Source of the DNA: Methanobacteriota archaeon | GTDB taxonomy: Archaea > Thermoplasmatota > Thermoplasmata > UBA10834 | NCBI GenBank assembly: GCA_020348345.1 | Contig: CP070748.1 | Location: forward strand, 975,851 to 1,039,850 | Length of the DNA stretch: 64,000 nucleotides | Reading direction: 5' to 3' | Position numbers and translations under genes: made by a program | Shown here: positions 1 to 64,000 of the stretch, in pieces | Layout: every line of letters starts with the position of its first letter | How positions within the stretch are numbered: position 1 is the first letter of the stretch | The notes under the pieces: generated by a model | The model's input: the letters and a program-made list of their open reading frames with translations, nothing else | Told to the model about the DNA's origin: nothing | The model's database searches: none

Positions 1-1
1 C

Positions 2-880
2 CTGACTATGGCGGCCAAGGCATCACGAAGGGCAATGTCGTCTGTTCCTGTCGCATCGGACAAGATAACGAGATTCGCGCTCGCCTCAACGTCCGCGCCC
101 TATATCGAGAAGCTTCTATCAGGGACGGTCACGACGAACCTAGGAGTGCCCTCAAAGGCGTTCGTGTCGGATCACACGACGTCATCGAGGGCTGGAACCG
201 AGGCGATTATCACGGCGGTAGAGCACGTGAAGGCATGCCCAACGGGATGCGCCGTTGTCGCGGCCGCAGACGCCCCAAAAGCCAGCATGTGGTCCCCGCT
301 CGAGCATGGCCTTGGCGCCGGAGCGGCTGGCTTCGTCGTGTCGAACGAGAACCTCATAGCCGAGGTTGAAGGCCACTCCAGCTGTGCCTATGAGCATTTC
401 GGAGAGCGGTTCAGGCCGGATGACGACGACCTCATACATGACCTCGAGGTTCGCAAATTCGCCCAATCATCATTGATAGGGGCCACAACTGAGGCCGTGA
501 GCACTCTCATGAGCGAGATCGGGGCGAGCCCAGACAGCTATAGGAGTGTCGTCATTCAGCAGCCGGATGCGCGCGCACCTGCTGCCATCGCCAGAAAGCT
601 GGGCGCCGGCGAGGAGTTGCTTGCGAGCGGTTCGGTCGTGGCTGAGGTCGGCGACCTTGGCGCCGCATCGGTGCCTGTAGGGCTCGCGGCAGCATTGGAC
701 GCATCAAAGGTCGATGATAGGATTCTGGCCGTCAGCTACGGTTCAGGGGCTGCGAGCGATGCTATCAGCCTGAGAGTCGTTGCCGACCGAAAGAGCGCTC
801 CCAGCGTCCGGTCTGAGATAGACCGCAAGGAGTACATCGACTACATTCAATATCTTAAGCTCAAAGGAGCGATACGGTAA
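2..880 (+). CDS. thiolase-fold protein related to HMG-CoA synthase / KAS III, 5'-truncated by window edge
   Basis: The frame is open back to the window edge, so the N-terminus is missing and the ATG at position 8 is probably internal. The visible 290 residues match the C-terminal two thirds of the HMG-CoA synthase-like thiolase superfamily: a nucleophile-elbow-like segment (TSSRAGTEA), a GAGAAGF turn and a C-terminal SYGSGAASDA loop. The catalytic Cys expected in the elbow appears as Ser (about nt 185-187), the His before QPD appears as Gln, and the usual GN motif reads GD. A DUF35 gene follows after 10 nt, which is the typical partner arrangement. Family knowledge: thiolase and HMG-CoA synthase pairs in archaea are bridged by DUF35. 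Inference: a degenerate or repurposed acyl-CoA-binding subunit, not the mevalonate-pathway enzyme. Confidence 0.72.
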   Translation: MTMAAKASRRAMSSVPVASDKITRFALASTSAPYIEKLLSGTVTTNLGVPSKAFVSDHTTSSRAGTEAIITAVEHVKACPTGCAVVAAADAPKASMWSPLEHGLGAGAAGFVVSNENLIAEVEGHSSCAYEHFGERFRPDDDDLIHDLEVRKFAQSSLIGATTEAVSTLMSEIGASPDSYRSVVIQQPDARAPAAIARKLGAGEELLASGSVVAEVGDLGAASVPVGLAAALDASKVDDRILAVSYGSGAASDAISLRVVADRKSAPSVRSEIDRKEYIDYIQYLKLKGAIR

Positions 881-890
881 GGTGGTGTAG

Positions 891-1316
891 ATGGCCCATG
901 TATCCATACCAATGTACTGGCGCACGATACCCCAACGGTACAAGATGATCGGACAGAAATGCAAGAACTGCGGTTCGGTGAACTTCCCTCCGAAGGGAAT
1001 GTGCAAGTACTGCGGCGTCTCGAAGGATTTCGAATCTGTAAATCTGAGCGGCAAAGGCACCGTCCACACGTTCGTGTTGATAGGCGCCGGCGGCGCACCA
1101 CCCGAATTCGTCGAGCAGGAGAAGGCTGGAGGCTCATATCCTGTGGCGATAGTCGCGCTCGAGGAAGGCCCCAAGATAATCGGTCAGATCGCCGATGTGG
1201 ATCCGAAGCAGGTCAGCATAGGGATGAGAGTAGCTACGGAGCTCCGCAAGGTGTACAACGAAGAAGGAGTGATAAGGTACGGTTTCAAATTCGTTCCTGA
1301 TGAGGAGGATAGGTGA
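891..1316 (+). CDS. DUF35 zinc-ribbon/OB-fold acyl-CoA-binding protein
   Basis: This 141-residue protein has an N-terminal zinc ribbon (CKNCG near residue 24 and CKYCG near residue 41) followed by an OB-fold with the GKGTVHTF strand. That is the DUF35 layout, and the length is normal. DUF35 proteins bind acyl-CoA and act as a scaffold passing CoA intermediates between thiolase-fold enzymes. The start is supported by GGTGGTG just upstream of the ATG. It lies 10 nt after the thiolase-fold gene and 4 nt before the CoA-transferase pair, so the five genes 2-4365 probably form one operon. Confidence 0.88.
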   Translation: MAHVSIPMYWRTIPQRYKMIGQKCKNCGSVNFPPKGMCKYCGVSKDFESVNLSGKGTVHTFVLIGAGGAPPEFVEQEKAGGSYPVAIVALEEGPKIIGQIADVDPKQVSIGMRVATELRKVYNEEGVIRYGFKFVPDEEDR

Positions 1317-1320
1317 TGAC

Positions 1321-2238
1321 ATGAACACGGGCAAGACGATGTCGATGAAGGAGGCAATCTCGAAGTTCGTCAATGACGGAGACACGGTATACCTGGCGGG
1401 TTTCACGCACATGATACCTTTTGCGGCCGGACATGAGATCATCCGACAGGGCCGAAAGGGCCTCGTTCTGGCGAGGGCCACGCCTGACATCATCTACGAC
1501 CAAATGATTGCCGCTGGCTGTGCGAAGAAGCTGATGTTCAGCTACGCTGGAAACCCTGGTGTGGGTTCCCTCCGCTGCTTCAGACGCGCGCACGAAAAGG
1601 GCGTTCCCGCGCCTCTCGAGGTCGAGGAATACACGCATTTCGGCCTATCAGGAAGGTTGTTCGCGGGTGCGACGAACATGCCCTTCCTTCCAATGCGAAC
1701 GAACCTCGGCTCAAGCCTCCCGCCTGAGAACGAGATGATGAAGACAGTGACCGATCCATACACCGGGGACGAGGTTTCTGTGGTCCCCCCGCTCAAACCT
1801 GACGTCGCGGTAGTGCACGTTCAACGCGCGGACGCTAATGGTAACTCCCATATCTGGGGCATAATCGGCGAGCAGAAGGACACGGCTTTCGCGGCGAAAC
1901 GGGTCGTAATCAGCGCGGAGGAGATCGTGGAAGAGTCGGTGATACGATCTGATCCCAATAGGACTCTCGTGCCGGACTTCATAGTCGATGCCGTCGTGCA
2001 CGAGCCCTGGTGCGCTCACCCTTCATACGTGCAGGGCTACTATGACAGGGACAACGAGTTCTATGTCGACTGGGACAAGATCACGAAGGAGCATGAGGCG
2101 ACATTGAAGTACCTGGACGAATGGGTGTTTGGCGTCGAGGACCGAGCGCAGTACATGAAGAAGGTGCCGCAGTCGAAGATCGATTCGCTCACGCCAAAAC
2201 CGGCGTACAGTGCGCCTGTTAACTTCGGGAGCGTGTGA
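1321..2238 (+). CDS. CoA-transferase subunit A (glutaconate CoA-transferase-like)
   Basis: The 305-residue product matches the alpha subunit of class I CoA-transferases of the glutaconate/3-oxoacid type. It has an N-terminal MSMKEAISKFVNDGDTVYLAG segment, where the GDTVYLAGF loop replaces the usual Gly-rich CoA loop, and an internal VHVQRADANGNSHIWG strand typical of the family. I start it at the ATG at 1321, because GGTGA lies about 5 nt upstream, rather than at the in-frame ATG at 1300, which would overlap the DUF35 gene. The beta subunit follows after 3 nt. It should move CoA between a fatty or amino-acid-derived carboxylate and a donor acyl-CoA in the cytoplasm; the substrate cannot be read from sequence. 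Confidence 0.85.
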   Translation: MNTGKTMSMKEAISKFVNDGDTVYLAGFTHMIPFAAGHEIIRQGRKGLVLARATPDIIYDQMIAAGCAKKLMFSYAGNPGVGSLRCFRRAHEKGVPAPLEVEEYTHFGLSGRLFAGATNMPFLPMRTNLGSSLPPENEMMKTVTDPYTGDEVSVVPPLKPDVAVVHVQRADANGNSHIWGIIGEQKDTAFAAKRVVISAEEIVEESVIRSDPNRTLVPDFIVDAVVHEPWCAHPSYVQGYYDRDNEFYVDWDKITKEHEATLKYLDEWVFGVEDRAQYMKKVPQSKIDSLTPKPAYSAPVNFGSV

Positions 2239-2241
2239 GCA

Positions 2242-3003
2242 ATGTCGGATGTCAGTACCACTGAGCTCATGGTGATCGTAGCCGCTCGAGAGCTGAACGA
2301 CGGCGAGTCCGTCCTTGTGGGGGTAGGTGTGCCGAACCTCGCTGCGAATCTAGCGAAGAGATTGCATGCGCCCGGGCTCCTGATGGTGTATGAGTCTGGG
2401 ACGGTCGGATCAAACCCGAGCCGAATGCCTCTGTCAATCGGCGACCCATGCCTTGTGAGCGGTGCCAAGAGCGTATGCTCGATGTACGAGCAGTTCGCAT
2501 ACTATCTCCAGGGCGGGAGGATCGATGTCGGCTTCCTTGGCGGTGCCCAGATAGACAAATATGGCAACATCAACTCGACGGTCATAGGCAGTTACAAGAC
2601 GCCCAAGGTTCGACTTCCAGGAAGCGGGGGAGCGTGTGATATTGCCTCGAACGTGAAGAGGATCATCGTCATCACGCCGCATGAGAAGCGAAGATTCGTC
2701 GAGAAGGTCGACTTCCTTACAAGTCCGGGATTCATAGACGGCAAGGAAGGCTGGAAGAAGCTCAAGCTTCAAGGGGGAGGGCCGTACGCGGTGATCACAA
2801 GCCTGTGCACCTTCAAGTTCGATGACGCTACCGGCGAGATGACAGTCGTTGCATTGCATGAGGGCGTGACCCTCGAGCAGGTTCAGGAGAACACCCCTTG
2901 GGAGGTGAAGGTCGCAGCCGAGCTTGGAAGGACGCCTCCTCCCACACAGGAAGAGATAGAAACACTGAGGGCTCTTGACCCGGACAAGATATACCTAAGG
3001 TGA
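2242..3003 (+). CDS. CoA-transferase subunit B, catalytic
   Basis: The 253-residue beta subunit completes the heterodimeric CoA-transferase. The catalytic glutamate that forms the enzyme-CoA thioester is visible as E51 in the context VYESGTVG. The downstream GGAQIDKYGNINST and LPGSGGACDIAS motifs are hallmarks of the family. It begins 3 nt after the alpha-subunit stop and is followed 6 nt later by an aminotransferase gene, which suggests translational coupling. Inference from context: it activates a keto- or hydroxy-acid produced by the aminotransferase, or releases energy from an acyl-CoA during amino-acid breakdown. Confidence 0.87.
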   Translation: MSDVSTTELMVIVAARELNDGESVLVGVGVPNLAANLAKRLHAPGLLMVYESGTVGSNPSRMPLSIGDPCLVSGAKSVCSMYEQFAYYLQGGRIDVGFLGGAQIDKYGNINSTVIGSYKTPKVRLPGSGGACDIASNVKRIIVITPHEKRRFVEKVDFLTSPGFIDGKEGWKKLKLQGGGPYAVITSLCTFKFDDATGEMTVVALHEGVTLEQVQENTPWEVKVAAELGRTPPPTQEEIETLRALDPDKIYLR

Positions 3004-3009
3004 GAGCGC

Positions 3010-4365
3010 ATGTCTTCTGATTTCGACCCTGTCGCCGAGTATACAGACAAGACGAAGAAGAGCGCCGAATGGTTCGCGAGGTCCCGAGAGCACCTTCCCG
3101 GCGGCGTGACGGGCAACGTGAAGTTCTATCCGCCGTATCCGGTATACGCCAAGCGCGCCAAGGGATCGCATCTGTGGGATCTCGACGACAATGAGTATAT
3201 CGATTACATGCTCTGCTTCGGACCTCTCATTCTGGGTCACGGGCATCCGCGCGTGTTGCAGGCTGTACACGACCAGCTGGAGCGGGATGGAACGACGATA
3301 TTCGGCCCCCCACACGAGCTCGAGACGATCATGGCTGAAAGGCTCAACCGCATCTTCCCCTGTGCGGAGAGGGTGAGGTTTACGAACTCGGGGCTGGAAG
3401 CTACATTGCATGCGCTGAGGATCTGCCGAGGATTCAGCAGGCGGAACAGGATCGCCAAGTTCGAGGGGCACTACCACGGGTGCTACGATGAGGCTCTGGT
3501 GAGCCTCACACCGTCGGAGGACACTGCAGGACCCTATGCTGCTCCTCAGCCCGTGGCGTGCTCACTTGGCACTTCCGAGTATACCCTTCAGAGCGTGCAG
3601 GTTCTGCCGTTCAACGATACGGAAGACACCGTGAGACTCTTGAAGGCTCACAGGCACGACCTCGCGGCGGTTATAATGGAGCCGATTCAACGCGGCTTCA
3701 TCGAGTCAGAGCTAGACTTCCTGAAGACCGTCAGGGAGACGACGGAGGAGCTGGACATGATACTGGTCTTCGACGAGGTCATGTCCGGATTCAGGGCAGA
3801 CCGGCTTGGAGGTGCACAGACCATGTATGGCGTAACGCCTGACATCATGTGCCTGGGCAAGATCATCGGAGGAGGCTTCCCCTCGGGTGCGTTCCTGGGT
3901 CGCGAGGATATCATGGATGTGGTCAACCCCGTTACCCGCGGGAAGGAAAACAGGGTGTTCCACGGAGGCACGTTCAATGGCCATCCGACAGTCCTTGCAG
4001 CGGGCATGGCAACGCTGGACGTCCTCGAGGAGCCGGACACATATTCCTATCTCAACAGGATAACTGGCAAGCTTAGGACCGGCCTGAACGATCTGTTCAA
4101 GAGACTTGGATTCGAGGCGATAGCGGTCGGACCTGGGTCGACCTTCAATGTCATATTCGCGGACGAGTGCGCTCGCAGCTACCGAGATTGCATGCATTTT
4201 GACGCGAGTCTCAGAAGACAATTCGACTATGGCATGCTCTCGCGCGGGATGCATTTCCATCCCGACAAGCCTCTTTACACGTGTACGGAACACACGGACG
4301 AGGACGTTGAGAGCACCCTGACCGTTGCGGAAGAGGTCCTCAAGAAGATGAGGAGTTCGGAGTAG
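3010..4365 (+). CDS. class III PLP aminotransferase, glutamate-1-semialdehyde aminomutase-like
   Basis: The 451 residues follow the class III aminotransferase plan: PGGV near the N-terminus, phosphate-binding TNSGLEATLHALR, GHYHGCYDE, the cofactor aspartate in VFDEVMSGFR, and the Schiff-base lysine K284 in LGKIIGGGFPSGAF. The closest family by motif is glutamate-1-semialdehyde 2,1-aminomutase. Known beta-amino-acid transaminases also fall in this group. Its place behind a DUF35/thiolase-fold/CoA-transferase set, rather than among heme genes, argues for a catabolic transaminase. It is last in the operon and is followed by a 228-nt gap without a gene. Confidence 0.82.
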   Translation: MSSDFDPVAEYTDKTKKSAEWFARSREHLPGGVTGNVKFYPPYPVYAKRAKGSHLWDLDDNEYIDYMLCFGPLILGHGHPRVLQAVHDQLERDGTTIFGPPHELETIMAERLNRIFPCAERVRFTNSGLEATLHALRICRGFSRRNRIAKFEGHYHGCYDEALVSLTPSEDTAGPYAAPQPVACSLGTSEYTLQSVQVLPFNDTEDTVRLLKAHRHDLAAVIMEPIQRGFIESELDFLKTVRETTEELDMILVFDEVMSGFRADRLGGAQTMYGVTPDIMCLGKIIGGGFPSGAFLGREDIMDVVNPVTRGKENRVFHGGTFNGHPTVLAAGMATLDVLEEPDTYSYLNRITGKLRTGLNDLFKRLGFEAIAVGPGSTFNVIFADECARSYRDCMHFDASLRRQFDYGMLSRGMHFHPDKPLYTCTEHTDEDVESTLTVAEEVLKKMRSSE

Positions 4366-4544
4366 CCGGTCTCGTTCAGGGCAGGCTCGAACAGGCGAGC
4401 GGAAGCGTCTGCTATTACTGGTCGTCTCACGATTGCGGCGTGGCCTCGCAGGCGTCAGTTGAGGACAAAGCCATCTATGCTGCTTTGGCACATCACGAAT
4501 CCAGCCAAAACGTGAGTAGAAATTCAAAGCCAGGTTTGAGAAAC

Positions 4545-4553
4545 GTTATATAG
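4545..4553 (+). promoter_or_regulatory. TATA-box promoter of the D-aminoacylase gene
   Basis: The sequence GTTATATAG lies about 45 nt before the ATG at 4594. Transcription would start near 4575, giving a leader of under 20 nt that ends in GGAG right before the start codon. Confidence 0.6.
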
Positions 4554-4593
4554 TCCGGACAGAATCCGTCGACGGTCAATATTATCACTGGAG

Positions 4594-6222
4594 ATGAGCA
4601 CATTGGCTGGCTATGACACGGTTCTGATATCCGGCGGCATGCTGGTCGATGGCACTGCCTCGCAAGCCGTTCGAATGGATGTCGCGATAGAGGGTGACAG
4701 GATTGAAAGCTTGCGCCCTCGAATCGAATCATCCGCCGCCTTCGAGGTTGATGCTTCCGGATGCATCGTATGCCCAGGATTCATAGACATACACACCCAC
4801 TCAGACTTCGGCCTGCTTAGTTGGCCGCAAGCCGACAACAAAGTGCGACAGGGCGTCACGACGGAGGTTGTGGGTAACTGCGGAGGATCAGCCGCGCCAG
4901 CATTGGGAGATAGCAGAACCTTCATCGAGGACATGGCGAAGATGTATGATGTGACCGTCGACTGGGTCAGATTTGATGAGTATCTGTCAAGAATGAGAAA
5001 GGCAAGGACTTCCGTGAACGTGGCCTCTCTCGTCGGTGCAGAGACCGTGAGAACTGCGGTTCTTGGCACAAGAAACGTGCAGCCCAGCAGAGAGGAGCTG
5101 GCTCTGATGAGGGATCTTGTGGTCGAAGCCATGGAGGCAGGGGCATACGGACTTTCTTCGGGCCTTATCTATGCTCCAGGATGCTATGCATCCACTGAAG
5201 AACTGTCTAACCTGGCCGAGGCTGCAGGCCAGTATGGAGGAATCTACACAAGTCATATCAGGGGCGAAGGGCGAACGCTGTTGAAGGCGATAGGCGAAGC
5301 CATACAGATAGGAAGGGATGCAGGCGTGAAGGTTCAGATATCCCATCACAAAGCGGTTGGGCAGCGGAACTGGGGTCTGGTGAAGGATTCGCTCGCGATG
5401 ATGCGGGATGCCCGCAGCGAAGGAGTTGATGTGGCGTTCGACGTCTACCCCTACACCGCATCTTGCACGAACCTGTATGCGATTCTCCCTCCGTGGGTTC
5501 AAGACGGAGGTAGAGAAGCGATAATGGATCGCCTCCGTGAAGACGATGTTCGCAATCGAATAAAGATGGATTTCGCTAACGCGGATACCGAATGGGAGAA
5601 CACCATCGCTGAGGATGGCTGGGAGACCATCGAGGTTAGCGGCTTCAGGATGTCCGGGAACAAGAATCTCGAGCACAAACGCATGGACGAGATCGGCAGG
5701 CTTCGAGGCGTGGATCCTGCGGACGCCGCCTTCGACCTCATACTAGAGGAGGGTTTCGACCTGGTGGCGGTCTTTCACGAGATCAGCGGCGATGACGTTG
5801 CATGTGTGGTTTCCCATCCATTGGCGATCATAGCCTCCGATGGTGAGGTCTCCCCGCCATCTAACCCAATCTGTGGAACCGCAGCCCATCCGAGAGCGTT
5901 TGGCACCTTCCCAAGGGCGATACGAGAATATGCGCTTGACGGAGGCGTTGTCTCGTTAGAGGAGATGATCAGAAAGATGACTTCGGCGCCAGCAGAGCGG
6001 ATGGGGCTGGCCGACCGCGGCAGAGTGGCGGTCGGGATGAAGGCCGACATCGTTGTCTTCGACCCAATGGAAATAAAGGATTTGGCCACGTTCGAACACG
6101 TCGACAAGCATCCAAAAGGCATCTCACATGTCATCGTGAACGGCACGCCCACGATTCGGAACTGTGAGCACACCGGTGAGCGCGCCGGTGAGGTACTGAG
6201 GAAGAACGCGTCGACATCGTGA
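4594..6222 (+). CDS. N-acyl-D-amino-acid deacylase (amidohydrolase superfamily)
   Basis: The 542-residue protein has the D-aminoacylase arrangement: a small beta-sandwich start (DTVLISGGMLVDG), metal ligands H67 and H69 in IDIHTHSD, the bridging C96 in VGNCGG, H221 in TSHIRGEG, H251 in ISHHK, and D416 in ASDGE near the C-terminal end of the barrel. The first three numbers coincide with those I recall for the Alcaligenes enzyme. The C-terminus has the usual VGMKADIVVFDP beta-sandwich return. It hydrolyses N-acyl-D-amino acids, or related N-acyl or dipeptide substrates, in the cytoplasm. Its own promoter separates it from the CoA-transferase operon, and it faces the M20 peptidase gene 16 nt away. 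Confidence 0.87.
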   Translation: MSTLAGYDTVLISGGMLVDGTASQAVRMDVAIEGDRIESLRPRIESSAAFEVDASGCIVCPGFIDIHTHSDFGLLSWPQADNKVRQGVTTEVVGNCGGSAAPALGDSRTFIEDMAKMYDVTVDWVRFDEYLSRMRKARTSVNVASLVGAETVRTAVLGTRNVQPSREELALMRDLVVEAMEAGAYGLSSGLIYAPGCYASTEELSNLAEAAGQYGGIYTSHIRGEGRTLLKAIGEAIQIGRDAGVKVQISHHKAVGQRNWGLVKDSLAMMRDARSEGVDVAFDVYPYTASCTNLYAILPPWVQDGGREAIMDRLREDDVRNRIKMDFANADTEWENTIAEDGWETIEVSGFRMSGNKNLEHKRMDEIGRLRGVDPADAAFDLILEEGFDLVAVFHEISGDDVACVVSHPLAIIASDGEVSPPSNPICGTAAHPRAFGTFPRAIREYALDGGVVSLEEMIRKMTSAPAERMGLADRGRVAVGMKADIVVFDPMEIKDLATFEHVDKHPKGISHVIVNGTPTIRNCEHTGERAGEVLRKNASTS

Positions 6223-6238
6223 GAACTGAGATATCGCG

Positions 6239-7453
6239 TTATTCGGCTCGGCAGGTGGCCATCGCGGCCGAGGCATAGACCTTCGCACAGGTAATGAGAT
6301 CGTTTGTCTTCACGTATTCGTTGCGCGCGTGAGCGCCTGCGCCCCCCGGCCCGAACACGACGGCAGGCGTCTTCGCGAAGTGAGTCAGGAGCGCGGCATC
6401 TGTCCATCCCCAGAATGTCGTGATCTTCGCCTTTCTTCCAGTGTTCGCCTTAACGGCTTCGTCAAGCGTTCTAACCAGACGGCTGGACTTCCTGACAACG
6501 TTCGGGACGTGCGTCATGGTCTTCATGTTCGCCATATCCCTCCTCAGCTCGGCCCTGAACTCTGGGTGGTCATCTCTGACGCTGTCGAACACATCATAGA
6601 TCTCCTGGAACACCTGCTCGAGCGATTCTTCAGGGATCCATCTCCGATCTATGCGAACGATGCATTCATCAGCCACAGAGCTGGGCTGTTGTCCCCCAGT
6701 GACGACGCCGAGATTGAGAGTGGGCGGAAGGGTGTGCCTGCTACTGCGCGATGCGAGCTTCGGCAGAAGCTCGTCCTCCACCTTGTTGATGAATCTTGCG
6801 GCCATGGATATGGCATTCACTCCCTTGTCCGCCTGGCCTCCGTGTGCAGCCTTGCCTCTAACATGGACCTCGAGCCACTCCAGCCCTCTGTGCGACGGCT
6901 GTATCTCGAGGCCTGTGGGCTCACCGACAATAGCGAAATCCGTCTTAGGTCCTTTGAGAACGATGTCTTCTGTGCCTTCGCTCTTGCCCTCTTCACCCAC
7001 GACTGCAGCGAAAACAAGGTCGGCCTGAAGAGGCACTCTTGCCCTCTCCATGGCGACAGTGGCGATGGCCATGGCACCAAGTCCTCCCTTCATATCGAGC
7101 GCTCCCCTCCCGTAGAGCTTGCCCGAGGAGATGCGCGGCTTGAAGGCTCTGACGTCCTTGGCATGGGGAGGAACTGTGTCTGTGTGCCCGTTCAACATCA
7201 GGCTCCTGCCTCTTCCCGTGGTTCCCTTGATTACTGCCACCACGTTGGATCGGTTCTTCTCAACCTTCCTGAGCCTGGAACGGACGCCCTCATCGACAAG
7301 GAACTCGTTGAGTAGTTCAGCAACCTCCTTCTCTCTCGTCGGAGTCTCACAGTGGCTGGGCGTAGATACGAGGCGCTTCACCAGGGACTCGACCTCGCTC
7401 TTCTTTATCTGCTTGTTAACCTTCTCGGCGACATTCTTCGTCTTTCTGGCCAT
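6239..7453 (-). CDS. M20 family metallopeptidase (ArgE/DapE/CPG2 type)
   Basis: The product (404 residues from the chosen ATG at 7453) carries the two-zinc site of M20 enzymes: GHTDTVP, GRGALDMKGG, GEEGKSEG, VGEPTG and the C-terminal GAHARNEY, with the small dimerisation domain between them. The ATG at 7453 is preferred because GAGGTGGGAG precedes it; an ORF reaching 7504 adds an unsupported Gly-His-rich tail. Members remove acyl groups from amino acids or cleave small peptides. It lies 73 nt downstream of the DmpA-type peptidase gene on the same strand and shares the peptide theme of this region. It could be an acetylornithine or succinyl-diaminopimelate deacylase, but nothing nearby supports arginine or lysine synthesis. 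Confidence 0.83.
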   Translation of the reverse strand: MARKTKNVAEKVNKQIKKSEVESLVKRLVSTPSHCETPTREKEVAELLNEFLVDEGVRSRLRKVEKNRSNVVAVIKGTTGRGRSLMLNGHTDTVPPHAKDVRAFKPRISSGKLYGRGALDMKGGLGAMAIATVAMERARVPLQADLVFAAVVGEEGKSEGTEDIVLKGPKTDFAIVGEPTGLEIQPSHRGLEWLEVHVRGKAAHGGQADKGVNAISMAARFINKVEDELLPKLASRSSRHTLPPTLNLGVVTGGQQPSSVADECIVRIDRRWIPEESLEQVFQEIYDVFDSVRDDHPEFRAELRRDMANMKTMTHVPNVVRKSSRLVRTLDEAVKANTGRKAKITTFWGWTDAALLTHFAKTPAVVFGPGGAGAHARNEYVKTNDLITCAKVYASAAMATCRAE

Positions 7454-7526
7454 CTCCCACCTCATCCTTGCCGCTGTTTCGCCGGGCTTATGGCCGCCAT
7501 GCATGAAAAAAGTATCCTCATACGAA

Positions 7527-8621
7527 TCAGGATAGCCGCCCGTGGGTCTTCAGCAGCTCGAGAGTGTCATCCAGGGGCAACGCAGGAGCCACGTGATCGT
7601 CCCTGCCAGTTTCCGTATCCGCTTTGAAAAGCGAGTTGATCACCGCTTCGGCCGTTGCATCCACAGTGCCCCTGAACAGGGGGTTGATTTCACGATCCAC
7701 TAACAGTCTTTCAGTGATGATGTGCCCTTCAGTCTGGTACTTGTCATGGATGTTCGCCGTCGTGAAGGCGAGCATGATGTCCCCGCTTCCGTTGCCCGCA
7801 CAGGACCCGGTCATTCCCAGTCCCATCCCTGCTCTCTTTGCCAGGCGCTTCAGCTGTCGTGCGTCGAGAGGAGCGTCGGTGGCTATGATTGTGACGATAG
7901 AGCTGCTGTCGGTTCTCGTTACGCCTGGGGCCTCGACCAGTCGTCCCACGGGCACGCCGTCAATCAACAAGTCCTGTCTGTCGCCGTGATTCGAGAGGAC
8001 GAGGACTCCAATGACGTATTCATCGCCCTTTACGCTCACCAATCTCGATGATGTCCCTATTCCGCCCTTGAAGTCGTGGCAGATCATTCCGGTTCCAGCG
8101 CCCACCGAACCTTCCTCGACGGAAACGGTCGCGTTCGATATCGCCCGGGAGACGTGCTCAGGTCTGACGTGAAGCCCTCTCGAATCGTTGAGGTGTGAGT
8201 CGTCGCATTCCGACACCACGGGTATGATTGTTTCCTCATCGACTCCTGCGAGCGGGTTTCCCTCCATAATATGCCCAATCAATCCCTCAGCGACCGCAGG
8301 GACAGAGATGGTGCTGGTCAGGCCAATCGGTGAGTCTATGGCGCCGAATTCCTCAATCTGCAGTGCTCCCATGAGAGCGCCGCAACCATTGAGCGCGTCG
8401 TACATCCCCTTCACGGGTCTGCGGTAGATGTCGCCTTCATGCGGCAACACCACGGTTACGCCTGTTCTGACTGGCCCCTCACCGACAACCAGTTTGCCTT
8501 CGCCCTTGCGCAACGTGCAATGCCCGACTTTAACGCCCGCTACGTCCGAGATGGAATTCCTTCGGCCCGGAGGCAGCGTTCCAATACGGACGCCCGCGTC
8601 TCTCGCGCGCGGCCGGCTCAA
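7527..8621 (-). CDS. P1-family aminopeptidase (DmpA / beta-peptidyl aminopeptidase-like)
   Basis: The 364 residues match the self-processing DmpA family: SISDVAGVKVGH near the N-terminus, GAGTGMICHDFKGG, and the autoproteolysis and nucleophile site GGIGTSSR, where cleavage before a Thr/Ser residue yields the active N-terminal nucleophile. The C-terminal SGDIMLAF is also conserved. The start appears to be TTG at 8621, overlapping the stop of the upstream ATPase gene by 4 nt (TTGA) with AGGTGG about 8 nt upstream, so translation is probably coupled to the importer ATPase. Family members remove N-terminal amino acids from peptides, and some are specific for beta-amino acids or D-amino-acid amides. 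Confidence 0.85.
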   Translation of the reverse strand: MSRPRARDAGVRIGTLPPGRRNSISDVAGVKVGHCTLRKGEGKLVVGEGPVRTGVTVVLPHEGDIYRRPVKGMYDALNGCGALMGALQIEEFGAIDSPIGLTSTISVPAVAEGLIGHIMEGNPLAGVDEETIIPVVSECDDSHLNDSRGLHVRPEHVSRAISNATVSVEEGSVGAGTGMICHDFKGGIGTSSRLVSVKGDEYVIGVLVLSNHGDRQDLLIDGVPVGRLVEAPGVTRTDSSSIVTIIATDAPLDARQLKRLAKRAGMGLGMTGSCAGNGSGDIMLAFTTANIHDKYQTEGHIITERLLVDREINPLFRGTVDATAEAVINSLFKADTETGRDDHVAPALPLDDTLELLKTHGRLS

Positions 8622-10009
8622 CTTGCGCCACCTGTTTCTTCCGTCGCCTGCTCCAGAGACTGGCCCACTTTCTGGAGGTGGCAGGATACCCAGTGTCCTT
8701 CGGATATGAACACTGGCTTCGGCTCCTCAGTCTTGCAGATGTCCATCATGAACGGACATCTCGGATGGAATCTGCATCCAGGCGGTATGTTCGACGGATC
8801 GGGCCTTTCGCCCTTCAAGATTATCTTGTCAGTCCTGTCCTTGGGATCGGGAGTCGGAACGACAGATATCAGCGCTTTTGTGTAAGGATGCTGCGGATTC
8901 TTGATTACCTTCTCGGTCGGGCCGAGCTCGACGATCTTGCCCAGGTACATGATTCCGATACGGTCGCTGAACACATACGCCACACCGAGGTCGTGTGTGA
9001 TGAACAGGAAGGACAAACCCTTCTTCTCCCTGAGGTCGAGCATCAGCTTCAGTATCTCGGACCTTATGGACACGTCCAGCATCGACACGGGCTCGTCTGC
9101 CACTAGGAAGTCTGGGTCCAGCACGAGCGCGCCTGCGACTCCTACCCTCTGCCGCTGCCCGCCAGAAACCTCGTGAGGATATCTCCACATGAAGGCCTTC
9201 GGAGGTCTGAGGCCGGCGTCCTCCAAGGCTTTCGTTACTTTCGCTTCCCTCTCTGCCTCGTTCGCGCCTATGCTATTGACCACCAGCGGCTCCGCGATTA
9301 TGTCATAAACAGACTGTTTCGGGTTCAACGATTCGTACGGATCCTGGAAGATGATCTGCAGTTTCTGCCTCATGGCCTTCATGTGGGGCTTGCTTAGAAT
9401 CCGCACATTGATGCCCGCATCCTTGAGAACTTGATCCTTCTTCTCATTCGGCACCGTGGCCATCGTTATCCAGTTCGTCTTGACCTGACTGGTGAACGGC
9501 TTCAATGCCTTCTTGTCTTCCTCGCTTCTAACATCATCCAGAACGAGCTCATCGCCTTCCTCCATCTTGATCTTCGACTTCTTGAGAATCTCATCGATCT
9601 TGTCGTCGCTAAGGCTCGCTCTCGCGCGCTCTAGATTGACGATGTTCTTGACTTCGACGAACTCGTCCCATCTCTCCGGATTGGCGACCTGCACCCTTGC
9701 AGCACCTGCTCTCCTCCTAGACGTGGCCGAAGCAGCTATCTCCTCCAACAACTCGTCCTTGCCTGGGCCGTAGTAGGTAACCTCCCCTCCGGTGGGCTCC
9801 ACCAACCGCAGGATCGCCTTGCCCGTGGTCGTCTTGCCACAGCCCGATTCGCCCACGAGACAGAATATCTCTCTCTCCCTGATGTTGAAAGAGATGCCAT
9901 CGACCGCCTTGACGTACCTCTGCTCCTCCGACAGGATGCTCTCTATGAAGCCCCTCCTGACGGGGAACCACACTCGCAGATCCTTGACCGTGATGATATT
10001 GTTAGCCAT
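8618..10009 (-). CDS. oppF: oligopeptide/dipeptide ABC importer ATPase, OppF type, with a large insertion
   Basis: The 463 residues hold Walker A (GESGCGKTT at 53-61), Q-loop (FQDPYESLNP, Q222), signature VSGGQRQRV near 281-289, Walker B near 301-306 and the C-terminal oligopeptide-type zinc-like motif CRFHPRCPF. OppF proteins are usually about 320-350 residues. The excess is an insertion at about residues 86-208 between the Walker A region and the Q-loop, rich in charged residues and apparently two small alpha/beta units. It begins 6 nt after OppD. The complex energises peptide import at the inner face of the membrane. No permease is adjacent; matching permeases are encoded at 48.4-50.4 kb. 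Confidence 0.9.
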   Translation of the reverse strand: MANNIITVKDLRVWFPVRRGFIESILSEEQRYVKAVDGISFNIREREIFCLVGESGCGKTTTGKAILRLVEPTGGEVTYYGPGKDELLEEIAASATSRRRAGAARVQVANPERWDEFVEVKNIVNLERARASLSDDKIDEILKKSKIKMEEGDELVLDDVRSEEDKKALKPFTSQVKTNWITMATVPNEKKDQVLKDAGINVRILSKPHMKAMRQKLQIIFQDPYESLNPKQSVYDIIAEPLVVNSIGANEAEREAKVTKALEDAGLRPPKAFMWRYPHEVSGGQRQRVGVAGALVLDPDFLVADEPVSMLDVSIRSEILKLMLDLREKKGLSFLFITHDLGVAYVFSDRIGIMYLGKIVELGPTEKVIKNPQHPYTKALISVVPTPDPKDRTDKIILKGERPDPSNIPPGCRFHPRCPFMMDICKTEEPKPVFISEGHWVSCHLQKVGQSLEQATEETGGAS

Positions 10010-10015
10010 CCTTGA

Positions 10016-10975
10016 TCACCCCGCCTTTACGAAATGGCAAGCAGCATAGTGGTTCGGCCGCACCTTGATCAATGGCGGCTCCTCCTTCTCGCAGATCTCC
10101 TTTGCCATGTAGCATCTATCGGCAAACCTGCACCCTGGCGGCGCCTGAATGAGGTTGGGCGGATTTCCGGCGATGGAAGCAGGCATCGTCTTGTCACCTT
10201 TGATGTTCGGGAAGGCGCCGATCAGTCCTTTCGTATAGGGGTGCTGCGGGTGTCTGAACACCTCGACCGAATCTGCCTTCTCGACGATCTTGCCTGCGTA
10301 CATGATGCACAGTGTCTCGCAGGTCTCTGCGAGGACGGAAAGGTCGTGAGAGATGATGATCATCGCTAGGTCCAGCTCCTTCTGGAGGCTCTTCATGAGC
10401 TGAAGGATCTGGGCTTGAATCATCACGTCGAGCGCGGTCGTCGGCTCGTCAGCGATGACAAGTCTGGGCTTGCACGCGAGAGCCATGGCGATCATGACCC
10501 TCTGTCTCATCCCGCCGCTGAACTCATGTGGATAGTCTCTGATTCTGTTTGGGCTGATTCCCACGAGTTCGAAAAGCTCCTTGACCCTCTTCGTGGCTTC
10601 CTCTTCTTCGACATCCTCGTGCAGAAGGATTGGCTCGGAGATCTGGTCGCCCACACGCTTCACCGGATTGAGCGCGTTCATTGCGCCCTGGAAGACGATT
10701 GAGATGTCACGCCACCTGATTGCCCTCAGCTTCTCGCCGGTGACCTTCGCCATGTCCTGGCCCATGAAATTGATCTTGCCTCCCGCGATGTATCCGTTCG
10801 CGGGCAACAGCTTCATGATCGACAGGGCAGCTGTCGTCTTGCCACATCCCGATTCGCCTGCAAGGCCCATCGCGTGTCCCTTTTCGACATCGAAATCGAC
10901 GCCGTCAACGGCCTTCAGCGTTCCTTCCTGTGTTTTGAAGTATGTCCTGAGCCCTTTGACTTCCAACAAGCTCAT
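10016..10975 (-). CDS. oppD: oligopeptide/dipeptide ABC importer ATPase, OppD type
   Basis: This 319-residue ATPase has Walker A GESGCGKTT, Q-loop VFQGAMNALNP, signature FSGGMRQRV, Walker B LVIADEPTTALD and the C-terminal OppD/DppD motif with CRFADRC and CHF cysteines. The length is standard and there is no insertion, unlike its partner OppF downstream. It is first in the oppD-oppF-dmpA-M20 gene string on the minus strand. The 265 nt upstream (10976-11240) carries no gene, and I could not identify a convincing TATA box there. Confidence 0.92.
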   Translation of the reverse strand: MSLLEVKGLRTYFKTQEGTLKAVDGVDFDVEKGHAMGLAGESGCGKTTAALSIMKLLPANGYIAGGKINFMGQDMAKVTGEKLRAIRWRDISIVFQGAMNALNPVKRVGDQISEPILLHEDVEEEEATKRVKELFELVGISPNRIRDYPHEFSGGMRQRVMIAMALACKPRLVIADEPTTALDVMIQAQILQLMKSLQKELDLAMIIISHDLSVLAETCETLCIMYAGKIVEKADSVEVFRHPQHPYTKGLIGAFPNIKGDKTMPASIAGNPPNLIQAPPGCRFADRCYMAKEICEKEEPPLIKVRPNHYAACHFVKAG

Positions 10976-11240
10976 GGTTCAATTCCCCCTTAACAATTAG
11001 AGTTGTCGTCTGTATCGTTTTCCGAAATGGGACAAGGCATAAGAATGTATGCCTTTTCCCACTCTGGACAACCGGGAAATCGAAGAATGCTATAAATGCG
11101 TATCGATATGACTCATTTTGGCGTCAATAGCAGCAGCAAAGCTCACGCGAGCCATGTGAATGCTGTCTCCGGCGCTGTGCCAGAGTGATTCGCCGATTTC
11201 TTGCAGCGTGAATGCATCCGTAGTTGCCGGCTCGATGCTT

Positions 11241-12155
11241 TCAACCAGGCTTCCGGTACCGAATTTCGACAACATCCAGATCATGAGCCACAACTGAGTG
11301 GGGGAACACGCTTCTGGCCTCCGCAAGCAGAACTGAGTCATCATCGTATCTTGGGCTGATGTGAGTAAGATACAGAGTGGCCACCCCGGCGTCCTTCGCG
11401 ACCTTTGCTGCCTGCGCTGCGGTTGAATGGCCGAACTCGTCGGCCAATCGGGCATGCGTCGAGTCAAGCGTCCCATCGTGGATGAGCATGTCGGCACCCG
11501 CAGCCATCTCCGTCACGGACTGACATGGCCGAGTATCGCCGCTGTAGACCATCTTCCTCCCTGAGCGCTCCTGACCGATCACGTCCTGTGGCTGAATGGT
11601 CCTTCCATCGACTGTCACAGGCCTGCCCTCCTGAAGGTCCCTGTACTTCGGGCCCGCAGGGATTCCGAGCTCTTTCGCACGCTGGATGTCGAATCTGCCT
11701 CGTCTTGGTTCCTCCTCGACGGCAAATGCCAACGACGGGACATTGTGTGACGCCTCTGCCACAGAGACATTGAATGAACCGAGGTCGATGTTCTCACCGG
11801 GAGCGAGCTCCTTCGCGATAACGTCAAACTGACTCCGGAAATGTCCGAGGTTCAACATGTCTCGCACCGTCTCGATGGTCTTATCTGGGCCAAAAACCTG
11901 CAGAGCCTCTGTTCTGCCGTTGAGACTCATGCTCTGTATCAGCCCAGGGAGTCCCAGGAAATGGTCCGCGTGGAGATGCGTGAAAAACACAGCGCGAATG
12001 CGCATGAACGATACCGGCGAGATGGTCAGCTGCCGCTGAGTGCCCTCTCCGCAGTCGAACATCACTACATCTGGACCAATCTGTGTCGTGACTGAAGAGA
12101 CATTTCTCTTCTTCGATGGATATGTCCCTCCAGTTCCGAGGAATACAACCCTCAT
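11241..12155 (-). CDS. rnz: ribonuclease Z (tRNA 3'-processing endonuclease)
   Basis: The 304-residue protein is a metallo-beta-lactamase-fold RNase Z. It has the N-terminal FLGTGGTYPS strand, metal-binding HLHADHFLGLPGL, H in EASHNVPS, D in YSGDTRP and the final HISPRYDD, where the HxSxRY signature is typical of the tRNase Z group. The loop PKYRDLQEG belongs to the tRNA-contacting part. It cleaves pre-tRNAs after the discriminator base in the cytoplasm. Its ATG overlaps the TGA of the upstream MFS transporter by 4 nt (ATGA), so the two are probably translated from one mRNA. Confidence 0.94.
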   Translation of the reverse strand: MRVVFLGTGGTYPSKKRNVSSVTTQIGPDVVMFDCGEGTQRQLTISPVSFMRIRAVFFTHLHADHFLGLPGLIQSMSLNGRTEALQVFGPDKTIETVRDMLNLGHFRSQFDVIAKELAPGENIDLGSFNVSVAEASHNVPSLAFAVEEEPRRGRFDIQRAKELGIPAGPKYRDLQEGRPVTVDGRTIQPQDVIGQERSGRKMVYSGDTRPCQSVTEMAAGADMLIHDGTLDSTHARLADEFGHSTAAQAAKVAKDAGVATLYLTHISPRYDDDSVLLAEARSVFPHSVVAHDLDVVEIRYRKPG

Positions 12156-13273
12156 CGTCTCATCCCTGAAGGCCTCGTCAGACGATAAAGCTCTCCCGAC
12201 CGGAGAAGCTCATAGACGAACACTGCCATCGCAACTACAGCCATTGCCGAGGCCGCGAGCATGGTACTTCTGAAGCCGATCGCCGCTGCCGTGAATCCCC
12301 CGATCAGCGGACCGAGTATTCCCGAGATGCTCATCATTCCTGCCAGCAATCCCGTTGCTGTCGCCCTTTCGGCGCTCTTTCCCATCACGTATCTCAGGCT
12401 TCCGACATACAGGCTGGCCCAGGAGCTGGCCAGCAGCACCTGCGCCGGAATCACCTCCCAGTAGTGGTCTGTGAGGGCGAATATCAGAAAAGTCACGGCC
12501 GACGCTCCAATGCCATACGCAACGAGGAGTGGAGGGTCGAACCGGTCGATGAAGTTCATTATCATAAACTGGCTGAACGCGTTCACGGCGTAGACGGCAC
12601 CTACGAGAGCCTCATTGGCCCCGATACTGATGAGGAAGAGCGGGTAGGTGACCCATATCATGTTCGCTCCGGTGTGCCGGACGAGCATTGCCGCGTAGAC
12701 GGGGGCGTTCTCTCTTATCACCCTTACAGGGAACTTGGGGACATGCATCCTGCGTTCCTTTGGGAACGGCAGGGTCAGCGCGATCCCGAACGAAACCATG
12801 AGGATGATGGCGCAGTAGAAGAAGGCCCACTCGTATAGCGCTCCGAACATGCCGATGCCGAGGCTTCCAAGGCCCCATCCCGCGGCACCCCACGAGCTGA
12901 ACTTGCCCATCTTGCTGTTCGTCTCGTACGCATATGCGAGCAGCGCTGCCGGGAACATTCCGGCGGAGAATCCCAGGAGAATTCGGGCTACTACGAACAG
13001 GTGCAGGGAATCAAGCCACAGCGTCAGCACATGAAGGAGCGTCACCACGGAGCTGAGGCCAAGGCCCAGCAGCAAGACGATCCGCCTCCCGTAGATGTCC
13101 GCTGCGCGTCCGCAGGCATAGCTCGAGAGGAAGCTCGCAGTGGCGAATACGCCGACGACCATGCCGATGACGCCTTTCGAAACTCCGAAGTCCTCAGACA
13201 GTATGATGGGGACGAGGATTATCGGGCCGAACGTACCCGCGCTAGATAGAAGCTGAATGGCCTCGGGCCGCAT
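12152..13273 (-). CDS. major facilitator superfamily transporter
   Basis: The 373 residues form 11-12 hydrophobic segments with the MFS motif A (GRAADIYGRRIVL) after the second segment and a related loop in the second half. The length is at the low end for the superfamily, and the N-terminus begins close to helix 1. The substrate cannot be told. The gene overlaps RNase Z by 4 nt, a coupling that probably reflects genome compactness. Nothing in the sequence indicates drug versus metabolite specificity. Confidence 0.82.
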   Translation of the reverse strand: MRPEAIQLLSSAGTFGPIILVPIILSEDFGVSKGVIGMVVGVFATASFLSSYACGRAADIYGRRIVLLLGLGLSSVVTLLHVLTLWLDSLHLFVVARILLGFSAGMFPAALLAYAYETNSKMGKFSSWGAAGWGLGSLGIGMFGALYEWAFFYCAIILMVSFGIALTLPFPKERRMHVPKFPVRVIRENAPVYAAMLVRHTGANMIWVTYPLFLISIGANEALVGAVYAVNAFSQFMIMNFIDRFDPPLLVAYGIGASAVTFLIFALTDHYWEVIPAQVLLASSWASLYVGSLRYVMGKSAERATATGLLAGMMSISGILGPLIGGFTAAAIGFRSTMLAASAMAVVAMAVFVYELLRSGELYRLTRPSGMRR

Positions 13274-13342
13274 GGTTCCGAATTGAGCGGAAGTATATGC
13301 AAATTTCGGGCGTAAGAGTCTGCTAGGCCACCGGCTTGACCG

Positions 13343-13561
13343 CTACCAGTCGAGGCGTTCTAGCGCTCTGTCCTTCTTGGTCTTCTTCTTGAATTCCCTG
13401 TAGTGATCTTTGCAGAGGCGAGCGTTTCTCGAAGGCTCTGACGATACAGAGATGCCAGCCTTCTCAACCTTCCTGCCGCTGACGGATCTGGTCGCCTCCT
13501 TATCGCAGTTGCTCACATCGCAGGTTCTCTTCCTCTCCGTCGAGTGTCTGGGCGAGGCCAT
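13343..13561 (-). CDS. small basic four-cysteine protein, probable zinc-binding, unknown function
   Basis: A 72-residue protein (81 if the ATG at 13588 is used) contains CDVSNC and a later LCKDHY, a pattern able to bind zinc, and ends in a Lys-rich stretch (FKKKTKKDRALERLDW). I do not recognise a named family. Short proteins with this layout are probably nucleic-acid or ribosome associated. A longer frame up to 13858 runs through the epimerase gene on the other strand and is not credible. It is divergent from rpe, and the AT-rich element at 13633-13640 could serve both directions. Confidence 0.55.
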   Translation of the reverse strand: MASPRHSTERKRTCDVSNCDKEATRSVSGRKVEKAGISVSSEPSRNARLCKDHYREFKKKTKKDRALERLDW

Positions 13562-13632
13562 ACGAAGCGAGTAAGAAGACTCCATCATTAATATCGTTTC
13601 TGTTGCGTATGTCCAACGAGCAGACCAAAGCC

Positions 13633-13640
13633 ATAATATC
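13633..13640 (+). promoter_or_regulatory. TATA-like element of rpe, possibly bidirectional
   Basis: ATAATATC is centred about 27 nt before the ATG of rpe, the spacing expected for a leaderless transcript. Read on the other strand (GATATTAT) it sits about 50-75 nt ahead of the divergent small zinc protein and could drive it too. Confidence 0.5.
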
Positions 13641-13663
13641 GCTCTGAGCCGTTCTGGCCCTTG

Positions 13664-14332
13664 ATGCCGGAGGTAGCACCGTCGATTCTCGCAGCGGACT
13701 TCTCGAAGCTTGGAGAGGAGGTGCGAAGGGTGAGCGAGGCGGGTGCGGACTACATCCACATCGACGTTATGGATGGCGTTTTCGTGCCAAACATAACCAT
13801 TGGGCCCGCGGTCGTTCAGAGCATCCGACAACACTCGAAGCTGCCGTTCATCTCGCATCTCATGATCTCACATCCGGAACGGCATATTGACGCCTTCGCC
13901 AAGGCCGGATCCGATATCATAGAGGTGCATTTTGAGGCTGAGCAGGACGACGTGCGTGAAACGCTCAGAGCGGTACGGCGCGCAGGGTGCAGAGCAGGCC
14001 TGGCAGTGAATCCGCCAACCCCGATTGAGGATGCATTCGAATACCTGGACGATGTGGATCTATTGCTGATAATGTCGGTCAATCCGGGATTTGGAGGCCA
14101 GAAGTTCATTCCGGACGTGTTGGCCAAAATACCAGGCGTCAAGCAGGAGCTCTTGAGACGAGGGTTGAGAACGCCGATCGAAATCGACGGCGGAATCAAC
14201 GATAAGACGGGAGCGATGGCATCGGAGGCGGGAGCCGACATTCTCGCTGCAGGAACCTACGTGCTCAAATCGGAAAGCGCGAGAACCGCGATTGAAACCC
14301 TCCGAGGGACGAGTGGACAGTCAAAGCATTAA
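13664..14332 (+). CDS. rpe: ribulose-phosphate 3-epimerase
   Basis: The 222 residues form the compact TIM barrel of this enzyme: APSILAADF at the start, the metal and catalytic residues in HIDVMDG, SHLMI, MSVNPGFGGQ and EIDGGI. It interconverts ribulose-5-phosphate and xylulose-5-phosphate in the non-oxidative pentose phosphate pathway. I prefer the ATG at 13664 over the TTG one codon upstream because the TATA-like element lies exactly one promoter length before it. A small membrane protein gene and fen follow on the same strand. Confidence 0.94.
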   Translation: MPEVAPSILAADFSKLGEEVRRVSEAGADYIHIDVMDGVFVPNITIGPAVVQSIRQHSKLPFISHLMISHPERHIDAFAKAGSDIIEVHFEAEQDDVRETLRAVRRAGCRAGLAVNPPTPIEDAFEYLDDVDLLLIMSVNPGFGGQKFIPDVLAKIPGVKQELLRRGLRTPIEIDGGINDKTGAMASEAGADILAAGTYVLKSESARTAIETLRGTSGQSKH

Positions 14333-14363
14333 TATCGAAGATTGTCTTCAAGGGCTGAGGACC

Positions 14364-14546
14364 ATGGCTTTCAGTATAAGTAAGCATCCGATGATATTCT
14401 TCGTCACCTTCCCACTCCCGGCGTTGCTCATGGTCCTTGGAGCGATCTTCAATGCGAGTGCGTTCCTGTTCATCATCTGCGGAACATGGCTCGGAGTCGC
14501 TATGATGATTCTCTATCTCCCGATTGAGACAGACTCGGAACAGTGA
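14364..14546 (+). CDS. small two-helix membrane protein, unknown
   Basis: A 60-residue product made almost wholly of two hydrophobic segments (MIFFVTFPLPALLMVLGAIF and the following AFLFIICGTWLGVAMMILY) with a short acidic tail. It starts 32 nt after rpe and is preceded by an ATTAATAT box at 14328-14335, about 32 nt before the ATG, so it may have its own near-leaderless promoter. It ends 65 nt before fen. I do not recognise a family. The simple hairpin layout suggests a small membrane subunit or stress protein, but this is speculation. Confidence 0.55.
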   Translation: MAFSISKHPMIFFVTFPLPALLMVLGAIFNASAFLFIICGTWLGVAMMILYLPIETDSEQ

Positions 14547-14611
14547 TGTCGCGCTCGCGAAGGATATGCCCGAACGAAACATCTAATGCCTGCGCCACTA
14601 TGCTATCCATC

Positions 14612-15631
14612 ATGGGCGTGGACATCTCCGTTCTTGTCAAGGGTGCTCCGCTACGACTCAGTGATTTGGCGGGCAAGGCTGTGGCTATTGACGCGTTCAA
14701 CACCCTCTATCAGTTTCTGACAACGATCCGGCAGCCAGACGGAACTCCTCTCAAGGACAGGGAAGGCAGGGTCACATCCCATCTCTCAGGATTGCTCAGC
14801 CGGAATGCGGCTTTGCTGGAGATAGGGCTCAAGCCTGTGTACGTGTTCGACGGCAAGCCACCGAAGCTTAAGGAGAGGACCATCGCGGCTCGGAGAGAGG
14901 CTAGAAACGCTGCCGAACGCGAGTGGAAGGAAGCCGTTGCAGTGGGCGACATGAAGAGGGCGAAGACGAAGGCGTCGCAATCGACGAGGCTGGATGATGA
15001 CATGATCGCGGAGGCCTTGGCCCTCCTGAACGCTTTGGGGATACCGTCGGTGAATGCTCCGGCGGAGGGAGAGGCTCAGATGGCATTTATGGCATCAAGG
15101 CGAGACGTATGGGCAGGCGCGTCTCAGGACTTCGACGCGTTGCTCTTCGGGACGCCGATGCTCGTGCGTAACCTGACCCTCTCGAAGAAGAGGCGGATGG
15201 CGAGTGGCGAACGGGTTGATGTGGTGCCTGAGCTGGTGGAGCTCGATAAGGTGCTGTCATCGCTTGATCTCAGTCGAAAGCAGTTGGTAGACCTCAGCAT
15301 TCTGGTGGGCACCGATTTCAACGAAGGGGTTCCAGGAATCGGGCCGAAGCGCGCTTTGAAGTTGCTCAGGGAGTTCGGATCGCTTGAACGCGTGTCTGCA
15401 GAGCGCAGGGCGGCAGTTCCCCAGGGCTTCGAGGAAGTGAGGAGCGTCTTCCTCGAGCCAGAGGTGACGGAGGACTACTCGCTGTTCTGGTCGCTGCCGG
15501 ATGAGGAGGCCGTCAGAAGGCAGCTGTGCGATGACCGCGGATTCTCTGTCGACAGGGTCAACAGTGTCCTGTCGAGACTGCGCGCGATACCGCAGTCATG
15601 CGAGCAGAGCAGCCTCGACAGATGGGGTTAG
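14612..15631 (+). CDS. fen: flap endonuclease 1 (FEN1/XPG family)
   Basis: The 339 residues follow the archaeal FEN1 plan: MGVDISVLVKG at the N-terminus (this decides the start; ORFs reaching 14543 add a non-conserved tail), N-domain acidic site AIDAFNTLYQF, VFDGKPP, the I-domain site EGEAQMAFMA and SQDFDALLFG, VGTDFNEGVPGIGPK (helix-two-turn-helix) and a C-terminal PCNA-interacting tail. It removes 5' flaps during Okazaki fragment maturation and repair. The tail QSSLDRWG ends in Trp-Gly where the PIP-box usually has two aromatic residues, so sliding-clamp binding may be weak. Confidence 0.95.
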   Translation: MGVDISVLVKGAPLRLSDLAGKAVAIDAFNTLYQFLTTIRQPDGTPLKDREGRVTSHLSGLLSRNAALLEIGLKPVYVFDGKPPKLKERTIAARREARNAAEREWKEAVAVGDMKRAKTKASQSTRLDDDMIAEALALLNALGIPSVNAPAEGEAQMAFMASRRDVWAGASQDFDALLFGTPMLVRNLTLSKKRRMASGERVDVVPELVELDKVLSSLDLSRKQLVDLSILVGTDFNEGVPGIGPKRALKLLREFGSLERVSAERRAAVPQGFEEVRSVFLEPEVTEDYSLFWSLPDEEAVRRQLCDDRGFSVDRVNSVLSRLRAIPQSCEQSSLDRWG

Positions 15632-15687
15632 AGCGCAAGAATTCTGCGCTATCCAGTAGTTTGCGGACCTGATTATTGTCGCACTAT

Positions 15688-15698
15688 CTTTAAAATAC
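15688..15698 (+). promoter_or_regulatory. TATA-box promoter of ileS
   Basis: CTTTAAAATAC lies about 38 nt before the first ATG of ileS, placing the transcript start near 15718 and giving a short leader containing GGAAGA. Confidence 0.55.
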
Positions 15699-15730
15699 CT
15701 GCCATCAATATGGTCTACGGAAGATAGATT

Positions 15731-18700
15731 ATGCGCCAAGTGGACATGAACTACTCCCCCGTCCAGTTGGAGAAGGATATCAGGACGAAGTGGGAGGAGG
15801 ACCGAACGTATGAGAAGGTCAAGAAGGCCTCAGAGTCAGGCAAGCCCTACTACATACTGGACGGTCCACCCTACACCACGGGCTCGATCCACATTGGCAC
15901 TGCCTGGAACAAGGTGCTGAAGGATTGCGTGCTGCGCTTCCGAAGAATGCAGGGTCTGAACGTGAGAGACCAACCAGGCTATGACATGCATGGCTTGCCT
16001 ATCGAGGTCAAGGTCGAGCAGTCGATGAACATAACGTCCAAGAAGGAGATCGAAGAGCAAGGAATGGACAGGTTCGTGGAGACCTGTCGCGATTTTGCGC
16101 AGAAGTTCAAAACCAGGATGACAGACGAGTTCAAGCAGCTCGGAGTGTGGATGGACTGGGACAGGCCCTACTTGACGGTGGACGCAGCGTACATCGGCTC
16201 GGTCTGGTGGACCATCAAGCAGGCCTATGACAAAGGCCTTCTCACTGTCGATCTGCGCGTGCTCCCGTGGTGTCCGAGATGCGAGACTGCGCTGGCCGAG
16301 GCGGAGATAGAGTACTGGGACGAGACTGATCCGTCGATATACGTCAAATTCCCTCTCGTGGACGCGCCAGGCGAGTACCTGTTGATATGGACAACCACTC
16401 CATGGACGATTCCTGGCAACCTCGCTGCTGCGGTCCATCCCGATTTCACATATGCCCGGATGAAGGTCAGGCGAGGCACAACCGAGGAGATCCTCGTCCT
16501 AGTCGAAAGCCGAGTGGATGAGCTTGTCGAGATCGCCCAGGTCGAGGACGCCGAGATATTGGAGACGGTGAAAGGTGCCGAGCTGGTGGGACTGCATTAC
16601 ACCCACCCTCTGAAGGATCTCATCCCGTACCAGCAGCAGATCACGAACGAGTGGGCCCACGCGATAGTTCCCTCCGAGACGGTCACAGACGAGAGCACTG
16701 GCGTGGTTCACATCGCACCAGGACATGGCCCTGAGGATTTCGAGATAGGAGCGGAATTCGAGCTGGAGCCGTTCTCCCCCGTCGACGAGAGCGGCAAGTA
16801 CACGGACGAAGTGGGCGAGGATCTCGCAGGGATGAAAGTGAGAGATGCCAACGACGCTGTCATGATACACCTCGTCGACAGAGGGGCGATGTTCCACGAG
16901 GGCACCGTCAAGCACAGATATGGTCACTGCTGGCGATGCAAGAAACCCATCATCTACCGAGTCACAGACCAGTGGTTTCTCAAAGTGACTGACTTCAAGG
17001 AAGACCTCGTCGACGCCAACAACAAGGTCACATGGTATCCTGATTGGGCTGGCACGAACCGGCAGAACGATTGGATAGCAAACGCAAGAGACTGGTGCAT
17101 AAGCAGACAGAGATTCTGGGGTACACCCGTGCCCATCTGGACCTGCAGCTGCGGCAACATCCGAGTGGTCTCATCTCTTCAGGAGCTGCGAGAAGCCGAC
17201 GGTTATACAGAGGGCATGGACGTCCACAGGCCATGGATCGACGCACTCACATACAAGTGCGACAAGTGCAGCCAGGTAATGAGACGTGTGCCTGATGTTC
17301 TTGACGTCTGGCTCGATGCGGGCGTGTGCTCGTGGGCGTCACTCGGGTATCCGGCGGAGACAGAGGAGTTCGAGAGATGGTGGCCCAGCGAATGGATCAC
17401 CGAAGCACATGACCAGACCCGAGGATGGTTCTACTCCCAACTCGTGACGGGCGTTCTGGCATTCGGCCGTTCCCCGTACAATTCGGTGCTCATGCATGGA
17501 TGGGCGTTCAACCCTGAGGGACAGGCGATGTCGAAGAGCGAGGGCACTGCCATCGAACCTATCAACGTCGTCAATGCCTATGGCGCCGATTCTTTGAGGC
17601 TTTACATCATGAAGGCGAACGCCCCTTGGGAGGACATTCAGTTCCAGGAGGAGGGCGTCAAATCAGCGAACCGCACCCTCAACATACTGTGGAATGTCTA
17701 CAAGTTCGCGGCTCTGTACATGTCGATCGACGGCTTCGACCCGAAAGCCAGGAACTTGGGCGAATTGAGAGAGTCCATGAAGGCCGAGGATCTGTGGATG
17801 GTGTCTCGGCTCGAATCGTTGAAGCGGGACGTTGCGGGCGCGATGGAGTCCTATGAGATTCACAGGGCAGCGAGGGCCATTGAGACATTAGTTCTGGAGG
17901 ACCTCTCGCGATGGTATGTCAAGCTCGTCAGAGATAGGCTGTGGAAGGAGGGTGAGGATATCGACAAGACGGTCGCTTTCAAGGTGCTTCATGAGGCGCT
18001 ATCCACATGCTCGACACTGTTGGCACCGATTACCCCTCACATAGCAGAGGCCATCCACTCGAACCTCGATAGAGCCGAGGAGAGCGTTCACATGGTGAGA
18101 TGGCCATCGCACAACGCTGATTGGATCGATTCCGAGCTCGACCAGGGGATGGAGCTGGTAAGGGAGATATCCGAGGTAATCGCGCGGGTGCGACAGGAGT
18201 CCAATGTCAACCTCAGATGGCCGCTGAAGAGAATCGTTATAAGGCCTCGAACGGACGAGACCTCGAATGCCCTCCAGCGACTCAAGCATCCTCTGTTGGC
18301 ACAGAACAACATCAAGTCGCTTCAGGTCGTGCCTGTCGGAGAGGAATGGGACGAGATGATGCTGAGTGTCATTCCGAACCCGAACGCGATCGGCAAGGTG
18401 TACCGTCAGTGGTCCAGCAAGATCGCCGTTCTCCTGAAGAACCGCCCCGCCAAGGCCGTCAAGGCTGGCGTGGACAAGGGAGAGTACTCGCTCGGGATTG
18501 AGGGACAGCTGGTGAAGATCCTCCCGAACATGGTGTCGTTCACCTCAACCCTCCCGCCGGACGTCGTCTCCGCGGAGTTCAGCGACGGCATCGTTTACAT
18601 CGACCTCGAGGAGACGCCCGCCCTCCAGGCTGAGGGCTTCGCCCGCGAGGTCATAAGACGGGTCCAGCAGATGAGAAAGGACATGAAGCTTGACGTCGAG

Positions 18701-19846
18701 GAGTATGTCCGAATTGAGATCGAGTGCGGACAGAAGCTATCCTCCGCGCTCGAGACGTGGGGGGAACATGTCTCTCGGGAGACGCGCGCAAGGGAGATAG
18801 AGATCGTTGAGGGCCCCAAAGGAGACTACGTCGTCGAATGGAACGTCTCTGGCGAGCCTTTTGTCGTGGGTGTGACGTCGCTCAAGATGAAGGAAGTCCT
18901 GAGGATCATCACAGATGCGGGCATCGGCATGGACAAGGCGCTCAGGCTCTACGACGCGGGGTACAACTCCGCCGAGGCTCTGAAGAATGCCGGACAGGAC
19001 GATGTCGCGTCCATCGAAGGCCTTTCGAGGGCAGAGGCGAAGACGCTTTACGATTATATCCACAGGAACGATGCCAAGGCAGCCGAGGACATCATGCCTT
19101 CCAGGGATACTGCGCTGGCCGCCGAGAGAGCCCCTGAACCACCGGTGGAGGGGGCGTTTATGGAGCAGCTTATGAGGCTCCCTGGGATGGCCGAGGAGGT
19201 GGCGAAGGCGCTTCATGACGCAGGATACATCTCGCCCCAGACGCTCAGAAACACCTCTGTCGATGACCTGGTTAATGTGACTGGGGTGGGTCGGCCTCTT
19301 GCCGAGAAGCTAATCGAGGCATTCTCGGGCGAAGCCGCCTTGGGACAGGACGCAGGAGGCGCTGGACTGCCTGCACCCGAGGTGCACGAGCTTGAGCGAT
19401 CGTTCTCCTATCTGGTGGAGGAGGACCGGCCCGAAGCATCGTACAAGCTCTTCCTGAGCACGTTGGAGAAGGGCATGAAGGGCTACTGCATCACCCGCAA
19501 TTACCCGGCGAAGATACGCTCCAAGTTCGACCTGAAGGACGTCCCTATCGTGTGGTTGTCCAATGTCGGCAGAGACAATTCAATCCGGCCCAAGGACCTC
19601 GAGAAGCTCAGTCTTTCTTTGGAGCAGTTCCTCTCGCAACCCGATGGCGGCATCGTGCTTCTCGACGGCCTTGAATATCTGATCACCAACAACAACTTCA
19701 TCACCGTGCTGAGGCTCATACAGTCATTGAGAGACCAGGTCGCCATAAACCAGTCCATACTGCTGATGGCCGTGAACCGGTCAACCCTCGAGAGTCACCA
19801 GCTGAACCTGCTCGAGAGGGAGGTGGACTACACCATCACCGGATGA
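15731..19846 (+). CDS. ileS: isoleucyl-tRNA synthetase with C-terminal HhH-HhH-DUF835 extension
   Basis: The first about 1050 residues are a complete class Ia isoleucyl-tRNA synthetase: HIGH-type HIGT at 54-57, editing domain with WTTTPWTIPGN, CISRQRFWGTPVP, zinc-type cysteines (CWRCKK, CSCGN, CDKCS) and the KMSKS loop MSKS at 600-603. Archaeal enzymes usually end near 1030-1070 residues. Here the frame continues without a break for about 310 more: a helix-hairpin-helix module at about 1060-1113, a second at about 1147-1199 (LVNVTGVGRPLAEKL), a linker, and a DUF835 domain at about 1224-1368 with its marker ILLDGLEYLI-like strand (IVLLDGLEYLITNNNF). The extension overlaps the convergent Nudix fusion gene by 11 nt. 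The synthetase function is certain; the role of the tail (nucleic-acid contact by HhH, unknown sensor for DUF835) is not known. Confidence 0.95.
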   Translation: MRQVDMNYSPVQLEKDIRTKWEEDRTYEKVKKASESGKPYYILDGPPYTTGSIHIGTAWNKVLKDCVLRFRRMQGLNVRDQPGYDMHGLPIEVKVEQSMNITSKKEIEEQGMDRFVETCRDFAQKFKTRMTDEFKQLGVWMDWDRPYLTVDAAYIGSVWWTIKQAYDKGLLTVDLRVLPWCPRCETALAEAEIEYWDETDPSIYVKFPLVDAPGEYLLIWTTTPWTIPGNLAAAVHPDFTYARMKVRRGTTEEILVLVESRVDELVEIAQVEDAEILETVKGAELVGLHYTHPLKDLIPYQQQITNEWAHAIVPSETVTDESTGVVHIAPGHGPEDFEIGAEFELEPFSPVDESGKYTDEVGEDLAGMKVRDANDAVMIHLVDRGAMFHEGTVKHRYGHCWRCKKPIIYRVTDQWFLKVTDFKEDLVDANNKVTWYPDWAGTNRQNDWIANARDWCISRQRFWGTPVPIWTCSCGNIRVVSSLQELREADGYTEGMDVHRPWIDALTYKCDKCSQVMRRVPDVLDVWLDAGVCSWASLGYPAETEEFERWWPSEWITEAHDQTRGWFYSQLVTGVLAFGRSPYNSVLMHGWAFNPEGQAMSKSEGTAIEPINVVNAYGADSLRLYIMKANAPWEDIQFQEEGVKSANRTLNILWNVYKFAALYMSIDGFDPKARNLGELRESMKAEDLWMVSRLESLKRDVAGAMESYEIHRAARAIETLVLEDLSRWYVKLVRDRLWKEGEDIDKTVAFKVLHEALSTCSTLLAPITPHIAEAIHSNLDRAEESVHMVRWPSHNADWIDSELDQGMELVREISEVIARVRQESNVNLRWPLKRIVIRPRTDETSNALQRLKHPLLAQNNIKSLQVVPVGEEWDEMMLSVIPNPNAIGKVYRQWSSKIAVLLKNRPAKAVKAGVDKGEYSLGIEGQLVKILPNMVSFTSTLPPDVVSAEFSDGIVYIDLEETPALQAEGFAREVIRRVQQMRKDMKLDVEEYVRIEIECGQKLSSALETWGEHVSRETRAREIEIVEGPKGDYVVEWNVSGEPFVVGVTSLKMKEVLRIITDAGIGMDKALRLYDAGYNSAEALKNAGQDDVASIEGLSRAEAKTLYDYIHRNDAKAAEDIMPSRDTALAAERAPEPPVEGAFMEQLMRLPGMAEEVAKALHDAGYISPQTLRNTSVDDLVNVTGVGRPLAEKLIEAFSGEAALGQDAGGAGLPAPEVHELERSFSYLVEEDRPEASYKLFLSTLEKGMKGYCITRNYPAKIRSKFDLKDVPIVWLSNVGRDNSIRPKDLEKLSLSLEQFLSQPDGGIVLLDGLEYLITNNNFITVLRLIQSLRDQVAINQSILLMAVNRSTLESHQLNLLEREVDYTITG

Positions 19847-20579
19847 GTCCGTCCAGCAGCCCCTTCACCACCGCCTCCAACCCTGGCACCGTGTTGTATT
19901 TCCGAAGCTCGGTGGGGTTCACCCATTTGTGTTCGTCGTGCTCCCAATCTATCGAGATGCGCCTCGAGGGAACATCGAAGAGGAATGGATGGACGACCCA
20001 AACCGTATCGCCGCTTCTGAAGCTCTGTGGAGTTGTTCGCGCCGATGGCTTTGTGAGTCTCAGTCCGACCTCCTCCGAGGCCTCGCGCCTCGCAGCGGCG
20101 AGATCACTCTCCCCTTCTTCGATGTAGCCGGAGACACCTGCCCATCTTCCCCGGTACGAGCCGACTTCGTTGCTTCTCTGCAACAGCAATACATCGCCCT
20201 TGTGGCGCAATATGCATGTCACCACATGTCGCTCAAGAACTCCGTCCAGCTCGATTGTTCCTGAGTCAGCGTCCACGAATACATTGTCGCCATTCTCTAT
20301 GAGCGATGTGTCTACGCCATCAATCATGGGTATCTCTGACATGATCGCACCAGTTGCGACTATAGGCTCCGCAACCGTGTTGACAATAGCTGCGGGGGCT
20401 TTGCGATTGAGCTTCAGCTGGTAGATGGCATACGACCCTACCGTGCTCCCCTTGCCGTGCGGAAAGCAGAGCACTCTGCCCTGTACTGCCAGCCCACGAG
20501 ACCCGCATTCTGGGTCGAGTATCTCACCGGTGGAAGTGTCGACTCCTCCGAGGAACGATAATGGGGTATTGCATACCAA
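19836..20579 (-). CDS. phosphomevalonate dehydratase small subunit (AcnX swivel, DUF126) fused to a Nudix hydrolase
   Basis: Residues 1-90 are the AcnX swivel domain (PLSFLGGVDTSTGEI, CFPHGKGSTVGSYAIYQL, APAAIVNTVAEPIVATGAI, ending PMIDG). From about residue 113 a Nudix domain follows with a perfect Nudix box, G-x5-E-x7-REASEEVGL. The large subunit lies 44 nt upstream, so this is the second subunit of the enzyme making trans-anhydromevalonate-5-phosphate in the archaeal mevalonate pathway. The coordinates use the TTG at 20579, but family homology extends about 15-20 codons further upstream (IIRGRKIRSGAARGESLV, to about 20627). No ATG, GTG or TTG exists there, while a GGAGGCGAT site sits just before an ATAATT that contains the large-subunit stop. 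Start from a non-AUG codon is therefore likely. The Nudix half may act on prenyl or mevalonate phosphates, which is inference. Confidence 0.85.
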   Translation of the reverse strand: MVCNTPLSFLGGVDTSTGEILDPECGSRGLAVQGRVLCFPHGKGSTVGSYAIYQLKLNRKAPAAIVNTVAEPIVATGAIMSEIPMIDGVDTSLIENGDNVFVDADSGTIELDGVLERHVVTCILRHKGDVLLLQRSNEVGSYRGRWAGVSGYIEEGESDLAAARREASEEVGLRLTKPSARTTPQSFRSGDTVWVVHPFLFDVPSRRISIDWEHDEHKWVNPTELRKYNTVPGLEAVVKGLLDGLIR

Positions 20580-20623
20580 CGATTCACCCCGGGCCGCTCC
20601 CGATCTGATCTTCCTGCCTCGAA

Positions 20624-21793
20624 TTATCGTGATATCGCCTCCAATAGCTCTCTTGTGGGGCGATAGGATGTCTTCTGCCTGCCCAGACTGGGAAGGTACG
20701 CTGCAGCCTTGCCTGAGTCGGTTGCCGTCCTGCCATACATCTCCTCGATGGGTGCTACGACCATACAGGTGTCACACAGCACCCTGCCGAATCGCCGCAG
20801 AATCGCCACCGCCTCCGGACAGGTCTTGAACACTCGGCGTGAGGTGCAAAACCACACGTCAGTGTTTTTCAGGGGCTTCCGACCCTTGAGCACAGATGCC
20901 ATGCTCCGCAGCTCTCGAGGAGAGCAATGAGGGCAACCGATCGCGACCAAATCCCAATCGTCCCCGCCTCTCAGGCCCTCGGCGCACCGCATGAGTTCGG
21001 TCTTGCCCAGCACGATCGTCTCTTCGAACGAACGGCTCTTGGGCGGAATCCTGTCGCCCTTGCGGCGGAATGTGTACATTGAAACGGCGCCAGTGGCGGC
21101 TATTGCGGCGCCGAAGGACTTGTGCTGATCGGCAATCATGTTCAATCCATCAATGTGGGGTATCCGATTACCAACAGCCTTGCCCACCAAGTAGCCTGCC
21201 ACAGGGATCAGATGCGTCGGAACGGATTCGAGTCTGACGAGCACTTTAGGCTTCCGGCTCTCATCGAGGTGCAGTCCGTATTCCGCGGTCTTGCCTAAGA
21301 TCGCGGCCGCAAGGGCAGACGGCCCTCCTTCTCGGTTCGTCCTCGCCCCCAGCACCGAGTTGGCGAAGACGGTGGCAGACGATTCCGCCCATGCGAGATG
21401 TTGTCCATCTCTCGGTCTGTGCCCTGCCAGGTAAGGCGTGCAGGAATACACTGGCAGCAAACCCATTGCGCCATATGCTTGCGCTATGCGCATCTGCTTC
21501 TCGTAGAACTGGGAGCTAACGCCCATGGATCGCCATCTTGTCAAATCCATTCCGAGTGGGTTGACCATCGCGGGAACGGACACACGGCCCTCGGTGGCAA
21601 AATCCTCAAGCCATCGTATCCCCGCATCTCCGATGGTCTTGAACGAGGCTCCCGAGACCTGTGCCGATTCGATTTCTATGAGACGCTCTGCTCCGTAGAT
21701 GTCTCCAAGGGCGACCAACAGCTCCATCGCCTTCATGCGGGCTGTGCCTTCCTCGCCCTTCAATACACGCTCCTCATCGCGCGTGAGATGCAT
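20624..21793 (-). CDS. phosphomevalonate dehydratase large subunit (AcnX catalytic domain, DUF521)
   Basis: The 389 residues show AcnX-family landmarks: MHLTRDEERVLKGEEG start, CTPYLAGHRPRDGQH, AWAESSATVFANSVLGA, RTNREGGPSALAAAI, GCPHCS, WFCTS and LCDTCMVVAPI, with cysteines for an iron-sulfur cluster. In archaea this protein with its DUF126 partner dehydrates mevalonate-5-phosphate to trans-anhydromevalonate-5-phosphate. The product is decarboxylated by a UbiD-type enzyme using the prenyl-FMN made by UbiX, which is encoded at 63.2 kb. The ATG at 21793 is chosen over an ORF reaching 21949 because it matches the family N-terminus and a TATA box lies 27 nt upstream. Confidence 0.9.
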   Translation of the reverse strand: MHLTRDEERVLKGEEGTARMKAMELLVALGDIYGAERLIEIESAQVSGASFKTIGDAGIRWLEDFATEGRVSVPAMVNPLGMDLTRWRSMGVSSQFYEKQMRIAQAYGAMGLLPVYSCTPYLAGHRPRDGQHLAWAESSATVFANSVLGARTNREGGPSALAAAILGKTAEYGLHLDESRKPKVLVRLESVPTHLIPVAGYLVGKAVGNRIPHIDGLNMIADQHKSFGAAIAATGAVSMYTFRRKGDRIPPKSRSFEETIVLGKTELMRCAEGLRGGDDWDLVAIGCPHCSPRELRSMASVLKGRKPLKNTDVWFCTSRRVFKTCPEAVAILRRFGRVLCDTCMVVAPIEEMYGRTATDSGKAAAYLPSLGRQKTSYRPTRELLEAISR

Positions 21794-21815
21794 CAGCCAA
21801 TGAATGCTGGCCCGG

Positions 21816-21824
21816 ATATAATAT
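21816..21824 (-). promoter_or_regulatory. TATA-box promoter of phosphomevalonate dehydratase genes
   Basis: ATATTATAT on the minus strand is centred 27 nt before the ATG at 21793, which predicts a leaderless mRNA for the large and small subunits. Confidence 0.65.
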
Positions 21825-22038
21825 GGTGATGGAACGGAGAGGCGGGCCTGTCGGGATATTCGGGGAACAAGAACTCGTTCGCCTTTCGAACCCGAGTTCG
21901 GGGCTTTCCCTCCCGCGAATGGCGGTCCGGAGGCCCCTGTGATGTCCAAGCTACACTACAGGCCCTGCTCGTCCGAAAGCGCTGTCCGTATTTCTATGTT
22001 GGCACTCGAAGACTGAGACGCTGGCATTCCTATGAGCC

Positions 22039-22923
22039 TCATACAGATATGCCGATTGACACCAAGCCAAGCGCGACTCCGGCTATTGCCGCTGCCTGCA
22101 CGAAATTGACCTTCTCTCTCAGCACTGCAACGGCCAACAGCGCCGTCACAATCGGGTACGCGCTCGATATGGGTACTACGAGCGATGCTAGGCCAGTGTC
22201 GAGCGCATATGTGTACGCCAACGCGCCGATGACGTTGAGCGCGAGCGCAATCGAGCCGAGCGACCATGCCCTTCTAGATGCCGAGGTCACGGCTCCTTTC
22301 GCCGGCCATACGGTCCTGAACCACGCATACAGCAGCGGGGCGGTCACGGAGGAGATGATGTAGAATCCGAACATGTTTCCCGGCCCCACCATTTCAACAG
22401 CGACTTTGGATGAGAGGCTCCATATCGCCCAGGCGAAGAACGCCAGTGTTGCGAACAGCAGCGAACGCCTGTTCATGGCATTGACCGCCGTGGGGTCTGG
22501 CTCATATGATATCGCTATGACACCCACGATGATCAGAATCACTCCAACGACCTGAGTGGCCAAGAGCGACTCAGAAAGCAGCACCACCGCGCCTACAACC
22601 GTAAGTGCCGGATAGCCTGCGGATATGGTGCCCGCGATGGCCACCTGCCCCTCGAGAATCGATTCGAAGTAACACAGGTATCCCGTGAGGCCAATAACGC
22701 ACGATGCGGTCGCCACTGCACCCTCGAACAGGGTGATATGATGGGGCTCCCTCCAGATCATAAACGCGAGAGAATACAGAATCCCCTCCACCACCGCTAT
22801 GAGAAGTGCGACTCGGGCAACGCCCAGCTTGTTTATGCTCGATTTGGCGAATATGCCACTGAGTCCCCACATCAACGCGACCGATGCAGACAGGATGAAC
22901 CATGATTCGATGGAGATCGACAC
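22039..22923 (-). CDS. EamA/DMT-family transporter
   Basis: The 294-residue protein has ten predicted hydrophobic helices in two homologous halves of five, the EamA layout of drug/metabolite transporters (motif GLTGYLCYFESILEGQVA in the first half and GALAYTYALDTGLASLVVPIS in the second). The start is GTG at 22923 with AAGGGA directly upstream. The substrate is unknown; members export metabolites or amino acids. It stands 245 nt upstream of the phosphomevalonate dehydratase promoter and is divergent from the next gene. Confidence 0.82.
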   Translation of the reverse strand: MSISIESWFILSASVALMWGLSGIFAKSSINKLGVARVALLIAVVEGILYSLAFMIWREPHHITLFEGAVATASCVIGLTGYLCYFESILEGQVAIAGTISAGYPALTVVGAVVLLSESLLATQVVGVILIIVGVIAISYEPDPTAVNAMNRRSLLFATLAFFAWAIWSLSSKVAVEMVGPGNMFGFYIISSVTAPLLYAWFRTVWPAKGAVTSASRRAWSLGSIALALNVIGALAYTYALDTGLASLVVPISSAYPIVTALLAVAVLREKVNFVQAAAIAGVALGLVSIGISV

Positions 22924-22969
22924 TCCCTTTTAGACAGCGGTGCTGTCAGCCCGTATTCGGCCAATCGTT

Positions 22970-23515
22970 ATGAAGGTTTGCAGATGTCGGCTGCGCCGGA
23001 TTCCAGCAAGAGAGTCCATATACGGATGGGGTTATTCACGACCCGGGGGGCGAACGCTGTCGGGTACGAGGTCATCAGGACATCATAGAAGACCGTTTGG
23101 AGTGACGCTCCTTGCTGTCCTGCAGATACTGTCCGGCCTCCAACTCCTGTTTGTGGCGATCGTCGCTTTCATAATCGCATCGGTTGCGAGCACTCCGGAA
23201 GTCCAGGAGGAGCTGTCTTCTTCTGTCGGAGAGAAGGTCGCGGATAGCATCGCTGTGATATTCTTCGTGATAGGCGTGGCCGCCCTCGCGATTGCGCTCT
23301 TCTCCTTCGTCCTGGCAAGAGGTTATCTGAAGGGGCGTGAATGGGCCAGGCGAAGGGGGAGGAAGATTGCTCTCTTCGCAATCATCCTCGCGGTGTTGAG
23401 CCTCATACTGATACCGGCCAGGACTGACCCTGGCGCTCCCATATGGACGATACTGCTCAACCTGTTCATTCTCGCCTATCTCGGTCGGAAGCGGGTCAGG
23501 GCGTTCTTCCGATGA
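22970..23515 (+). CDS. multi-spanning small membrane protein, unknown
   Basis: The well-supported part begins around RPFGVTLLAVLQILSG (nt 23090 onward). It has four hydrophobic helices, a short acidic periplasmic-type loop after the first (TPEVQEELSSSVGEK) and a basic tail (GRKRVRAFFR). The layout resembles small membrane proteins of unknown function in many archaea. The N-terminal 40 residues from the ATG at 22970 are Arg-rich and may not be translated; a GTG at 22940 would extend it further. No Shine-Dalgarno site decides the start. Confidence 0.6.
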   Translation: MKVCRCRLRRIPARESIYGWGYSRPGGRTLSGTRSSGHHRRPFGVTLLAVLQILSGLQLLFVAIVAFIIASVASTPEVQEELSSSVGEKVADSIAVIFFVIGVAALAIALFSFVLARGYLKGREWARRRGRKIALFAIILAVLSLILIPARTDPGAPIWTILLNLFILAYLGRKRVRAFFR

Positions 23516-23641
23516 GAGTCTGAAAACACCGCATGAACCACTTCCGATGCAGCGAATAGGCCGCCGGGAATCGTTCTCCGCGCAACTGACTGCTACTTGC
23601 TGCGAGTCGGAATGGGAGCTGCCAGCTATTGGAGGCTGTCG

Positions 23642-23836
23642 CTATCGCCCTTTCTCGAATTCAGTGTAGCCGCATCGCCCACAGGAGGTTCGATCCTTGT
23701 GGACTGCCATGAACACTCCTGGACCGCACTTCGGGCAGTGCTTCTTCATGCGCTTGAGTGAGTCTCCTTCCAACGAATAACAATCCTTCTTGGCCTTCCT
23801 GATCTCCTTCGCCTTCTTGCTCCCTTCTGCAGCCAT
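23642..23836 (-). CDS. rps27ae: 30S ribosomal protein S27ae (eS31)
   Basis: A 64-residue zinc-ribbon ribosomal protein with CPKCGPGVFMAVHKDRTSCG followed by RCGYTEFEKGR, the diagnostic pattern of S27ae; the four cysteines bind zinc. It ends the Rpo7-Spt4-dephospho-CoA kinase-S24e-S27ae string, a gene order known in many Euryarchaeota. It begins 16 nt after S24e. Confidence 0.95.
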   Translation of the reverse strand: MAAEGSKKAKEIRKAKKDCYSLEGDSLKRMKKHCPKCGPGVFMAVHKDRTSCGRCGYTEFEKGR

Positions 23837-23852
23837 GCGAGCTCACCTTGCT

Positions 23853-24245
23853 CTATTCCTTCTTCTCCTTCGTCGGCTTCGCTTCGGGTTCTTCCTCAGC
23901 CTTGGCTTCGGTCGGGGGCTTCTCCTGAGGCGCTGGAGCACTCTTCTTTGCTGGCTGAGCCCTCTCCTTCAGCTTGTTTCGTACCAGGATATGCTCTCTT
24001 TCGTACTTCACAGCAGCCTCTTTCGTATTGTAGACCTTAGCGTAGCCAACCGTCTCCATTCTGCCGAACTCGGACCTCATGGAATCCACGATGACGCGTT
24101 CCTTGGGCACCTTGAGCAGGGTGGCTATCTTGTCGCGTACATCCTCTCGCTGCGGAGTTCCTTCCTCAGCATGTGTCGCCTTGAATCTGATTTCGATCCT
24201 CTCCAGCAGCTTGTTCTCGTCCTTCGAGATGATTTCCATGTCCAT
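23853..24245 (-). CDS. rps24e: 30S ribosomal protein S24e with charged C-terminal tail
   Basis: The first about 95 residues match eS24 (EIRFKATHAEEGTPQREDV, RSEFGRMETVGYAKVYNTKEA). The last about 35 residues are a low-complexity Lys/Glu/Pro/Ala tail not found in the shorter archaeal homologues. The gene lies 4 nt after the dephospho-CoA kinase stop and 16 nt before S27ae, so it is within an operon. The tail may contact rRNA or be disordered on the ribosome surface. Confidence 0.94.
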   Translation of the reverse strand: MDMEIISKDENKLLERIEIRFKATHAEEGTPQREDVRDKIATLLKVPKERVIVDSMRSEFGRMETVGYAKVYNTKEAAVKYEREHILVRNKLKERAQPAKKSAPAPQEKPPTEAKAEEEPEAKPTKEKKE

Positions 24246-24249
24246 CGTA

Positions 24250-24801
24250 TCACCGCGTCATTCGCGATATCGCAGCGACCGCCGCCGCACGGGCCGAATC
24301 CTCCGCCCGGACGACCATCAGACCTCGCTGCGGAAGGCCGTAGATGATGTGAGACCCCTCCGGGGCCATGGCGATTGCGACGAGGGCTGCGAGATCTTCC
24401 TCGCCATCCACTTTGATCTTCGTTCTCTTGGAGCTTCTAACGGCGTCTCTGACCGCGCGCCAGAGAGCTTTCGTTATCATTCCTGGCGGGTTCGCCACCT
24501 GTACCAGCGTACCGTTCATCCCCGCGATTCGTCCGATCACATCGGGGTTATCCGACCGCTGCGTTCGGTAGTCGAAGACGGCGACATCTGGCATCCTGCC
24601 CATGTCGAGGAGCGTAACGGTGACCATGTCACCGACACAGATGACCCTTCGGCTTCCTTCGATGAGTCCCTCAAGCCCGTCCGCAGAGACGAGCGTGCCA
24701 AACGACGGCTTGGCGAGCTCCTCCCTCATGCCATCGGGAAGGACGAGGTCGTCCTCCGGAAACGAGTCATCGAACCCTGAGGGCGAACTTCCCGTTGACA
24801 T
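24250..24801 (-). CDS. GTP-dependent dephospho-CoA kinase (DUF359)
   Basis: The 183-residue protein has the motifs of the archaeal GTP-dependent dephospho-CoA kinase: VGDMVTVTLL, PDVAVFDYRTQR, ANPPGMITKALW, KVDGEEDLAALVAIAMAPEGSHIIYG and the final GLMVV strand. It carries out the last step of coenzyme A synthesis using GTP, replacing bacterial CoaE. The gene overlaps spt4 by 35 nt when the ATG at 24801 is used. The N-terminal 24 residues are not conserved in appearance, and an internal start at MREEL is possible. Confidence 0.9.
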   Translation of the reverse strand: MSTGSSPSGFDDSFPEDDLVLPDGMREELAKPSFGTLVSADGLEGLIEGSRRVICVGDMVTVTLLDMGRMPDVAVFDYRTQRSDNPDVIGRIAGMNGTLVQVANPPGMITKALWRAVRDAVRSSKRTKIKVDGEEDLAALVAIAMAPEGSHIIYGLPQRGLMVVRAEDSARAAAVAAISRMTR

Positions 24802-24952
24802 GGATGCCCATGGTCCTGGCTATCTCGGACTTCGTATGGTCGAGGATCACTACATAGCCCTGCCATTCTTTCGAGGTCTCTGCTCCGCAGAGAGGGCATT
24901 TGTCCTCTTCGGTCATGGCGTTACATGTCTTGCAGGCCCTCTCGATCTTCAT
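24767..24952 (-). CDS. spt4: transcription elongation factor Spt4 (RpoE2)
   Basis: A 61-residue zinc protein with CKTCN and CPLCG, followed by WQGYVVILDHTKSEIA and GKFALRVR, which is the archaeal Spt4 pattern. It pairs with Spt5 to keep RNA polymerase processive. Its ATG overlaps the Rpo7 gene end by 4 nt and its end overlaps the dephospho-CoA kinase gene by 35 nt. Confidence 0.94.
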   Translation of the reverse strand: MKIERACKTCNAMTEEDKCPLCGAETSKEWQGYVVILDHTKSEIARTMGIHVNGKFALRVR

Positions 24953-25512
24953 TTCTTGTCTCCCTTCTTATTCCTGTCCTCTTCGAGCCATTCCAGCTTG
25001 CCGAGGCCCGGCTGTCTCATTGTGAGGCCTATCTTGCTCTCCCGCGGACTCCTCTCGTTGATGCTCAGGGATACTATCCTTGCACGAACGCTATCCCCGA
25101 GCCGAAGTTCCCTCTTCGTGTCCTTGCCCAGAAGCCTCCGGCCATCGACGTCCACGTCTATCCTGTCATCCATTATCTGACTGATATGCAGAAGCCCGTC
25201 CAGCGGCCCGAACCGCACGAACGCGCCGAACTTCAGGATCTCGCAGACAGTGCCTTCCACGACCTCATGCAGCATCGGTCTGAACATTAACGCGTCGAAC
25301 TTGACCCTCTGGTATACGGCTCCGTCTCCGTGGATGATCCGCCCCTCGCCCTGCGGCTTTATGTCCTTGACGAGGACAGTGAAGCTGCCGTCCCCCTCGA
25401 CCTTGTTCTGGAAGGACTCCTGCGTCAGTCTGGACGCAAGCGCGTTGAAGTCGTCCCCCAGAAGCCCCGGGGGTATCCTGACGACGTCTTCCTTGGATGC
25501 TATCACGTACAT
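24949..25512 (-). CDS. rpo7: DNA-directed RNA polymerase subunit Rpo7 (RpoE1)
   Basis: The 187 residues comprise the N-terminal RNP-like domain (MYVIASKEDVVRIPPGLLG, VYQRVKFDALMFRP) and a C-terminal S1 domain (VVEGTVCEILKFGAFVRFGPLDGLLHISQ). This is the stalk subunit that pairs with Rpo4 and contacts nascent RNA. It is first in the operon and has a TATA box about 55 nt upstream. Confidence 0.95.
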   Translation of the reverse strand: MYVIASKEDVVRIPPGLLGDDFNALASRLTQESFQNKVEGDGSFTVLVKDIKPQGEGRIIHGDGAVYQRVKFDALMFRPMLHEVVEGTVCEILKFGAFVRFGPLDGLLHISQIMDDRIDVDVDGRRLLGKDTKRELRLGDSVRARIVSLSINERSPRESKIGLTMRQPGLGKLEWLEEDRNKKGDKK

Positions 25513-25563
25513 TCAGACAGTCCTCTGATGCATGGCTCGCGGTTGACTCGATACTTGTTGCTG

Positions 25564-25570
25564 TATATAT
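25564..25570 (-). promoter_or_regulatory. TATA-box promoter of the rpo7-spt4-rps24e-rps27ae operon
   Basis: ATATATA (minus strand) is centred about 55 nt upstream of the Rpo7 ATG, predicting a leader of roughly 30 nt. It lies in the 81-nt gap behind the pyrophosphatase stop codon. Confidence 0.6.
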
Positions 25571-25593
25571 GGTTTGCCGAAGGGCTGACCCCT

Positions 25594-27762
25594 TCAGCCC
25601 GCAACCACGAACAGTCCCACGAACACGAGCGTGACGGTCGACAGCAACTTCACGAGGACATGTATTGATGGTCCTGCAGTGTCCTTCAACGGATCCCCGA
25701 CGGTGTCGCCAACGACCGCGGCTGCATGAGCAGGGGAGCCTTTGCCACCGTGATGACCTTCCTCGACATACTTCTTGCCATTGTCCCAGGCACCCCCGCC
25801 GTTGTTGAACATATTCGCCACCATGATGCCGGCGATAGTCCCCACCATGAGCAGAGCGCCCACAGCCTGTGGAGCGTCGTATCCGGCGACCCTCATTAGT
25901 ATTCCGAACGACACGGGCACAAGGACTGGCAGCAAGCCTGGCAGCACCATTGCCTTCAACGCCCCCTTGGTGGCGATATCCACGCACCTGGCGTAGTCGG
26001 GCTTCGCGGTTCGGTCCATTATGCCCTGTATCTCCTTGAACTGCCTCCTGACCTCGTTGATCATCTTGTGAGCGGCCTTGCCAACAGCTCGGATCGCCAA
26101 CGACGCGAAGAGGAACACAAGCATTGCGCCGAGCAGAGCGCCGACGAATACATCCGGCTGCGCGATATCAACCCTGAAAGCCTCGCTCAGCGGTATGTCC
26201 TGTTTGAGAGCCACTCTCTCGAAATACGCTCCAAACAGCAGGAACGCCGCCAGAGCAGCGCTGCCCATTGCATAACCCTTGGTCAGTGCCTTCGTTGTGT
26301 TTCCGCAGGCGTCGAGCCTGTCGGTCCTGCGCCTTATCTCCTCCGGCTGTTTGGACATCTCGATTATGCCGCCAGCGTTGTCCGTTATCGGTCCGAAGGT
26401 ATCGGTCGCGAGGATGAACGCGCACGTGGCGAGCATGCCCATCGTGGCCACTGCAGTGCCGTAGAAGCCGTATATGAGCTTGTCTGTGTCAGTGACCACG
26501 CCTTCTCCGAGGTCGGTGGGAGCTGCCATCTGGCCGAGCCCAAAGGCACCCAGGAGCGCGACAATGATTGCGATAACGGGAAGCGCCGTCGTCTCGAGCG
26601 CTATGGACAGGCCCGTTATGATGTTGGTCGCCGGGCCGGTAGTGGATGATTCAGCGATCTCCCTCACCGGTCTCCAGCTTCCGGATGTGTAATACTGCGT
26701 GATGTACACGATCACTATGCTCAGGACAATGCCGATCACGCCCGCGCCGAAGAAGTAGAGGTACTCGTCTCCGAACATGTACTTCGTCGCGATGTAGAAG
26801 AACAACGCCGCCAGCACGCATGTGACGTAATAGCCGGTGTTTATTCCGACCATCGGGTCCTTGTCCTCACGCCTCAGTCTGACTACCATCACGCCTATGA
26901 GCGAGGCGAATATCCCGAACGATCTCGCCACGAGCGGGAAGAATATCCAGACAAGCGCTTCGACGTGATCCCATCTGTGTTGTGCGGGAACGCCCTCTGT
27001 CCAGAAGGTGTAAAGCGCGAGTCCGAGCACCATCGCACCGATGTTCTCGGCGGCTGTGGACTCGAACAGGTCAGCACCCCTTCCCGCGCAATCGCCCACG
27101 TTGTCCCCGACAAGGTCAGCCACCACTGCCGGGTTTCTCGGATCGTCCTCAGGTATGCCAGCCTCGACCTTGCCGACCAGATCAGCGCCCACATCTGCGG
27201 CTTTGGTGTAGATGCCGCCTCCGAGCTGCGCGAACAACGCGGCGAAGCTGGCGCCAAATGCGAACCCGATGGCTGCGTCGAGGGAGTCAGAGATGGAGAG
27301 ATTCATGCCCGTGTTGAAGACGTAGAAGACGCCGGCAACGCCCAGCAGACTCAAGGCGACGACGGCCATCCCTGACACCGCACCTCCTCTGAACGAGACC
27401 ACAAGCGCCTCGTTGAGCGTGCGGCGTGCGGCGGCTGCTGTGCGAATGTTCGACCTCACGCTGACATACATGCCTATGTAGCCAGACAGTGCTGACGAGA
27501 GCGCGCCCACCAGGAAGGACATCCCCACCCACGGCTTGGGATCTATGAGTGCTCCTATCACAATGGCCAGTATAACGCTGATGACTATGATCGTGGTGTA
27601 CTGTCTTTTCATGAAGGCCATGGCGCCCTGCCGTATCGCATCGCCAATCTCCTGCATCTCTGGCGTTCCAAGATCCTTTCGGAACACATACCAGGTCAGA
27701 TATCCAGCGAATGCAAGACCTATTATCCCAGCGATCGGTATGACGAGTGTTATGTCCACCAA
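25594..27762 (-). CDS. hppA: membrane-bound proton-pumping pyrophosphatase, K+-independent type
   Basis: The 722 residues contain about 16 membrane helices with the pyrophosphate site DVGADLVGKVEAGIPEDDPRN and DNVGDCAGRGADLFES in the first half, TDTFGPITDNAGG in the middle and VVGDTVGDPLKDTAGPS near the end. The potassium-dependence position reads GNTTKALTKG (Lys, with Thr three residues later), the signature of K+-independent H+-pumping enzymes. It couples pyrophosphate hydrolysis to proton export. The start is TTG at 27762 (a GTG follows) behind AGGGGG, with an AT-rich TATA element at 27801-27810. Confidence 0.95.
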   Translation of the reverse strand: MVDITLVIPIAGIIGLAFAGYLTWYVFRKDLGTPEMQEIGDAIRQGAMAFMKRQYTTIIVISVILAIVIGALIDPKPWVGMSFLVGALSSALSGYIGMYVSVRSNIRTAAAARRTLNEALVVSFRGGAVSGMAVVALSLLGVAGVFYVFNTGMNLSISDSLDAAIGFAFGASFAALFAQLGGGIYTKAADVGADLVGKVEAGIPEDDPRNPAVVADLVGDNVGDCAGRGADLFESTAAENIGAMVLGLALYTFWTEGVPAQHRWDHVEALVWIFFPLVARSFGIFASLIGVMVVRLRREDKDPMVGINTGYYVTCVLAALFFYIATKYMFGDEYLYFFGAGVIGIVLSIVIVYITQYYTSGSWRPVREIAESSTTGPATNIITGLSIALETTALPVIAIIVALLGAFGLGQMAAPTDLGEGVVTDTDKLIYGFYGTAVATMGMLATCAFILATDTFGPITDNAGGIIEMSKQPEEIRRRTDRLDACGNTTKALTKGYAMGSAALAAFLLFGAYFERVALKQDIPLSEAFRVDIAQPDVFVGALLGAMLVFLFASLAIRAVGKAAHKMINEVRRQFKEIQGIMDRTAKPDYARCVDIATKGALKAMVLPGLLPVLVPVSFGILMRVAGYDAPQAVGALLMVGTIAGIMVANMFNNGGGAWDNGKKYVEEGHHGGKGSPAHAAAVVGDTVGDPLKDTAGPSIHVLVKLLSTVTLVFVGLFVVAG

Positions 27763-27800
27763 GTTAATCCCCCTGTCAATCGGCGTGTGGATAATGCTTC

Positions 27801-27810
27801 AAATATAAAT
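27801..27810 (-). promoter_or_regulatory. TATA-box promoter of hppA
   Basis: ATTTATATTT on the minus strand is centred about 43 nt before the TTG start at 27762, giving a leader of about 17 nt that carries the AGGGGG ribosome site. Confidence 0.6.
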
Positions 27811-27952
27811 TATTAACCAAGCGCGGCTGAGGGCGAAGGCCTACACAAACCTAGCTGCTTGCTGCAATGGTGACATGCGTTATGGGCTCGGCAAGGTGGC
27901 ATTTGAACTGAGATGAGAGAGGCGAAACTGGGTTATTGATCTTGGAGGCTGC

Positions 27953-28174
27953 CTACCTTTCGATTAGCGTCTCGACGTACCTGACGAACCGCAGCTTCTG
28001 TACCTTCTCAGCGATCTGGCTGACCTTCTCCAGGCTTGGAACCTCCACAAAGGCGGCGTAGTCGTAGTGGCCGAACACCAGGAATCCATCTCTTACACCG
28101 GGTATCTTGACGATCTTGTTCGCTTCCTCGAAGGTTTTCGCTTCCAGCAGTATGAGCATGAGCGCTTTGACCAT
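27953..28174 (-). CDS. stand-alone Lrp/AsnC-type ligand-binding (RAM) domain protein
   Basis: The 73 residues form one beta-alpha-beta-beta-alpha-beta unit of the Lrp/AsnC effector domain (KALMLILLEA, EEANKIVKIPGVRDGFLVFGHYDYAAFVEV, RFVRYVETLIE) without any DNA-binding helix-turn-helix. The ATG at 28174 is preferred over a GTG at 28183 because GGTGG lies 5 nt before it. It follows a paralogue by 10 nt. Stand-alone RAM proteins bind amino acids and can modulate enzymes or other Lrp proteins; the target is unknown. Confidence 0.82.
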   Translation of the reverse strand: MVKALMLILLEAKTFEEANKIVKIPGVRDGFLVFGHYDYAAFVEVPSLEKVSQIAEKVQKLRFVRYVETLIER

Positions 28175-28184
28175 GGGAACCACC

Positions 28185-28421
28185 CTACGCCTCCATCGGC
28201 AGCTCGATCAGCGTTTCGACTATCTCGACACCCTCGGTTCGGTAGATGTGCATTCCTATGTCAGCGATATCTCTCAGGGACAGTTCCTCCGTCTCGACGA
28301 CGATGTCCCATCGCCCGTGGACTGGGAACGCGCCCTTAACCCCTGGCTCTTTCTTTGCCACATCCAGCGCCTTCCTTATCTTAAGCAGCTTACAGCATAC
28401 CAGTATACATGCTCGTACCAT
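28185..28421 (-). CDS. stand-alone Lrp/AsnC-type ligand-binding (RAM) domain protein
   Basis: A 78-residue RAM domain (VRACILVCCKLLKIRKALDVAK, then EPGVKGAFPVHGRWDIVVETE and GVEIVETLIELP) lacking a helix-turn-helix. The start at 28421 is decided by GGAGGG about 10 nt upstream; an ORF reaching 28481 adds a tail overlapping the promoter. The two-cysteine start (VCCK) is unlike the downstream paralogue. The two adjacent genes probably make a heteromeric ring or two sensors for different small molecules. Confidence 0.82.
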   Translation of the reverse strand: MVRACILVCCKLLKIRKALDVAKKEPGVKGAFPVHGRWDIVVETEELSLRDIADIGMHIYRTEGVEIVETLIELPMEA

Positions 28422-28471
28422 GAGGAACCCTCCGACGCCGACGCTAACATCGCACCTGTATCTATCCTTGA

Positions 28472-28479
28472 CATATAAC
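28472..28479 (-). promoter_or_regulatory. TATA-box promoter of the RAM-domain gene pair
   Basis: GTTATATG on the minus strand is centred about 54 nt before the ATG at 28421, giving a leader of about 29 nt with the GGAGGG site. Confidence 0.55.
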
Positions 28480-28648
28480 AACGATTTCCCTTATGACGGA
28501 GTGGTAGAGGCAAGCCCATGGAGATGTCGGACCTTTCAGCGACCTCAACTAGTGAAAAGCCTTATGATTGAAGATGGAGATTTGATGCTGTAGCGACGTT
28601 AGGTGGCGTTGACCCTATTCGGACGATTCTGTCAAGAGGGTGGTCATC

Positions 28649-29344
28649 ATGAGGAAGGACTTTCAGAAGAGCAGCGACGACGATATAGATGCGTTTCTGG
28701 CCAGAAAAAAGCCTTCGGACGAGGCCAAGAAGAATGCGGGCAAGACCCAGGCCTCTGGGAAGCCGGCCAGTGAGCGCGAAAGATTGCAGAAGGACAAGCC
28801 CGATGAGGGGGAGACGCCTGGACGCGAGCCGACCGAAGAGGAGCGGGAAGATCAGATTCGGCAAGCCCGAACTGGCAGGGCTCAGGCGGAGGCGTATCGA
28901 GATGTGGCTGTGCTGAGGAAGAAGGCTCATGAACACAGTCACAAGGCGGCGAAGCTGTATCACAAGTACAAGGCGAACCAGGCCAAGGCGCAGAAGTGCT
29001 CATCAAGGGCGGTTTCATTGCGCGAGAAATCGGAGGACAGACAGCTCAAGGCCAAGGAGTACCGTGCCTCGATAAAGGAGTACGAGGCAGAACTCAGCGG
29101 CGCATCAGGGGAGAACAGTGATCTGAATCCCGAGTCGCTTCAGAACAAGATTGCATCCCTCGAGCGCAAGGCGGCGAAGCAGGAGGAGATCGCGAGGAAG
29201 CGTGAGCACGGTGCTGCGCTTCAAACTGAGAAAGGCGCAAGGTTCAGATCGCGTGCCGCAAAGTTCCTCGAGAAGAGCAGGCTTCACGAGAGTGAAGCTA
29301 GGATGTATGGAAAACGCGCTGACAATCTCGAGAAGGCTGGCTGA
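28649..29344 (+). CDS. Lys/Glu/Ala-rich coiled-coil protein, unknown
   Basis: The 231-residue product has a disordered charged N-terminus (to about residue 70) and then two long Ala/Lys/Glu-rich helical stretches separated by a Gly/Ser/Asn hinge (GASGENSDLNPES). Almost every third or fourth residue in the helices is Ala, Leu or Tyr, which points to a coiled coil or helical hairpin. There is no signal peptide or membrane segment. I do not recognise a family. The start at 28649 is chosen because GAGGGTGG precedes it; a GTG at 28640 lies inside that site. Confidence 0.65.
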   Translation: MRKDFQKSSDDDIDAFLARKKPSDEAKKNAGKTQASGKPASERERLQKDKPDEGETPGREPTEEEREDQIRQARTGRAQAEAYRDVAVLRKKAHEHSHKAAKLYHKYKANQAKAQKCSSRAVSLREKSEDRQLKAKEYRASIKEYEAELSGASGENSDLNPESLQNKIASLERKAAKQEEIARKREHGAALQTEKGARFRSRAAKFLEKSRLHESEARMYGKRADNLEKAG

Positions 29345-29371
29345 GAGTCTCTTTGGCCATGAATAAGTGTC

Positions 29372-29767
29372 TCAGATGCCATCATTCTTCTTCTTGCGGA
29401 CGGCGTCAGACGCAGATTTCTTCCACCATAGCATCGTCGCCTCAGTTGTGAAGTCGATCTCGTCATCGCTCTTCTCACCGTTCACAGTCATGTTTATGCT
29501 CAATCTGCCGTCCTTCAGGACGACTTCTGCGCGCTCAATGGTAGATCTGAAGCTTGAGACCGACTTGCCGCCTTCAGACATTGTCTTGATGTCCTCACGG
29601 ATGAGTCCGGCTTCCCGAAGCGCGCGAATCCTTCTATAACAGGCGGCCAGAGGTATGCCGATTATTCTGCTTAGCTCTGTGGCATTGAGCGGACTCTCGC
29701 TTGTGAGGTCCAGGATCCTCGAGGTATGCTTGTCGAGCACCAGGTGAAATATCTCGAACGGGTCCAT
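29372..29767 (-). CDS. winged helix-turn-helix regulator with IPLAACYRRI motif
   Basis: The 131 residues start with an ArsR-like winged helix (SRILDLTSESPLNATELS, recognition helix IPLAACYRRIRALREAGLI) and end with a beta-rich domain (VSSFRSTIERAEVVLKDGRLSI) and a basic tail. A clear paralogue with the same recognition helix is encoded at 35.5 kb. It begins 12 nt after the zinc-ribbon gene, so the two are probably co-transcribed. Its target is unknown. Confidence 0.75.
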   Translation of the reverse strand: MDPFEIFHLVLDKHTSRILDLTSESPLNATELSRIIGIPLAACYRRIRALREAGLIREDIKTMSEGGKSVSSFRSTIERAEVVLKDGRLSINMTVNGEKSDDEIDFTTEATMLWWKKSASDAVRKKKNDGI

Positions 29768-29779
29768 GTACGACGCCTC

Positions 29780-30769
29780 TCAGATTCTTGATAGTCCCTC
29801 CCAATCCTGATCGAAACCCCCCGTTCCAATGCCATCGAGCTGTATCGAAGTATGCTCCAGGGCAAGCGTTCGCAGATGCTTTTGAATATAGTTCAGACCT
29901 CCAGTCTCGAGGTCAACATGCACGAAGACGACATTGTCAATGTCGATTAATGGGATGGTCATGTTCTGGTCTGGCGAGGCTGTGCTGTCCACTATCATGG
30001 AATGACAGGCTGGACATATGCCCTCCCGTAATGTGACATGTTCGCCGCATTGAGGGCATTTGAGCTCCGATATGCTCACCGAATCGAATTCAGAGCCTTT
30101 CAGAAGACTGAGTATCCCGACGTCTGATACGTCGAGTTCCGTCCCGCACATAGGGCATTGACTGATGTCCAACTGAACAAGCGTGCCGCAGTTTCTGCAT
30201 TCCAGCACGAAATCAGCTTCGCCTTCGTCCGGCCCGAGGAAGCTCATGAGGTTATCCAGCACATCGAAGTGCAGCACGGGAACGGATTCGAGCCGGCATT
30301 TCTCCAAGGCGTTCGCGGCGGAAATACGCTCGGACTGTGCCCTCTCAAGTTCCGCAACCGATTCGGGCGCTATATCAAGGATGTACCTGGCTCCGCATCT
30401 TGAGCACAATTCGCTTCCATCAGAGACCTTGGCACCGCATTCCACACAGACGAAGTAGCTCGAAGCGGGCGTGGTATCTGCCGCCTCCGAGGCGGGCCGC
30501 TTCTGCCGTTTCGGTTCAGATATCACTTCTTGAATCACCGATTTCGTGATCTTCATTTCATCTTCCGTGAGAGTCTTGTCGTTCAGAACTTCAGATCTGT
30601 GAGCGACGGCCTTTGGCTTCGGCTTGACGATTCTGACAAGAGTCTTCTTCTCTTCCAGTACGGTGACCATCTGAGGCTTCTCGTCCTTTTCACCAACGAG
30701 CCGGGAGAGGAGATTGGCCGCGCTGTCTTTGAGACGGTTTCTGTTTCTTGGTTTAGCGTCGGTCTTCAT
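29780..30769 (-). CDS. protein with three zinc ribbons, unknown
   Basis: The 329 residues have a basic, disordered first 100 residues and three CxxC...CxxC zinc ribbons: CVECGAKVSDGSELCSRCG, then CRNCG with CPMCG, then CPQCG with CPACH. A final 50-residue domain follows. It resembles archaeal multi-ribbon scaffold proteins rather than an enzyme. The ATG at 30769 is chosen over ORFs reaching 30898 because a GTTATATG box lies 19-26 nt upstream (30788-30795). The winged-helix gene follows, so it may help regulate transcription, which is inference. Confidence 0.65.
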   Translation of the reverse strand: MKTDAKPRNRNRLKDSAANLLSRLVGEKDEKPQMVTVLEEKKTLVRIVKPKPKAVAHRSEVLNDKTLTEDEMKITKSVIQEVISEPKRQKRPASEAADTTPASSYFVCVECGAKVSDGSELCSRCGARYILDIAPESVAELERAQSERISAANALEKCRLESVPVLHFDVLDNLMSFLGPDEGEADFVLECRNCGTLVQLDISQCPMCGTELDVSDVGILSLLKGSEFDSVSISELKCPQCGEHVTLREGICPACHSMIVDSTASPDQNMTIPLIDIDNVVFVHVDLETGGLNYIQKHLRTLALEHTSIQLDGIGTGGFDQDWEGLSRI

Positions 30770-30787
30770 AATCGCCGTCCACTCCAT

Positions 30788-30795
30788 GTTATATG
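30788..30795 (-). promoter_or_regulatory. TATA-box promoter of the zinc-ribbon / winged-helix pair
   Basis: CATATAAC on the minus strand is centred about 23 nt upstream of the ATG at 30769, the spacing of a leaderless or nearly leaderless transcript. Confidence 0.5.
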
Positions 30796-30973
30796 ATTGT
30801 GAGAGTGAGCCGTGCTCAAGTGTTCTATTTGCAGCTATACATAAACCCGTATCGATTCGGTAATCACCGCTGATAATACCCGTCTTATAGCCAGTCAAGC
30901 GGAATCGAAGCCCGTGAAATTGAAAAAACGAAGAATGGGGCTAACGCCCCAGTTTCCAGCCTCGTGCGTGATA

Positions 30974-32128
30974 TCAGTCGTACGCGTCAAGGAACGCGAA
31001 CCAGGAGGTGTCCGTGGCGAAGGAACAATCCGTTTCATATTGGTCAGCGTACCAGTTGAAGCCCCATCTCACGCCGAACCAAATAGTGAACCCTCTTGCG
31101 TCCAAGCATTTCTCTGCGCCCCATTCGGCGATCACTGCATCGTCAACAAGCGAGACCATGTTGGTGGTCGCGGTTCTGAATCCTGGATCAGTGATCTTCG
31201 ATTGAGCCAACAGATTGTCACCCAGGTCCGCCATGTCCACGTATTCGGAGGTTGACCAAGCGCAATGCGACGCCCTAAGGGCGGCGGCCATCTGCTTCTT
31301 GTAGTCGCCGACGTGGTCGTACATCTCGTCTGTCCATGTGTCAATGGTGGAGAATGAGTTCGATATCGTCGCCACATCGACTGCGGACAGTGCAACCTCT
31401 GTGAATGATAGCGGGTCATAGTATGTCTCGAAGCCATTCACCATGTCCACTGCTACCTGGGCTGGGGTTCTCGATGTGTCCTGTGCCAGAGGCGTCAGCA
31501 TGAGGTCGTACGGGAATCCATCGAGCGGAACGCTCTCCTGTGAGGCCACGAATTTGTCGACTTTGCCAGTCAGCGAGACTTCGTAGATGACTTCCATCAT
31601 GGCCATGTTGCACGCGTCGAATACCAGGACATCGATGTACACGCCTGCGTTCGCAATCGCGGAATAGAGCTCGGGCATGTATATGTCGTCGTCATCGCCC
31701 TGGTCCCAGCTGACCCACTTCCAGCCACCGCCATGGTCCCATATGACTACTGCCAGATTATCTGATGGGTACATCGTATCCATCTGGGTTATGAACCACT
31801 GAAGCGTGGCACCGTCACCGAAGTTCTTCTCAGAGTAGGAGGTGACTACCTGTGAACTGCCGTAGGTTATCTCCACCAAGTCGCATCCATCTTCGCTATA
31901 CCTGTCCACTGCCGCAACAATGTTCAAATCCGCGTTGGCGGGTATGTTCTCCAGCATCGGGAGACTGTCGTCGTCCCAGTTTGCCTCTAGATCGTTGTCC
32001 GCGTTGACGTAAAGGGCAACGGTCCACGAGACTGTCTCGGCTCTCACTCCCTGCACCATGAACAGCCCCGGCATCATCAGCGTGATGCTAATGGCTGCAG
32101 CGATGCAGATTCCTCTAATTCTGCCCAT
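30974..32128 (-). CDS. secreted clostripain-family (C11) cysteine protease
   Basis: The 384 residues begin with a signal peptide (basic MGRIRG, hydrophobic IAAAISITLMMPGLFMVQG, cleavage near VRA). The catalytic pair of family C11 is present: H132 in VVIWDHGGGW and C173 in VLVFDACNMAMME. The fold is caspase-like. The start at 32128 has GGAGGGGGTG upstream, and longer ORFs to 32257 are not supported. It should act outside the cell, providing peptides for the Opp importer, or process surface proteins. There is no C-terminal membrane anchor, unlike the other exported proteins in this window. Confidence 0.86.
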   Translation of the reverse strand: MGRIRGICIAAAISITLMMPGLFMVQGVRAETVSWTVALYVNADNDLEANWDDDSLPMLENIPANADLNIVAAVDRYSEDGCDLVEITYGSSQVVTSYSEKNFGDGATLQWFITQMDTMYPSDNLAVVIWDHGGGWKWVSWDQGDDDDIYMPELYSAIANAGVYIDVLVFDACNMAMMEVIYEVSLTGKVDKFVASQESVPLDGFPYDLMLTPLAQDTSRTPAQVAVDMVNGFETYYDPLSFTEVALSAVDVATISNSFSTIDTWTDEMYDHVGDYKKQMAAALRASHCAWSTSEYVDMADLGDNLLAQSKITDPGFRTATTNMVSLVDDAVIAEWGAEKCLDARGFTIWFGVRWGFNWYADQYETDCSFATDTSWFAFLDAYD

Positions 32129-32337
32129 TCTTGCACACCCCCTCCAATCCCTCGCGATAGTTTTGCTAGGAAGGCCATCCTGCATAGGCGTTATCGGTCT
32201 TGAATATGTTGCAATGGGATGAACGGACAGCTGTGTGCACAACGCCAGACAATACAACGTTGTTACGCTCTGGAATGCAGATGCCAGAACATCGTCATCT
32301 ACAGGTCATCGCATATGCCAGCAGGGAGACAGAAAAG

Positions 32338-32346
32338 GATATAAAG
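32338..32346 (+). promoter_or_regulatory. TATA-box promoter of the coiled-coil gene at 32404
   Basis: GATATAAAG is about 62 nt before the ATG, predicting a leader of about 35 nt. Confidence 0.5.
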
Positions 32347-32403
32347 TGGACCTAGTATTGTCCTCCTGGCGTCCAGACCATCTGTTCTGAAGGCGTTGAT
32401 GCC

Positions 32404-33273
32404 ATGACTGAAATGATCGAGGAGCTCGAAGAGAAGCGCGCCCGACAGAACGCGGAAGCTGAACGGCGCAAACGTCTGAGAGACGAGCTCAACGATAAAA
32501 CGCGTCAATGGGCGGATAAGCGAGACCATCTGAACGCCCAAGTCAGGAAGCTTATTGACGAGGCTAATCTTCGCAGAGAGAATCGTGATAGGCTGAACGC
32601 CGAAGTCCGCGAGGCAAAGGCGAAGAGGGACGAATGGAACAGAAAGTTCAACGAGTGCTCAGAGACAGTGCAGACATTGAGACGGGAGAAGATGCCCAAG
32701 GATGGGGTCCCCATACGCCGCATCAGAGCGGAGCTGAGAACACTGGAGAAGAAGCACATGACCTCTGTTCTGAGTCCAGACAAGGAGAGGGCGCTCGTGG
32801 AGCAGATGTCCGGGTTATCCTCCAAGCTTCAGGCCATGGAGAAAGAGCTGGAGCAGTTCTCCGAGGTGCGCGCTGCCGAGAAGGAGGCGAGAGAGGCGAA
32901 GGACAACGCCGAGAAGTTCCATATGCAGGTCGGCGAACTCGCTGAGAAGGCGCAGTCCGAGCATGACGCGATGCTGAAGCTGTACGAGGAGGGCGATGCA
33001 CTTCGCAGAGAAGCTGATCAGGCTCAGGAGAAGTTCATCGAGACCAAACTCGCGGCAGATGAGGAGCACAGAGAGCACATCGAGCACATAAGGCAAGTGC
33101 ACGACTTCGACAAGCTGATCTCCGGGATACGCGATAAGACCAGACGGGCCAAGCGCGAGAAGGATGAGACGGTTGCCAAGAGGGAAGCCGAGGAGATCTT
33201 CGAGCGATTCAAGAACGGGGAGAAGCTCAGCACGGATGACATAATGGTCCTTCAGAAATCGGGGTATCTCTGA
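32404..33273 (+). CDS. archaeal coiled-coil protein (COG1340-like)
   Basis: The 289 residues are nearly all alpha-helical and charged. An opening coiled coil (LNDKTRQWADKRDHLNAQV, then LNAEVREAKAKRDEWN) is followed by a central break (PKDGVPIRRIRAELRTLEKK), a second coiled coil and a short C-terminal cap (RFKNGEKLSTDDIMVLQKSG). The pattern matches the widespread archaeal coiled-coil family COG1340, found throughout Euryarchaeota and sometimes mis-annotated as phosphoserine phosphatase. Its function is unknown. It is the last gene before the hairpin RNA candidate and srp54. Confidence 0.75.
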   Translation: MTEMIEELEEKRARQNAEAERRKRLRDELNDKTRQWADKRDHLNAQVRKLIDEANLRRENRDRLNAEVREAKAKRDEWNRKFNECSETVQTLRREKMPKDGVPIRRIRAELRTLEKKHMTSVLSPDKERALVEQMSGLSSKLQAMEKELEQFSEVRAAEKEAREAKDNAEKFHMQVGELAEKAQSEHDAMLKLYEEGDALRREADQAQEKFIETKLAADEEHREHIEHIRQVHDFDKLISGIRDKTRRAKREKDETVAKREAEEIFERFKNGEKLSTDDIMVLQKSGYL

Positions 33274-33400
33274 GCTGCAGTTGCAGCAGATGAAACATAG
33301 GTTTCGTGGAGGGCTACTGACGCCCCCGATTCGACCCACTGGACGGGCGCGAAAAAGCGGCGTTTCTCGTGGAGTCTTTAAATAGTCTGATTACGACAAC

Positions 33401-33408
33401 TTTAAATA
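33401..33408 (+). promoter_or_regulatory. TATA box of the hairpin RNA candidate
   Basis: TTTAAATA is centred 26 nt before the GGGAA that opens the predicted RNA. A second similar box (TTTAAATA, 33378-33385) lies 23 nt further upstream, and ATATATC at 33420-33426 lies downstream. Confidence 0.55.
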
Positions 33409-33430
33409 CCGCACCGCCAATATATCACTC

Positions 33431-33504
33431 GGGAAATTTTGGGCTAGTTGTTAGAGTGCATCCCATCCCTTCTGACAAGGCTAGCCCTTCCCTTCCCTTT
33501 TTTT
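33431..33504 (+). ncRNA. candidate small structured RNA upstream of srp54
   Basis: A 62-nt segment folds on itself: GGGAA (33431-33435) pairs with TTCCC (33488-33492), then after a 5-nt bulge GGGCTAG (33441-33447) pairs with CTAGCCC (33481-33487), then TTGTTAG (33448-33454) pairs with CTGACAA (33472-33478) across a 2-nt bulge. A 17-nt loop (33455-33471) closes the structure. A run of seven T (33498-33504) follows, which looks like an archaeal terminator, and a TATA box lies one promoter length upstream. It has no tRNA T-arm and no plausible ORF. It could be an independent small RNA or an attenuator-like element of srp54; its identity is unknown. Confidence 0.5.
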
Positions 33505-33571
33505 GTCGATTGTTCAGTCTGCACAAGTTTTTTATCGGACCCGCTTGCTTAGTGCGCCTGAGATTGAACCT

Positions 33572-34912
33572 ATGGTGCTGGAAGGCCTCGGGAGATCACT
33601 GAAGGACGCCATCAAGAAGGTCGCCAACGCATCGCATGTCGACGCCGAGCTTGTCAAGGATGTAGTCAAAGACGTCCAGAGGGCGCTCCTCCACGCCGAC
33701 GTGAATGTGAAACTCGTCCTCTCGATGACCAAGAATCTTGAGCAGAGAGCGTTGACCGAGAGGCCGCCCGCAGGAATGAGCTCACGCGAGCACGTCATCC
33801 GAATCATCCACGAAGAGCTCGTCAACATCCTTGGAACGCCTAAGGAGATACCTGCAAAGCCCCAGAGGATACTGATGGTCGGCCTGTACGGCCAAGGTAA
33901 AACCACCACAGCAGGAAAGCTGGCCAAGGACCTTCACAAACGCGGCATGAAGGTGGGCCTTGTTGCGGGAGACGTGCATCGCCCCGCAGCGTTCGATCAG
34001 CTGGCGCAGATAGGAAGGAAGGTCAACATACCTGTGTTCGGGGATCCGAAGGCGAAGAGCGCCATCGTCGTTGCGAAGAAGGCGCTCAAGGAGTTCGAGG
34101 GATACGATGTGGTGATTTTCGACACGTCCGGACGCCATTCCCTTGAAAAGGAGCTTATCGACGAGATAAAGGCCGTAGCGAAGGTCGTGGATGCTGAACA
34201 CAAGCTGCTTGTGCTCGATGCTCAGACTGGTCAGCAAGCGGGTCCGCAGGCAAAGGCGTTCCACGAAGCCGTTGGTCTCACGGGAGTGATACTCACCAAG
34301 ATGGACGGCACTGCGAAAGGGGGCGGCGCTTTGAGCGCCGTGGCCGAGACAGGCGCCCCTATTGCATACATAGGCACGGGCGAACACCTTGAAGACCTCG
34401 AGAGATTCGATCCCGAACGATTCATCAACAGGCTTCTGGGAATGGGCGACATAAAATCGTTGATCGAGGCGGCGAGCGAGGTCGTGGACGAAAGGAAAGC
34501 TGAGGAAGCAGCCAGAAGGCTCATGTCTGGCAAGTTCTCCCTGAAGGACATGTACGAGCAGATGGAGATGTTGCAAGGCATCGGACCGTTCAAGAAGCTC
34601 GCATCGATGCTGCCTGGCATGGCCGACAAGCTATCCGAGCAGGACGTTGAGATCACACAGGAGAGGCTGGCCAGGTTCAGAGTGATAATGGATTCAATGA
34701 CCGACGAGGAGCTTGAAAACCCCAAGATGATCAAATCCGCAAGGGTCACCAGGATTGCCAGGGGGAGCGGTACCACCACCAAGCAGGTGAGGGAGCTGCT
34801 CAAGCAGTATGACGCGTCGGTCAAGGCGATGAAGGGGTTCATGGGGAACAGGAAGATGCGAAGACAGCTCATGAAACAGTTCAAGGACTTCGATCTGGCC
34901 AAGGGGGCGTGA
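33572..34912 (+). CDS. srp54: signal recognition particle GTPase SRP54
   Basis: The 446 residues have the N-domain, the G-domain with GLYGQGKTTTAGKLA (P-loop; Tyr and Gln where GLQGSGKTT is usual), DVHRPAAFDQL, DTSGRH, TKMDGTAKGGGALS, and the Met-rich M-domain (MEMLQGIGPF, MTDEELENPK, RGSGTTTKQVRELLKQY) that binds the 7S RNA and signal sequences. The ATG at 33572 (MVLEGLG) is chosen by family N-terminus over a TTG-type ORF at 33503. It acts in the cytoplasm with the 7S RNA encoded at 53.4 kb. trmY follows after 5 nt. Confidence 0.96.
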   Translation: MVLEGLGRSLKDAIKKVANASHVDAELVKDVVKDVQRALLHADVNVKLVLSMTKNLEQRALTERPPAGMSSREHVIRIIHEELVNILGTPKEIPAKPQRILMVGLYGQGKTTTAGKLAKDLHKRGMKVGLVAGDVHRPAAFDQLAQIGRKVNIPVFGDPKAKSAIVVAKKALKEFEGYDVVIFDTSGRHSLEKELIDEIKAVAKVVDAEHKLLVLDAQTGQQAGPQAKAFHEAVGLTGVILTKMDGTAKGGGALSAVAETGAPIAYIGTGEHLEDLERFDPERFINRLLGMGDIKSLIEAASEVVDERKAEEAARRLMSGKFSLKDMYEQMEMLQGIGPFKKLASMLPGMADKLSEQDVEITQERLARFRVIMDSMTDEELENPKMIKSARVTRIARGSGTTTKQVRELLKQYDASVKAMKGFMGNRKMRRQLMKQFKDFDLAKGA

Positions 34913-34917
34913 TTGAC

Positions 34918-35514
34918 ATGAGGAGATTCGTCGTCTTGGGCCACAGAGCGATAACCTCCGCAGATTTCAAGCTCGATGACCTCAGCGGGTCAACGGGAAG
35001 ACTGGATATCCTCCTTCGGTGCGTGAACTCTGCCTTCTTCATATCGCATGACATCAGGCGCGACGTGGAGATAACGCTCATGCTCCTCGGAAAGCCTAAC
35101 CCGCCGAAGACGATAAGGATCGTGGGCTCTGAGGTGAAATACCTCAATCCGGACGAGAGGAGTACCGCCGCTTTGATAAGGAACGCCTTGTTGCAGAAGC
35201 CCGGCGGCGAGAGAAAGACTTCTCCGGGAATCTATGTTTCTGAGAGGGATTACAGCGAAGTGCTGTCCAACATATCCAAGGAATCGCAGATGTACTATCT
35301 CAAGGAGGATGGTGGCGACATACGCGATTCGGAGCTGGGAGATGATCTGACATTTGTTCTTGGTGACGATCAGGACCTCACTGAGCAGGAAGAGGAGATA
35401 CTGATGTCATATGAGCCTCGGAAGGTGTCGCTCGGGCCCTTGAGCTATCATGCGGACCACTGCGTCACCATTGTCAATAACGAGCTGGATCGAAGAAGAA
35501 AGGGCCTACGCTGA
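34918..35514 (+). CDS. trmY: tRNA (pseudouridine-54-N1)-methyltransferase TrmY
   Basis: The 198-residue SPOUT methyltransferase starts with RRFVVLGHRAITSADFKLDDLSG-type strand-loop and has the segments GRLDILLRCVNSAFFISHDIR and KPNPPKTIRIVGSEV typical of the DUF358/TrmY family, with a C-terminal knot (LGDDQDLTEQEE, VSLGPLSYHADHCVTIVNNELD). It methylates pseudouridine 54 in the T-loop of tRNAs, the archaeal substitute for ribothymidine. It lies 5 nt after srp54 and overlaps the convergent regulator gene by 9 nt. Confidence 0.92.
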   Translation: MRRFVVLGHRAITSADFKLDDLSGSTGRLDILLRCVNSAFFISHDIRRDVEITLMLLGKPNPPKTIRIVGSEVKYLNPDERSTAALIRNALLQKPGGERKTSPGIYVSERDYSEVLSNISKESQMYYLKEDGGDIRDSELGDDLTFVLGDDQDLTEQEEEILMSYEPRKVSLGPLSYHADHCVTIVNNELDRRRKGLR

Positions 35515-35871
35515 AGAATCAGCCATCGCTTGCTGTCCCGCTGGCTCTTCCTCGTTGCCACCGTTCTCCGGCCAGATATCATACTTCAGGATAAAGCGGC
35601 CATTGGAGAAGCGAATCACTGCAGACCTGAGCCTGCATCTGTACAGCCTCACCCTTCTGCCCTTGTATATCTCCTTTTCACGATCGACGGTTATCAGCCC
35701 AACCTGCTCAAGCTCGTGGATGCGTCTATAGCATGCAGCGATAGGTATCCTGCAAATCTTGCTCAGTTTCTGGGCAGATACCGGTGAAGAGTAGGTGTAG
35801 GCGAGTATCTTCTGCGAGTAGTTGTCCGCCAGAAGTCTCGATACCGCTCTTGTCTTGTCTTCTGGTGTCAT
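35506..35871 (-). CDS. winged helix-turn-helix regulator with IPIAACYRRI motif (paralogue)
   Basis: The 121 residues carry a winged helix with KLSKICRIPIAACYRRI and HELEQVGLITVDREKE, then a basic beta-rich part (YKGRRVRLYRCRLRSAVIRF) and an acidic tail. It is clearly paralogous to the protein at 29.4 kb. I start it at the ATG at 35871, which aligns with the paralogue and has GAGGAT upstream; an ORF reaching 35934 adds 21 residues. A TTAAATCC box lies near 35901-35910 and an inverted repeat lies behind it. Confidence 0.72.
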   Translation of the reverse strand: MTPEDKTRAVSRLLADNYSQKILAYTYSSPVSAQKLSKICRIPIAACYRRIHELEQVGLITVDREKEIYKGRRVRLYRCRLRSAVIRFSNGRFILKYDIWPENGGNEEEPAGQQAMADSSA

Positions 35872-35922
35872 TGCATCCTCAATGAGATGAGTCACTCGAG
35901 GATTTAAGCTGGTTTTCTTCAG

Positions 35923-35940
35923 GTTATCAGTCATGATAAC
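35923..35940. promoter_or_regulatory. inverted repeat GTTATCA-N4-TGATAAC, candidate operator
   Basis: A perfect 7-4-7 inverted repeat lies about 15-40 nt behind the TATA-like box of the winged-helix gene at 35506-35871. The half CATGATAAC occurs again at 36352-36360 in the same gene-free stretch. Palindromes of this size near a regulator gene are typical autoregulatory sites; binding is inferred. Confidence 0.35.
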
Positions 35941-36539
35941 ACAATCGACCCTCTGGGTCAGAATTCAATTCGGTGCGTTTCCGACGGTCTATCTCGGGGG
36001 TGCCTGACACTGGTTCGGACGGGTCAGCGAAGATTTGATTGACCTCGCACCAGTCCAAGCCGTCTTGGATACGTCGCCTTTGCTCAAGGAAATGCGCGAA
36101 CGAGGCAAGAAAGAGTAAGAAGAAGACTGGACGGACCAGGTAGAGGACGTAATTCTGCTTATGCCATGCGAGGTAGTTAATGTAAAGGGGATTACCGCTT
36201 GAGAAAAGGCCATAGGGGCGAAGAGAAGCCCTTGGTAAAAAGAAGGAAAAGTGGTTGGACAGTGCCAGCACTCTCAGAGTTCTATCGTCCACGATTCCGT
36301 TTGATTGAATTCGGAATCCGAGACACTGGCCTCGGGATTGTGTAAATAGCCATGATAACATGCGAAGTGTGATATTGAGAGGTGTCTCGTGAGCCGGCAA
36401 CAAGAGGCTTGGGATTCGCCGTCCACCCTGGCAATCATCGTTCGTTGGACATACATGATGAGCTGAGCACGGACCGCCTTCTGATATGCGCGAAAACATT
36501 ATCTGCCAAGGACCTATCTCCTCACTAGAAGTGTCGAAC
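35941..36539. other. about 600-nt stretch without a convincing gene
   Basis: Between the winged-helix regulator and purB I see no recognised gene. A minus-strand frame (36541-35927) encodes one hydrophobic helix (VLYLVRPVFFLLFLASF) in an otherwise unremarkable sequence and overlaps both flanking regulatory regions, so I do not call it. The stretch contains the second CATGATAAC half-site (36352-36360) and, near 36498-36507, an ACATTATCTG box likely to be the purB promoter. Confidence 0.5.
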
Positions 36540-37877
36540 ATGCCAGTATGTCCCTTGGATTTCAGATATGGCCGTCCGGAGATGAAGGCAATATTCGATG
36601 AGGAGAATCGACTTCAGAGGCTTCTTGACGTCGAAGCAGCCCTGGCAATGGCACAGGCAAAGGTTGGCAACGTCAAACAGGAGCATGCCGACATCGTCAA
36701 AAAGACCGCCTCGGTGAAATACGTCAAGCTATCGAGAGTTCAAGAGGTCGATGCCAGGATCAACCATGAAGTCACAGCGGTCATAAGAGTCTTGAGCGAG
36801 CAGTGTGGGGAAAGCGGGAAGTGCGTCCACATGGGAGCAACGTCCAATGACATCCTCGACACAGCGGCCGCGCTTCAGCTCAAGGATGCCCTGTCCATAG
36901 TAGAGAAGGATCTCTCTCAACTCAAGCATACCCTTGCCGAGAAGGCAAAGGAGAACCGCGATACGATAATGATTGGAAGAACACACGGCCAATACGCCCT
37001 TCCCATTACATTCGGTTTGAAAGTAGCCAATTATGCACTCGAGATGCATCGGCATGAGGAGAGGTTACGAGAGTGCAAGCAGCGGGTACTCGTTGGCAAG
37101 ATGAGCGGAGCGGTTGGCACTGGCGCAGGCTTTGGTGACAAGGCGATTGAGATTGAGGAAGAGGTCATGAAGCAGCTGGAGTTGGGCGTCGAGGAGGGCC
37201 CAACTCAGATTGTTGCGAGGGACAGATATGTCGAACTGATGGCAGTGATCGCTAATATCGCAACGTCAGTAGAGAAGTTCGCCACTGAGATACGCAACCT
37301 GCAAAGAGGAGAGATAGGCGAAGTTTCGGAACTGTTTGACGATGCGGTCCAGGTGGGAAGTTCCACCATGGCTCATAAGCGCAATCCAGTCACAGCGGAG
37401 AATGTGTGTGGCCTCGCGAGAATCGTGCGAGGATTCATGACTCCTGCGATGGAAAGCGCCGTACTATGGCACGAAAGGGATTTGACGAATTCGTCCGCTG
37501 AAAGGGTATTCATCACGCATTCGTTTATTCTGGCCGATGACATTCTTGCGAAGACCGAGAAGATGTTCAGAAGCCTTGTGATCAACAAAGAGCGAATGCT
37601 CGCCAATCTTGAGAGAGCGGGAAGCGTGATCATGGCCGAATCGGTCATGATGGCCCTTGTGGCGAAAGGGATGGCGCGGCAGGAGGCTCATGAACTGACA
37701 AGGAAGTGCAGCATGGACGTGTATAAGAAATGCGAGGACTTCAAATCTTATCTTATGCAGGAGGAGAGCGTGACGTCCCTTCTGAGCGAGGAAGAGCTTG
37801 ACGCTTCTCTGAATCCTCGATCCTACTTGGGAAGTTCAGGCAGAACCGTAGACCGCATCGTGGGCATCGTCTTGTAG
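36540..37877 (+). CDS. purB: adenylosuccinate lyase
   Basis: The 445 residues belong to the fumarase/aspartase superfamily: PLDFRYGRPEM near the start, GATSNDILDTA, the catalytic His in GRTHGQYALP, and the signature loop GSSTMAHKRNP with its flexible Ser. It cleaves SAICAR to AICAR and adenylosuccinate to AMP in purine synthesis. The ATG at 36540 fits the family N-terminus better than the upstream ATG at 36486. A tRNA gene follows 46 nt later. Confidence 0.95.
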   Translation: MPVCPLDFRYGRPEMKAIFDEENRLQRLLDVEAALAMAQAKVGNVKQEHADIVKKTASVKYVKLSRVQEVDARINHEVTAVIRVLSEQCGESGKCVHMGATSNDILDTAAALQLKDALSIVEKDLSQLKHTLAEKAKENRDTIMIGRTHGQYALPITFGLKVANYALEMHRHEERLRECKQRVLVGKMSGAVGTGAGFGDKAIEIEEEVMKQLELGVEEGPTQIVARDRYVELMAVIANIATSVEKFATEIRNLQRGEIGEVSELFDDAVQVGSSTMAHKRNPVTAENVCGLARIVRGFMTPAMESAVLWHERDLTNSSAERVFITHSFILADDILAKTEKMFRSLVINKERMLANLERAGSVIMAESVMMALVAKGMARQEAHELTRKCSMDVYKKCEDFKSYLMQEESVTSLLSEEELDASLNPRSYLGSSGRTVDRIVGIVL

Positions 37878-37923
37878 AATGAGTCTGACACCGGGGGCAG
37901 AAGATCCACACGAATCCGCTAAC

Positions 37924-37995
37924 GGGCCCTTAGATCAGTGGAAGATCGCTTCCTTCGCAAGGAAGAGGTCGTGGGTTCAAATCCCACAGGGTCCA
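37924..37995 (+). tRNA. tRNA-Ala (anticodon CGC)
   Basis: The 72-nt cloverleaf has acceptor stem GGGCCCT/AGGGTCC with the G3-U70 pair that identifies alanine tRNAs. The D-arm is GATC-loop-GATC, the anticodon arm is CTTCC-TTCGCAA-GGAAG with anticodon CGC, and the T-arm is GTGGG-TTCAAAT-CCCAC. The discriminator is A, and CCA is not encoded (CCT follows). There is no intron. Confidence 0.96.
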
Positions 37996-38136
37996 CCTAA
38001 ACGTCTGGCACGGTCGCAAAAGGTACATTTTCCACCGTTCCCAGCATCAAGCTAGTCACCGAGAAGAGGCGATTGACAATCGCGGCTCTCCGCAATGATG
38101 CTGAGCGCGGGCTACCTCATTGATGCGCTCAATCCT

Positions 38137-39651
38137 TCATTTCGTTGCCCGGACTCTATCCTCCTGGGTCATCTTCGCCAGCTTCTCAATCTCATCGACA
38201 CTGAGGCCAAGGCCTCTCGCCACCTTGCTGCCATAGTCGGCGTCAGCCTTGAAGAAGAGCGCTGTTTGTCTTAGCTGTATTCGTTCTTGGGCTTGGCTGA
38301 GGTGGCTTACGATGTTTCCTACAAGATGCTCCCGATCCTCTTCAGTCATGACCTTCCTGTACAGATCCCCGGGCTGCACGAAATCATCGTTCGGTTGCGA
38401 GTAAGGATGTCTATCTGCGTGGCCATCCACGGGAAAGGGCGGGTCCTTGCCCTCAATATCCGGAGCGACCCCGTCAAAAGAGTTGGGCCAGTAGTTCGGA
38501 CCCGAGCCGCCGCCTGAGTCAACCCGCATGAGGCCGTCTCGCTGGTAGTTCATTTCGGGCGCGTTCTTGGGGCTGTTCACCGGTATGAGGTGATAGTTGG
38601 GTCCAAGCCTGTGGATGTGTGTGTCATGATAGGAGAACAGACGCGCCTGTAGCATCTTGTCCGGGGATGGAGCGATTCCAGGGACGAGGCTGCTCGGCGC
38701 GAACGCTGCCTGCTCCACCTCCGCGAAGTAGTTCTCGGGATTGCGATTCAACACAAGCTTCCCAACTCTGATGGGCGGATAGTCTCCATGGGGCCATACC
38801 TTCGTTATGTCGAACACGTTGAAACGGTAATCCTCCGCCTCTGAGTGCTTCATGATCTGCATCTCAAGAGTCCACGAGGGAAAATCCCCGCGCGCAATCG
38901 CATCGTGCAGGTCCCTGGTGGCGTGGTCAGGGTCCTTCCCGCGCATGGCTTCGGCCTCTTGCCTCGTGAGGTTCTTTATGCCCTGGTCGGTCTTCAAGTG
39001 ATACTTCACCCAGAACTGTTCACCTTTCGCATTGTACCACTTGTAAGTGTGGCTGCTATAGCCATTCATGTGCCTGTATGTGGCAGGAGTGCCCCGATCC
39101 GAGAACAGTATCGTCACTTGGTGGACGGATTCGGGCGTAAGCGAAAGGAAGTCCCAGAACATGTCCGGATCCTTGAGGTTCGTTGCAGGGCTGCGCTTCT
39201 GCGTGTGTATGAAGTCCGGGAACTTCAGCGGATCCCTTATGAAGAATACCGGAGTGTTGTTCCCTACCAGGTCGTAGTTGCCTTCCTCAGTGTAGAATTT
39301 GACCGCGAACCCTCTGGGGTCGCGCTCGGAGTCCGCTGATCCCTTCTCTCCTCCGACGGTGGAGAAGCGCACGAATACCTCGGTCCTCTTGCCAACCTCC
39401 GAGAGAAACTTGGCCTTCGTGTACTCTGAGACATCAGCCGTGACTTCGAAGTATCCGCCAGCTCCAGCACCTTTGGCGTGGACTACTCGCTCTGGTATGC
39501 GCTCTCTATCAAAATGCCCCAGCTTCTCCAGCAGGTGCACATCCTGTATCAGTACCGGACCGCGCGGCCCCGCGGTCTCGCTGTTCTGGTCGTCACCCAC
39601 GGGTCTCCCAAACGCTGTCGTGAGACGCTTCTTCCTTTCTGCGTTCGCCAT
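38137..39651 (-). CDS. heme catalase (monofunctional)
   Basis: The 504-residue protein has the catalase core: active-site His in [16 protein letters not shown], Asn in [13 protein letters not shown], heme-ligand region [17 protein letters not shown] with the proximal Tyr, and the NADPH-type core [13 protein letters not shown]. It degrades hydrogen peroxide. The ATG at 39651 follows a strong GGGAGGATAGGAG site; ORFs extending to 39843 are unsupported. It lies on the opposite strand 142 nt beyond the tRNA gene. Its presence implies exposure to oxygen or peroxide, and it could have been gained by transfer, although codon use looks ordinary. Confidence 0.93.
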
Positions 39652-40099
39652 TGCTCCTATCCTCCCACAACGACGAACCTGCATGATAATGCGGCCATTT
39701 GATATTCTCGGCAGACATGTTCGGAAGGTGCCAATAATCAGCCTCGTTGCCTCTTGAGTGGCCACTCGGAAGCGTATTGGAGGTTGTCTGATCGAGTGCA
39801 CTAGTTCATGAAATTGGCGGCTAGACATGAAGAATCCCTTCAACTTCAGAATCTGCTGTATCCTTCGTTTATCCCTGAACTGCTTGGCTGCAGGAGACGC
39901 GCTGATGAGGTTGACAATGCATAGGATTGTGAAGGTACAGATATCGTCATTGCCCTGCCTGCCCGTATCTAGCGCCGTTCAAAATACGGAGATATTTTGA
40001 TATGGACAAAGCTACAATTACTGCAGAAAGCAGGGCTAACGCGAAAACATCTGTCCTAGACCTGCTTATGAGCATCATCCTCGGATTAGCATTAACACG

Positions 40100-41467
40100 G
40101 TGGTTTTGCCCCTGAAAGAATACTTTGACAATCCCGGTGAGATTGCCGGAATACCCGGCTCTGCACATTGTACCTCCATCTTCAAAACGGAGAGAGAGCA
40201 GTTTGGCGTCGTCGTTCCGTTCATCCTCGCAGGACTGAATAGGGGCGACAAATGCGTTTACATCGTAGACGATACTCCAGAAGATGACATCATAGAGGCA
40301 ATCATGAGCGTGAAGGATGTTCAGACGCACTTGGAAAGAGGCGATATCGCATTTCTCAACAAGGATGAGGCGTACCTGAAGGATGGCTTCTTCGATGCTG
40401 ATCGCATGCTGAGATTCGTGCGGGATGCCGAGGAGAGAGCTTGTGCGGACGGCTACGCGGGTCTCACCGCAACAGGCGAGATGTCGTGGCAAAGGACGGA
40501 CGCTCCGGGAACGGATATGATGATGTCGTACGAGGCGAGGCTGAACAACCTCTGTGGCGAATCGGGCCCGACGCTTCTGTGCCAGTACGAGGAGCCTCTT
40601 TTCGATCATGCTACCCTGATTGACGTGATCAGAACTCACCCCAGAGTGGTGCTAGACGGCGAGTGGTGCGTGAACCCGCACTACATGCCCCCTGATGAGT
40701 TTCTGACGACAAGGGAGGGCGTTATCCCGAGAGAGACCTACGACAGAACATGCCTGGACATCCTCCGGAGAAACAGATTCTCAATGATACACAGGATGGA
40801 GATGCGCGACTTCAGGAAACTGCGGAAGAGGCTTTCTGCGCTCGAGAACGTCGGTCTGTCGGACCTATGCTCCTTCGTCGAGGTCGTGGACTTCTACACT
40901 GATCTGGCGCGAGAATCCTGCGGTGACGCGGCAACCCTGTCTCATCTCGAGGCGATTGCGAGAAGATGCAACGAAGCCCAGAAGCGCTTGAGGTTCCTTA
41001 GGTCGTATCAGTCCATAGGCGAATCAGTCCCGACATGGCATGAACTCGATGGAATCCTTGACATGGTTTGTGCGGAAGTCGATAACCGCGCAATCAGCAA
41101 AGAGAGCTTCGGCGGGAATGTTGAAATCATGGCTGACGTCCTCTTTGGGGATGCAATACTGGCACTAGTGGAGAATATGCCTAGCCTTCGAAACAGCTCC
41201 GATGAAGTCCGTATTGGAAGTTGCCACGAGGGAGGCGACCTTGTCATATACCTGGAAAACGACGACGACGGCGTTCCGAACACTGTAAAGGATGCCATCT
41301 TCAGACTCGATTGCAGATACGGCCAATCCGACGGCTTTGGCCTATTCTTGGCTGCAAAGATACTCTCCAGCCTGGGAATGACCATCTGTGAGAATGGCGC
41401 GCCTGGTGAGTCGACCAGGTTTGAGATCAGGATCCCTGCTGGAAGACACCGAGCCACGACGGCATGA
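40100..41467 (+). CDS. MEDS-domain sensor with histidine-kinase-like ATPase
   Basis: The 455 residues begin (about 20-205) with a MEDS domain: HCTSIFKTEREQFGVVVPFIL, LNRGDKCVYIVDDTP, GYAGLTATGEMSWQ, EARLNNLC and a Cys in LLCQYEEPLF. MEDS is known from the dichloromethane regulator DcmR and archaeal sensors. A helical linker follows and then a GHKL ATPase domain (ALVENMPSL N-box, ENDDDGVP G1-box, GFGLFLAAKIL G2-box, STRFEIRIP). I see no clear His phospho-acceptor before the ATPase. The likely start is GTG at 40100. No response regulator is adjacent. It probably senses a small molecule or redox state in the cytoplasm. Confidence 0.82.
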   Translation: MVLPLKEYFDNPGEIAGIPGSAHCTSIFKTEREQFGVVVPFILAGLNRGDKCVYIVDDTPEDDIIEAIMSVKDVQTHLERGDIAFLNKDEAYLKDGFFDADRMLRFVRDAEERACADGYAGLTATGEMSWQRTDAPGTDMMMSYEARLNNLCGESGPTLLCQYEEPLFDHATLIDVIRTHPRVVLDGEWCVNPHYMPPDEFLTTREGVIPRETYDRTCLDILRRNRFSMIHRMEMRDFRKLRKRLSALENVGLSDLCSFVEVVDFYTDLARESCGDAATLSHLEAIARRCNEAQKRLRFLRSYQSIGESVPTWHELDGILDMVCAEVDNRAISKESFGGNVEIMADVLFGDAILALVENMPSLRNSSDEVRIGSCHEGGDLVIYLENDDDGVPNTVKDAIFRLDCRYGQSDGFGLFLAAKILSSLGMTICENGAPGESTRFEIRIPAGRHRATTA

Positions 41468-41640
41468 TTCTGATGGTAATTTCCATGGTTCGGACCTGCT
41501 AGCCCGGACATCATTGCGAGGCGTTATCTCAACGGTTGAGCCATGCCTTGTTGCAGTGTAGCCAGACGGAAGAGGCCTCTGCCCGTATTGCGCATTCGTC
41601 CGCAACCTATCACTGACCGGCAGCTGCCCGCGCGAAAGAC

Positions 41641-41646
41641 TTTATA
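41641..41646 (+). promoter_or_regulatory. TATA-box promoter of the surface-protein gene
   Basis: TTTATA lies about 75 nt before the TTG start at 41719, giving a leader of about 50 nt ending in a strong GGAGG site. Confidence 0.5.
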
Positions 41647-41718
41647 GAATTCCAACGAATCCAGAATCGGCCCAAAGGCATGGAATGTGGCCACGCGGAT
41701 TGAGGGAGGGAGGACTGG

Positions 41719-44700
41719 TTGACACGATATTCTAGCGGCGAGCGGAAAGGAGAAAGCATCGACTCCGGAGCAGAGACCCAGACTTACAACGTAGGGCCTA
41801 AATTGAGGCAGAACTTGATTTCGATTGCCGTCGCATTCGCGCTGCTGACATTGTCTTTCAGCACCCTTATGCTCTCATCGACCAATGCCACCGCATACAC
41901 ATCTCACGCTCCAATACTGATTGAGGGCGATTCTCAGTTCACGGCGGCAAACGGCGTCACCGATGGCTCGGGCGGCTCAGGAGATCCGTATGTCATCGAA
42001 GGATGGAGCATCAATGCGACCGCCGCCGACGCCATCACCATCCGCAATACTACAGCCCACTTCATCATCCGAGGGGTCTACATATACAGCGACACTACAC
42101 CCTCATTCGGGGATGGAGTTATTCTGAAGAACCTCACCAACGGCAAGGTGGAGGCGTCGCTTTTTGAGGATTATCTCTCGTATGCGATATTCGCTGACGA
42201 TTGCACTGACTGCGAGTACATTGGCAATACATTCCAGAGGAGGGTCTCCGCATTCGCGATGCCGCAGAAGGGTGTCTATTTGAACGATTGTGACCGGACA
42301 CTGATATCAGCTAACAACTTCACATGGACAGGAACTGCAGTTATGACCTATTCCTCTCCAAACACAAATGTGAGCTTCAACAACATAACAGGAGGAGGCG
42401 ATGGGGTCTACTTCTCTGGCAACTCGAACAACTCCATCGCATATCGCAACAATGGATCTGGCATGACCAACTACGGAATAACCACCTGGACGGCGGACAA
42501 TGTGATTATCTCGCACAACACTATCCTCACCGGCAGCCACGTCTCGCTAGGTGCCTATGCGAGTTCGTCGAACATCACTTTCGTGGGCAACATCGTGGAT
42601 GGCGCGCAGACCGGCCTGTACACTCAGATGGCGAGAGACCTCGTATTCATTTCGAACAACATTACGAATTGCAGCCAATATGGCATCTGTGTGGATAGAA
42701 CTGCAAACGTGACAATGAATTCGAACGAGATGCTGATGAATGGCATAACTCTATTCGGGCAGAACGCAGACCACTACGGGACCCATACGATATCCTCAGA
42801 CAATCTGGTGAACGGCAAGCCCACCAGATATCTGAAGAACAGCTCGACATTGGAGATTGACGGAGATGCGATTGGCCAGTTGATTATAACCACGTCGGAC
42901 AACATAACCGCCTCCAACCTTAACCTGAGCCATACTGACGCTGCGATGCAGGTAGCTTATTCCCGGGATATCGTATTTGAGAACAGCGACCTGTCAAACA
43001 CCAGCAGATACGGCGCGCTGATCTACAACGTGAAGAACCTGATACTGAGGAAGTGTAACATGTCAGGCAACTACGTAGGCCTTTCTGCGAGATTCACAGA
43101 CAACGCCACGGTTGCCTATAACGAGATATCATACAACGGCCTCAGAGCCGTCGAGATATCGACTGTGTCGAACTCATTTTTCGTCGCAAACAGAATCACC
43201 AACAACACATGGGAGGGCGTCTTCTACATGGGGAATTGGATGTCGGCCAATGTCGAGTTCTCATACAACGAGTTCTCAAAAAATCTGCGCGGGATCTATC
43301 TCTCCAATTGCCCCAACGTCAGAGTACACCACAACAACTTCATCAGCAACACCGTTCAGGCTCTGGACAACCTTGGATCTTCGACTCTATGGAACGAGAC
43401 ATATCCGTCGGGAGGCAACAGCTGGAGCGACTACTCCGGCGTGGACTTGTACAGTGGGCCCAATCAGGACATCCTCGGCTCGGATGGTATAGGCGATACC
43501 CCCTACACGATCGACGGTGATTCGACCGATTTCTATCCGCTCATGAGTACTGTGGTAATCAATGCGCCTCCAGTGGCGCGTTTCAGCGTAGCCCCAGCAG
43601 TGGGCAATGTCTCGACGATATACTCGTTCAATGCTTCCGAATCCAGCGATGACAGAGACTTGACATCGGCTCTTGAGGTGAGATGGGACTGGACTGACGA
43701 CGGTTCCTGGGACACTCAATGGAGCACAGCCAAGACTGCGACGCATCAATATGCGACCGAGGGAGCCAAGACAGTGCGGCTAGAGGTGAGGGATACTTCT
43801 GGCCTCGCCAACAACACGGCTGCTGAGGTGGTTGTCGATAGCACTGACCCGGAAACGACCGCTGACATCGCAGGAGTTGCGGGTGACGGCGGGTGGTACA
43901 GAAGCGATGTCACAGTCACTCTGAATGCCACGGACGAGCTCAGCGGGGTGAATGCGACCAAGTACAGAGTCGATTCAGGGGCATGGCAGACCTACACTGA
44001 CAGCTTCGTCATCTCGGAGAACGGAGAGCATCAAGTGGAGTTCTACTCAACCGACGAAGCGGGAAATCAGGAGGGCATAGGCAGCGTTGACGTCAACGTG
44101 GATGCCGAGGCTGGCACGCTATTAGCAGTGTTCCCTACGAACGGCGCCATTGTGAGAAGCGCGACACCTACCATCATGGTGTATTTCGATGATTCGATTG
44201 CACCGTCAGGAATCTATCCGGATTCGGTTTCCTTCGCGATAGACTCGCAAACAGTGACGGACGACCATACCATATCACACGGATATATCTCGGTCAATCT
44301 GACGACTCCGCTGGACGATGGGTGGCATCAGTTGTCTGTGTATGTCGAAGACCTTGCTGGGAATGCTGCGGTCCTCGGAGTCGGCTTCTTGGTCAACACC
44401 TCCGCGCCGGCTGGCGACCCGAGCGACTTGGAAGAGGAACTCGATGCCTTGGCGGATCTCGTAACCGAGATCACGGAGATGTTGCAGATCCTGACAGAGT
44501 ATCAGAGCGATTCGATCTCTGCCCTTTGGGATGCTCTCAACGGAACACAATCATCGCTGGACGCGCTGACCGAGCTCGTGATGGAATTGACCGAATCGAT
44601 GCAGAACATGACTGATGCGGATGATGACTCGATATCCGAGCTTCGGGATTCCCTCAACGACACACAGTCTTCCTTGGACGACCTGAACGATCAACTCGAG

Positions 44701-44880
44701 GACACTGAGGAGAACCTATCATCGGACCTGGGCCGAACGAGCTCGCTGCTCATGGCGTTGGTTGCGCTTATTGCCGTTATCGCCGTCGTGGGCATCGCTT
44801 TGATGTTCTTGATGAAACGCGAGTTCACGAAGGGACGTAATCAATCCAAAGATGAGGCTCCTCCCCCGCCTGCGGAGTAG
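41719..44880 (+). CDS. large membrane-anchored surface protein: NosD-like beta-helix, PKD-type and Ig-like domains, coiled coil
   Basis: The 1053 residues start with an N-terminal membrane signal (LISIAVAFALLTLSFSTLML) and carry a right-handed beta-helix of NosD/PbH1 repeats (about 75-610; many NITNC- and NNFT-type turns). A PKD-like domain (VARFSVAPAVGNVSTIYSF) follows, then an Ig/bacterial-type domain with DPETTADIAG and YSTDEAGNQEG, another adhesion-like domain, an acidic coiled coil with repeated LNGTQSSLDALTELV-type units, and a C-terminal transmembrane anchor with a basic, Pro-rich cytoplasmic end. N-glycosylation sites (NxS/T) are very frequent. The start is TTG behind GGGAGGACTGG. It is probably a cell-surface adhesion or carbohydrate-binding protein. 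Confidence 0.85.
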   Translation: MTRYSSGERKGESIDSGAETQTYNVGPKLRQNLISIAVAFALLTLSFSTLMLSSTNATAYTSHAPILIEGDSQFTAANGVTDGSGGSGDPYVIEGWSINATAADAITIRNTTAHFIIRGVYIYSDTTPSFGDGVILKNLTNGKVEASLFEDYLSYAIFADDCTDCEYIGNTFQRRVSAFAMPQKGVYLNDCDRTLISANNFTWTGTAVMTYSSPNTNVSFNNITGGGDGVYFSGNSNNSIAYRNNGSGMTNYGITTWTADNVIISHNTILTGSHVSLGAYASSSNITFVGNIVDGAQTGLYTQMARDLVFISNNITNCSQYGICVDRTANVTMNSNEMLMNGITLFGQNADHYGTHTISSDNLVNGKPTRYLKNSSTLEIDGDAIGQLIITTSDNITASNLNLSHTDAAMQVAYSRDIVFENSDLSNTSRYGALIYNVKNLILRKCNMSGNYVGLSARFTDNATVAYNEISYNGLRAVEISTVSNSFFVANRITNNTWEGVFYMGNWMSANVEFSYNEFSKNLRGIYLSNCPNVRVHHNNFISNTVQALDNLGSSTLWNETYPSGGNSWSDYSGVDLYSGPNQDILGSDGIGDTPYTIDGDSTDFYPLMSTVVINAPPVARFSVAPAVGNVSTIYSFNASESSDDRDLTSALEVRWDWTDDGSWDTQWSTAKTATHQYATEGAKTVRLEVRDTSGLANNTAAEVVVDSTDPETTADIAGVAGDGGWYRSDVTVTLNATDELSGVNATKYRVDSGAWQTYTDSFVISENGEHQVEFYSTDEAGNQEGIGSVDVNVDAEAGTLLAVFPTNGAIVRSATPTIMVYFDDSIAPSGIYPDSVSFAIDSQTVTDDHTISHGYISVNLTTPLDDGWHQLSVYVEDLAGNAAVLGVGFLVNTSAPAGDPSDLEEELDALADLVTEITEMLQILTEYQSDSISALWDALNGTQSSLDALTELVMELTESMQNMTDADDDSISELRDSLNDTQSSLDDLNDQLEDTEENLSSDLGRTSSLLMALVALIAVIAVVGIALMFLMKREFTKGRNQSKDEAPPPPAE

Positions 44881-44892
44881 GAGGGGCGTCAT

Positions 44893-45915
44893 TCACTTCG
44901 AACGGATTGCCTTCCTGTGGAACGTGAAGGTTCGTCTGATGTCGAAGCCGACGCTCTCGTAGACCCTCATAGCACTGTGCTTGTTCTCGGCCTCAGTGTC
45001 AAGCAGGACCTCCTCAATGCCGAGATCTCTGACCTGAGTGAGACCTCTCGTCAGAAGCGCCCTGGCAACTCCCTTCCGCCGCCATCTCTCAGCAACGCAG
45101 ACCGCCCATGCATGCGCGACCTTGTCACCAGTGCGCTGGATCTCCTCCTCGCTGACAACCATCTCGACGATGCCGACGGGATTCGCCCCATCCCATGCGA
45201 CATTGATGAGCTCCGGGTCGAATGTCGACGAACTCACCCAGTTTCGGTATGCGTCTTCGCTCCATGTGTAGGGAACAAACCAAAGCTCGCCAATGAAGCA
45301 GTCCCTGTAGAGCTGCCAGAGATCGTGATACTCCTCTTCTCGGGGCGGACGGACGCATAGTCCCTCGGGCAGGTCACTTATGCTGACTCTGGGAAGGTTC
45401 ACATGAGCCATCTCGAGCAGATGCCATACCGGCGTGTAGCCCATCTTCTCCACGACGCTCTTCCAGTCGTTGGGCTCATCGTAGCTCCAGACCTGCAAAT
45501 ACTTGTCGCACTCGAAGCCATGCTGAGATGCAATCTCTTCGAGACGACGTTCGTTGAAGTGGAAGAGCGCCTCTCGAATTCCCCTGCCCCGCCACTCTGG
45601 CAGGAGGAAGGCGGAATGGATGTACGCCTTGACCTTGCTTGGCTCATCGTCCCATGACAGTTGGGCGTATCCGACTGTGGTATCGTGAACGTCGACAAAC
45701 AGGATATCGGACCGAGGGTCTCTGTCCTTCACCGCGGAGAACCGCGCCCTTATATCCTCCTCCGACTCGATCCAAACGACCCCGTCCGCCTTCAGGCTGA
45801 GCTGATTGATCTTTGACATCTTGCCGAAATCTGAATCGTCAGCGAATGCCCTGAACCGAAGACCCTCGATCTCGGGGCCATTCACCTTGATCTCAGTGAC
45901 GACTTCACTTCGCAT
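44893..45915 (-). CDS. tandem GNAT-fold N-acetyltransferase
   Basis: The 340 residues hold two GNAT domains. The first (about 20-175) has the acetyl-CoA strand FLLPEWRGRGIREALF; the second (about 190-335) has VCVAERWRRKGVARALLTRGL and ENKHSAMRVYESVGF. The double-GNAT plan is shared with mycothiol synthase-like proteins, but the substrate is unknown. It lies downstream of another double-GNAT gene on the same strand and faces the surface-protein gene 12 nt away. Confidence 0.83.
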   Translation of the reverse strand: MRSEVVTEIKVNGPEIEGLRFRAFADDSDFGKMSKINQLSLKADGVVWIESEEDIRARFSAVKDRDPRSDILFVDVHDTTVGYAQLSWDDEPSKVKAYIHSAFLLPEWRGRGIREALFHFNERRLEEIASQHGFECDKYLQVWSYDEPNDWKSVVEKMGYTPVWHLLEMAHVNLPRVSISDLPEGLCVRPPREEEYHDLWQLYRDCFIGELWFVPYTWSEDAYRNWVSSSTFDPELINVAWDGANPVGIVEMVVSEEEIQRTGDKVAHAWAVCVAERWRRKGVARALLTRGLTQVRDLGIEEVLLDTEAENKHSAMRVYESVGFDIRRTFTFHRKAIRSK

Positions 45916-45945
45916 TCTACGCTCCCCTTACATGCCGCGACAGGG

Positions 45946-46905
45946 TCAAGCCCGCGCTCCACCAGAAGCGAGCCGCTTCTCATATATGTAATTCTCCCAG
46001 GCGACTTCGAAGCCAAGAGAACTGTAGAGATCGAGCGCCTTCCTGTTCTCGGCATCCACTCCAAGGCGAACAGTTGTTATGCCATGTTCGCCGAACCACC
46101 TCATGCAATCCGCTATCAGCGCGCGGCCAACTCCCATTCTCCGGTGATCCTTGAGTACGCCTACCGCCAGTATCCATCCTTCCTTCGCTCCATGCTCCCT
46201 GTTGAACACGACGCTGTCCTCTAGCAGGCTGAACCCTATGACTCTCCCATCTTTGGTCGCATAGGTTGTCCTGAAGATGTCCTCTGTCGAATCCCTCAGG
46301 CTTTCGAATTGGCGCTCCGTCCCCGGCACCCAGCCGTAATGCTCTCTGAACGATTCATTCAGCACTTCAACCAGAACCGACAGGTCCTCATCCCCAGCAT
46401 CGTTCAGCAGTTGGTGGCGGAATTGGACTCCTTCGGGGGGAGTAAACGCATTTCCAGGAGCCCCCCTCGCGCATACCATGGAGAAGAATCTTCGGTCGCT
46501 TGCGAAGTCGAGGCTTTCGAGGAGGGCTTTGAACCACTCATCCTTCTCAAACGCTCGCGACCGGGCTCGGTCGGCACCCTTCGATTCGATAAAGGTCAGC
46601 GCTTTCGTCATCAGTTCCTGCTCGATGCCGTTCTCACGATGCGATGGGACGACTTCTACAATGATGTATCCGATACTCTCTTCTCCGACGCCCTCCACGA
46701 TGGCGTTGGCATAGCCGACCGGCTTGCTACCCTGCAGAACGATCCACAACCCCTCAGGGTCAAATCCTACAGCTTCGTAGATCTCATCCTTCAACTCGTC
46801 AGGTGTCTTGTCGCGATGCGCAGGCTCCCCCCGTCTCGACTCGTTGGACACTAGGGCGATCGCCGCGATATCCGATTCGATGGCATGTCTCACCTGGTAT
46901 GCCAT
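45946..46905 (-). CDS. tandem GNAT-fold N-acetyltransferase
   Basis: The 319 residues also hold two GNAT domains: a weaker N-terminal one (VVPSHRENGIEQELMTKAL) and a canonical C-terminal one (VGVLKDHRRMGVGRALIADCM, NRKALDLYSSLGFE). The ATG at 46905 has GGAGGGAGC directly upstream, while an ORF reaching 47001 adds a Pro/Ser-rich stretch without homology. It precedes the paralogous GNAT gene by 30 nt, so the two may be co-transcribed and act on related substrates. Confidence 0.82.
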   Translation of the reverse strand: MAYQVRHAIESDIAAIALVSNESRRGEPAHRDKTPDELKDEIYEAVGFDPEGLWIVLQGSKPVGYANAIVEGVGEESIGYIIVEVVPSHRENGIEQELMTKALTFIESKGADRARSRAFEKDEWFKALLESLDFASDRRFFSMVCARGAPGNAFTPPEGVQFRHQLLNDAGDEDLSVLVEVLNESFREHYGWVPGTERQFESLRDSTEDIFRTTYATKDGRVIGFSLLEDSVVFNREHGAKEGWILAVGVLKDHRRMGVGRALIADCMRWFGEHGITTVRLGVDAENRKALDLYSSLGFEVAWENYIYEKRLASGGARA

Positions 46906-47047
46906 GCTCCCTCCGATTGCGAGATTGGAGATAAGCCTTTCTGAACCGGGAGGGGCTGATGGAGACATCGCCATCATGAGATGCTCGGACGTCGGAGGCA
47001 ACGTTTCTGCGGACCGCGCGGGCTATCATAGCCAGCGCTGGCTATGG

Positions 47048-48304
47048 TCAACGAATCTCGCAAGACTCGCCCTGTTCCGCCTCATCTGACTCTCCTAAGC
47101 TCTGCACCGCCACTCTAAGGAGGGTCGGTGCGACAAGTACTGAAACGACTCCCATAATGATGATAGCTGAGTAGAGCGGGGTGTCTATGATACCCACTGT
47201 CAGGCCGTACAGGGCGATGATCATTGCGACCTCAAGTCTAGCAGCCATGCCAAGGCCGACGGACACCGATTCCCTTCTGTTCATTCCCGACAGTCTCGCA
47301 GGGATTCCGCCTCCCAGCAGCTTGGACAACATCGCCACGGCCGCAAGGGCGATTGCGAAGATCCATAGCTCCGCAGGCAGTCTTATATCGACCAGGATGC
47401 CCAGAGATAGGAAGAATATCGGCGCGAACACCCATTCGAGAAATGTGATGCCCTCCATGAACTGCTTCCTGTACTCGCAGCCGGAGAAGCTCGTTCCAGC
47501 GATGAAGGCGCCCACTATTGCGGAAATGCCTATCATCTCGGATATGAACGCGTAGAGGAATGCGAACGACAGCGCCAGAAGGAATCCGCTCTCCTTCATC
47601 CCTCTTGCCATCCCAATCTTCTCGACCTTCGCTATGACACGGACCACCAGCCGCATACCTATGAGCGAACCCAGGCCGACGAAGGCGACTGCAGCGATAG
47701 TTATCTGGGCGAGACCGCCAACATCCAATCCCTCGCCGGTGGCGACTCCAGCCGTTATCGCAAGCACAACCATGCCCAGTATATCGTCCACGACCGCCGC
47801 TCCAAGTATCGTCTTTGCCACACCCGATCCTATGATTCCCATCTCGCGGAGCACGCCCGCCGTTATCGCCACGCTCGTAGCCACGAGCGCGGTGCCGATG
47901 AATATCGATTGATAGAATCTATCGTAATCGGGACCTGGCTCAGGGAGCATGAACCAAGCGAGAAGGAACCCTGCCACCCAGGGAAGCGTTATGCCCCCGA
48001 TGGCGATCATGATGTTCTTCTTCGTGTAGATCTCCTTGATGTCGCATTCGAGCCCGATCATGAAGAGCATGATGATCGCGCCGAACGGTGCGAACAGAGT
48101 GATGAGGTCTCCAGCCTCGCCCTCCTCCGCGACGACGAGTCCCAGCAGGCTAGGTCCGATGATCATCCCCAGAGCGATCTGCCCAACGACTTTCGAGAAT
48201 CCCAGTCGTCTAAAGAGCATGCTCGAGCCCATTGCCAATGCCAACAGGAGCGCAAGCTGGAACCATAGATTGTTGATGGTGTCTTCCCACAGCTCCGCAA
48301 GCAT
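47048..48304 (-). CDS. CPA2-type cation/proton antiporter (KefB/NapA-like)
   Basis: The 418 residues form about 12-13 membrane helices with the CPA2 landmarks: GQIALGMIIGPSLLG in helix 2, FMIGLE, and the ion-site pair D173-D174 in AAVVDDILGMVV. The Asp-Asp pair indicates an electrogenic sodium/proton exchanger like NapA rather than an electroneutral one. There is no TrkA-N regulatory domain. It maintains ion and pH balance together with the proton-pumping pyrophosphatase at 25.6 kb. Its ATG lies in the 90-nt gap after oppC. Confidence 0.87.
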   Translation of the reverse strand: MLAELWEDTINNLWFQLALLLALAMGSSMLFRRLGFSKVVGQIALGMIIGPSLLGLVVAEEGEAGDLITLFAPFGAIIMLFMIGLECDIKEIYTKKNIMIAIGGITLPWVAGFLLAWFMLPEPGPDYDRFYQSIFIGTALVATSVAITAGVLREMGIIGSGVAKTILGAAVVDDILGMVVLAITAGVATGEGLDVGGLAQITIAAVAFVGLGSLIGMRLVVRVIAKVEKIGMARGMKESGFLLALSFAFLYAFISEMIGISAIVGAFIAGTSFSGCEYRKQFMEGITFLEWVFAPIFFLSLGILVDIRLPAELWIFAIALAAVAMLSKLLGGGIPARLSGMNRRESVSVGLGMAARLEVAMIIALYGLTVGIIDTPLYSAIIIMGVVSVLVAPTLLRVAVQSLGESDEAEQGESCEIR

Positions 48305-48394
48305 TGCACTTGAACGGGCGATTTCAGCACTAAAGCTTTACGGTCTAGCTGTCTCGGCGCAGTGTCACGATGCGCACACGCAACCAGCACGCAT

Positions 48395-49390
48395 CTATCG
48401 TCTCCTGAGCCTCGGGTTGAACACCTCATCGAGCGCGTTGCCGATGAAAGTGAATGCGAGCACCACCCCAACGATGCATAGACCCGGCACGGCCACCCAC
48501 CAATATAGCCCCCGCTGGATCGCGAGCGCATTGTCCGCGTTCTCTAGGATATTCCCCCATGTGACGACCTCGGAAGAATGAGGACCCAGCCCTATGAAAC
48601 TCAAGGTGCTTTCCGAAAGTATGGAGATGGCTATGGTGAGAATAGCGTTCGCGAACATCAGCGGGAACACATTCGGGAAGATGTGCTTAACGACAATATG
48701 GTAATCGCCCGCACCGATGGCCTTGGCCCTCTCCACAAACGTCCGCTCCTTGACCGAAAAGACCTGTGCTCTGACAATCCTTGCCGTGCTCGACCATCCT
48801 GTGATGCCTATCACGAGGATGATCTTCGTAACGCTCGGACCACCTGGAAGAACTGCGGCGAACACAATCATCAACGCTAGCCACGGGATGACAAGGAAGA
48901 CGTCGGTGATCCTCATCAGGACTTCGTCCTTCACTCCTCCCCAGTAACCGCCCAATAGGCCGACGGCGGTTCCGAGGCCCATCGATACCGCGGTCGCAAC
49001 AAGGCCGACCAGAAGAGACACCCTCGCACCGTAGATGATGCGTGTGAACAAGTCACGGTTCATCGAATCAGTGCCTAGCCAGTGTTCAGGCGAGGGCGGC
49101 GATTCGTCGTCGACGCTCTCGTCCCGGTAGAACGGATCGTATGCTATTTCCCAATCACCAATCCATGCGCAAACCTGAATCACTTGGGGGGCGAATACGG
49201 CGACGAGAATAAAGCCCATCAGAATGAAGAGACCCAACATCCCGAGTCTGTTGTGCCTGTATATTGCCCAAGTCTTCTTAAATCGTTTCCGCAGAAGTCT
49301 TAACTTTTCGCGGGCTGGCTCGGAGAAGAGGCCGCTCAAGCGCGACGAAGATTTGTCCTCTGATGAGAATGAGGTCGCAGCGGCCATCAT
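48395..49390 (-). CDS. oppC: oligopeptide/dipeptide ABC importer permease, OppC type
   Basis: The 331 residues include an N-terminal cytoplasmic helix, a periplasmic segment with HWLGTDSMNRDLFTRIIYGARVSL (the GTD...RD motif of OppC) and the EAA-type loop ERAKAIGAGDYHIVVKHIFPN that binds the ATPase. It has five or six membrane helices. Its start overlaps the oppB stop by 1 nt. With OppB it forms the peptide channel, but the ATPases are encoded at 8.6-11 kb. Confidence 0.92.
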   Translation of the reverse strand: MMAAATSFSSEDKSSSRLSGLFSEPAREKLRLLRKRFKKTWAIYRHNRLGMLGLFILMGFILVAVFAPQVIQVCAWIGDWEIAYDPFYRDESVDDESPPSPEHWLGTDSMNRDLFTRIIYGARVSLLVGLVATAVSMGLGTAVGLLGGYWGGVKDEVLMRITDVFLVIPWLALMIVFAAVLPGGPSVTKIILVIGITGWSSTARIVRAQVFSVKERTFVERAKAIGAGDYHIVVKHIFPNVFPLMFANAILTIAISILSESTLSFIGLGPHSSEVVTWGNILENADNALAIQRGLYWWVAVPGLCIVGVVLAFTFIGNALDEVFNPRLRRR

Positions 49391-50370
49391 CAGCCCTCCT
49401 TGATGCGCGGGTCCATGTAGACAAGAAGAGTGTCAGCTATGAGATTCGCGAGCACCACGGCCAACGCGATTATGAAGAACGCGCATTCGAGAACTGGATA
49501 GTCATGCTTGAATGTGGCATCCACGGCAAGCCAACCGACGCCAGGGTAGTCGAAGACATACTCCACTTGGAACGCGCCCCCGACAACGAAGGCGATGTCG
49601 ATTGCTATCAGAGCGACCATCGGCAACATGGCGTTTGGCACTGCGTGATGTTTCAGCATATTGGCATCGCTGAGTCCTTTCGCCTTGGCCGTCGTGATGT
49701 AATCCTCTGTCATCACATCAATTAGAGAGCCTCGCATGATCAGCGAGAAAGCGGCAATACTCCCTATCGTCAAGCTTATCGCTGGCAAGGTCAGATGGTA
49801 GAGGAGGCCTTTGAAGGACTCCCACGAAAGCTCGAGTCTTTCGCCGTACGGTAGCGCGCTGTTCGGTGGGAGCCAATCCAACTCAATCGCGAAGATGACA
49901 ATCAGCATCATGGCGAGCCAGAAGGTAGGCATTGCGTAGAAGAAGAGCGAGAATGCGAGAGATCCCGTGTCGAACTTGCTGCCCCGCTTCCATGCCGATA
50001 TAATCCCGATAGTCATGCCGATGACTATCATGAAAATCGATGATGCTCCGACAAGAATCAACGTCCACACCATATTGTCCATTATTAGATCCAACGCTGG
50101 AGTGAGTGGATTGATGAATGAGTAACCGAAATCGAGCGTCAGAACGTGCTTGACGTATTCAATGAACTGCACATACATGGGCTGATCGAGGCCGAACTCA
50201 TCGATCATCTTCAGTTTGAACGATTCCGAGAGAGCCGGGTTCGACCGCAGGTTCATCATTGGGCTCCCAGGCATTGCTCTGAACAGTACGAAGTTCAGAA
50301 CGATGACAAGCAATATCGTGATGAAGGAGTTGAGTGCCTTCCTCGCCATCAATCGCAATGCATTTGCCAT
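49390..50370 (-). CDS. oppB: oligopeptide/dipeptide ABC importer permease, OppB type
   Basis: The 326-residue permease has the N-terminal helix followed by RAMPGSPMMNLRSNPALS, the family motif DFGYSFINPLTP and the cytoplasmic coupling loop DYITTAKAKGLSDANMLKHHAVPNA, typical of OppB. It begins 162 nt after the binding-protein gene and overlaps oppC by 1 nt. Gene order is oppA-oppB-oppC on the minus strand. Confidence 0.92.
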   Translation of the reverse strand: MANALRLMARKALNSFITILLVIVLNFVLFRAMPGSPMMNLRSNPALSESFKLKMIDEFGLDQPMYVQFIEYVKHVLTLDFGYSFINPLTPALDLIMDNMVWTLILVGASSIFMIVIGMTIGIISAWKRGSKFDTGSLAFSLFFYAMPTFWLAMMLIVIFAIELDWLPPNSALPYGERLELSWESFKGLLYHLTLPAISLTIGSIAAFSLIMRGSLIDVMTEDYITTAKAKGLSDANMLKHHAVPNAMLPMVALIAIDIAFVVGGAFQVEYVFDYPGVGWLAVDATFKHDYPVLECAFFIIALAVVLANLIADTLLVYMDPRIKEG

Positions 50371-50532
50371 CGAGTGTAGCTCCTATCTCTCACTGACGCC
50401 ATTGCGGCCATACGAATGCGAATCCGCTCATCTGTCCTGGCGCTACAGGCTCTGCGTCGGCCCTGAATAGGGTTTGCTAAGAGGTTTTCGGAAGGGGTTT
50501 GCATGTCGTTTCAAGCAGCTCCATTGAGCCAT

Positions 50533-53199
50533 CTACTCGCTGGAGGGTGGTGATTGCTCCTCCGGTGGCGCAAAGGTCTCATCCGACGGAGCTTCCTCGC
50601 CACCCTTGCCCTTCTTCTTGAGCATATAGAAGGCTGCAGCTGCGATCACGGCAAGGACCAGCAGAGCGATTGCTGCGATGGCTAATGCGCCCACTCCAGA
50701 ATCCTTCTCGGGGTCGAGGTGGACCGTTAATACGGTTGTTTCACCCGCCGTCACGACGGCTGTCGTGGTGTTGCTCACATAGTCGTTCGCGGTGACCGTT
50801 ACGTCGATGACGCCCTCGCTAACGAGCTCGAACACATGCAGACCGTCTTCGTCCGTTGTGTGCGTCTTGGTGGTGTCGCTGTACGTTATCTTCACGGTTG
50901 CCGATTCTATCGGCAAACCTGTCTCGCTATCGTAGACCTGGACCTCGAGCGTGCCAGATGTAAGAGACAGTGTGAAGTTCAACCAGGTGACGTTGCCCGC
51001 GGTCAGCTCGACGTCGGCTGATGCGCTACCGTAGCCCACCTTGCTAGCTTCGACAGTGTGCCCGCCTTCCTCAAGCGGCATGGAGTAGAACCCGCTCGTG
51101 TCGGATACGCGCGCATTGACGGATGCATCGACAAGCGCGCCCTTCAACGACTCCGAAGAATCATCCTTGACGTATCCTTTCAGCCAACCAGCAGTGTCGG
51201 ACATCTCCGTGACTTCCACATTCAGGCTGTCCGATCCAGTGCCGGAGTCGGGATCCGTCACGAGAAGAGTCACAGTCACATCCCCTATCTGGCTGAAGTT
51301 GTAGTAGACGTCCTTACCGTACAGCTCCTCTGTCGAATCATCCGGGTCGACAAATGTCCATGTCCAGTTGAGATCAGCCTCGACCGTGTCTTGATCTTCA
51401 GCGTATCCAGAGAAGAACAGGGTCTCGTTGACCGAACAGAGCTGATCAGGGCCTGCCTCAACGTTCTCGGGGTCACTTGTGCTGCCGACAGGCGTGATTT
51501 CGAAGTAGAACCACGAGTATTCGGGCACCAACCCCGGATGACTCTCCATGTCTGGGAAGTTCTCGAAGTTGGCTTCGTGGTAGGCGTACAGCCCCATTGG
51601 GTAGTAGAGCACTACGTACGGGCACTGCTCGTACAGCATTGCCTGCATGTCGTGAATGATGGCCTGTCGCTCTGTCACGTTGACAGCCCCCTGCTGGTCG
51701 AGGTACATCTGGTCGTAAGTCTCGTTGCACCAGAATGCGTCGCCCCATTTGGTCGAGTCTTGCGGGTCCACAGGCTGTTGCGCCGTGGTCATGGTTGACA
51801 GCATGAAGTTCGGGTCGATGTCGCAGTCCCAGCCCCAGATGAATAGATCGTACTTGCAGCCCATCCAATCGTTCCAGAGCACGCCCTCGGACACGGGCAC
51901 AAGGGTGACCTCGATGCCTATCTCACGGAGGGAGGCGGCTATCTTCTCCGCTGCTTTCTCCTCGTCAGTATAGTCCTTCCTGAAGTGCAGGCTGAACTCC
52001 AGCGCTACACCGCTCGTCTCGTTCTCCCTTACGCCATCTACGTTGTATACACCGTAGCCAGCCGCGTCGAGGAGGTCGTTCGCGGCGTCTATCTGGTAGT
52101 CCCACTTGTCCTCCTCACTGAGGTTGTAGAACCAGAACTCCGTAGCCTTGGGGATAATCGACACCCCCGGCTCAGCGAGGCCCTCAAGGATGTCATTGAC
52201 TATGTAGTCCTTGTCGGTCGCCATAGCAATCGCCTGCCTCACCGACAGGTTGGTCGTTTCGAGGTTGTCACTTGCTTGCGGGAACGCCTCCCTCCATTCC
52301 TCCGTCGCGCAGTTGATTCCGAGCTCGAAGAACGATGCTGAGCTGACCTCCTGTCCACTTATGTCGTCGTCCTCAAGAATCTCCTCCCACTGAGATGCCG
52401 GCACCCAAGTGGCGATATCAATCTCCTTCCCCTGCATAGCGGTCACCAGAGCAGCTTCACTGCCGAAGGTCTTGAACAGCACCTCGTCAACGTTGACCTC
52501 GCCCATGAAGTAGTCAGGGTTCTTCAGCAGCCGTATCTCGCCCAGAGTCTTTTCCCAGCTATCCAGAATGAAGGGGCCTGACCCGATTGGGCCGCTCGGG
52601 AAGTAATCCGGATCCCACGGATCCACCTTGTCGATGTCCTTCGCTGGAACGGCGCTCCAGATGTGCTCCGGCAGTATCGGAATCATGATGGTCAGCATTG
52701 TGGCCTTAGGCTCGGTCGTTATGATCTTCACGGTGTAGGGGTCCGGCGTCTGGATATCATCCACACCCAATAGATAGTCTATCCACAGTGCGCCCTGGTT
52801 CTCGTTGAACCTGATCAGATCGAAAGTGAACTTCACATCGTCCGATGTGACAGGCTCTCCATCGTGCCACACTGCGTCCTCAACGAGGTGGAATGTCCAA
52901 GTCAGATTGTCAGGACTCGATTCCCACGACGTTGCCAGCTGTGGGCCGAAGTTGAGGTCCTCATCGACCGACGTTAGCGTGTCGTACACCAGGAAATTGA
53001 TGGTATATGACATGCTCAGCACCATCTTGAACGGGTTCAGCGTATCAGGCTCCTGCGCAGCCCCAACGATTATACGAACGGGATCGGCTGCGGCAGCGCT
53101 CGCAGGCACGGTCGTTGCCGGTGCGATGAACGTCAGTCCAAACAGTATGAACGCGCACGCAACGGCGGCAATTCTCACACAGTTCAATTCGGCTCTCAT
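50533..53199 (-). CDS. oppA: oligopeptide-binding protein (SBP family 5) with C-terminal regulatory-like domains and membrane anchor
   Basis: The 888 residues have a signal peptide (AAVACAFILFGLTFIAPATTVPASAAA) and an SBP_bac_5 domain to about 580 (EPDTLNPFKMVLSMSYTI, AVWHDGEPVTSDDVKFTF, GSGPFILDSWEK). A PKD-like segment (VEAGPDQLCSVNETLFFSGYA) follows, then two carboxypeptidase-regulatory-like domains (LKGYVKDDSSESLKGALVDA and LEVQVYDSETGLPIESATVKI) and a C-terminal transmembrane helix with a Lys/Pro/Glu tail. It captures peptides outside the cell and hands them to OppBC. The long stalk is typical of archaeal binding proteins anchored through an S-layer. Confidence 0.93.
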   Translation of the reverse strand: MRAELNCVRIAAVACAFILFGLTFIAPATTVPASAAAADPVRIIVGAAQEPDTLNPFKMVLSMSYTINFLVYDTLTSVDEDLNFGPQLATSWESSPDNLTWTFHLVEDAVWHDGEPVTSDDVKFTFDLIRFNENQGALWIDYLLGVDDIQTPDPYTVKIITTEPKATMLTIMIPILPEHIWSAVPAKDIDKVDPWDPDYFPSGPIGSGPFILDSWEKTLGEIRLLKNPDYFMGEVNVDEVLFKTFGSEAALVTAMQGKEIDIATWVPASQWEEILEDDDISGQEVSSASFFELGINCATEEWREAFPQASDNLETTNLSVRQAIAMATDKDYIVNDILEGLAEPGVSIIPKATEFWFYNLSEEDKWDYQIDAANDLLDAAGYGVYNVDGVRENETSGVALEFSLHFRKDYTDEEKAAEKIAASLREIGIEVTLVPVSEGVLWNDWMGCKYDLFIWGWDCDIDPNFMLSTMTTAQQPVDPQDSTKWGDAFWCNETYDQMYLDQQGAVNVTERQAIIHDMQAMLYEQCPYVVLYYPMGLYAYHEANFENFPDMESHPGLVPEYSWFYFEITPVGSTSDPENVEAGPDQLCSVNETLFFSGYAEDQDTVEADLNWTWTFVDPDDSTEELYGKDVYYNFSQIGDVTVTLLVTDPDSGTGSDSLNVEVTEMSDTAGWLKGYVKDDSSESLKGALVDASVNARVSDTSGFYSMPLEEGGHTVEASKVGYGSASADVELTAGNVTWLNFTLSLTSGTLEVQVYDSETGLPIESATVKITYSDTTKTHTTDEDGLHVFELVSEGVIDVTVTANDYVSNTTTAVVTAGETTVLTVHLDPEKDSGVGALAIAAIALLVLAVIAAAAFYMLKKKGKGGEEAPSDETFAPPEEQSPPSSE

Positions 53200-53266
53200 G
53201 CAATCCCTCTTTCAGTCCCCCGAGGCGCAGGTGTCCTTCTACGATGTCCCCCCGTCACCGTCGGAA

Positions 53267-53278
53267 ATGACCGGTCAT
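53267..53278. promoter_or_regulatory. 12-nt palindrome ATGACCGGTCAT at the oppA transcription start
   Basis: This perfect palindrome sits 68-79 nt before the oppA ATG and about where the TATA box at 53291-53300 would place the transcription start. A repressor bound here would block RNA polymerase. Operator function is inferred from position and symmetry. Confidence 0.4.
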
Positions 53279-53290
53279 GATAGATGAAAC

Positions 53291-53300
53291 TGCTATAAAA
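53291..53300 (-). promoter_or_regulatory. TATA-box promoter of oppA
   Basis: TTTTATAGCA on the minus strand is centred about 26 nt upstream of the palindrome and about 97 nt before the oppA ATG, giving a leader of about 70 nt with GAGGG near the start codon. Confidence 0.55.
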
Positions 53301-53373
53301 CAATATCATCCAAAGGGGGTGTTCAGAACAGCTATATCACTATCCAGTCGATTGCGAACCGGTTCGAACCCCT

Positions 53374-53379
53374 TTTATA
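53374..53379 (+). promoter_or_regulatory. TATA-box promoter of the 7S RNA gene
   Basis: TTTATA is centred about 25 nt before the first base of the 7S RNA. An overlapping double palindrome (CGAACCGGTTCG and GGTTCGAACC, 53355-53370) directly precedes it where a BRE or activator site would lie. Confidence 0.7.
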
Positions 53380-53402
53380 GGGGAACCCGAGTATTGGAGT
53401 CC

Positions 53403-53713
53403 GCTAGGCTCGACCGGGACGTTCGGCGTGTCCTTGTACACCAAAATCGTCGACAGTGGGGGTGACAGCTGGGGACGTCGTAACCGAGCTTGCGCAGGTC
53501 CAGGCAACGACAATGAGGCCTTGTCCGAGGGGGTTGAAGGTGGTCCTGTGGTCCAGCTGGAGAGCGGGATCCTCTACCTTGGTCGCGGAGATCGGGTCAG
53601 GCCCTGACGGGAACAGCCTTACCGCGGACTCTCAACGCTCCTTGGGTAGCGGGGCCGAGGAGGTGTCTGGGTCGCCTGTGTGGGCGAGGCCGGCAACCTC
53701 AGTGGCCTAGCAC
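53403..53713 (+). ncRNA. signal recognition particle 7S RNA
   Basis: The ends pair in the helix-1 pattern: GCTAGGC at 53403-53409 with GCCTAGC at 53705-53711. The Alu-domain GTTCGGCGTGTCC loop follows helix 1. The S-domain helix-8 hairpin is at 53594-53618: GTCAGG, a stem CCC/GGG closed by the tetraloop TGAC (53605-53608), and AACAGCC on the 3' side, within the GCGG/CCGC helix. A TTTT run at 53714-53717 ends it. The length of about 311 nt is normal for archaea. It works with SRP54 (33.6 kb) and SRP19. Confidence 0.88.
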
Positions 53714-53717
53714 TTTT
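53714..53717 (+). terminator. T-run after 7S RNA
   Basis: Four Ts directly follow the closing helix of the 7S RNA, the usual place of an archaeal intrinsic terminator. Confidence 0.35.
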
Positions 53718-53902
53718 CGCTCCTCGCCTACAATCCTTGCGAATTGGAAAAGAGAGTCGAGCACGGTGGAGGCAGCAGCGTGACAGCCCCCTTTTACTGG
53801 CTGAACCTACCCGAGCGTTTAGGCGCCCTCTCGGATTGATTGCCAACCGCTGATTTGCCGTGTTTCTCGCTCTCTTCTGAAGTTCAGATAGATGCGCTTC
53901 GT

Positions 53903-54874
53903 TCATATCCTTTGCGGGGGGCGACATCCGAGAGTGTCCGTCGAGAAGTCGAAGAGCATCTCCCGATCCCCCTCGCTCTCGACCGACATGCGATTGCCAT
54001 CTTCGACCGACCCGCATGCAGCCGCGATCAACCCGCGCCTTGAGAATTCCCGTGCAACGGATTCCGTCTGGGTCGGTTCGCATGTTACGACGAAGCCGCA
54101 GCCCTGATACGCCTTCAACCATTGGACGAGCTCAACATTGTCTGGCTTTGGAATCGAATTGACGTCCACCCGACCGCCCGCGCCACTCGCCTCAAGGAGC
54201 ATGCCGGCGCTCCCAAGAGAGCCTGGGTTACTGATGTCCTTCCCTGCAGATATCATCGGCGCGACGGCGTGCATCGATGCAAGTCCTCGTCTCACCTCGT
54301 CAGTGTCCTTCAATGAGGAAGTGTCCCATGAGTAGGGTATTCGCGGGGTGAACTGTCCGTCGAGATCCATCGCGAATAGGATATCGTGACCGGCAACGGC
54401 GCCGGAACTCCTCACCAGATGCTGCGTGTCCGTCTCTCCCAGCACGGCAACGTCAATGGCGGAATATGTTGTGTCGGGATGCAGGTGCCCGCCTACAACG
54501 GGGACACCGAATTTCTCACTGGCGTGGCCAAGACCCTCAGCAATTCGTTCCCTAACATCGCTGTCGCTGCATGATATGATATCGACGAGGGCGAGCGGCA
54601 TTCCGCCCATCGCAGCTATGTCGTTGACATTCACGAGGACCGAGCAATAGCCCGCCCAGTACGGGTCGGTGGAGATGAGATCCTCCATTATACCGTCCGC
54701 CGCGAGAAGAAGTACCCTGTCGCCATAATCGATAGCGGCGGCATCCTCACCAATGCTGGCCAGCAAGTCGCCTTCGGGTATACGCAGTAGCCTCGACGCA
54801 AGGTCGGACACCTCGCTCTTTCGTGATACGCCTCGGTACTCCCTTAGCTCTCGGACGAGGTCGCGGAGACACAT
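53903..54874 (-). CDS. AIR synthase/ThiL/SelD-superfamily ATP-binding protein (methanogenesis marker 2-like)
   Basis: The 323 residues have the two-lobe AIR-synthase fold: GEDAAAIDYGDRVLLLAADG, VNVNDIAAMGGMPLALVD, VVGGHLHPDT and SLGSAGMLLEASGAGGRVDV. The N-terminal LRELREYRGVSRKSE segment resembles methanogenesis marker 2 proteins, which are related to selenophosphate synthetase and thiamine-phosphate kinase. The reaction is probably ATP-dependent phosphorylation of an unknown substrate. The ATG at 54874 has a TTTTATCC box 26 nt upstream; the ORF to 54967 is unlikely. A winged-helix gene lies 37 nt upstream on the same strand. Confidence 0.75.
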   Translation of the reverse strand: MCLRDLVRELREYRGVSRKSEVSDLASRLLRIPEGDLLASIGEDAAAIDYGDRVLLLAADGIMEDLISTDPYWAGYCSVLVNVNDIAAMGGMPLALVDIISCSDSDVRERIAEGLGHASEKFGVPVVGGHLHPDTTYSAIDVAVLGETDTQHLVRSSGAVAGHDILFAMDLDGQFTPRIPYSWDTSSLKDTDEVRRGLASMHAVAPMISAGKDISNPGSLGSAGMLLEASGAGGRVDVNSIPKPDNVELVQWLKAYQGCGFVVTCEPTQTESVAREFSRRGLIAAACGSVEDGNRMSVESEGDREMLFDFSTDTLGCRPPQRI

Positions 54875-54895
54875 GCATCGGAGAAGCTCGTTCCC

Positions 54896-54904
54896 GGATA
54901 AAAC
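54896..54904 (-). promoter_or_regulatory. TATA-box promoter of the AIR-synthase-like gene
   Basis: GTTTTATCC is centred 26 nt before the ATG at 54874, predicting a leaderless transcript. Confidence 0.5.
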
Positions 54905-54911
54905 ATCTGCC

Positions 54912-55499
54912 CTATAATCTAGTCTGGGTCGTTTCCTTGACGTGTTGTCCGAGCATGAACCGCTCAACGATTATGTGCGAGAGAACGCGGATGTACTGTT
55001 CTCCCATATCCTCCTCCACAATCGTCGGCACGTCGCTGTTGGGCACCTTGTAGCCCTGCCTCACCAGATTGGATTTCGCCTCGGACCGTTCCTCTGTCGT
55101 GGCGTTTCTGCCCCTCACGACGCCGTCGAAGCCGCATCTCCGCACCTCCATGTCGAAGACCGGGCGTCTGAACAGCGTCTGGAGGCAATACGCCGCAAGC
55201 GTCGCTTTATCATCGGGATGAGCTGCGAACGCATTGCATGCCTCACCCATCAGCTCGTGAAAGGACTTTTCGTGAGTGGATGATACAGAGAAGACCTTCG
55301 CGGGTTTGATGTCCTTCTCCTTCAGAATGCCCAAGTCTGCCAATGCCTTGAGATATCCGGTGAGCTCGAGCCTGTGAAGCTTCACACCTCTGGACGAAAG
55401 CTCTCTCGATACCCCGCTTATCGATGTCGAATCCTTCCTGAGGACCTCCAACACGAGCTCGCGCATATCCTTCTTGGGCGAGAACATTCGAATCGTCAT
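54912..55499 (-). CDS. winged-helix protein, unknown
   Basis: The 195 residues start with a winged helix (RELVLEVLRKDSTSISGVSRELSSRG, then LTGYLKALADLGILKEKD) followed by a mixed alpha/beta domain with no recognised signature (ESFHELM-like FHELMGEACNAFA, LQTLFRRPVF). The ATG at 55499 is chosen because a TTTTTATTA box lies about 20 nt upstream; an ORF to 55559 is unsupported. It may regulate the AIR-synthase-like gene just downstream. Confidence 0.6.
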   Translation of the reverse strand: MTIRMFSPKKDMRELVLEVLRKDSTSISGVSRELSSRGVKLHRLELTGYLKALADLGILKEKDIKPAKVFSVSSTHEKSFHELMGEACNAFAAHPDDKATLAAYCLQTLFRRPVFDMEVRRCGFDGVVRGRNATTEERSEAKSNLVRQGYKVPNSDVPTIVEEDMGEQYIRVLSHIIVERFMLGQHVKETTQTRL

Positions 55500-55514
55500 T
55501 GGTAACAAATCGGG

Positions 55515-55523
55515 TAATAAAAA
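55515..55523 (-). promoter_or_regulatory. TATA-like box of the winged-helix gene at 54912-55499
   Basis: TTTTTATTA lies about 20 nt before the ATG at 55499, close to leaderless spacing. Confidence 0.4.
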
Positions 55524-55587
55524 CATTGTGGGGGCCAGTGTCTTGAGCCCTCGCGCCACGCGCAGCGTCCCAAGCGCGTGAAATCGA

Positions 55588-57186
55588 TCAGAGCCGTGGA
55601 CCGATGAGCTGCCACAATATAAGGAATAGGACCAGCAATGCGAGGAACATGGTGACAGAGGCCGTCGTCCTGTCCCGCTGTTCCTTCGTGCTGTTCTTGT
55701 TCAATTTCGAGAGAGTGTAGTCCATACCATCTCTGAATATATACCCGCCATCTAGCGGCACTGCAGGCAAGACGTTGGTCAAGCCGAGCATCAGGTTTAT
55801 CCAGAAGATCCAATACAGCGAATTCGTGAGCACCCAGAACACTTCGTCCGGCAGCCATGCCAGACCGCCTCCAGGCTCGTAGAGATCGGTCACAGGTGAT
55901 CTCAGAGGGGCGAGGTCCAGAAATGGCAAGGCGATGAGCCTCAACCACGACATAGAGAAGTCTCCGATGGATCTATCGCCGCGGAACGGATGTGCGAGCT
56001 GATTCGCGTAGTGATCTGGCTCCCTGACATCGATTCCTAGCATGAGAAAACCGGCGCCCAGGTATCCCTTGCCTTCAAACGAAGGCTCGTTCTCATCGGG
56101 ATAGAACTCCTCATAGAATTCGTACTTGTCAGAGAGCCGCACTTCGGAGATGTCGTTATCGACGACATACACTCCTGTCTCCTCGTCAAGGCTCATGACT
56201 GTCACATTGACGACCTGCCCGGATCGCGTTTCCTCCATGACTGCACGCAGCGCGTCAATGTTCGTCAGTAGTGTGTCGTCAAGAGAAGCGATGACCATTC
56301 CTGCGTCGAGGCCCGCTTCAGCTGCTCCGTAATCGTCGACCACATAGGCGACCACGAGCCCGTCTGCCACATCTGTCGCGACTATCTCCTCTCCACCGAG
56401 GCGGTAAGTCACATTGACCAATGCACCGGGGTCGGCTTCTCTTTCTTCGACGTCGTCAGCGGACGTCACAGAGTTGCCATCGATGTGAGTCACAACCGTA
56501 TAGGGCGAGAGCCCTGCCAGCGACGCGGGAGACTCCTCCACCACACCGACGACAAGAGCGCCCTCGTCGACAGGGACGGCCGCTGACATCATCACGCCAG
56601 AGAACAAGCCCAGCGTCACCAACGCAAATATGATGTTGCTTGCTGGTCCGGCGGCAAACACCTTGGACCTCTTTCTCCTCGTGGTCTCCTCCAACTCCTT
56701 GTTGTCAGGCTCAACGAAGGCGCCGATAGGGAAGACGAGGAACAGAATCCCGAGAGACGTGATCTTCATTCTGCCTATCCGGGTCATGATGCCGTGGGAG
56801 AACTCGTGGACCACCATCGCGACTGCGAGTCCGAGTATGCCGTAACCTATGGGTATGATTGGGTTTATGCCGGGAACGCCCAGTATCAGCTCTGGCGAGG
56901 GAGCTTTCTCGATCTTGGGCACTATCGTGGCCTGCCACAGCAGCAGAACCATCATCGTGACCATCGCTCCGGCGCATATCCAGAGCGATGCCTTTCCGAA
57001 CAGGGTCCAGGCGCGCTCATAGCGCGAGATGCGATCGATAAGGACTCGCCCTTTCCGAGTGCGCCACATGATTATGGGGCCCATCAAGCTCATGGAGTGC
57101 TTCTCGAGCCAGCCCGTTCTCCGTGCAGCAATAACGAGAGCCAGCCAGCCCAAGAAGACCAAAAGAGCGATAAGATAGCCATTCAT
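55588..57186 (-). CDS. site-2 protease family (M50) intramembrane metalloprotease with two PDZ domains
   Basis: The 532 residues have the zinc motif HEFSH (H127, E128, H131) in helix GYGILGLAVAMVVHEFSHG, two PDZ domains (ALVVGVVEESPASLAGLSP and GLVVAYVVDDYGAAEAGLDAG), and the second metal motif NVLPAVPLDGGYIF near residue 480, with several membrane helices. It cleaves membrane proteins within the membrane, releasing regulators or clearing signal peptides. The PDZ pair between the helices distinguishes it from shorter archaeal homologues. Confidence 0.9.
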   Translation of the reverse strand: MNGYLIALLVFLGWLALVIAARRTGWLEKHSMSLMGPIIMWRTRKGRVLIDRISRYERAWTLFGKASLWICAGAMVTMMVLLLWQATIVPKIEKAPSPELILGVPGINPIIPIGYGILGLAVAMVVHEFSHGIMTRIGRMKITSLGILFLVFPIGAFVEPDNKELEETTRRKRSKVFAAGPASNIIFALVTLGLFSGVMMSAAVPVDEGALVVGVVEESPASLAGLSPYTVVTHIDGNSVTSADDVEEREADPGALVNVTYRLGGEEIVATDVADGLVVAYVVDDYGAAEAGLDAGMVIASLDDTLLTNIDALRAVMEETRSGQVVNVTVMSLDEETGVYVVDNDISEVRLSDKYEFYEEFYPDENEPSFEGKGYLGAGFLMLGIDVREPDHYANQLAHPFRGDRSIGDFSMSWLRLIALPFLDLAPLRSPVTDLYEPGGGLAWLPDEVFWVLTNSLYWIFWINLMLGLTNVLPAVPLDGGYIFRDGMDYTLSKLNKNSTKEQRDRTTASVTMFLALLVLFLILWQLIGPRL

Positions 57187-57264
57187 GCGACACAGACCCG
57201 CCTCTGGGCCATCGGCCTTCCCGTATTAATGGCTTTCATGTCATCAGCGAATGCTGCTGCTGCC

Positions 57265-57666
57265 CTAATCGTCTCTGGAGGGCATCCTGTGGCGAGCCCA
57301 TTGCTCGTCAGAAAGCTCCTTGTATACGTCCGTCTGGGCAGCATCGGTCTTGTCAGAGTCTTCCTCCATGAGGGCTAGCCGGGCTATCTGGTCCTTCTTC
57401 AGGATCCAGTAGTGAATCCTCCAGAGCTTGCCCTTCTTGAGCAGTACCTCCTCGTGAGTGGTCGTCACAAGACCCACCTCCTCCAGCATGTAGAAGAGAT
57501 CGCGGTCCTCGGGTGTCAGTCTGTTGTCTATGACCTCATCGGTGTATCCGAAGAAGCTCATGACGTACTCCGCCATCTTCTTGATGTCCTCGTCCGACAG
57601 ACGATCTCTCTTGCCGATGGTCTTCTTCAGCGCGAGCTCCACCTGTCGCAAGGTTACTACGGACAT
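57265..57666 (-). CDS. small helix-rich, probably winged-helix protein, unknown
   Basis: The 133 residues contain a helical N-terminus (RQVELALKKTIGKRDRLSDED), a central YVMSFFGYTDEVIDNRL segment and a strand pair (LVTTTHEEVLLKKGKLWRIHYWI) that looks like a wing, then an acidic/basic tail. It belongs to a family of conserved archaeal proteins of unknown function that I cannot name with certainty. It has its own ATG at 57666 without a clear Shine-Dalgarno site and follows mptE by 80 nt. Confidence 0.65.
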   Translation of the reverse strand: MSVVTLRQVELALKKTIGKRDRLSDEDIKKMAEYVMSFFGYTDEVIDNRLTPEDRDLFYMLEEVGLVTTTHEEVLLKKGKLWRIHYWILKKDQIARLALMEEDSDKTDAAQTDVYKELSDEQWARHRMPSRDD

Positions 57667-57746
57667 CCCGATCCCTGTTCAAAGGCAACCATATACGTGC
57701 GTAAATACATGTCGACCGGCCAACCGATCTCGTCCATCCAGCCCCG

Positions 57747-58415
57747 TCAATGAGACACAGATGTGAACTCGACACCGTCCTCAGCCAGCCTCGACAGTAT
57801 GCGTTGAGCCCAACACAGCTTCCGCGACTTGACTTTTGGCGATCTGCCCGACTTCTCGGACGGTCTTTCCAGATCGAAACCGGCCAGACTCATCCTCCTC
57901 ACCCCAAGCTCGTGCATGATACAGGCGGCGCGGTCGCCGTCAGTGAACCCTCCGAAGTTGAAGACGCCCTGGACGGGAGGGCCCTGGCAGGTGCCAACAA
58001 CCCTTCCTTCAAACCTGTCAACCCATCTCCTAAGCGCGGCCATATTGTCTCCGTGCGCGTGCACGAACACCGTGCTTCCACGAGCATTGGCGTCAATCTG
58101 GTCCTCCACACGGCCGTCGAGATCGGTCACTATCACATCAGGCATCAGCGTTGCCTCTAGCAACGCTGTAGTAGCCCCGTCGGCAGCGACGATGTAGTCG
58201 CCGTCCCGGATGTGCGATACGTCATCCTCCAATGTTCCGCCCCCACCACAGAGAACAGCGGCTGAGGGTATGTTGGATGCGCGCACATCGTTTAGCGATC
58301 GCGCACTACTCTCGGAGATCATCGAAGAAAGGAACTTCGCGCTCTCGCTGTCCTTCTCCTCGCTGAAGCCGAAGTCGCTGCATATCTCATGATAGATGGG
58401 GAGCCATACCTCCAA
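57747..58415 (-). CDS. mptE: 6-hydroxymethyl-7,8-dihydropterin diphosphokinase MptE (DUF115)
   Basis: The 222 residues show the archaeal MptE motifs: WLPIYHEI at the N-terminus, LCGGGGTLEDDV, YIVAADGATTALLEA, IVTDLDG, VFVHAHGDNMAAL and NFGGFTDGDRAACIMHELG. MptE activates 6-hydroxymethyldihydropterin with ATP for tetrahydrofolate or methanopterin synthesis. The start is TTG at 58415, 10 nt after the DUF373 stop, with GGAGCGTGA upstream. The acidic residues of VTDLDG probably bind magnesium. Confidence 0.9.
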   Translation of the reverse strand: MEVWLPIYHEICSDFGFSEEKDSESAKFLSSMISESSARSLNDVRASNIPSAAVLCGGGGTLEDDVSHIRDGDYIVAADGATTALLEATLMPDVIVTDLDGRVEDQIDANARGSTVFVHAHGDNMAALRRWVDRFEGRVVGTCQGPPVQGVFNFGGFTDGDRAACIMHELGVRRMSLAGFDLERPSEKSGRSPKVKSRKLCWAQRILSRLAEDGVEFTSVSH

Positions 58416-58425
58416 CTTCAGCGTC

Positions 58426-59574
58426 TCACGCTCCGGACGCAGCGGATTTGCGCTCGGCCTCTCTTCGGAGAGAGGCGTTCAGCACGGAGCTGAAGATGGC
58501 AATCATGATGCCAGTGGCCATCTCGGAGAATATTATGACGAGATCGTAGTCGCTGTACTTCAGGAAGTACTCGAGAGCGTCAACAGAGCCCTGGATTATG
58601 AACCCCGTCGCGAGGACGGACACCATCATGACGATGAACGACCACTTGATCTTCCCCGTCTGCAGAAAGGCAGTGATCGATTTGCCCGACTCATACGCGA
58701 ACACGCCGAAGACGATGAACCACACACATCCTGAAACGAAGACGAGTATGGAGATGGCAAGGCTTCGCTCGTGAGGCAGCAATGCCTCTCGATAGGTCAG
58801 CGCCATGTCGTAGCCTATGAGTATCCCGACAACGGCGAGCACAAGTCCGACGATTGCGAACGGTATGGCGAGGCTGCCCTGTCTGATGGACCTTCTCATG
58901 CGCGTCAGCCTATGACTCGTCCTCTCCGCCCATCGGTATGCCCAGCCAATCAGATAGACTCCCAGCACGACCGCCGTCGCCCCGAGGGCCATCTGAGACA
59001 GCATGCCGATGTCCTTATAGTCTCCTTCGTGGAACTGGACTATCTTGACGATCAGCGACAGAAACCCCCATATGATCAGCACAAGCGACAGCGGGACTAT
59101 CCATTTCCGCCTCATCTTCTCGTCCTGGAGGGTTTTGATGATCATGTAGTAGGTTCCTTCTATACTCCTGCTCTGTTTGACGTAAACCCTCTTGACGGAG
59201 TCGACCTTGACGCGCGATGAGATGACCGGGTATATCGCCTCGTCCTCTGCGCCATCGCTGACCAGAATCGCGCGGTCGGGCTTGACGACCTCGAGCACGT
59301 TCTCCAGCTGTGTGGTCAGTATGAGGTCTGATTGGAATCCGACGTGTGTGTCGCCGGATATTGTGGCGATCTCGGCGTCCATGCCTCTCTTTACTAGATC
59401 GTCATAGAGCTGGAGACCTGACAGAATCGTGTTCGCGTCGACCTCTTCGGGATCCGCCAATCCCAGAGCCATGCTAGCGTTGAGATTCTCCTCGCGGCCG
59501 ATGACGGGGCCACTTATGCCCGTCTTCGTCCCGAGGTCGTCGTCTCTGTCGACGCACAGCACCAACGTCTTCAT
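58426..59574 (-). CDS. DUF373 multi-spanning membrane protein
   Basis: The 382 residues begin with the DUF373 signature (MKTLVLCVDRDDDLG, VIGREENLNASMALGLADPEE), a Rossmann-like soluble domain with a DRAILVSDGAEDEAI strand, followed by seven or eight membrane helices. DUF373 proteins are conserved in archaea with no known function. The ATG at 59574 (MKTLVLCV) fits the family start and has a TCTATAC box about 23 nt upstream (59594-59600), so the ORF reaching 59613 is not used. mptE follows 10 nt downstream. Confidence 0.82.
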   Translation of the reverse strand: MKTLVLCVDRDDDLGTKTGISGPVIGREENLNASMALGLADPEEVDANTILSGLQLYDDLVKRGMDAEIATISGDTHVGFQSDLILTTQLENVLEVVKPDRAILVSDGAEDEAIYPVISSRVKVDSVKRVYVKQSRSIEGTYYMIIKTLQDEKMRRKWIVPLSLVLIIWGFLSLIVKIVQFHEGDYKDIGMLSQMALGATAVVLGVYLIGWAYRWAERTSHRLTRMRRSIRQGSLAIPFAIVGLVLAVVGILIGYDMALTYREALLPHERSLAISILVFVSGCVWFIVFGVFAYESGKSITAFLQTGKIKWSFIVMMVSVLATGFIIQGSVDALEYFLKYSDYDLVIIFSEMATGIMIAIFSSVLNASLRREAERKSAASGA

Positions 59575-59593
59575 ATCGGGACGAGATAATGGC

Positions 59594-59600
59594 GTATAGA
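59594..59600 (-). promoter_or_regulatory. TATA-like promoter of the DUF373-mptE pair
   Basis: TCTATAC (minus strand) is centred about 23 nt before the ATG at 59574, compatible with a leaderless transcript. Confidence 0.4.
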
Positions 59601-59658
59601 TGTATTTTACCATCGCTGTTCCGCATCTGACCAGTCATTTCGATTCGCTTACAAACTC

Positions 59659-59667
59659 TTATATAAT
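59659..59667 (+). promoter_or_regulatory. TATA-box promoter of the zinc-ribbon gene at 59686
   Basis: TTATATAAT is centred about 23-26 nt before the tandem ATGATG start, typical for a leaderless transcript. Confidence 0.65.
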
Positions 59668-59685
59668 AACCACAGAATTCTCAAT

Positions 59686-60300
59686 ATGATGGGCAAGAAA
59701 TCGAACCGGGCCGAGTCCAAGAAGGAATGCCCGAGTTGTGGACTCGGAGTGACGGAAGAATCTATGATCTGCGAGTTCTGCGGATGGGACTTCGAGGAGG
59801 AAGATGAGTGGATCCTACAAATCGAAAAGCTGGAGCGCGACCTCATGCTCGAGAAGCAACGATTCGAGCCAGGCACGGTCGATCACATGATCGAATCCAC
59901 CCTCAGAACCCCTGCCAAGCAGAAGACGGAACCATCCGCCTCTGCTGATGAGGAGGTGTCGGTGGCAAGTGCTCCCGCCGTGACCGAGCCACCTGAGGAG
60001 CCTTTCGAGGAGCCCGTCCGAGAGCCGCCGAAACGACCCGTAAGAGAGGAAACTCCTGCCCGTACAACTCCACCTGCGGCGCCAAAGGTCAGAAGAGTAA
60101 GGACCGTCAAAACGCCGCCGCCCGAAAGAGTTGAAGAGCCCGCTCAGGCAGCACCCGCCCGTGCCCCGCCGACGAGGACACTGAGGCGTACCAGAACTCC
60201 CGTGCCCGCCCAGGGTGCCCCTGCTGGCAGGACCGAACCGATGGAAGCTCGGGAGCCGCCGGTAAGGAAGACCCGCGTCGTAAGAAAGGTGAAGAAGTAG
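59686..60300 (+). CDS. zinc-ribbon protein with long Pro/Arg-rich tail
   Basis: The 204 residues have one N-terminal zinc ribbon (CPSCGLGVTEESMICEFCG), a short helix (WILQIEKLERDLMLEKQRF), and then about 120 residues rich in Pro, Ala, Glu and Arg with RRVRTVKTPPPER- and TRTLRRTRTPVP-type repeats ending in a basic TRVVRKVKK. The tail looks disordered and RNA- or DNA-binding. No family is recognised beyond the ribbon. It is divergent from the DUF373 gene. Confidence 0.65.
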   Translation: MMGKKSNRAESKKECPSCGLGVTEESMICEFCGWDFEEEDEWILQIEKLERDLMLEKQRFEPGTVDHMIESTLRTPAKQKTEPSASADEEVSVASAPAVTEPPEEPFEEPVREPPKRPVREETPARTTPPAAPKVRRVRTVKTPPPERVEEPAQAAPARAPPTRTLRRTRTPVPAQGAPAGRTEPMEAREPPVRKTRVVRKVKK

Positions 60301-60396
60301 CAGGCTGCGGAACCCAGCGGCAACATGTTGTAATCGTCGCCCAACAGGCTCCAATTCGATAACCGCCTGTGTTAAGTATGATTGATACTCTTAGCG

Positions 60397-61056
60397 ATGA
60401 TGGGTGTGGCGCACTTGCGGATAAGATGGCATGGCCATGCGTGTTTCGAGATTGCTGGCAGCTCGATCGTCGTGACCGATCCGCACGATGGCAAATCGAT
60501 TGGCATACGCCCTCCGAAGGTCGTGGGAGATGTCGTCCTCGTATCGCATGACCACTTTGATCACAACTGTTCGCGCGTGGTGGCCGGGTCAGACACATCG
60601 GTGATCGGAGACGCGGTGATGACCGTCGAGAAAGGCGTCAGAATCGAGGGCATCGAGGGAGCACACGACGAGCAGGACGGAGCCAAGCGAGGCAAGATAG
60701 TCCTCTTCAGGTTCGAGCTGGACGGCGTCTCGTTCTGCCATCTTGGAGACCTCGGTCACATACTCGATGAAGAACAGACCAGTCGACTTGGCGGAACAGA
60801 TTTTCTATTCGTCCCTGTCGGAGACGTCTTCACAATAGGGCCGGAGGCCGCGATGCGCGTAATGGAACAGCTGGGACCAAGGATTGCCGTCCCGATGCAC
60901 TATCGAACTCCGGGACTGTCACTCTCTATACGTCCCGTGGGGGACTTCCTCGAACTGGTAGATGACAGCCGCGTATCGAAAGTCGGCAACGAGGTAGAAT
61001 TCTCGTCTGACGATCTGCCCGAATCAGGAACCGATGTGTGGGTGTTCTCTGAGTGA
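60397..61056 (+). CDS. metallo-beta-lactamase-fold hydrolase (UPF0173-like)
   Basis: The 219 residues carry the MBL motifs: RIRWHGHACFEI near the start, metal site SHDHFDHN, D in LGDLGH and H in PMHYRTPG, the arrangement of UPF0173 and the L-ascorbate-6-phosphate lactonase-like group. The substrate is unknown. The start is one of two adjacent ATGs at 60397 or 60400, with a TTAAGTATG box about 26 nt upstream. It faces the aIF6 gene 8 nt away. Confidence 0.84.
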   Translation: MMGVAHLRIRWHGHACFEIAGSSIVVTDPHDGKSIGIRPPKVVGDVVLVSHDHFDHNCSRVVAGSDTSVIGDAVMTVEKGVRIEGIEGAHDEQDGAKRGKIVLFRFELDGVSFCHLGDLGHILDEEQTSRLGGTDFLFVPVGDVFTIGPEAAMRVMEQLGPRIAVPMHYRTPGLSLSIRPVGDFLELVDDSRVSKVGNEVEFSSDDLPESGTDVWVFSE

Positions 61057-61064
61057 GCTATGGC

Positions 61065-61724
61065 TCAATAGAGTAGCAGTCCGTCCTCAAGTCGTCCCAC
61101 TTCTATCGGCGTCGACCGTCCGCCAACATAGGCGCCCTTGCTGTTGGCAACAGCGCAGGCCCCCAGATAGGGCGTGCCATAGTTGAGCGTCGCAATGGCC
61201 GCTGGGACTCCGAACAATTCGGACAATGCTTTGAGTTCGTCCTCGCCTGTCTTCGGATGGCAAAGAAGTCCCTTTGATGTGACAATGCAGACGGAACCGA
61301 CGGTGTCTATGCCGGCTATGGAGCGTTTCTGCACCTCCACGTCGAGCACGTCCTCAAGCATACGAACCGTGCCCTTTGATGCGGCTGGATGAACGCATGC
61401 AGCCTTGTCATTGACGAGGATGTTGTTTCCGGCGGCGTTGATCCTGTCGGGCAGGTAACCTATATTCAACGACTGTGGCAACCTGTCCACCTCGTGCCCC
61501 TCGGCGAGGTTGGAGAACACTGCCCCGTTGGAGTTCATCGCCACCAGCGACCCAACCACCGTCGATCCGGCGACCGTGGTGAATATGACCTCGACGTCGA
61601 GAACTTCCCTGATGTCATCGATCGACTTCTGCTCCACCGGCTCTGACACCAGTGCGATATCTTCGTTGGCAGCGCAATACACCCCCACGTGGGGGTTGCC
61701 GTTCACATGGCCCAGTCTCAGCAT
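61065..61724 (-). CDS. eif6: translation initiation factor 6 (aIF6)
   Basis: The 219 residues show the aIF6 pentein repeats (GNPHVGVYCAANEDIALV, TVVGSLVAMNSNGAVFS, NNILVNDKAACVHPAAS, DTVGSVCIVTSKGLLCHP). It binds the large ribosomal subunit and prevents premature joining of the 30S. It is the last gene of the S19e-PDCD5-L39e-L31e-aIF6 operon, a conserved archaeal order, and begins 20 nt after L31e. Confidence 0.95.
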   Translation of the reverse strand: MLRLGHVNGNPHVGVYCAANEDIALVSEPVEQKSIDDIREVLDVEVIFTTVAGSTVVGSLVAMNSNGAVFSNLAEGHEVDRLPQSLNIGYLPDRINAAGNNILVNDKAACVHPAASKGTVRMLEDVLDVEVQKRSIAGIDTVGSVCIVTSKGLLCHPKTGEDELKALSELFGVPAAIATLNYGTPYLGACAVANSKGAYVGGRSTPIEVGRLEDGLLLY

Positions 61725-61744
61725 CAGGGCATACTCCGCCGGGC

Positions 61745-62041
61745 TTACTCCTCAGGCAGGGAGACCTCTATGAGCCCGTCCTCGAATCTTATGGCCTTCA
61801 CGCGCACCTTGCTAGGGGGGTTCTCGATGCCGTTCCCCCAGAGGCGTTCGTTGAGCCTGTGGTCAATCCAAACGTCCTTCCTAAGCGATTCGTCCTCGAC
61901 ACCTGAGGAGGATTTCTCGGCCATGTGCCTCCTCACGTATTGCTTTATCTCCTTTATCGCCCTTGGCGCGCGCTTGGTCCTTGGTACCTGCTTCGTCACG
62001 GTCAGAGGCACCGTGAAGATCCTCTCAAGCTCCTCAACCAT
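61745..62041 (-). CDS. rpl31e: 50S ribosomal protein L31e
   Basis: The 98 residues match archaeal L31e (ERIFTVPLTVTKQVPRTKRA, AIKEIKQYVRRHM, DVWIDHRLNERLWGNGIENPPSKVRV, in segments). It sits 9 nt after L39e and 20 nt before aIF6 in the ribosomal operon. Confidence 0.95.
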   Translation of the reverse strand: MVEELERIFTVPLTVTKQVPRTKRAPRAIKEIKQYVRRHMAEKSSSGVEDESLRKDVWIDHRLNERLWGNGIENPPSKVRVKAIRFEDGLIEVSLPEE

Positions 62042-62050
62042 TCCTATCCC

Positions 62051-62206
62051 TCACACCTTGAGCCTGTTCCGACGCCAGTGTCGCCTCTTAGGGTGACGCA
62101 CGAATCTCCTGTCCGTTCTCATCATAACCCAAGCGGGAACACGTCTGTTGCTGTTGAGGGCTTTCATGAGCCTCATCTTGCGCGCATATGGTTTGTGCCT
62201 GGACAA
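62051..62206 (-). CDS. rpl39e: 50S ribosomal protein L39e
   Basis: A 51-residue basic protein ([20 protein letters not shown], then [20 protein letters not shown] and HWRRNRLKV) with the normal L39e length and the conserved RR.W pattern. The start is TTG, with GGAGATGAT 6-8 nt upstream overlapping the PDCD5 gene end. It is easily missed because of its size and start codon. It lines the peptide exit tunnel. Confidence 0.93.
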
Positions 62207-62210
62207 ACTA

Positions 62211-62543
62211 TCATCTCCTTTCGATCTTGATCTCCCTCTTGGAGGGCATCACCTTTCGCAGTATCTGTCTGAGAGTGTAGTCGTCTATCTGCTGCGACAG
62301 CCTCCCAGATTGGACAAGCATCAGTAGCTGGTTCTCGACCTGCTCCACGGCGTCCGGGCGCGTCATCCGCAGGTTCGCCAGCCTCTCCCTCGCTTCGGGC
62401 GTGAGTATCTGTCTCATCACGAGCGCCCTCTGGGCCTCGACCTGCTTGGCCTGCTCCTGAGCTGCAACCTCCTGCTGCGCCTTGACCTGCAGTTCCTGCA
62501 GCTTCTTTTGCCGGAGGGCGTCCAATTCATTGTTGTTCGTCAT
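62211..62543 (-). CDS. PDCD5-family DNA-binding protein
   Basis: The 110 residues have the charged N-terminal helix ([19 protein letters not shown], Ala/Gln/Glu-rich) and the conserved core [33 protein letters not shown], then [20 protein letters not shown] of the archaeal PDCD5/TFAR19 family. The ATG at 62543 fits the family start. It sits between S19e and L39e, the usual archaeal place, 12 nt after S19e. Confidence 0.93.
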
Positions 62544-62555
62544 ACAGTGAACCAC

Positions 62556-63011
62556 TCAGAGATATTTCGTAAGCTCGGGATTCTTGGCTGCCATCTCCTT
62601 GAGCAGCTCGGTCGACAGGCCATCCACAAGCTTTCGCCCCTTCCCCGAAATGATCCTGCCGCCATCCTTATCCCTCTGAACAAGCTGGCAGTTCTCCAGC
62701 TGTTTCATCGCTGTTCTGGCAATCGCCCTCGAGCCGCGGACCGCCTTGTCCGGCTTCGAACCCCTGTCGGCCTTGCCGCCGAACGCAGCGGCAATCCTGG
62801 TCGTCCCGATCGGACCGTCGATGTATATCTTTCGCAGTACGGCAGCGGACCTGATGAACCACCAGTCGTCTCGGACAGGGCTCTTCTCCCTGTGTCTGCC
62901 AGTCTTAACGAACATCGCCCATGCGGGCGGCTTCAGCGTATCGATCTTCCTCAGCTCCTCAGCTAATCGTGGTACTAGCTTCTCGGCAGGCACGTCGTAA
63001 GCGGTCGCCAT
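62556..63011 (-). CDS. rps19e: 30S ribosomal protein S19e
   Basis: The 151 residues match archaeal S19e (TAYDVPAEKLVPRLAEELRK, WAMFVKTGRHREKSPVRDDWW, RSAAVLRKIYIDGPIGTTRI and ARTAMKQLENCQLVQRD, given as segments). It is first in the operon, behind a strong TATA box about 88 nt upstream, so the leader is about 60 nt. Confidence 0.95.
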   Translation of the reverse strand: MATAYDVPAEKLVPRLAEELRKIDTLKPPAWAMFVKTGRHREKSPVRDDWWFIRSAAVLRKIYIDGPIGTTRIAAAFGGKADRGSKPDKAVRGSRAIARTAMKQLENCQLVQRDKDGGRIISGKGRKLVDGLSTELLKEMAAKNPELTKYL

Positions 63012-63093
63012 CGAACTACCTCAAGGGACATATGACACGTCGGCTATCCTGGCCTGTCGCCAAAACAGCGACAAAACGCGGATAAGCTGCTAC

Positions 63094-63104
63094 TTATATA
63101 TAAA
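63094..63104 (-). promoter_or_regulatory. TATA-box promoter of the rps19e-PDCD5-rpl39e-rpl31e-eif6 operon
   Basis: TTTATATATAA on the minus strand is the strongest TATA box seen in the window, centred about 88 nt before the S19e ATG. Confidence 0.7.
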
Positions 63105-63176
63105 TGCGCCGCCAGCGGCTGAGGACCAGCCGACACCCCCCAGGGCCAAGCTGGAAGAGGGCAGTCGTGTCATACC

Positions 63177-63184
63177 CTTTTATC
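63177..63184 (+). promoter_or_regulatory. TATA-box promoter of ubiX
   Basis: CTTTTATC is centred about 26 nt before the ATG at 63207, predicting a leaderless transcript. Confidence 0.55.
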
Positions 63185-63206
63185 TGAGCGCGCACATTGA
63201 CCGCTC

Positions 63207-63770
63207 ATGCGAATCGTCGTCGGAATCTCCGGCGCCTCAGGAATCAGATATGGCGTTCGCCTGATTGAGTCCCTTTCATGCGAGAGCCTACTGATCATGT
63301 CATCCGAAGCTATGCGGATGTGCAAGGAAGAGACAGGCATGAGCGTGGATGAGGTGTTCTCCAAGGCGGAGAAGGGCTGGAGGAACGACGACCTCTTCTC
63401 GCCCCTTGCGTCCGGCTCGACGCGTTTCGATGCAATGGTGATATGCCCGTGCAGCACGTCGACGATGTCCAAGGTGGCTTGTGGGATCGCCGATAATCTG
63501 CTGACGAGAACAGCGGCGGTGGCGCTCAAGGAGCGAAGGCGGCTTGTCGTCGTCCTCAGGGAGACGCCGCTGTCCACCATCCATCTCCGAAACATGCTGA
63601 CTCTGTCGGAGGCAGGCGCGACCGTGATGCCAGCATGCCCAGCGTTCTATCCCAAGCCTGACACGGTCGACGACATGGTGGACTTCGTCGTCGGGAGAGT
63701 GCTGGACCAGCTGGACTTGGACCACGATCTGTACAGGAGATGGAGCGACTCGGACGGCGATTACAGATAG
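63207..63770 (+). CDS. ubiX: flavin prenyltransferase UbiX
   Basis: The 187 residues match UbiX: GISGASGIRYGVRLIE (FMN phosphate loop), PCSTSTMSKVACGIADNLLTRTA, and the RLVVVLRETPLSTIHLRNM and PAFYPKP loops. The enzyme makes prenyl-FMN for UbiD decarboxylases. In archaea this includes decarboxylation of trans-anhydromevalonate-5-phosphate, so UbiX connects to the phosphomevalonate dehydratase at 19.8-21.8 kb. No UbiD gene lies in the window. It overlaps the convergent DUF835 gene by 10 nt. Confidence 0.93.
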   Translation: MRIVVGISGASGIRYGVRLIESLSCESLLIMSSEAMRMCKEETGMSVDEVFSKAEKGWRNDDLFSPLASGSTRFDAMVICPCSTSTMSKVACGIADNLLTRTAAVALKERRRLVVVLRETPLSTIHLRNMLTLSEAGATVMPACPAFYPKPDTVDDMVDFVVGRVLDQLDLDHDLYRRWSDSDGDYR

Positions 63771-64000
63771 TCGTGTATCTCGTCGAACTCGTCGCTCAGT
63801 CCTTTGAACTGCTCCTCCTCCATGCTGGACTTGTCCGCATGCATCAGAATAGTGGAGCCATGTATTGCTGCGAGATCGTTTATGCGGCGCACATAAGCGA
63901 GGACCTTGTCAAAGCCGCTCAGCTCTATGAGGGTCGCAAGGCCGTCGATCATCAGCCCCGCACGCTTCGTCGTCATGAGGAATGTGGATGCCGTCTCCAT
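63761..64000 (-). CDS. DUF835-family protein, 5' part cut by window edge
   Basis: The C-terminal 79 residues (RAGLMIDGLATLIELSGFD, then KVLAYVRRINDLAAIHGST and ILMHADKSSMEEEQFKGLSD) match the C-terminal half of DUF835. The frame is open to the window edge, so the N-terminus, which often carries a sensor or other domain, is missing. The same domain sits on the tail of isoleucyl-tRNA synthetase in this window. KaiC/Rad55-like proteins end in a similar way and are an alternative. Confidence 0.6.
   Translation of the reverse strand: METASTFLMTTKRAGLMIDGLATLIELSGFDKVLAYVRRINDLAAIHGSTILMHADKSSMEEEQFKGLSDEFDEIHDYL

Follow-up and report, generated by a model that had tools for sequence, protein, structure and literature searches.

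The isoleucyl-tRNA synthetase (IleRS) encoded in the window, by which we mean the whole stretch of 64,000 nt analysed here (CP070748.1 positions 975,851–1,039,850, forward strand; GCA_020348345.1, Methanobacteriota archaeon, UBA10834), is a complete synthetase with an ancient C-terminal (HhH)n-DUF835 appendage (HhH, helix-hairpin-helix) that occurs across one class of Thermoplasmatota. The tail is retained by relatives whose catalytic motifs have eroded, which argues that it is more than an aid to charging. Because such eroded copies persist, and because the genome to which the window belongs presents the mirror case, we consider it highly probable that the tailed protein performs a second function that can be separated from charging.

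Architecture of the tailed IleRS

The open reading frame (15731–19846, + strand) runs from ATG to TGA without interruption, encodes 1371 aa and scores 950 bits against the NCBIfam profile ileS (TIGR00392; cut-off 621). IleRS proper (residues 1–1048; 15731–18874, +) shares with other archaeal-type enzymes of this family the catalytic, editing, anticodon-binding and DUF5915 domains, and is matched by Pfam tRNA-synt_1, Anticodon_1 (residues 687–834; 17789–18232, +) and DUF5915, the C-terminal IleRS module (residues 860–1048; 18308–18874, +). The HIGH region (PYTTGSIHIG, residues 47–56; 15869–15898, +) is intact by a motif table of 102 IleRS cores, as is, by motif comparison, KMSKS in the form AMSKS (residues 599–603; 17525–17539, +). 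HIG and AMSKS are accompanied by WTTTPWT and APGHGPEDF, a set that includes the CP1 editing motif. On these motifs the protein is apparently an active enzyme; it has not undergone the loss of HIGH or KMSKS that marks a pseudo-synthetase.

What distinguishes it from other archaeal-type IleRS is about 320 extra residues, arranged as (HhH)2-DUF835, which lie beyond the catalytic, editing and tRNA-binding domains and are missing from some orthologs. HhH unit 1 (residues 1051–1121; 18881–19093, +) corresponds to the second of two stretches matched by HHH_5 (PF14520; 61 bits, cut-off 27) and to helices in the AlphaFold2 model. The best stretch (residues 1145–1198) falls in HhH unit 2 (residues 1140–1198; 19148–19324, +), which also has a RadA N-terminal-like match and is seen in the model. 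DUF835 (residues 1225–1371; 19403–19843, +) is identified by Pfam (PF05763, residues 1233–1364, E = 1e-34, 119.7 bits against a cut-off of 33.1, profile positions 4–135 of 136), by AlphaFold2 and by Foldseek. The AlphaFold2 model of residues 1041–1371 (mean pLDDT 89.6) contains two multi-helix HhH units, flexible linkers and a compact DUF835 at 1225–1370; a sequence search against solved structures gave a clear match for the HhH part only. The original prediction of an IleRS with two HhH modules and a DUF835 domain is thus borne out by profile scores and structure prediction, with its domain coordinates correct to within a few residues. No description of the fusion was found in the literature searched, in which one paper mentions DUF835 by name.

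An assembly or frameshift artefact fusing two genes has a negligible probability. The same fused frame recurs in many independently assembled genomes, single-contig as well as draft, across 27 families, which rules out a frameshift or an overlooked stop codon around position 18,880.

Upstream lies a gene for a FEN1/XPG-type nuclease (14543–15631, +; Pfam XPG_N and XPG_I), present at 14 of 19 related ileS loci and also beside the tail-less ileS at locus L026. The convergent neighbour encodes an AcnX_swivel-NUDIX fusion (19836–20579, −; Pfam) and recurs at 17 of the 19 loci, including the tail-less L027; it is followed by an AcnX gene at 20624–21949. The two products are probably the subunits of phosphomevalonate dehydratase, the small one with a NUDIX extension. 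Many intact ileS genes have FEN1, RPE and AcnX genes as neighbours, but none of these was found next to eroded copies, and the neighbourhood therefore offers no clue to function. The small ORF that recurs beside eroded copies is only the tail's antisense shadow.

Distribution of the tail and constraint on DUF835

A scan of genome contigs together with 400 genomes of the class revealed an in-frame tail on the IleRS of 27 of the 35 families sampled, a count that includes f24, from open-frame length and coordinates only, and f4, with a tail in two of the four genomes read. The architecture is unusual, as originally proposed, but its recurrence across the class shows it to be ancient and rules out a peculiarity of one genome. 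The tail is absent from f21, most of f6 and part of f29, whose IleRS are nested within the tailed group in our tree. At L026 and L027 the absence represents true loss, since the gene neighbours are those of tailed ileS. Loss in several lineages indicates that the tail is dispensable for charging; in the f21 and f29 genomes the tail-less orthologs are the only IleRS found.

Outside the class, the strong DUF835 matches that were read in a sample of 116 genomes of the phylum belong to V4R-DUF835 proteins, and in four of these five genomes an IleRS was found, with an open frame (1074–1091 aa) too short for a tail; absence outside the class is thus a statement about this sample and not a proof. Among the IleRS examined, those from Archaeoglobi and from other phyla do not carry the tail, nor do most of those of host-associated Methanomethylophilaceae type.

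The HhH count varies, with one unit only in close relatives and inserted zinc ribbons in some relatives. The tailed frame at L149 (genome G042) reaches 2929 residues; additional HhH units and zinc ribbons separate its core from DUF835. Two pseudo-synthetases of f4 (L253 in G003 and L295 in G028) carry three HhH units together with a segment resembling a zinc ribbon and have lost DUF835, which is retained by their f4 relatives L293 and L294.

DUF835 modelled alone (pLDDT 94) is predicted to adopt a KaiC/FlaH-type RecA fold, with Foldseek matches to FlaH (4yds, TM 0.69), the KaiC-like PH0284 (2dr3, TM 0.76) and KaiC chains (TM 0.63–0.72). Unlike KaiC and FlaH (ArlH), it has no Walker A: the motif GxxxxGK[ST] occurs in 0 of 93 DUF835 domains, so that no conventional ATP binding is expected and the tail is presumably not an ATPase. 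A census of archaeal two-component and signalling proteins describes the domain as ‘iKaiC’ and reports it on response regulators with REC and PAS domains (PMC5847659). The same Pfam family and RecA-like fold are found here on a synthetase; outside IleRS, DUF835 is joined to REC, PAS and V4R domains. The window's genome holds about 12 DUF835 copies, including one V4R-DUF835 protein, and another DUF835 protein (63782–64000, −; a 632 aa frame) runs past the end of the window. At L159 and L160 the domain lies close to the start of a very long protein (about 1600–1790 aa by open frame) with an apparent coiled coil after it, and proteins of this type lie about 28 kb from ileS in several relatives from f1, the window's family.

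DUF835 is under more constraint than the synthetase core in f1. Across f1 including the window, the core averages 75.6% identity, HhH units and linkers 35.4% and DUF835 89.5%; between the window and L119, pN/pS is 0.085/0.708 in the core and 0.056/0.681 in DUF835, where only pN against pS is considered because dS is near saturation, dN/dS ratios having been dropped. Twelve positions are invariant in an alignment of 42 sequences (R1256, P1259, K1261, W1275, L1276, P1287, L1290, N1321, F1323, Q1331, D1335 and E1364). Whether IleRS-linked DUF835 forms one clade could not be resolved from 148 alignment columns.

Eroded and paired synthetases

KMSKS is found in none of the 18 tailed IleRS inside seven families (f4, f7, f12, f17, f22, f25 and f28) and in all 34 outside them. 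Families f4, f7, f22 and f28 and part of f12 lack HIGH as well, and f7 has also lost the CP1 editing residues. From these motifs we infer a loss of catalysis in the eroded copies. A second IleRS is present in all 16 genomes checked among the 18 (G063 and G079 being left out): 13 are complete IleRS2-type enzymes with HIGH and KMSKS, those of G033 and G074 are partial, and that of G066 is truncated, of archaeal type and may be contamination. In a quick LG+G4 tree, to be read with caution for its long branches, the tailed copies with eroded motifs fall into a single clade (SH-aLRT 92); the grouping of their IleRS2 partners matches theirs in broad terms. The pattern probably reflects one IleRS2 takeover followed by gradual erosion, for which reason the seven families are not independent.

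The eroded frames, at 1300–2900 aa, remain open, and in f7 a pN/pS of 0.19/0.74 indicates purifying selection. DUF835 again exceeds the core in identity, with 74.9% against 51.6% in f12, f17 and f22 and 63.0% against 38.6% in f7, and is 98% identical between two f25 genomes. Within the synthetase body of f7, f28 and f4 the best kept part is DUF5915 (36–50% identity to the window, against 21–34% for the catalytic halves), whereas in intact enzymes elsewhere it is the catalytic halves; DUF5915 is about level with the N-terminal catalytic half in f12, f17 and f22 and in f25 (46–48%). The anticodon-binding domain of copies without catalytic motifs stands at 30–33%. A tailed protein kept for family-level times without its catalytic motifs must do something else.

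The window's genome is the mirror image of the eroded families, with an intact tailed IleRS and a tail-less copy without KMSKS. This second gene (G000:C1:402126-404582, locus L239; 747 bits, 1038 aa) is IleRS2-like (PTTRNRPHMG) and has KIEAE in place of KMSKS. The motif is missing from all nine IleRS2-like copies sequenced in f1, and the copy is conserved in all f1 genera sampled, under purifying selection (pN/pS about 0.13/0.70 between close pairs); the tailed f1 gene has HIGH and KMSKS in 7 of 7 cases. Tailed and tail-less genes both lie on contig C1 in G000 (the window's genome), G061 and G140, so contamination is not the reason for the pair.

Coexisting IleRS1/IleRS2 pairs are known (PMC4861432, PMC10485003), and two types per genome are found here too; the difference is that one copy has lost catalytic motifs and is nevertheless kept, and which one varies by family. 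The archaeal genomes of f19 carry a second IleRS whose HIGH is replaced by GVHH (L243, L284 and L285); it resembles the bacterial IleRS2 in which this motif is linked to mupirocin hyper-resistance (PMC10485003). In several f1 genomes an AsnRS-like gene adjoins the IleRS2-like copy without KMSKS, and in the f7 genomes G006 and G030 one lies directly upstream of the tailed IleRS without catalytic motifs; loci with an AsnRS-like gene beside an eroded IleRS are L323 (G000:C1:396000-411000), L310, L316, L242, L282 and L286–L288.

A probable second function and its alternatives

Affinity-raising appendages are common on synthetases, and the tail may do no more than aid charging, with HhH units that strengthen tRNA binding or keep the enzyme on the ribosome and with DUF835 as a structural cap. 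The resemblance of the HhH units to the N-terminal extension of L32e and to NusA fits such a role, which is unlikely all the same: the tail, with DUF835 its best conserved part, is kept where HIGH and KMSKS have eroded, and in f21 and f29 genomes orthologs without it are the only IleRS found. It is quite unlikely that the eroded copies are instead kept for their synthetase body, complexed with or editing for the active IleRS, and that the tail is incidental. That the body is open and constrained, and that f1 offers the reverse case, in which a tail-less copy without KMSKS accompanies an active tailed enzyme, would agree with this; against it, f7 has also lost the CP1 editing residues, and constraint on DUF835 exceeds that on the body. 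As for decaying pseudogenes, an evolutionary leftover suggested by active-site erosion in seven families, the long open frames, the f7 pN/pS values and the near-identity of DUF835 between the f25 genomes already contradict them and make them highly improbable.

A further candidate is a RadA-like DNA-side module tying the synthetase to recombination or repair. The whole tail finds Rad51/RadA in Foldseek, with the same order of HhH then RecA fold, HhH unit 2 has its RadA-like HMM match, and a FEN1 gene lies upstream. Unlike RadA, the tail has no P-loop, its number of HhH units is variable and some copies have zinc ribbon insertions; DUF835 alone is closest to the FlaH/KaiC fold, and the FEN1 neighbour is shared by the tail-less L026. 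We regard this candidate as very unlikely.

The explanation that we prefer is a bifunctional IleRS, which would charge tRNA(Ile) in the window organism and have a second role needing no catalysis; as a whole it has an even chance of being right, and for the window organism the second role is suggested by analogy with its relatives. A tRNA(Ile)-linked regulatory scaffold, whose chance we put just short of even, could work as follows. The IleRS body, through its anticodon-binding domain and DUF5915, would still recognise tRNA(Ile), the property that the body is most likely to have kept because these two parts persist. The flexible HhH units would add further contacts with tRNA or ribosomal RNA, though that they have a precise nucleic-acid target is doubtful because HhH units and linkers evolve fast (35% in f1) and the units drop to one in close relatives. 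DUF835, presumably a non-ATPase, would dock on a partner protein, a likely role because it has no Walker A and because it accompanies signalling domains in other proteins. Occupancy or charging of tRNA(Ile) would thereby be passed on to translation or to a regulator. In certain clades a newly arrived IleRS2 would have assumed charging and left the old enzyme with the second role only. Loss of DUF835 in two of the four f4 pseudo-synthetases read, with three HhH units kept, counts against this explanation. The original suggestion that DUF835 could tie charging to a regulatory signal gains indirect support only, from the retention of the tail by relatives with eroded motifs.

Most known synthetases with a second function are eukaryotic, and GCN2 is a synthetase-derived regulator with a HisRS-like domain. 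The eroded relatives resemble GCN2 and other synthetase-like proteins (reviewed in PMC9437257) in having a synthetase body without catalytic motifs joined to other domains; they differ in being IleRS-derived and archaeal, with a RecA-fold end domain, and the window protein differs further in apparently still being an active enzyme. The tailed protein could be an archaeal tRNA(Ile)-sensing regulator that works much as GCN2 does, its IleRS part acting as the sensor and its non-ATPase KaiC fold providing the output, and that arose from an enzyme which continues to do its original work. This reading is doubtful; if true, it would show the stages from a bifunctional enzyme to a pure pseudo-synthetase.

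DUF835, a family of unknown function, gains a concrete setting for a partner search. One archaeal class provides a natural series in which the tailed IleRS is the sole enzyme, one of two, or retained without catalytic motifs, and the second function is thus separated from charging without mutagenesis.

Follow-up and report, generated by a model that had tools for sequence, protein, structure and literature searches.

The minus strand of the archaeal DNA stretch analysed here (64,000 nucleotides; hereafter the window) carries, at positions 19836..20630, a gene that joins the small subunit of phosphomevalonate dehydratase (PMDh), the swivel subunit of the AcnX enzymes, to a Nudix hydrolase. We defined this gene by its open frame and translation, and placed its start by comparison with relatives. 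The frame, running from about 20630 to 19836, has no stop between the swivel and Nudix domains, and Pfam finds both, in agreement with the single-frame fusion noted in a first-pass annotation. The gene converges with that of IleRS, whose end its TGA stop codon (19838-19836) overlaps. Elsewhere, at four loci limited to one group, an IF-2B family gene overlaps the end of the fusion gene.

The first-pass annotation had extended the gene to 20640. The 19836 end stands, and the start has been moved. ATG, GTG and TTG are all absent from the expected start position, and the codon at which relatives have one of these three is an ACG (20630-20628) lying directly 3′ of a GGAGG sequence. Judging from this alignment, translation probably begins at the non-AUG ACG. 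With the first canonical in-frame codon, a TTG at 20579, as the start, conserved residues would be lost. An AlphaFold model of the two domains together has a mean pLDDT of 95.4 and a pTM of 0.86.

The N-terminal half of the protein (20247..20624, minus strand) matches the Pfam family AcnX_swivel_put (PF01989) over amino acids 22-101 with an E value of 5e-29, and its score of 100 bits against a cut-off of 27 places it well within that family. Its closest known counterparts are TK1248 of T. kodakarensis (PDB 7CNR/7CNS) and Ape_2089 of Aeropyrum pernix, which are small subunits of AcnX type IIb PMDh. The swivel sequence matches 7cnr_B with an E value of 7e-42, and its structure superimposes on 7cnr_D with a Z score of 26.9 and an rmsd of 0.7 over 128 residues (VIA-align). 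Residues S60-T61-V62 of the fusion align with Ser62-Thr63-Val64 in the T. kodakarensis subunit, and L25 with Leu27. In the solved enzyme, these are the active-site residues near the substrate, including the general-base serine (PMC8184944). The S, T and V of this segment are invariant in all 52 fused proteins compared, and their presence here upholds the earlier assignment to the PMDh type. The fusion also shares with TK1248 and Ape_2089 the swivel fold, an SFLGGVD loop and a neighbouring large-subunit gene. Unlike those proteins, which stop at about 130 residues, its last strand is prolonged by the Nudix domain.

The large subunit is encoded immediately upstream (20624..21793, minus strand; PF04412, E = 5e-134), as had been proposed. 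Its frame ends with a TAA at 20626-20624 and stays open to 21949; the start is probably the Met at 21793, and the protein aligns with the T. kodakarensis large subunit from Met1 of the latter. Compared with that protein, it keeps all but one of the residues checked: the three cluster cysteines, Glu129, Ser130, Ser131, Lys361, Tyr365 and Asn79 are all present, and the replacement of Asn53 by Thr is the sole change among the cluster-cysteine and MVA5P-binding residues checked. The two AcnX subunits turn by about 26 degrees relative to each other upon substrate binding (PMC8184944). The N-terminal half of the fusion would be a working PMDh small subunit, swinging on the product of the adjacent gene.

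The C-terminal half (19839..20246, minus strand) matches PF00293 over amino acids 132-247 (E = 1e-17) and carries the canonical box GX5EX7REX2EEXG without a gap in its motif (G166-x5-E172-x7-R180-E181-x2-E184-E185-x-G187). Across 52 fused proteins, G166, E181 and E185 never vary and E184 is present in 51, so the box is as intact as had been claimed. With the PF00293 fold and the complete signature GX5EX7REUXEEXGU, this half belongs to the Nudix hydrolases. Its best sequence and fold matches are of the NudI/MutT type (PDB 6DT3, 3N77, 3GRN), which share the canonical box. Among proteins of solved structure, NudI (6dt3, E = 3e-16) is nearest to it in sequence, together with M. mazei MutT (3grn, E = 2e-13). 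Identity to these proteins is merely about 20-30%, however, and they are not joined to a dehydratase subunit. The best NCBIfam Nudix matches are pyrimidine dNTPase and NudI, and all fall far under the curated cut-offs; for NudI (NF012016), the score of 36.5 bits against an equivalog cut-off of 95 leaves the domain outside the family. A tblastn search of plasmids with the Nudix half returned solely NudI and generic Nudix proteins, with bacterial NudI among the best. Fold comparison places plant NUDX1 structures (Z 17.4-17.7) and the regulator NrtR among the neighbours, with many nucleotide hydrolases tied, such that Z values do not separate prenyl diphosphate hydrolases from nucleotide hydrolases. 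Type I isopentenyl diphosphate isomerase has the Nudix fold in common with the fusion, and we considered and rejected this identity: the sequence match is marginal (NF002995, 19.3 bits against a cut-off of 127), the genome encodes IDI2, and the box is of the hydrolase type and complete, whereas the type I enzyme lacks a full hydrolase box (PMC5389931).

A survey of AcnX small subunits for Nudix fusions, which the first-pass annotation had suggested, covered 300 genomes of the class (Thermoplasmatota, Methanomassiliicoccales among them) and found the fusion in roughly half, about 150; of the 33 families sampled, about 20 have it. Because it recurs so widely and reads through from swivel to Nudix at 64 of 66 named loci, chance and an assembly or frame artefact are ruled out. 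Catalytic residues of both halves are conserved across the fused proteins. The swivel tree, built from few columns, does not tell one fusion event from several. We found no mention of an AcnX/DUF126-Nudix fusion in the papers on the enzyme that we read.

The most informative genomes are those in which the dehydratase has been lost. In 25 genomes of two families (f9 and f10), the swivel domain is no longer recognisable and the Nudix domain is retained; those of them that we examined have also lost the AcnX large subunit and keep the swivel as a degenerate remnant. The remnant-Nudix gene of f9 has not changed its chromosomal position. All five f9 genomes examined have the syntenic locus, with IleRS and FEN1 on one side and S24, a dephospho-CoA kinase-like gene and the H+-PPase on the other, and there the large subunit is gone, the swivel is degenerate and the Nudix domain is present. 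By hhalign, the f9 remnant and DUF126 are homologues (probability 98, E = 1.5e-13), and a structural model of the remnant suggests an order of elements similar to that of an intact swivel. The ratio of nonsynonymous change in the swivel to that in the Nudix domain is 1.9-3.8 in f9, versus 0.44-1.18 in f1. Remnants from f10 cluster with the intact f10 fusion (97/96). In other lineages, a second AcnX lineage took over from the first, again leaving the Nudix domain beside a decayed swivel. These N-terminal parts of f9 and f10 Nudix proteins, which have no PF01989 match, should therefore be annotated as decayed dehydratase subunits. Since the Nudix domain outlives PMDh in several lineages, it has, as judged from these genome comparisons, a function apart from PMDh, and the idea of a role tied solely to the dehydratase is contradicted.

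What, then, might this function be? The genome itself carries the rest of the isopentenyl phosphate (IP) route, namely an AMPD-like UbiD, UbiX, isopentenyl phosphate kinase (IPK) and IDI2. UbiX makes the cofactor for AMPD, the next enzyme of the pathway. The UbiX flavin prenyltransferase gene (63210..63743, plus strand; TIGR00421, E = 2e-63) lies about 42 kb from the fusion and is not an operon partner. Within the window, no isoprenoid gene other than that of the AcnX large subunit adjoins the fusion, and the conserved neighbours (IleRS, FEN1, S24 and PPase) are housekeeping genes that give no clue to the Nudix substrate. Of 39 genomes, spanning every route variant, 37 score over the cut-off for IPK, and 37 do so for IDI2. 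Plant Nudix enzymes hydrolyse isopentenyl diphosphate (IPP) and DMAPP to monophosphates, opposing IPK (PMC6779861). NUDX1 and NUDX3 may offer a functional analogy, and NUDX1 is a fold neighbour; they belong to another lineage and are unfused.

Several explanations that leave out such cleavage must be weighed. The strongest is that the Nudix half is a NudI- or MutT-like nucleotide-pool enzyme acting on dNTPs, damaged NTPs or dinucleotides, whose isoprenoid link is incidental to gene fusion with the AcnX small subunit. The nearest solved sequences, the top NCBIfam matches and the plasmid matches all favour this view, as do the survival of the domain after PMDh loss and the existence of isoprenoid-route genomes without it. 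Against it, all NCBIfam scores are far under their curated cut-offs, and a fusion kept in some 20 families would be less expected without a functional link; we regard it as a serious possibility at rather less than an even chance. Alternatively, the domain could make DMAP from DMAPP as the prenyl donor for UbiX, and hence for the flavin cofactor of anhydromevalonate phosphate decarboxylase. UbiX and the AMPD-like UbiD do occur in the same genome, but three f9 genomes (G027, G038 and G056; estimated completeness 95-97%) keep the Nudix domain with UbiX and UbiD below cut-off, which disfavours this as the sole role, and several UbiX/UbiD genomes are without this Nudix. We consider it improbable.

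Nudix-fold regulators such as NrtR exist, and a domain attached to the swivel could affect the subunit rotation described above (PMC8184944), so that a non-catalytic sensor of IPP or a longer prenyl diphosphate might regulate PMDh. The near-complete invariance of the metal-binding glutamates and the persistence of the domain where PMDh is missing make this very improbable, and its retention after AcnX loss disfavours a pure PMDh regulator. For a dead hydrolase serving as a structural tail in a neutral fusion, we found no supporting evidence; catalytic residues are conserved, nonsynonymous change is low, and the domain is selectively retained after its partner is lost, so we give this account hardly any credence.

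We return to cleavage of a prenyl diphosphate. The fusion is intact and widely conserved in the lineage, both active sites are conserved, and the Nudix domain is retained upon AcnX loss or replacement. Its C-terminal half would be a metal-dependent Nudix pyrophosphohydrolase, rigidly attached and predicted to act free of PMDh, that may cleave short prenyl diphosphates (IPP and DMAPP to IP and DMAP), counter to IPK. Such cleavage would trim the IPP pool common to all route variants of these archaea. The earlier suggestion of IPP dephosphorylation fits the pathway but is unsupported as it was put, as is action on a mevalonate phosphate, given that the nearest solved sequences are the NudI/MutT nucleoside triphosphatases, which count against the prenyl reading. 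Since none of the replacements we have seen alters the IP/IPP node, a role there still fits. Related genomes nevertheless have the same node without this Nudix, including those searched in families f18, f12, f17, f22 and f14 and about half of the f10/g13 genomes. We infer a short prenyl diphosphate hydrolase opposing IPK only tentatively, somewhat short of an even chance. The whole bifunctional reading, a PMDh small subunit with a PMDh-independent Nudix domain that cleaves prenyl diphosphates, comes not far below evens in our estimation.

Completion of the archaeal mevalonate route is recent, and to our knowledge little is known of how archaea control the supply of their sole membrane-lipid precursor. 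It is conceivable, on balance doubtful, that these archaea have an ancient Nudix enzyme converting IPP and DMAPP to monophosphates inside a dehydratase that feeds the same pool, which with IPK would form a control cycle for membrane-lipid precursors, one that persists when the route upstream is exchanged for another. A second enzyme that is covalently part of the route's dehydratase in much of the class, and that outlasts this dehydratase, points to a distinct and directly assayable activity.

In the window, Pfam profiles place the AcnX swivel domain (PF01989, residues 22-101, E = 5e-29) and a Nudix domain (PF00293, residues 132-247, E = 1e-17) within a single minus-strand open frame (19836-20630) that ends at a TGA codon (19838-19836). 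This uninterrupted frame bears out the fusion proposed in the first-pass annotation, and the Nudix box is intact, as also claimed there. Immediately upstream is the gene for the AcnX large subunit (20624-21793, minus strand; PF04412, E = 5e-134). The swivel half and the large subunit match the solved Thermococcus kodakarensis enzyme (7CNR/7CNS) with E = 7e-42 and E = 5e-88, respectively. Key residues of those subunits have been described (PMC8184944), and the window proteins conserve the small-subunit serine-threonine-valine segment along with the three cysteines, Asn79, Glu129, Ser130, Ser131, Lys361, and Tyr365 of the large subunit; Thr occupies the Asn53 position. Because the catalytic residues are conserved, the two proteins should form a working phosphomevalonate dehydratase (PMDh). 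The fusion gene faces a convergent isoleucyl-tRNA synthetase (IleRS) gene (15731-19846, plus strand; 1371 residues), with a slight overlap between the two ends. The synthetase has a DUF835 domain (PF05763, E = 1.9e-35) in addition to C-terminal helix-hairpin-helix repeats, an unusual architecture for this enzyme class.

The fusion gene in other families begins with ATG, GTG, or TTG two codons ahead of the first conserved residue. Most genomes of the window family (f1) read ACG at that codon, directly behind a GGAGG motif; in a few members, ATG or GTG occurs there or close by. No canonical in-frame start occurs across 49 codons upstream in the window. The simplest reading is that initiation would occur at ACG or the adjoining ATA/ATT (20622-20630, minus strand), a putative non-AUG start common to most f1 members that may be coupled to the stop of the large subunit gene, with which it overlaps.

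Thermoplasmatota MAGs are the closest named relatives of the window assembly, a single 1.7 Mb contig. Of 300 class genomes, at least about 150 match the fusion profile over nearly its whole length, 188 carry the Nudix subfamily, and 191 carry PF01989, where classes drawn from profile E-values are approximate and MAG absences may reflect missing sequence. By hand count among the matches listed, fusions span about 20 of 33 sampled families. An automatic test found read-through in 64 of 66 fused loci of named genomes, among them Methanomassiliicoccales, Methanomethylophilaceae, and Candidatus Saliniplasma; the small subunit stands alone in Thermococcus and Methanofastidiosum. Across 52 fused proteins, swivel S-T-V and Nudix box residues G166, E181, and E185 are invariant, and E184 is conserved in 51. 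We found no report of the fusion in open-access papers, and the combination may be listed automatically in some database. Saliniplasma-type genomes have an IF-2B family (MtnA-like) gene overlapping the fusion gene end (L066:2715-3731, L071:6734-7753, L085:4586-5572, L091:1068-2081). One MAG has two near-alike large subunit/fusion loci with identical neighbors (L062 and L063; JAJRTH010000023.1, JAJRTH010000013.1), perhaps a strain mixture.

The Nudix subfamily also occurs without a PF01989 match in 25 genomes of families f9 and f10 among the matches listed (genera g13, g31, and g74; a hand-made set difference between Nudix-subfamily and PF01989 genomes), and no tested member has an AcnX large subunit over cut-off. 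The first eight members translated have about 110-130 residues ahead of the Nudix domain, in which the catalytic loops of the swivel are gone and its ends are retained. Profile comparison relates this remnant to DUF126 (probability 98, E = 1.5e-13), and its model (mean pLDDT 84.8; low confidence at residues 23-43) has a strand/helix order similar to the swivel. The f9 gene holds the window position in all five f9 genomes examined, adjoining IleRS and FEN1 and close to S24, a dephospho-CoA kinase-like gene, an RNA-polymerase-like gene, and H+-PPase, with the large subunit absent from each locus. Swivel/Nudix ratios of nonsynonymous change per site are 1.9-3.8 in f9 (six pairs) and 0.44-1.18 in f1 (eleven pairs), with synonymous sites near-saturated in many pairs. 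In the Nudix tree, f10 remnants cluster with the intact f10 fusion (support 97/96), and f9 forms a separate clade. Outside the 25 genomes is G250 (f10), with AcnX and PF01989 matches; one of its loci (L214, G250:C9 57000-65000) encodes a large subunit match and an unusual 689-residue frame in which a swivel match precedes about 390 residues, possibly a hydroxyproline-type AcnX.

Swivel decay also accompanies a distinct, stand-alone small-subunit lineage that has FYGG instead of FLGG and forms a single clade (support 100/99). UbiD adjoins both AcnX genes in G021, G025, G030, G034, and G041, and UbiX also follows this cluster in G034. Where genomes with this small-subunit lineage still have the Nudix domain, the preceding swivel is decayed or absent: partly decayed in G044 and G070, strongly in G098 and G104, and nearly or wholly lost in G131 and G034, with the subunit lineage in G044, G070, G104, and G131 assigned from length and score only. 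In G023, a decayed swivel-Nudix gene coexists with a stand-alone small subunit of divergent sequence. Thus, the swivel can be lost with the Nudix half retained, and repeatedly so.

Isoprenoids seem to be made by other routes in f9 and f10. All tested f9 members have an MVD-like decarboxylase whose score resembles that of the window genome's phosphomevalonate decarboxylase homologue, and one f10 member exceeds the diphosphomevalonate decarboxylase cut-off. The homologue in the window genome (L207:6742-7698, G000:C1 about 1584740-1585700; NF040704, E = 7e-118, under the curated cut-off) coexists with genes for PMDh, an AMPD-like UbiD, UbiX, IPK, and IDI2, and so mevalonate 5-phosphate may be converted to isopentenyl phosphate by two routes in this genome. 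In four f10/g13 contigs (G028:C8, G148:C64, G235:C88, G250:C4), the decayed-swivel Nudix gene lies about 9-17 kb from IPK and IDI2, which may be only inherited gene order.

The first-pass annotation had suggested that the fusion may tune the IP/IPP pool or remove a toxic phosphate. Retention of the Nudix half without PMDh rules out a function solely as a regulator of PMDh or handler of its product, and a role acting only through PMDh is accordingly disfavored. Feeding UbiX as the sole role is disfavored by three f9 genomes (95-97% complete by tool estimate) that keep the Nudix domain and have no UbiX or UbiD match above the cut-off.

Modeling of both halves together (AlphaFold; mean pLDDT 95.4, pTM 0.86) superimposes the swivel on 7cnr_D (VIA-align Z 26.9, rmsd 0.7, 128 residues). 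The Nudix half aligns with Methanosarcina mazei MutT 3grn_B (Z 19.5, rmsd 1.9, 134 residues), NudI 6dt3_B (Z 17.9, rmsd 2.3, 132 residues), and rose NUDX1 6ypb (Z 17.7, rmsd 2.0, 123 residues) and 6ypf (Z 17.4, rmsd 1.9, 122 residues). As these scores are tied, 3grn excepted, the modeled fold says hydrolase and does not distinguish which one. Prenyl diphosphates are a tentative choice of substrate, at somewhat under even chances, and nucleotides are slightly less probable. The closest sequence relatives of the Nudix half, NudI/MutT, speak for nucleotides, and the same IP/IPP/DMAPP node is present in genomes lacking this Nudix, which weighs against prenyl diphosphates. Of 39 genomes, 37 score above the cut-off for IPK and 37 for IDI2, and therefore this node is common to all routes. 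The isoprenoid link suggested by the first-pass annotation is possible. In plants, an IPP/DMAPP hydrolase is reported to work opposite IPK (PMC6779861), and the reading that makes best use of the fusion as a clue is that the Nudix half would likewise hydrolyze IPP/DMAPP, opposing IPK.
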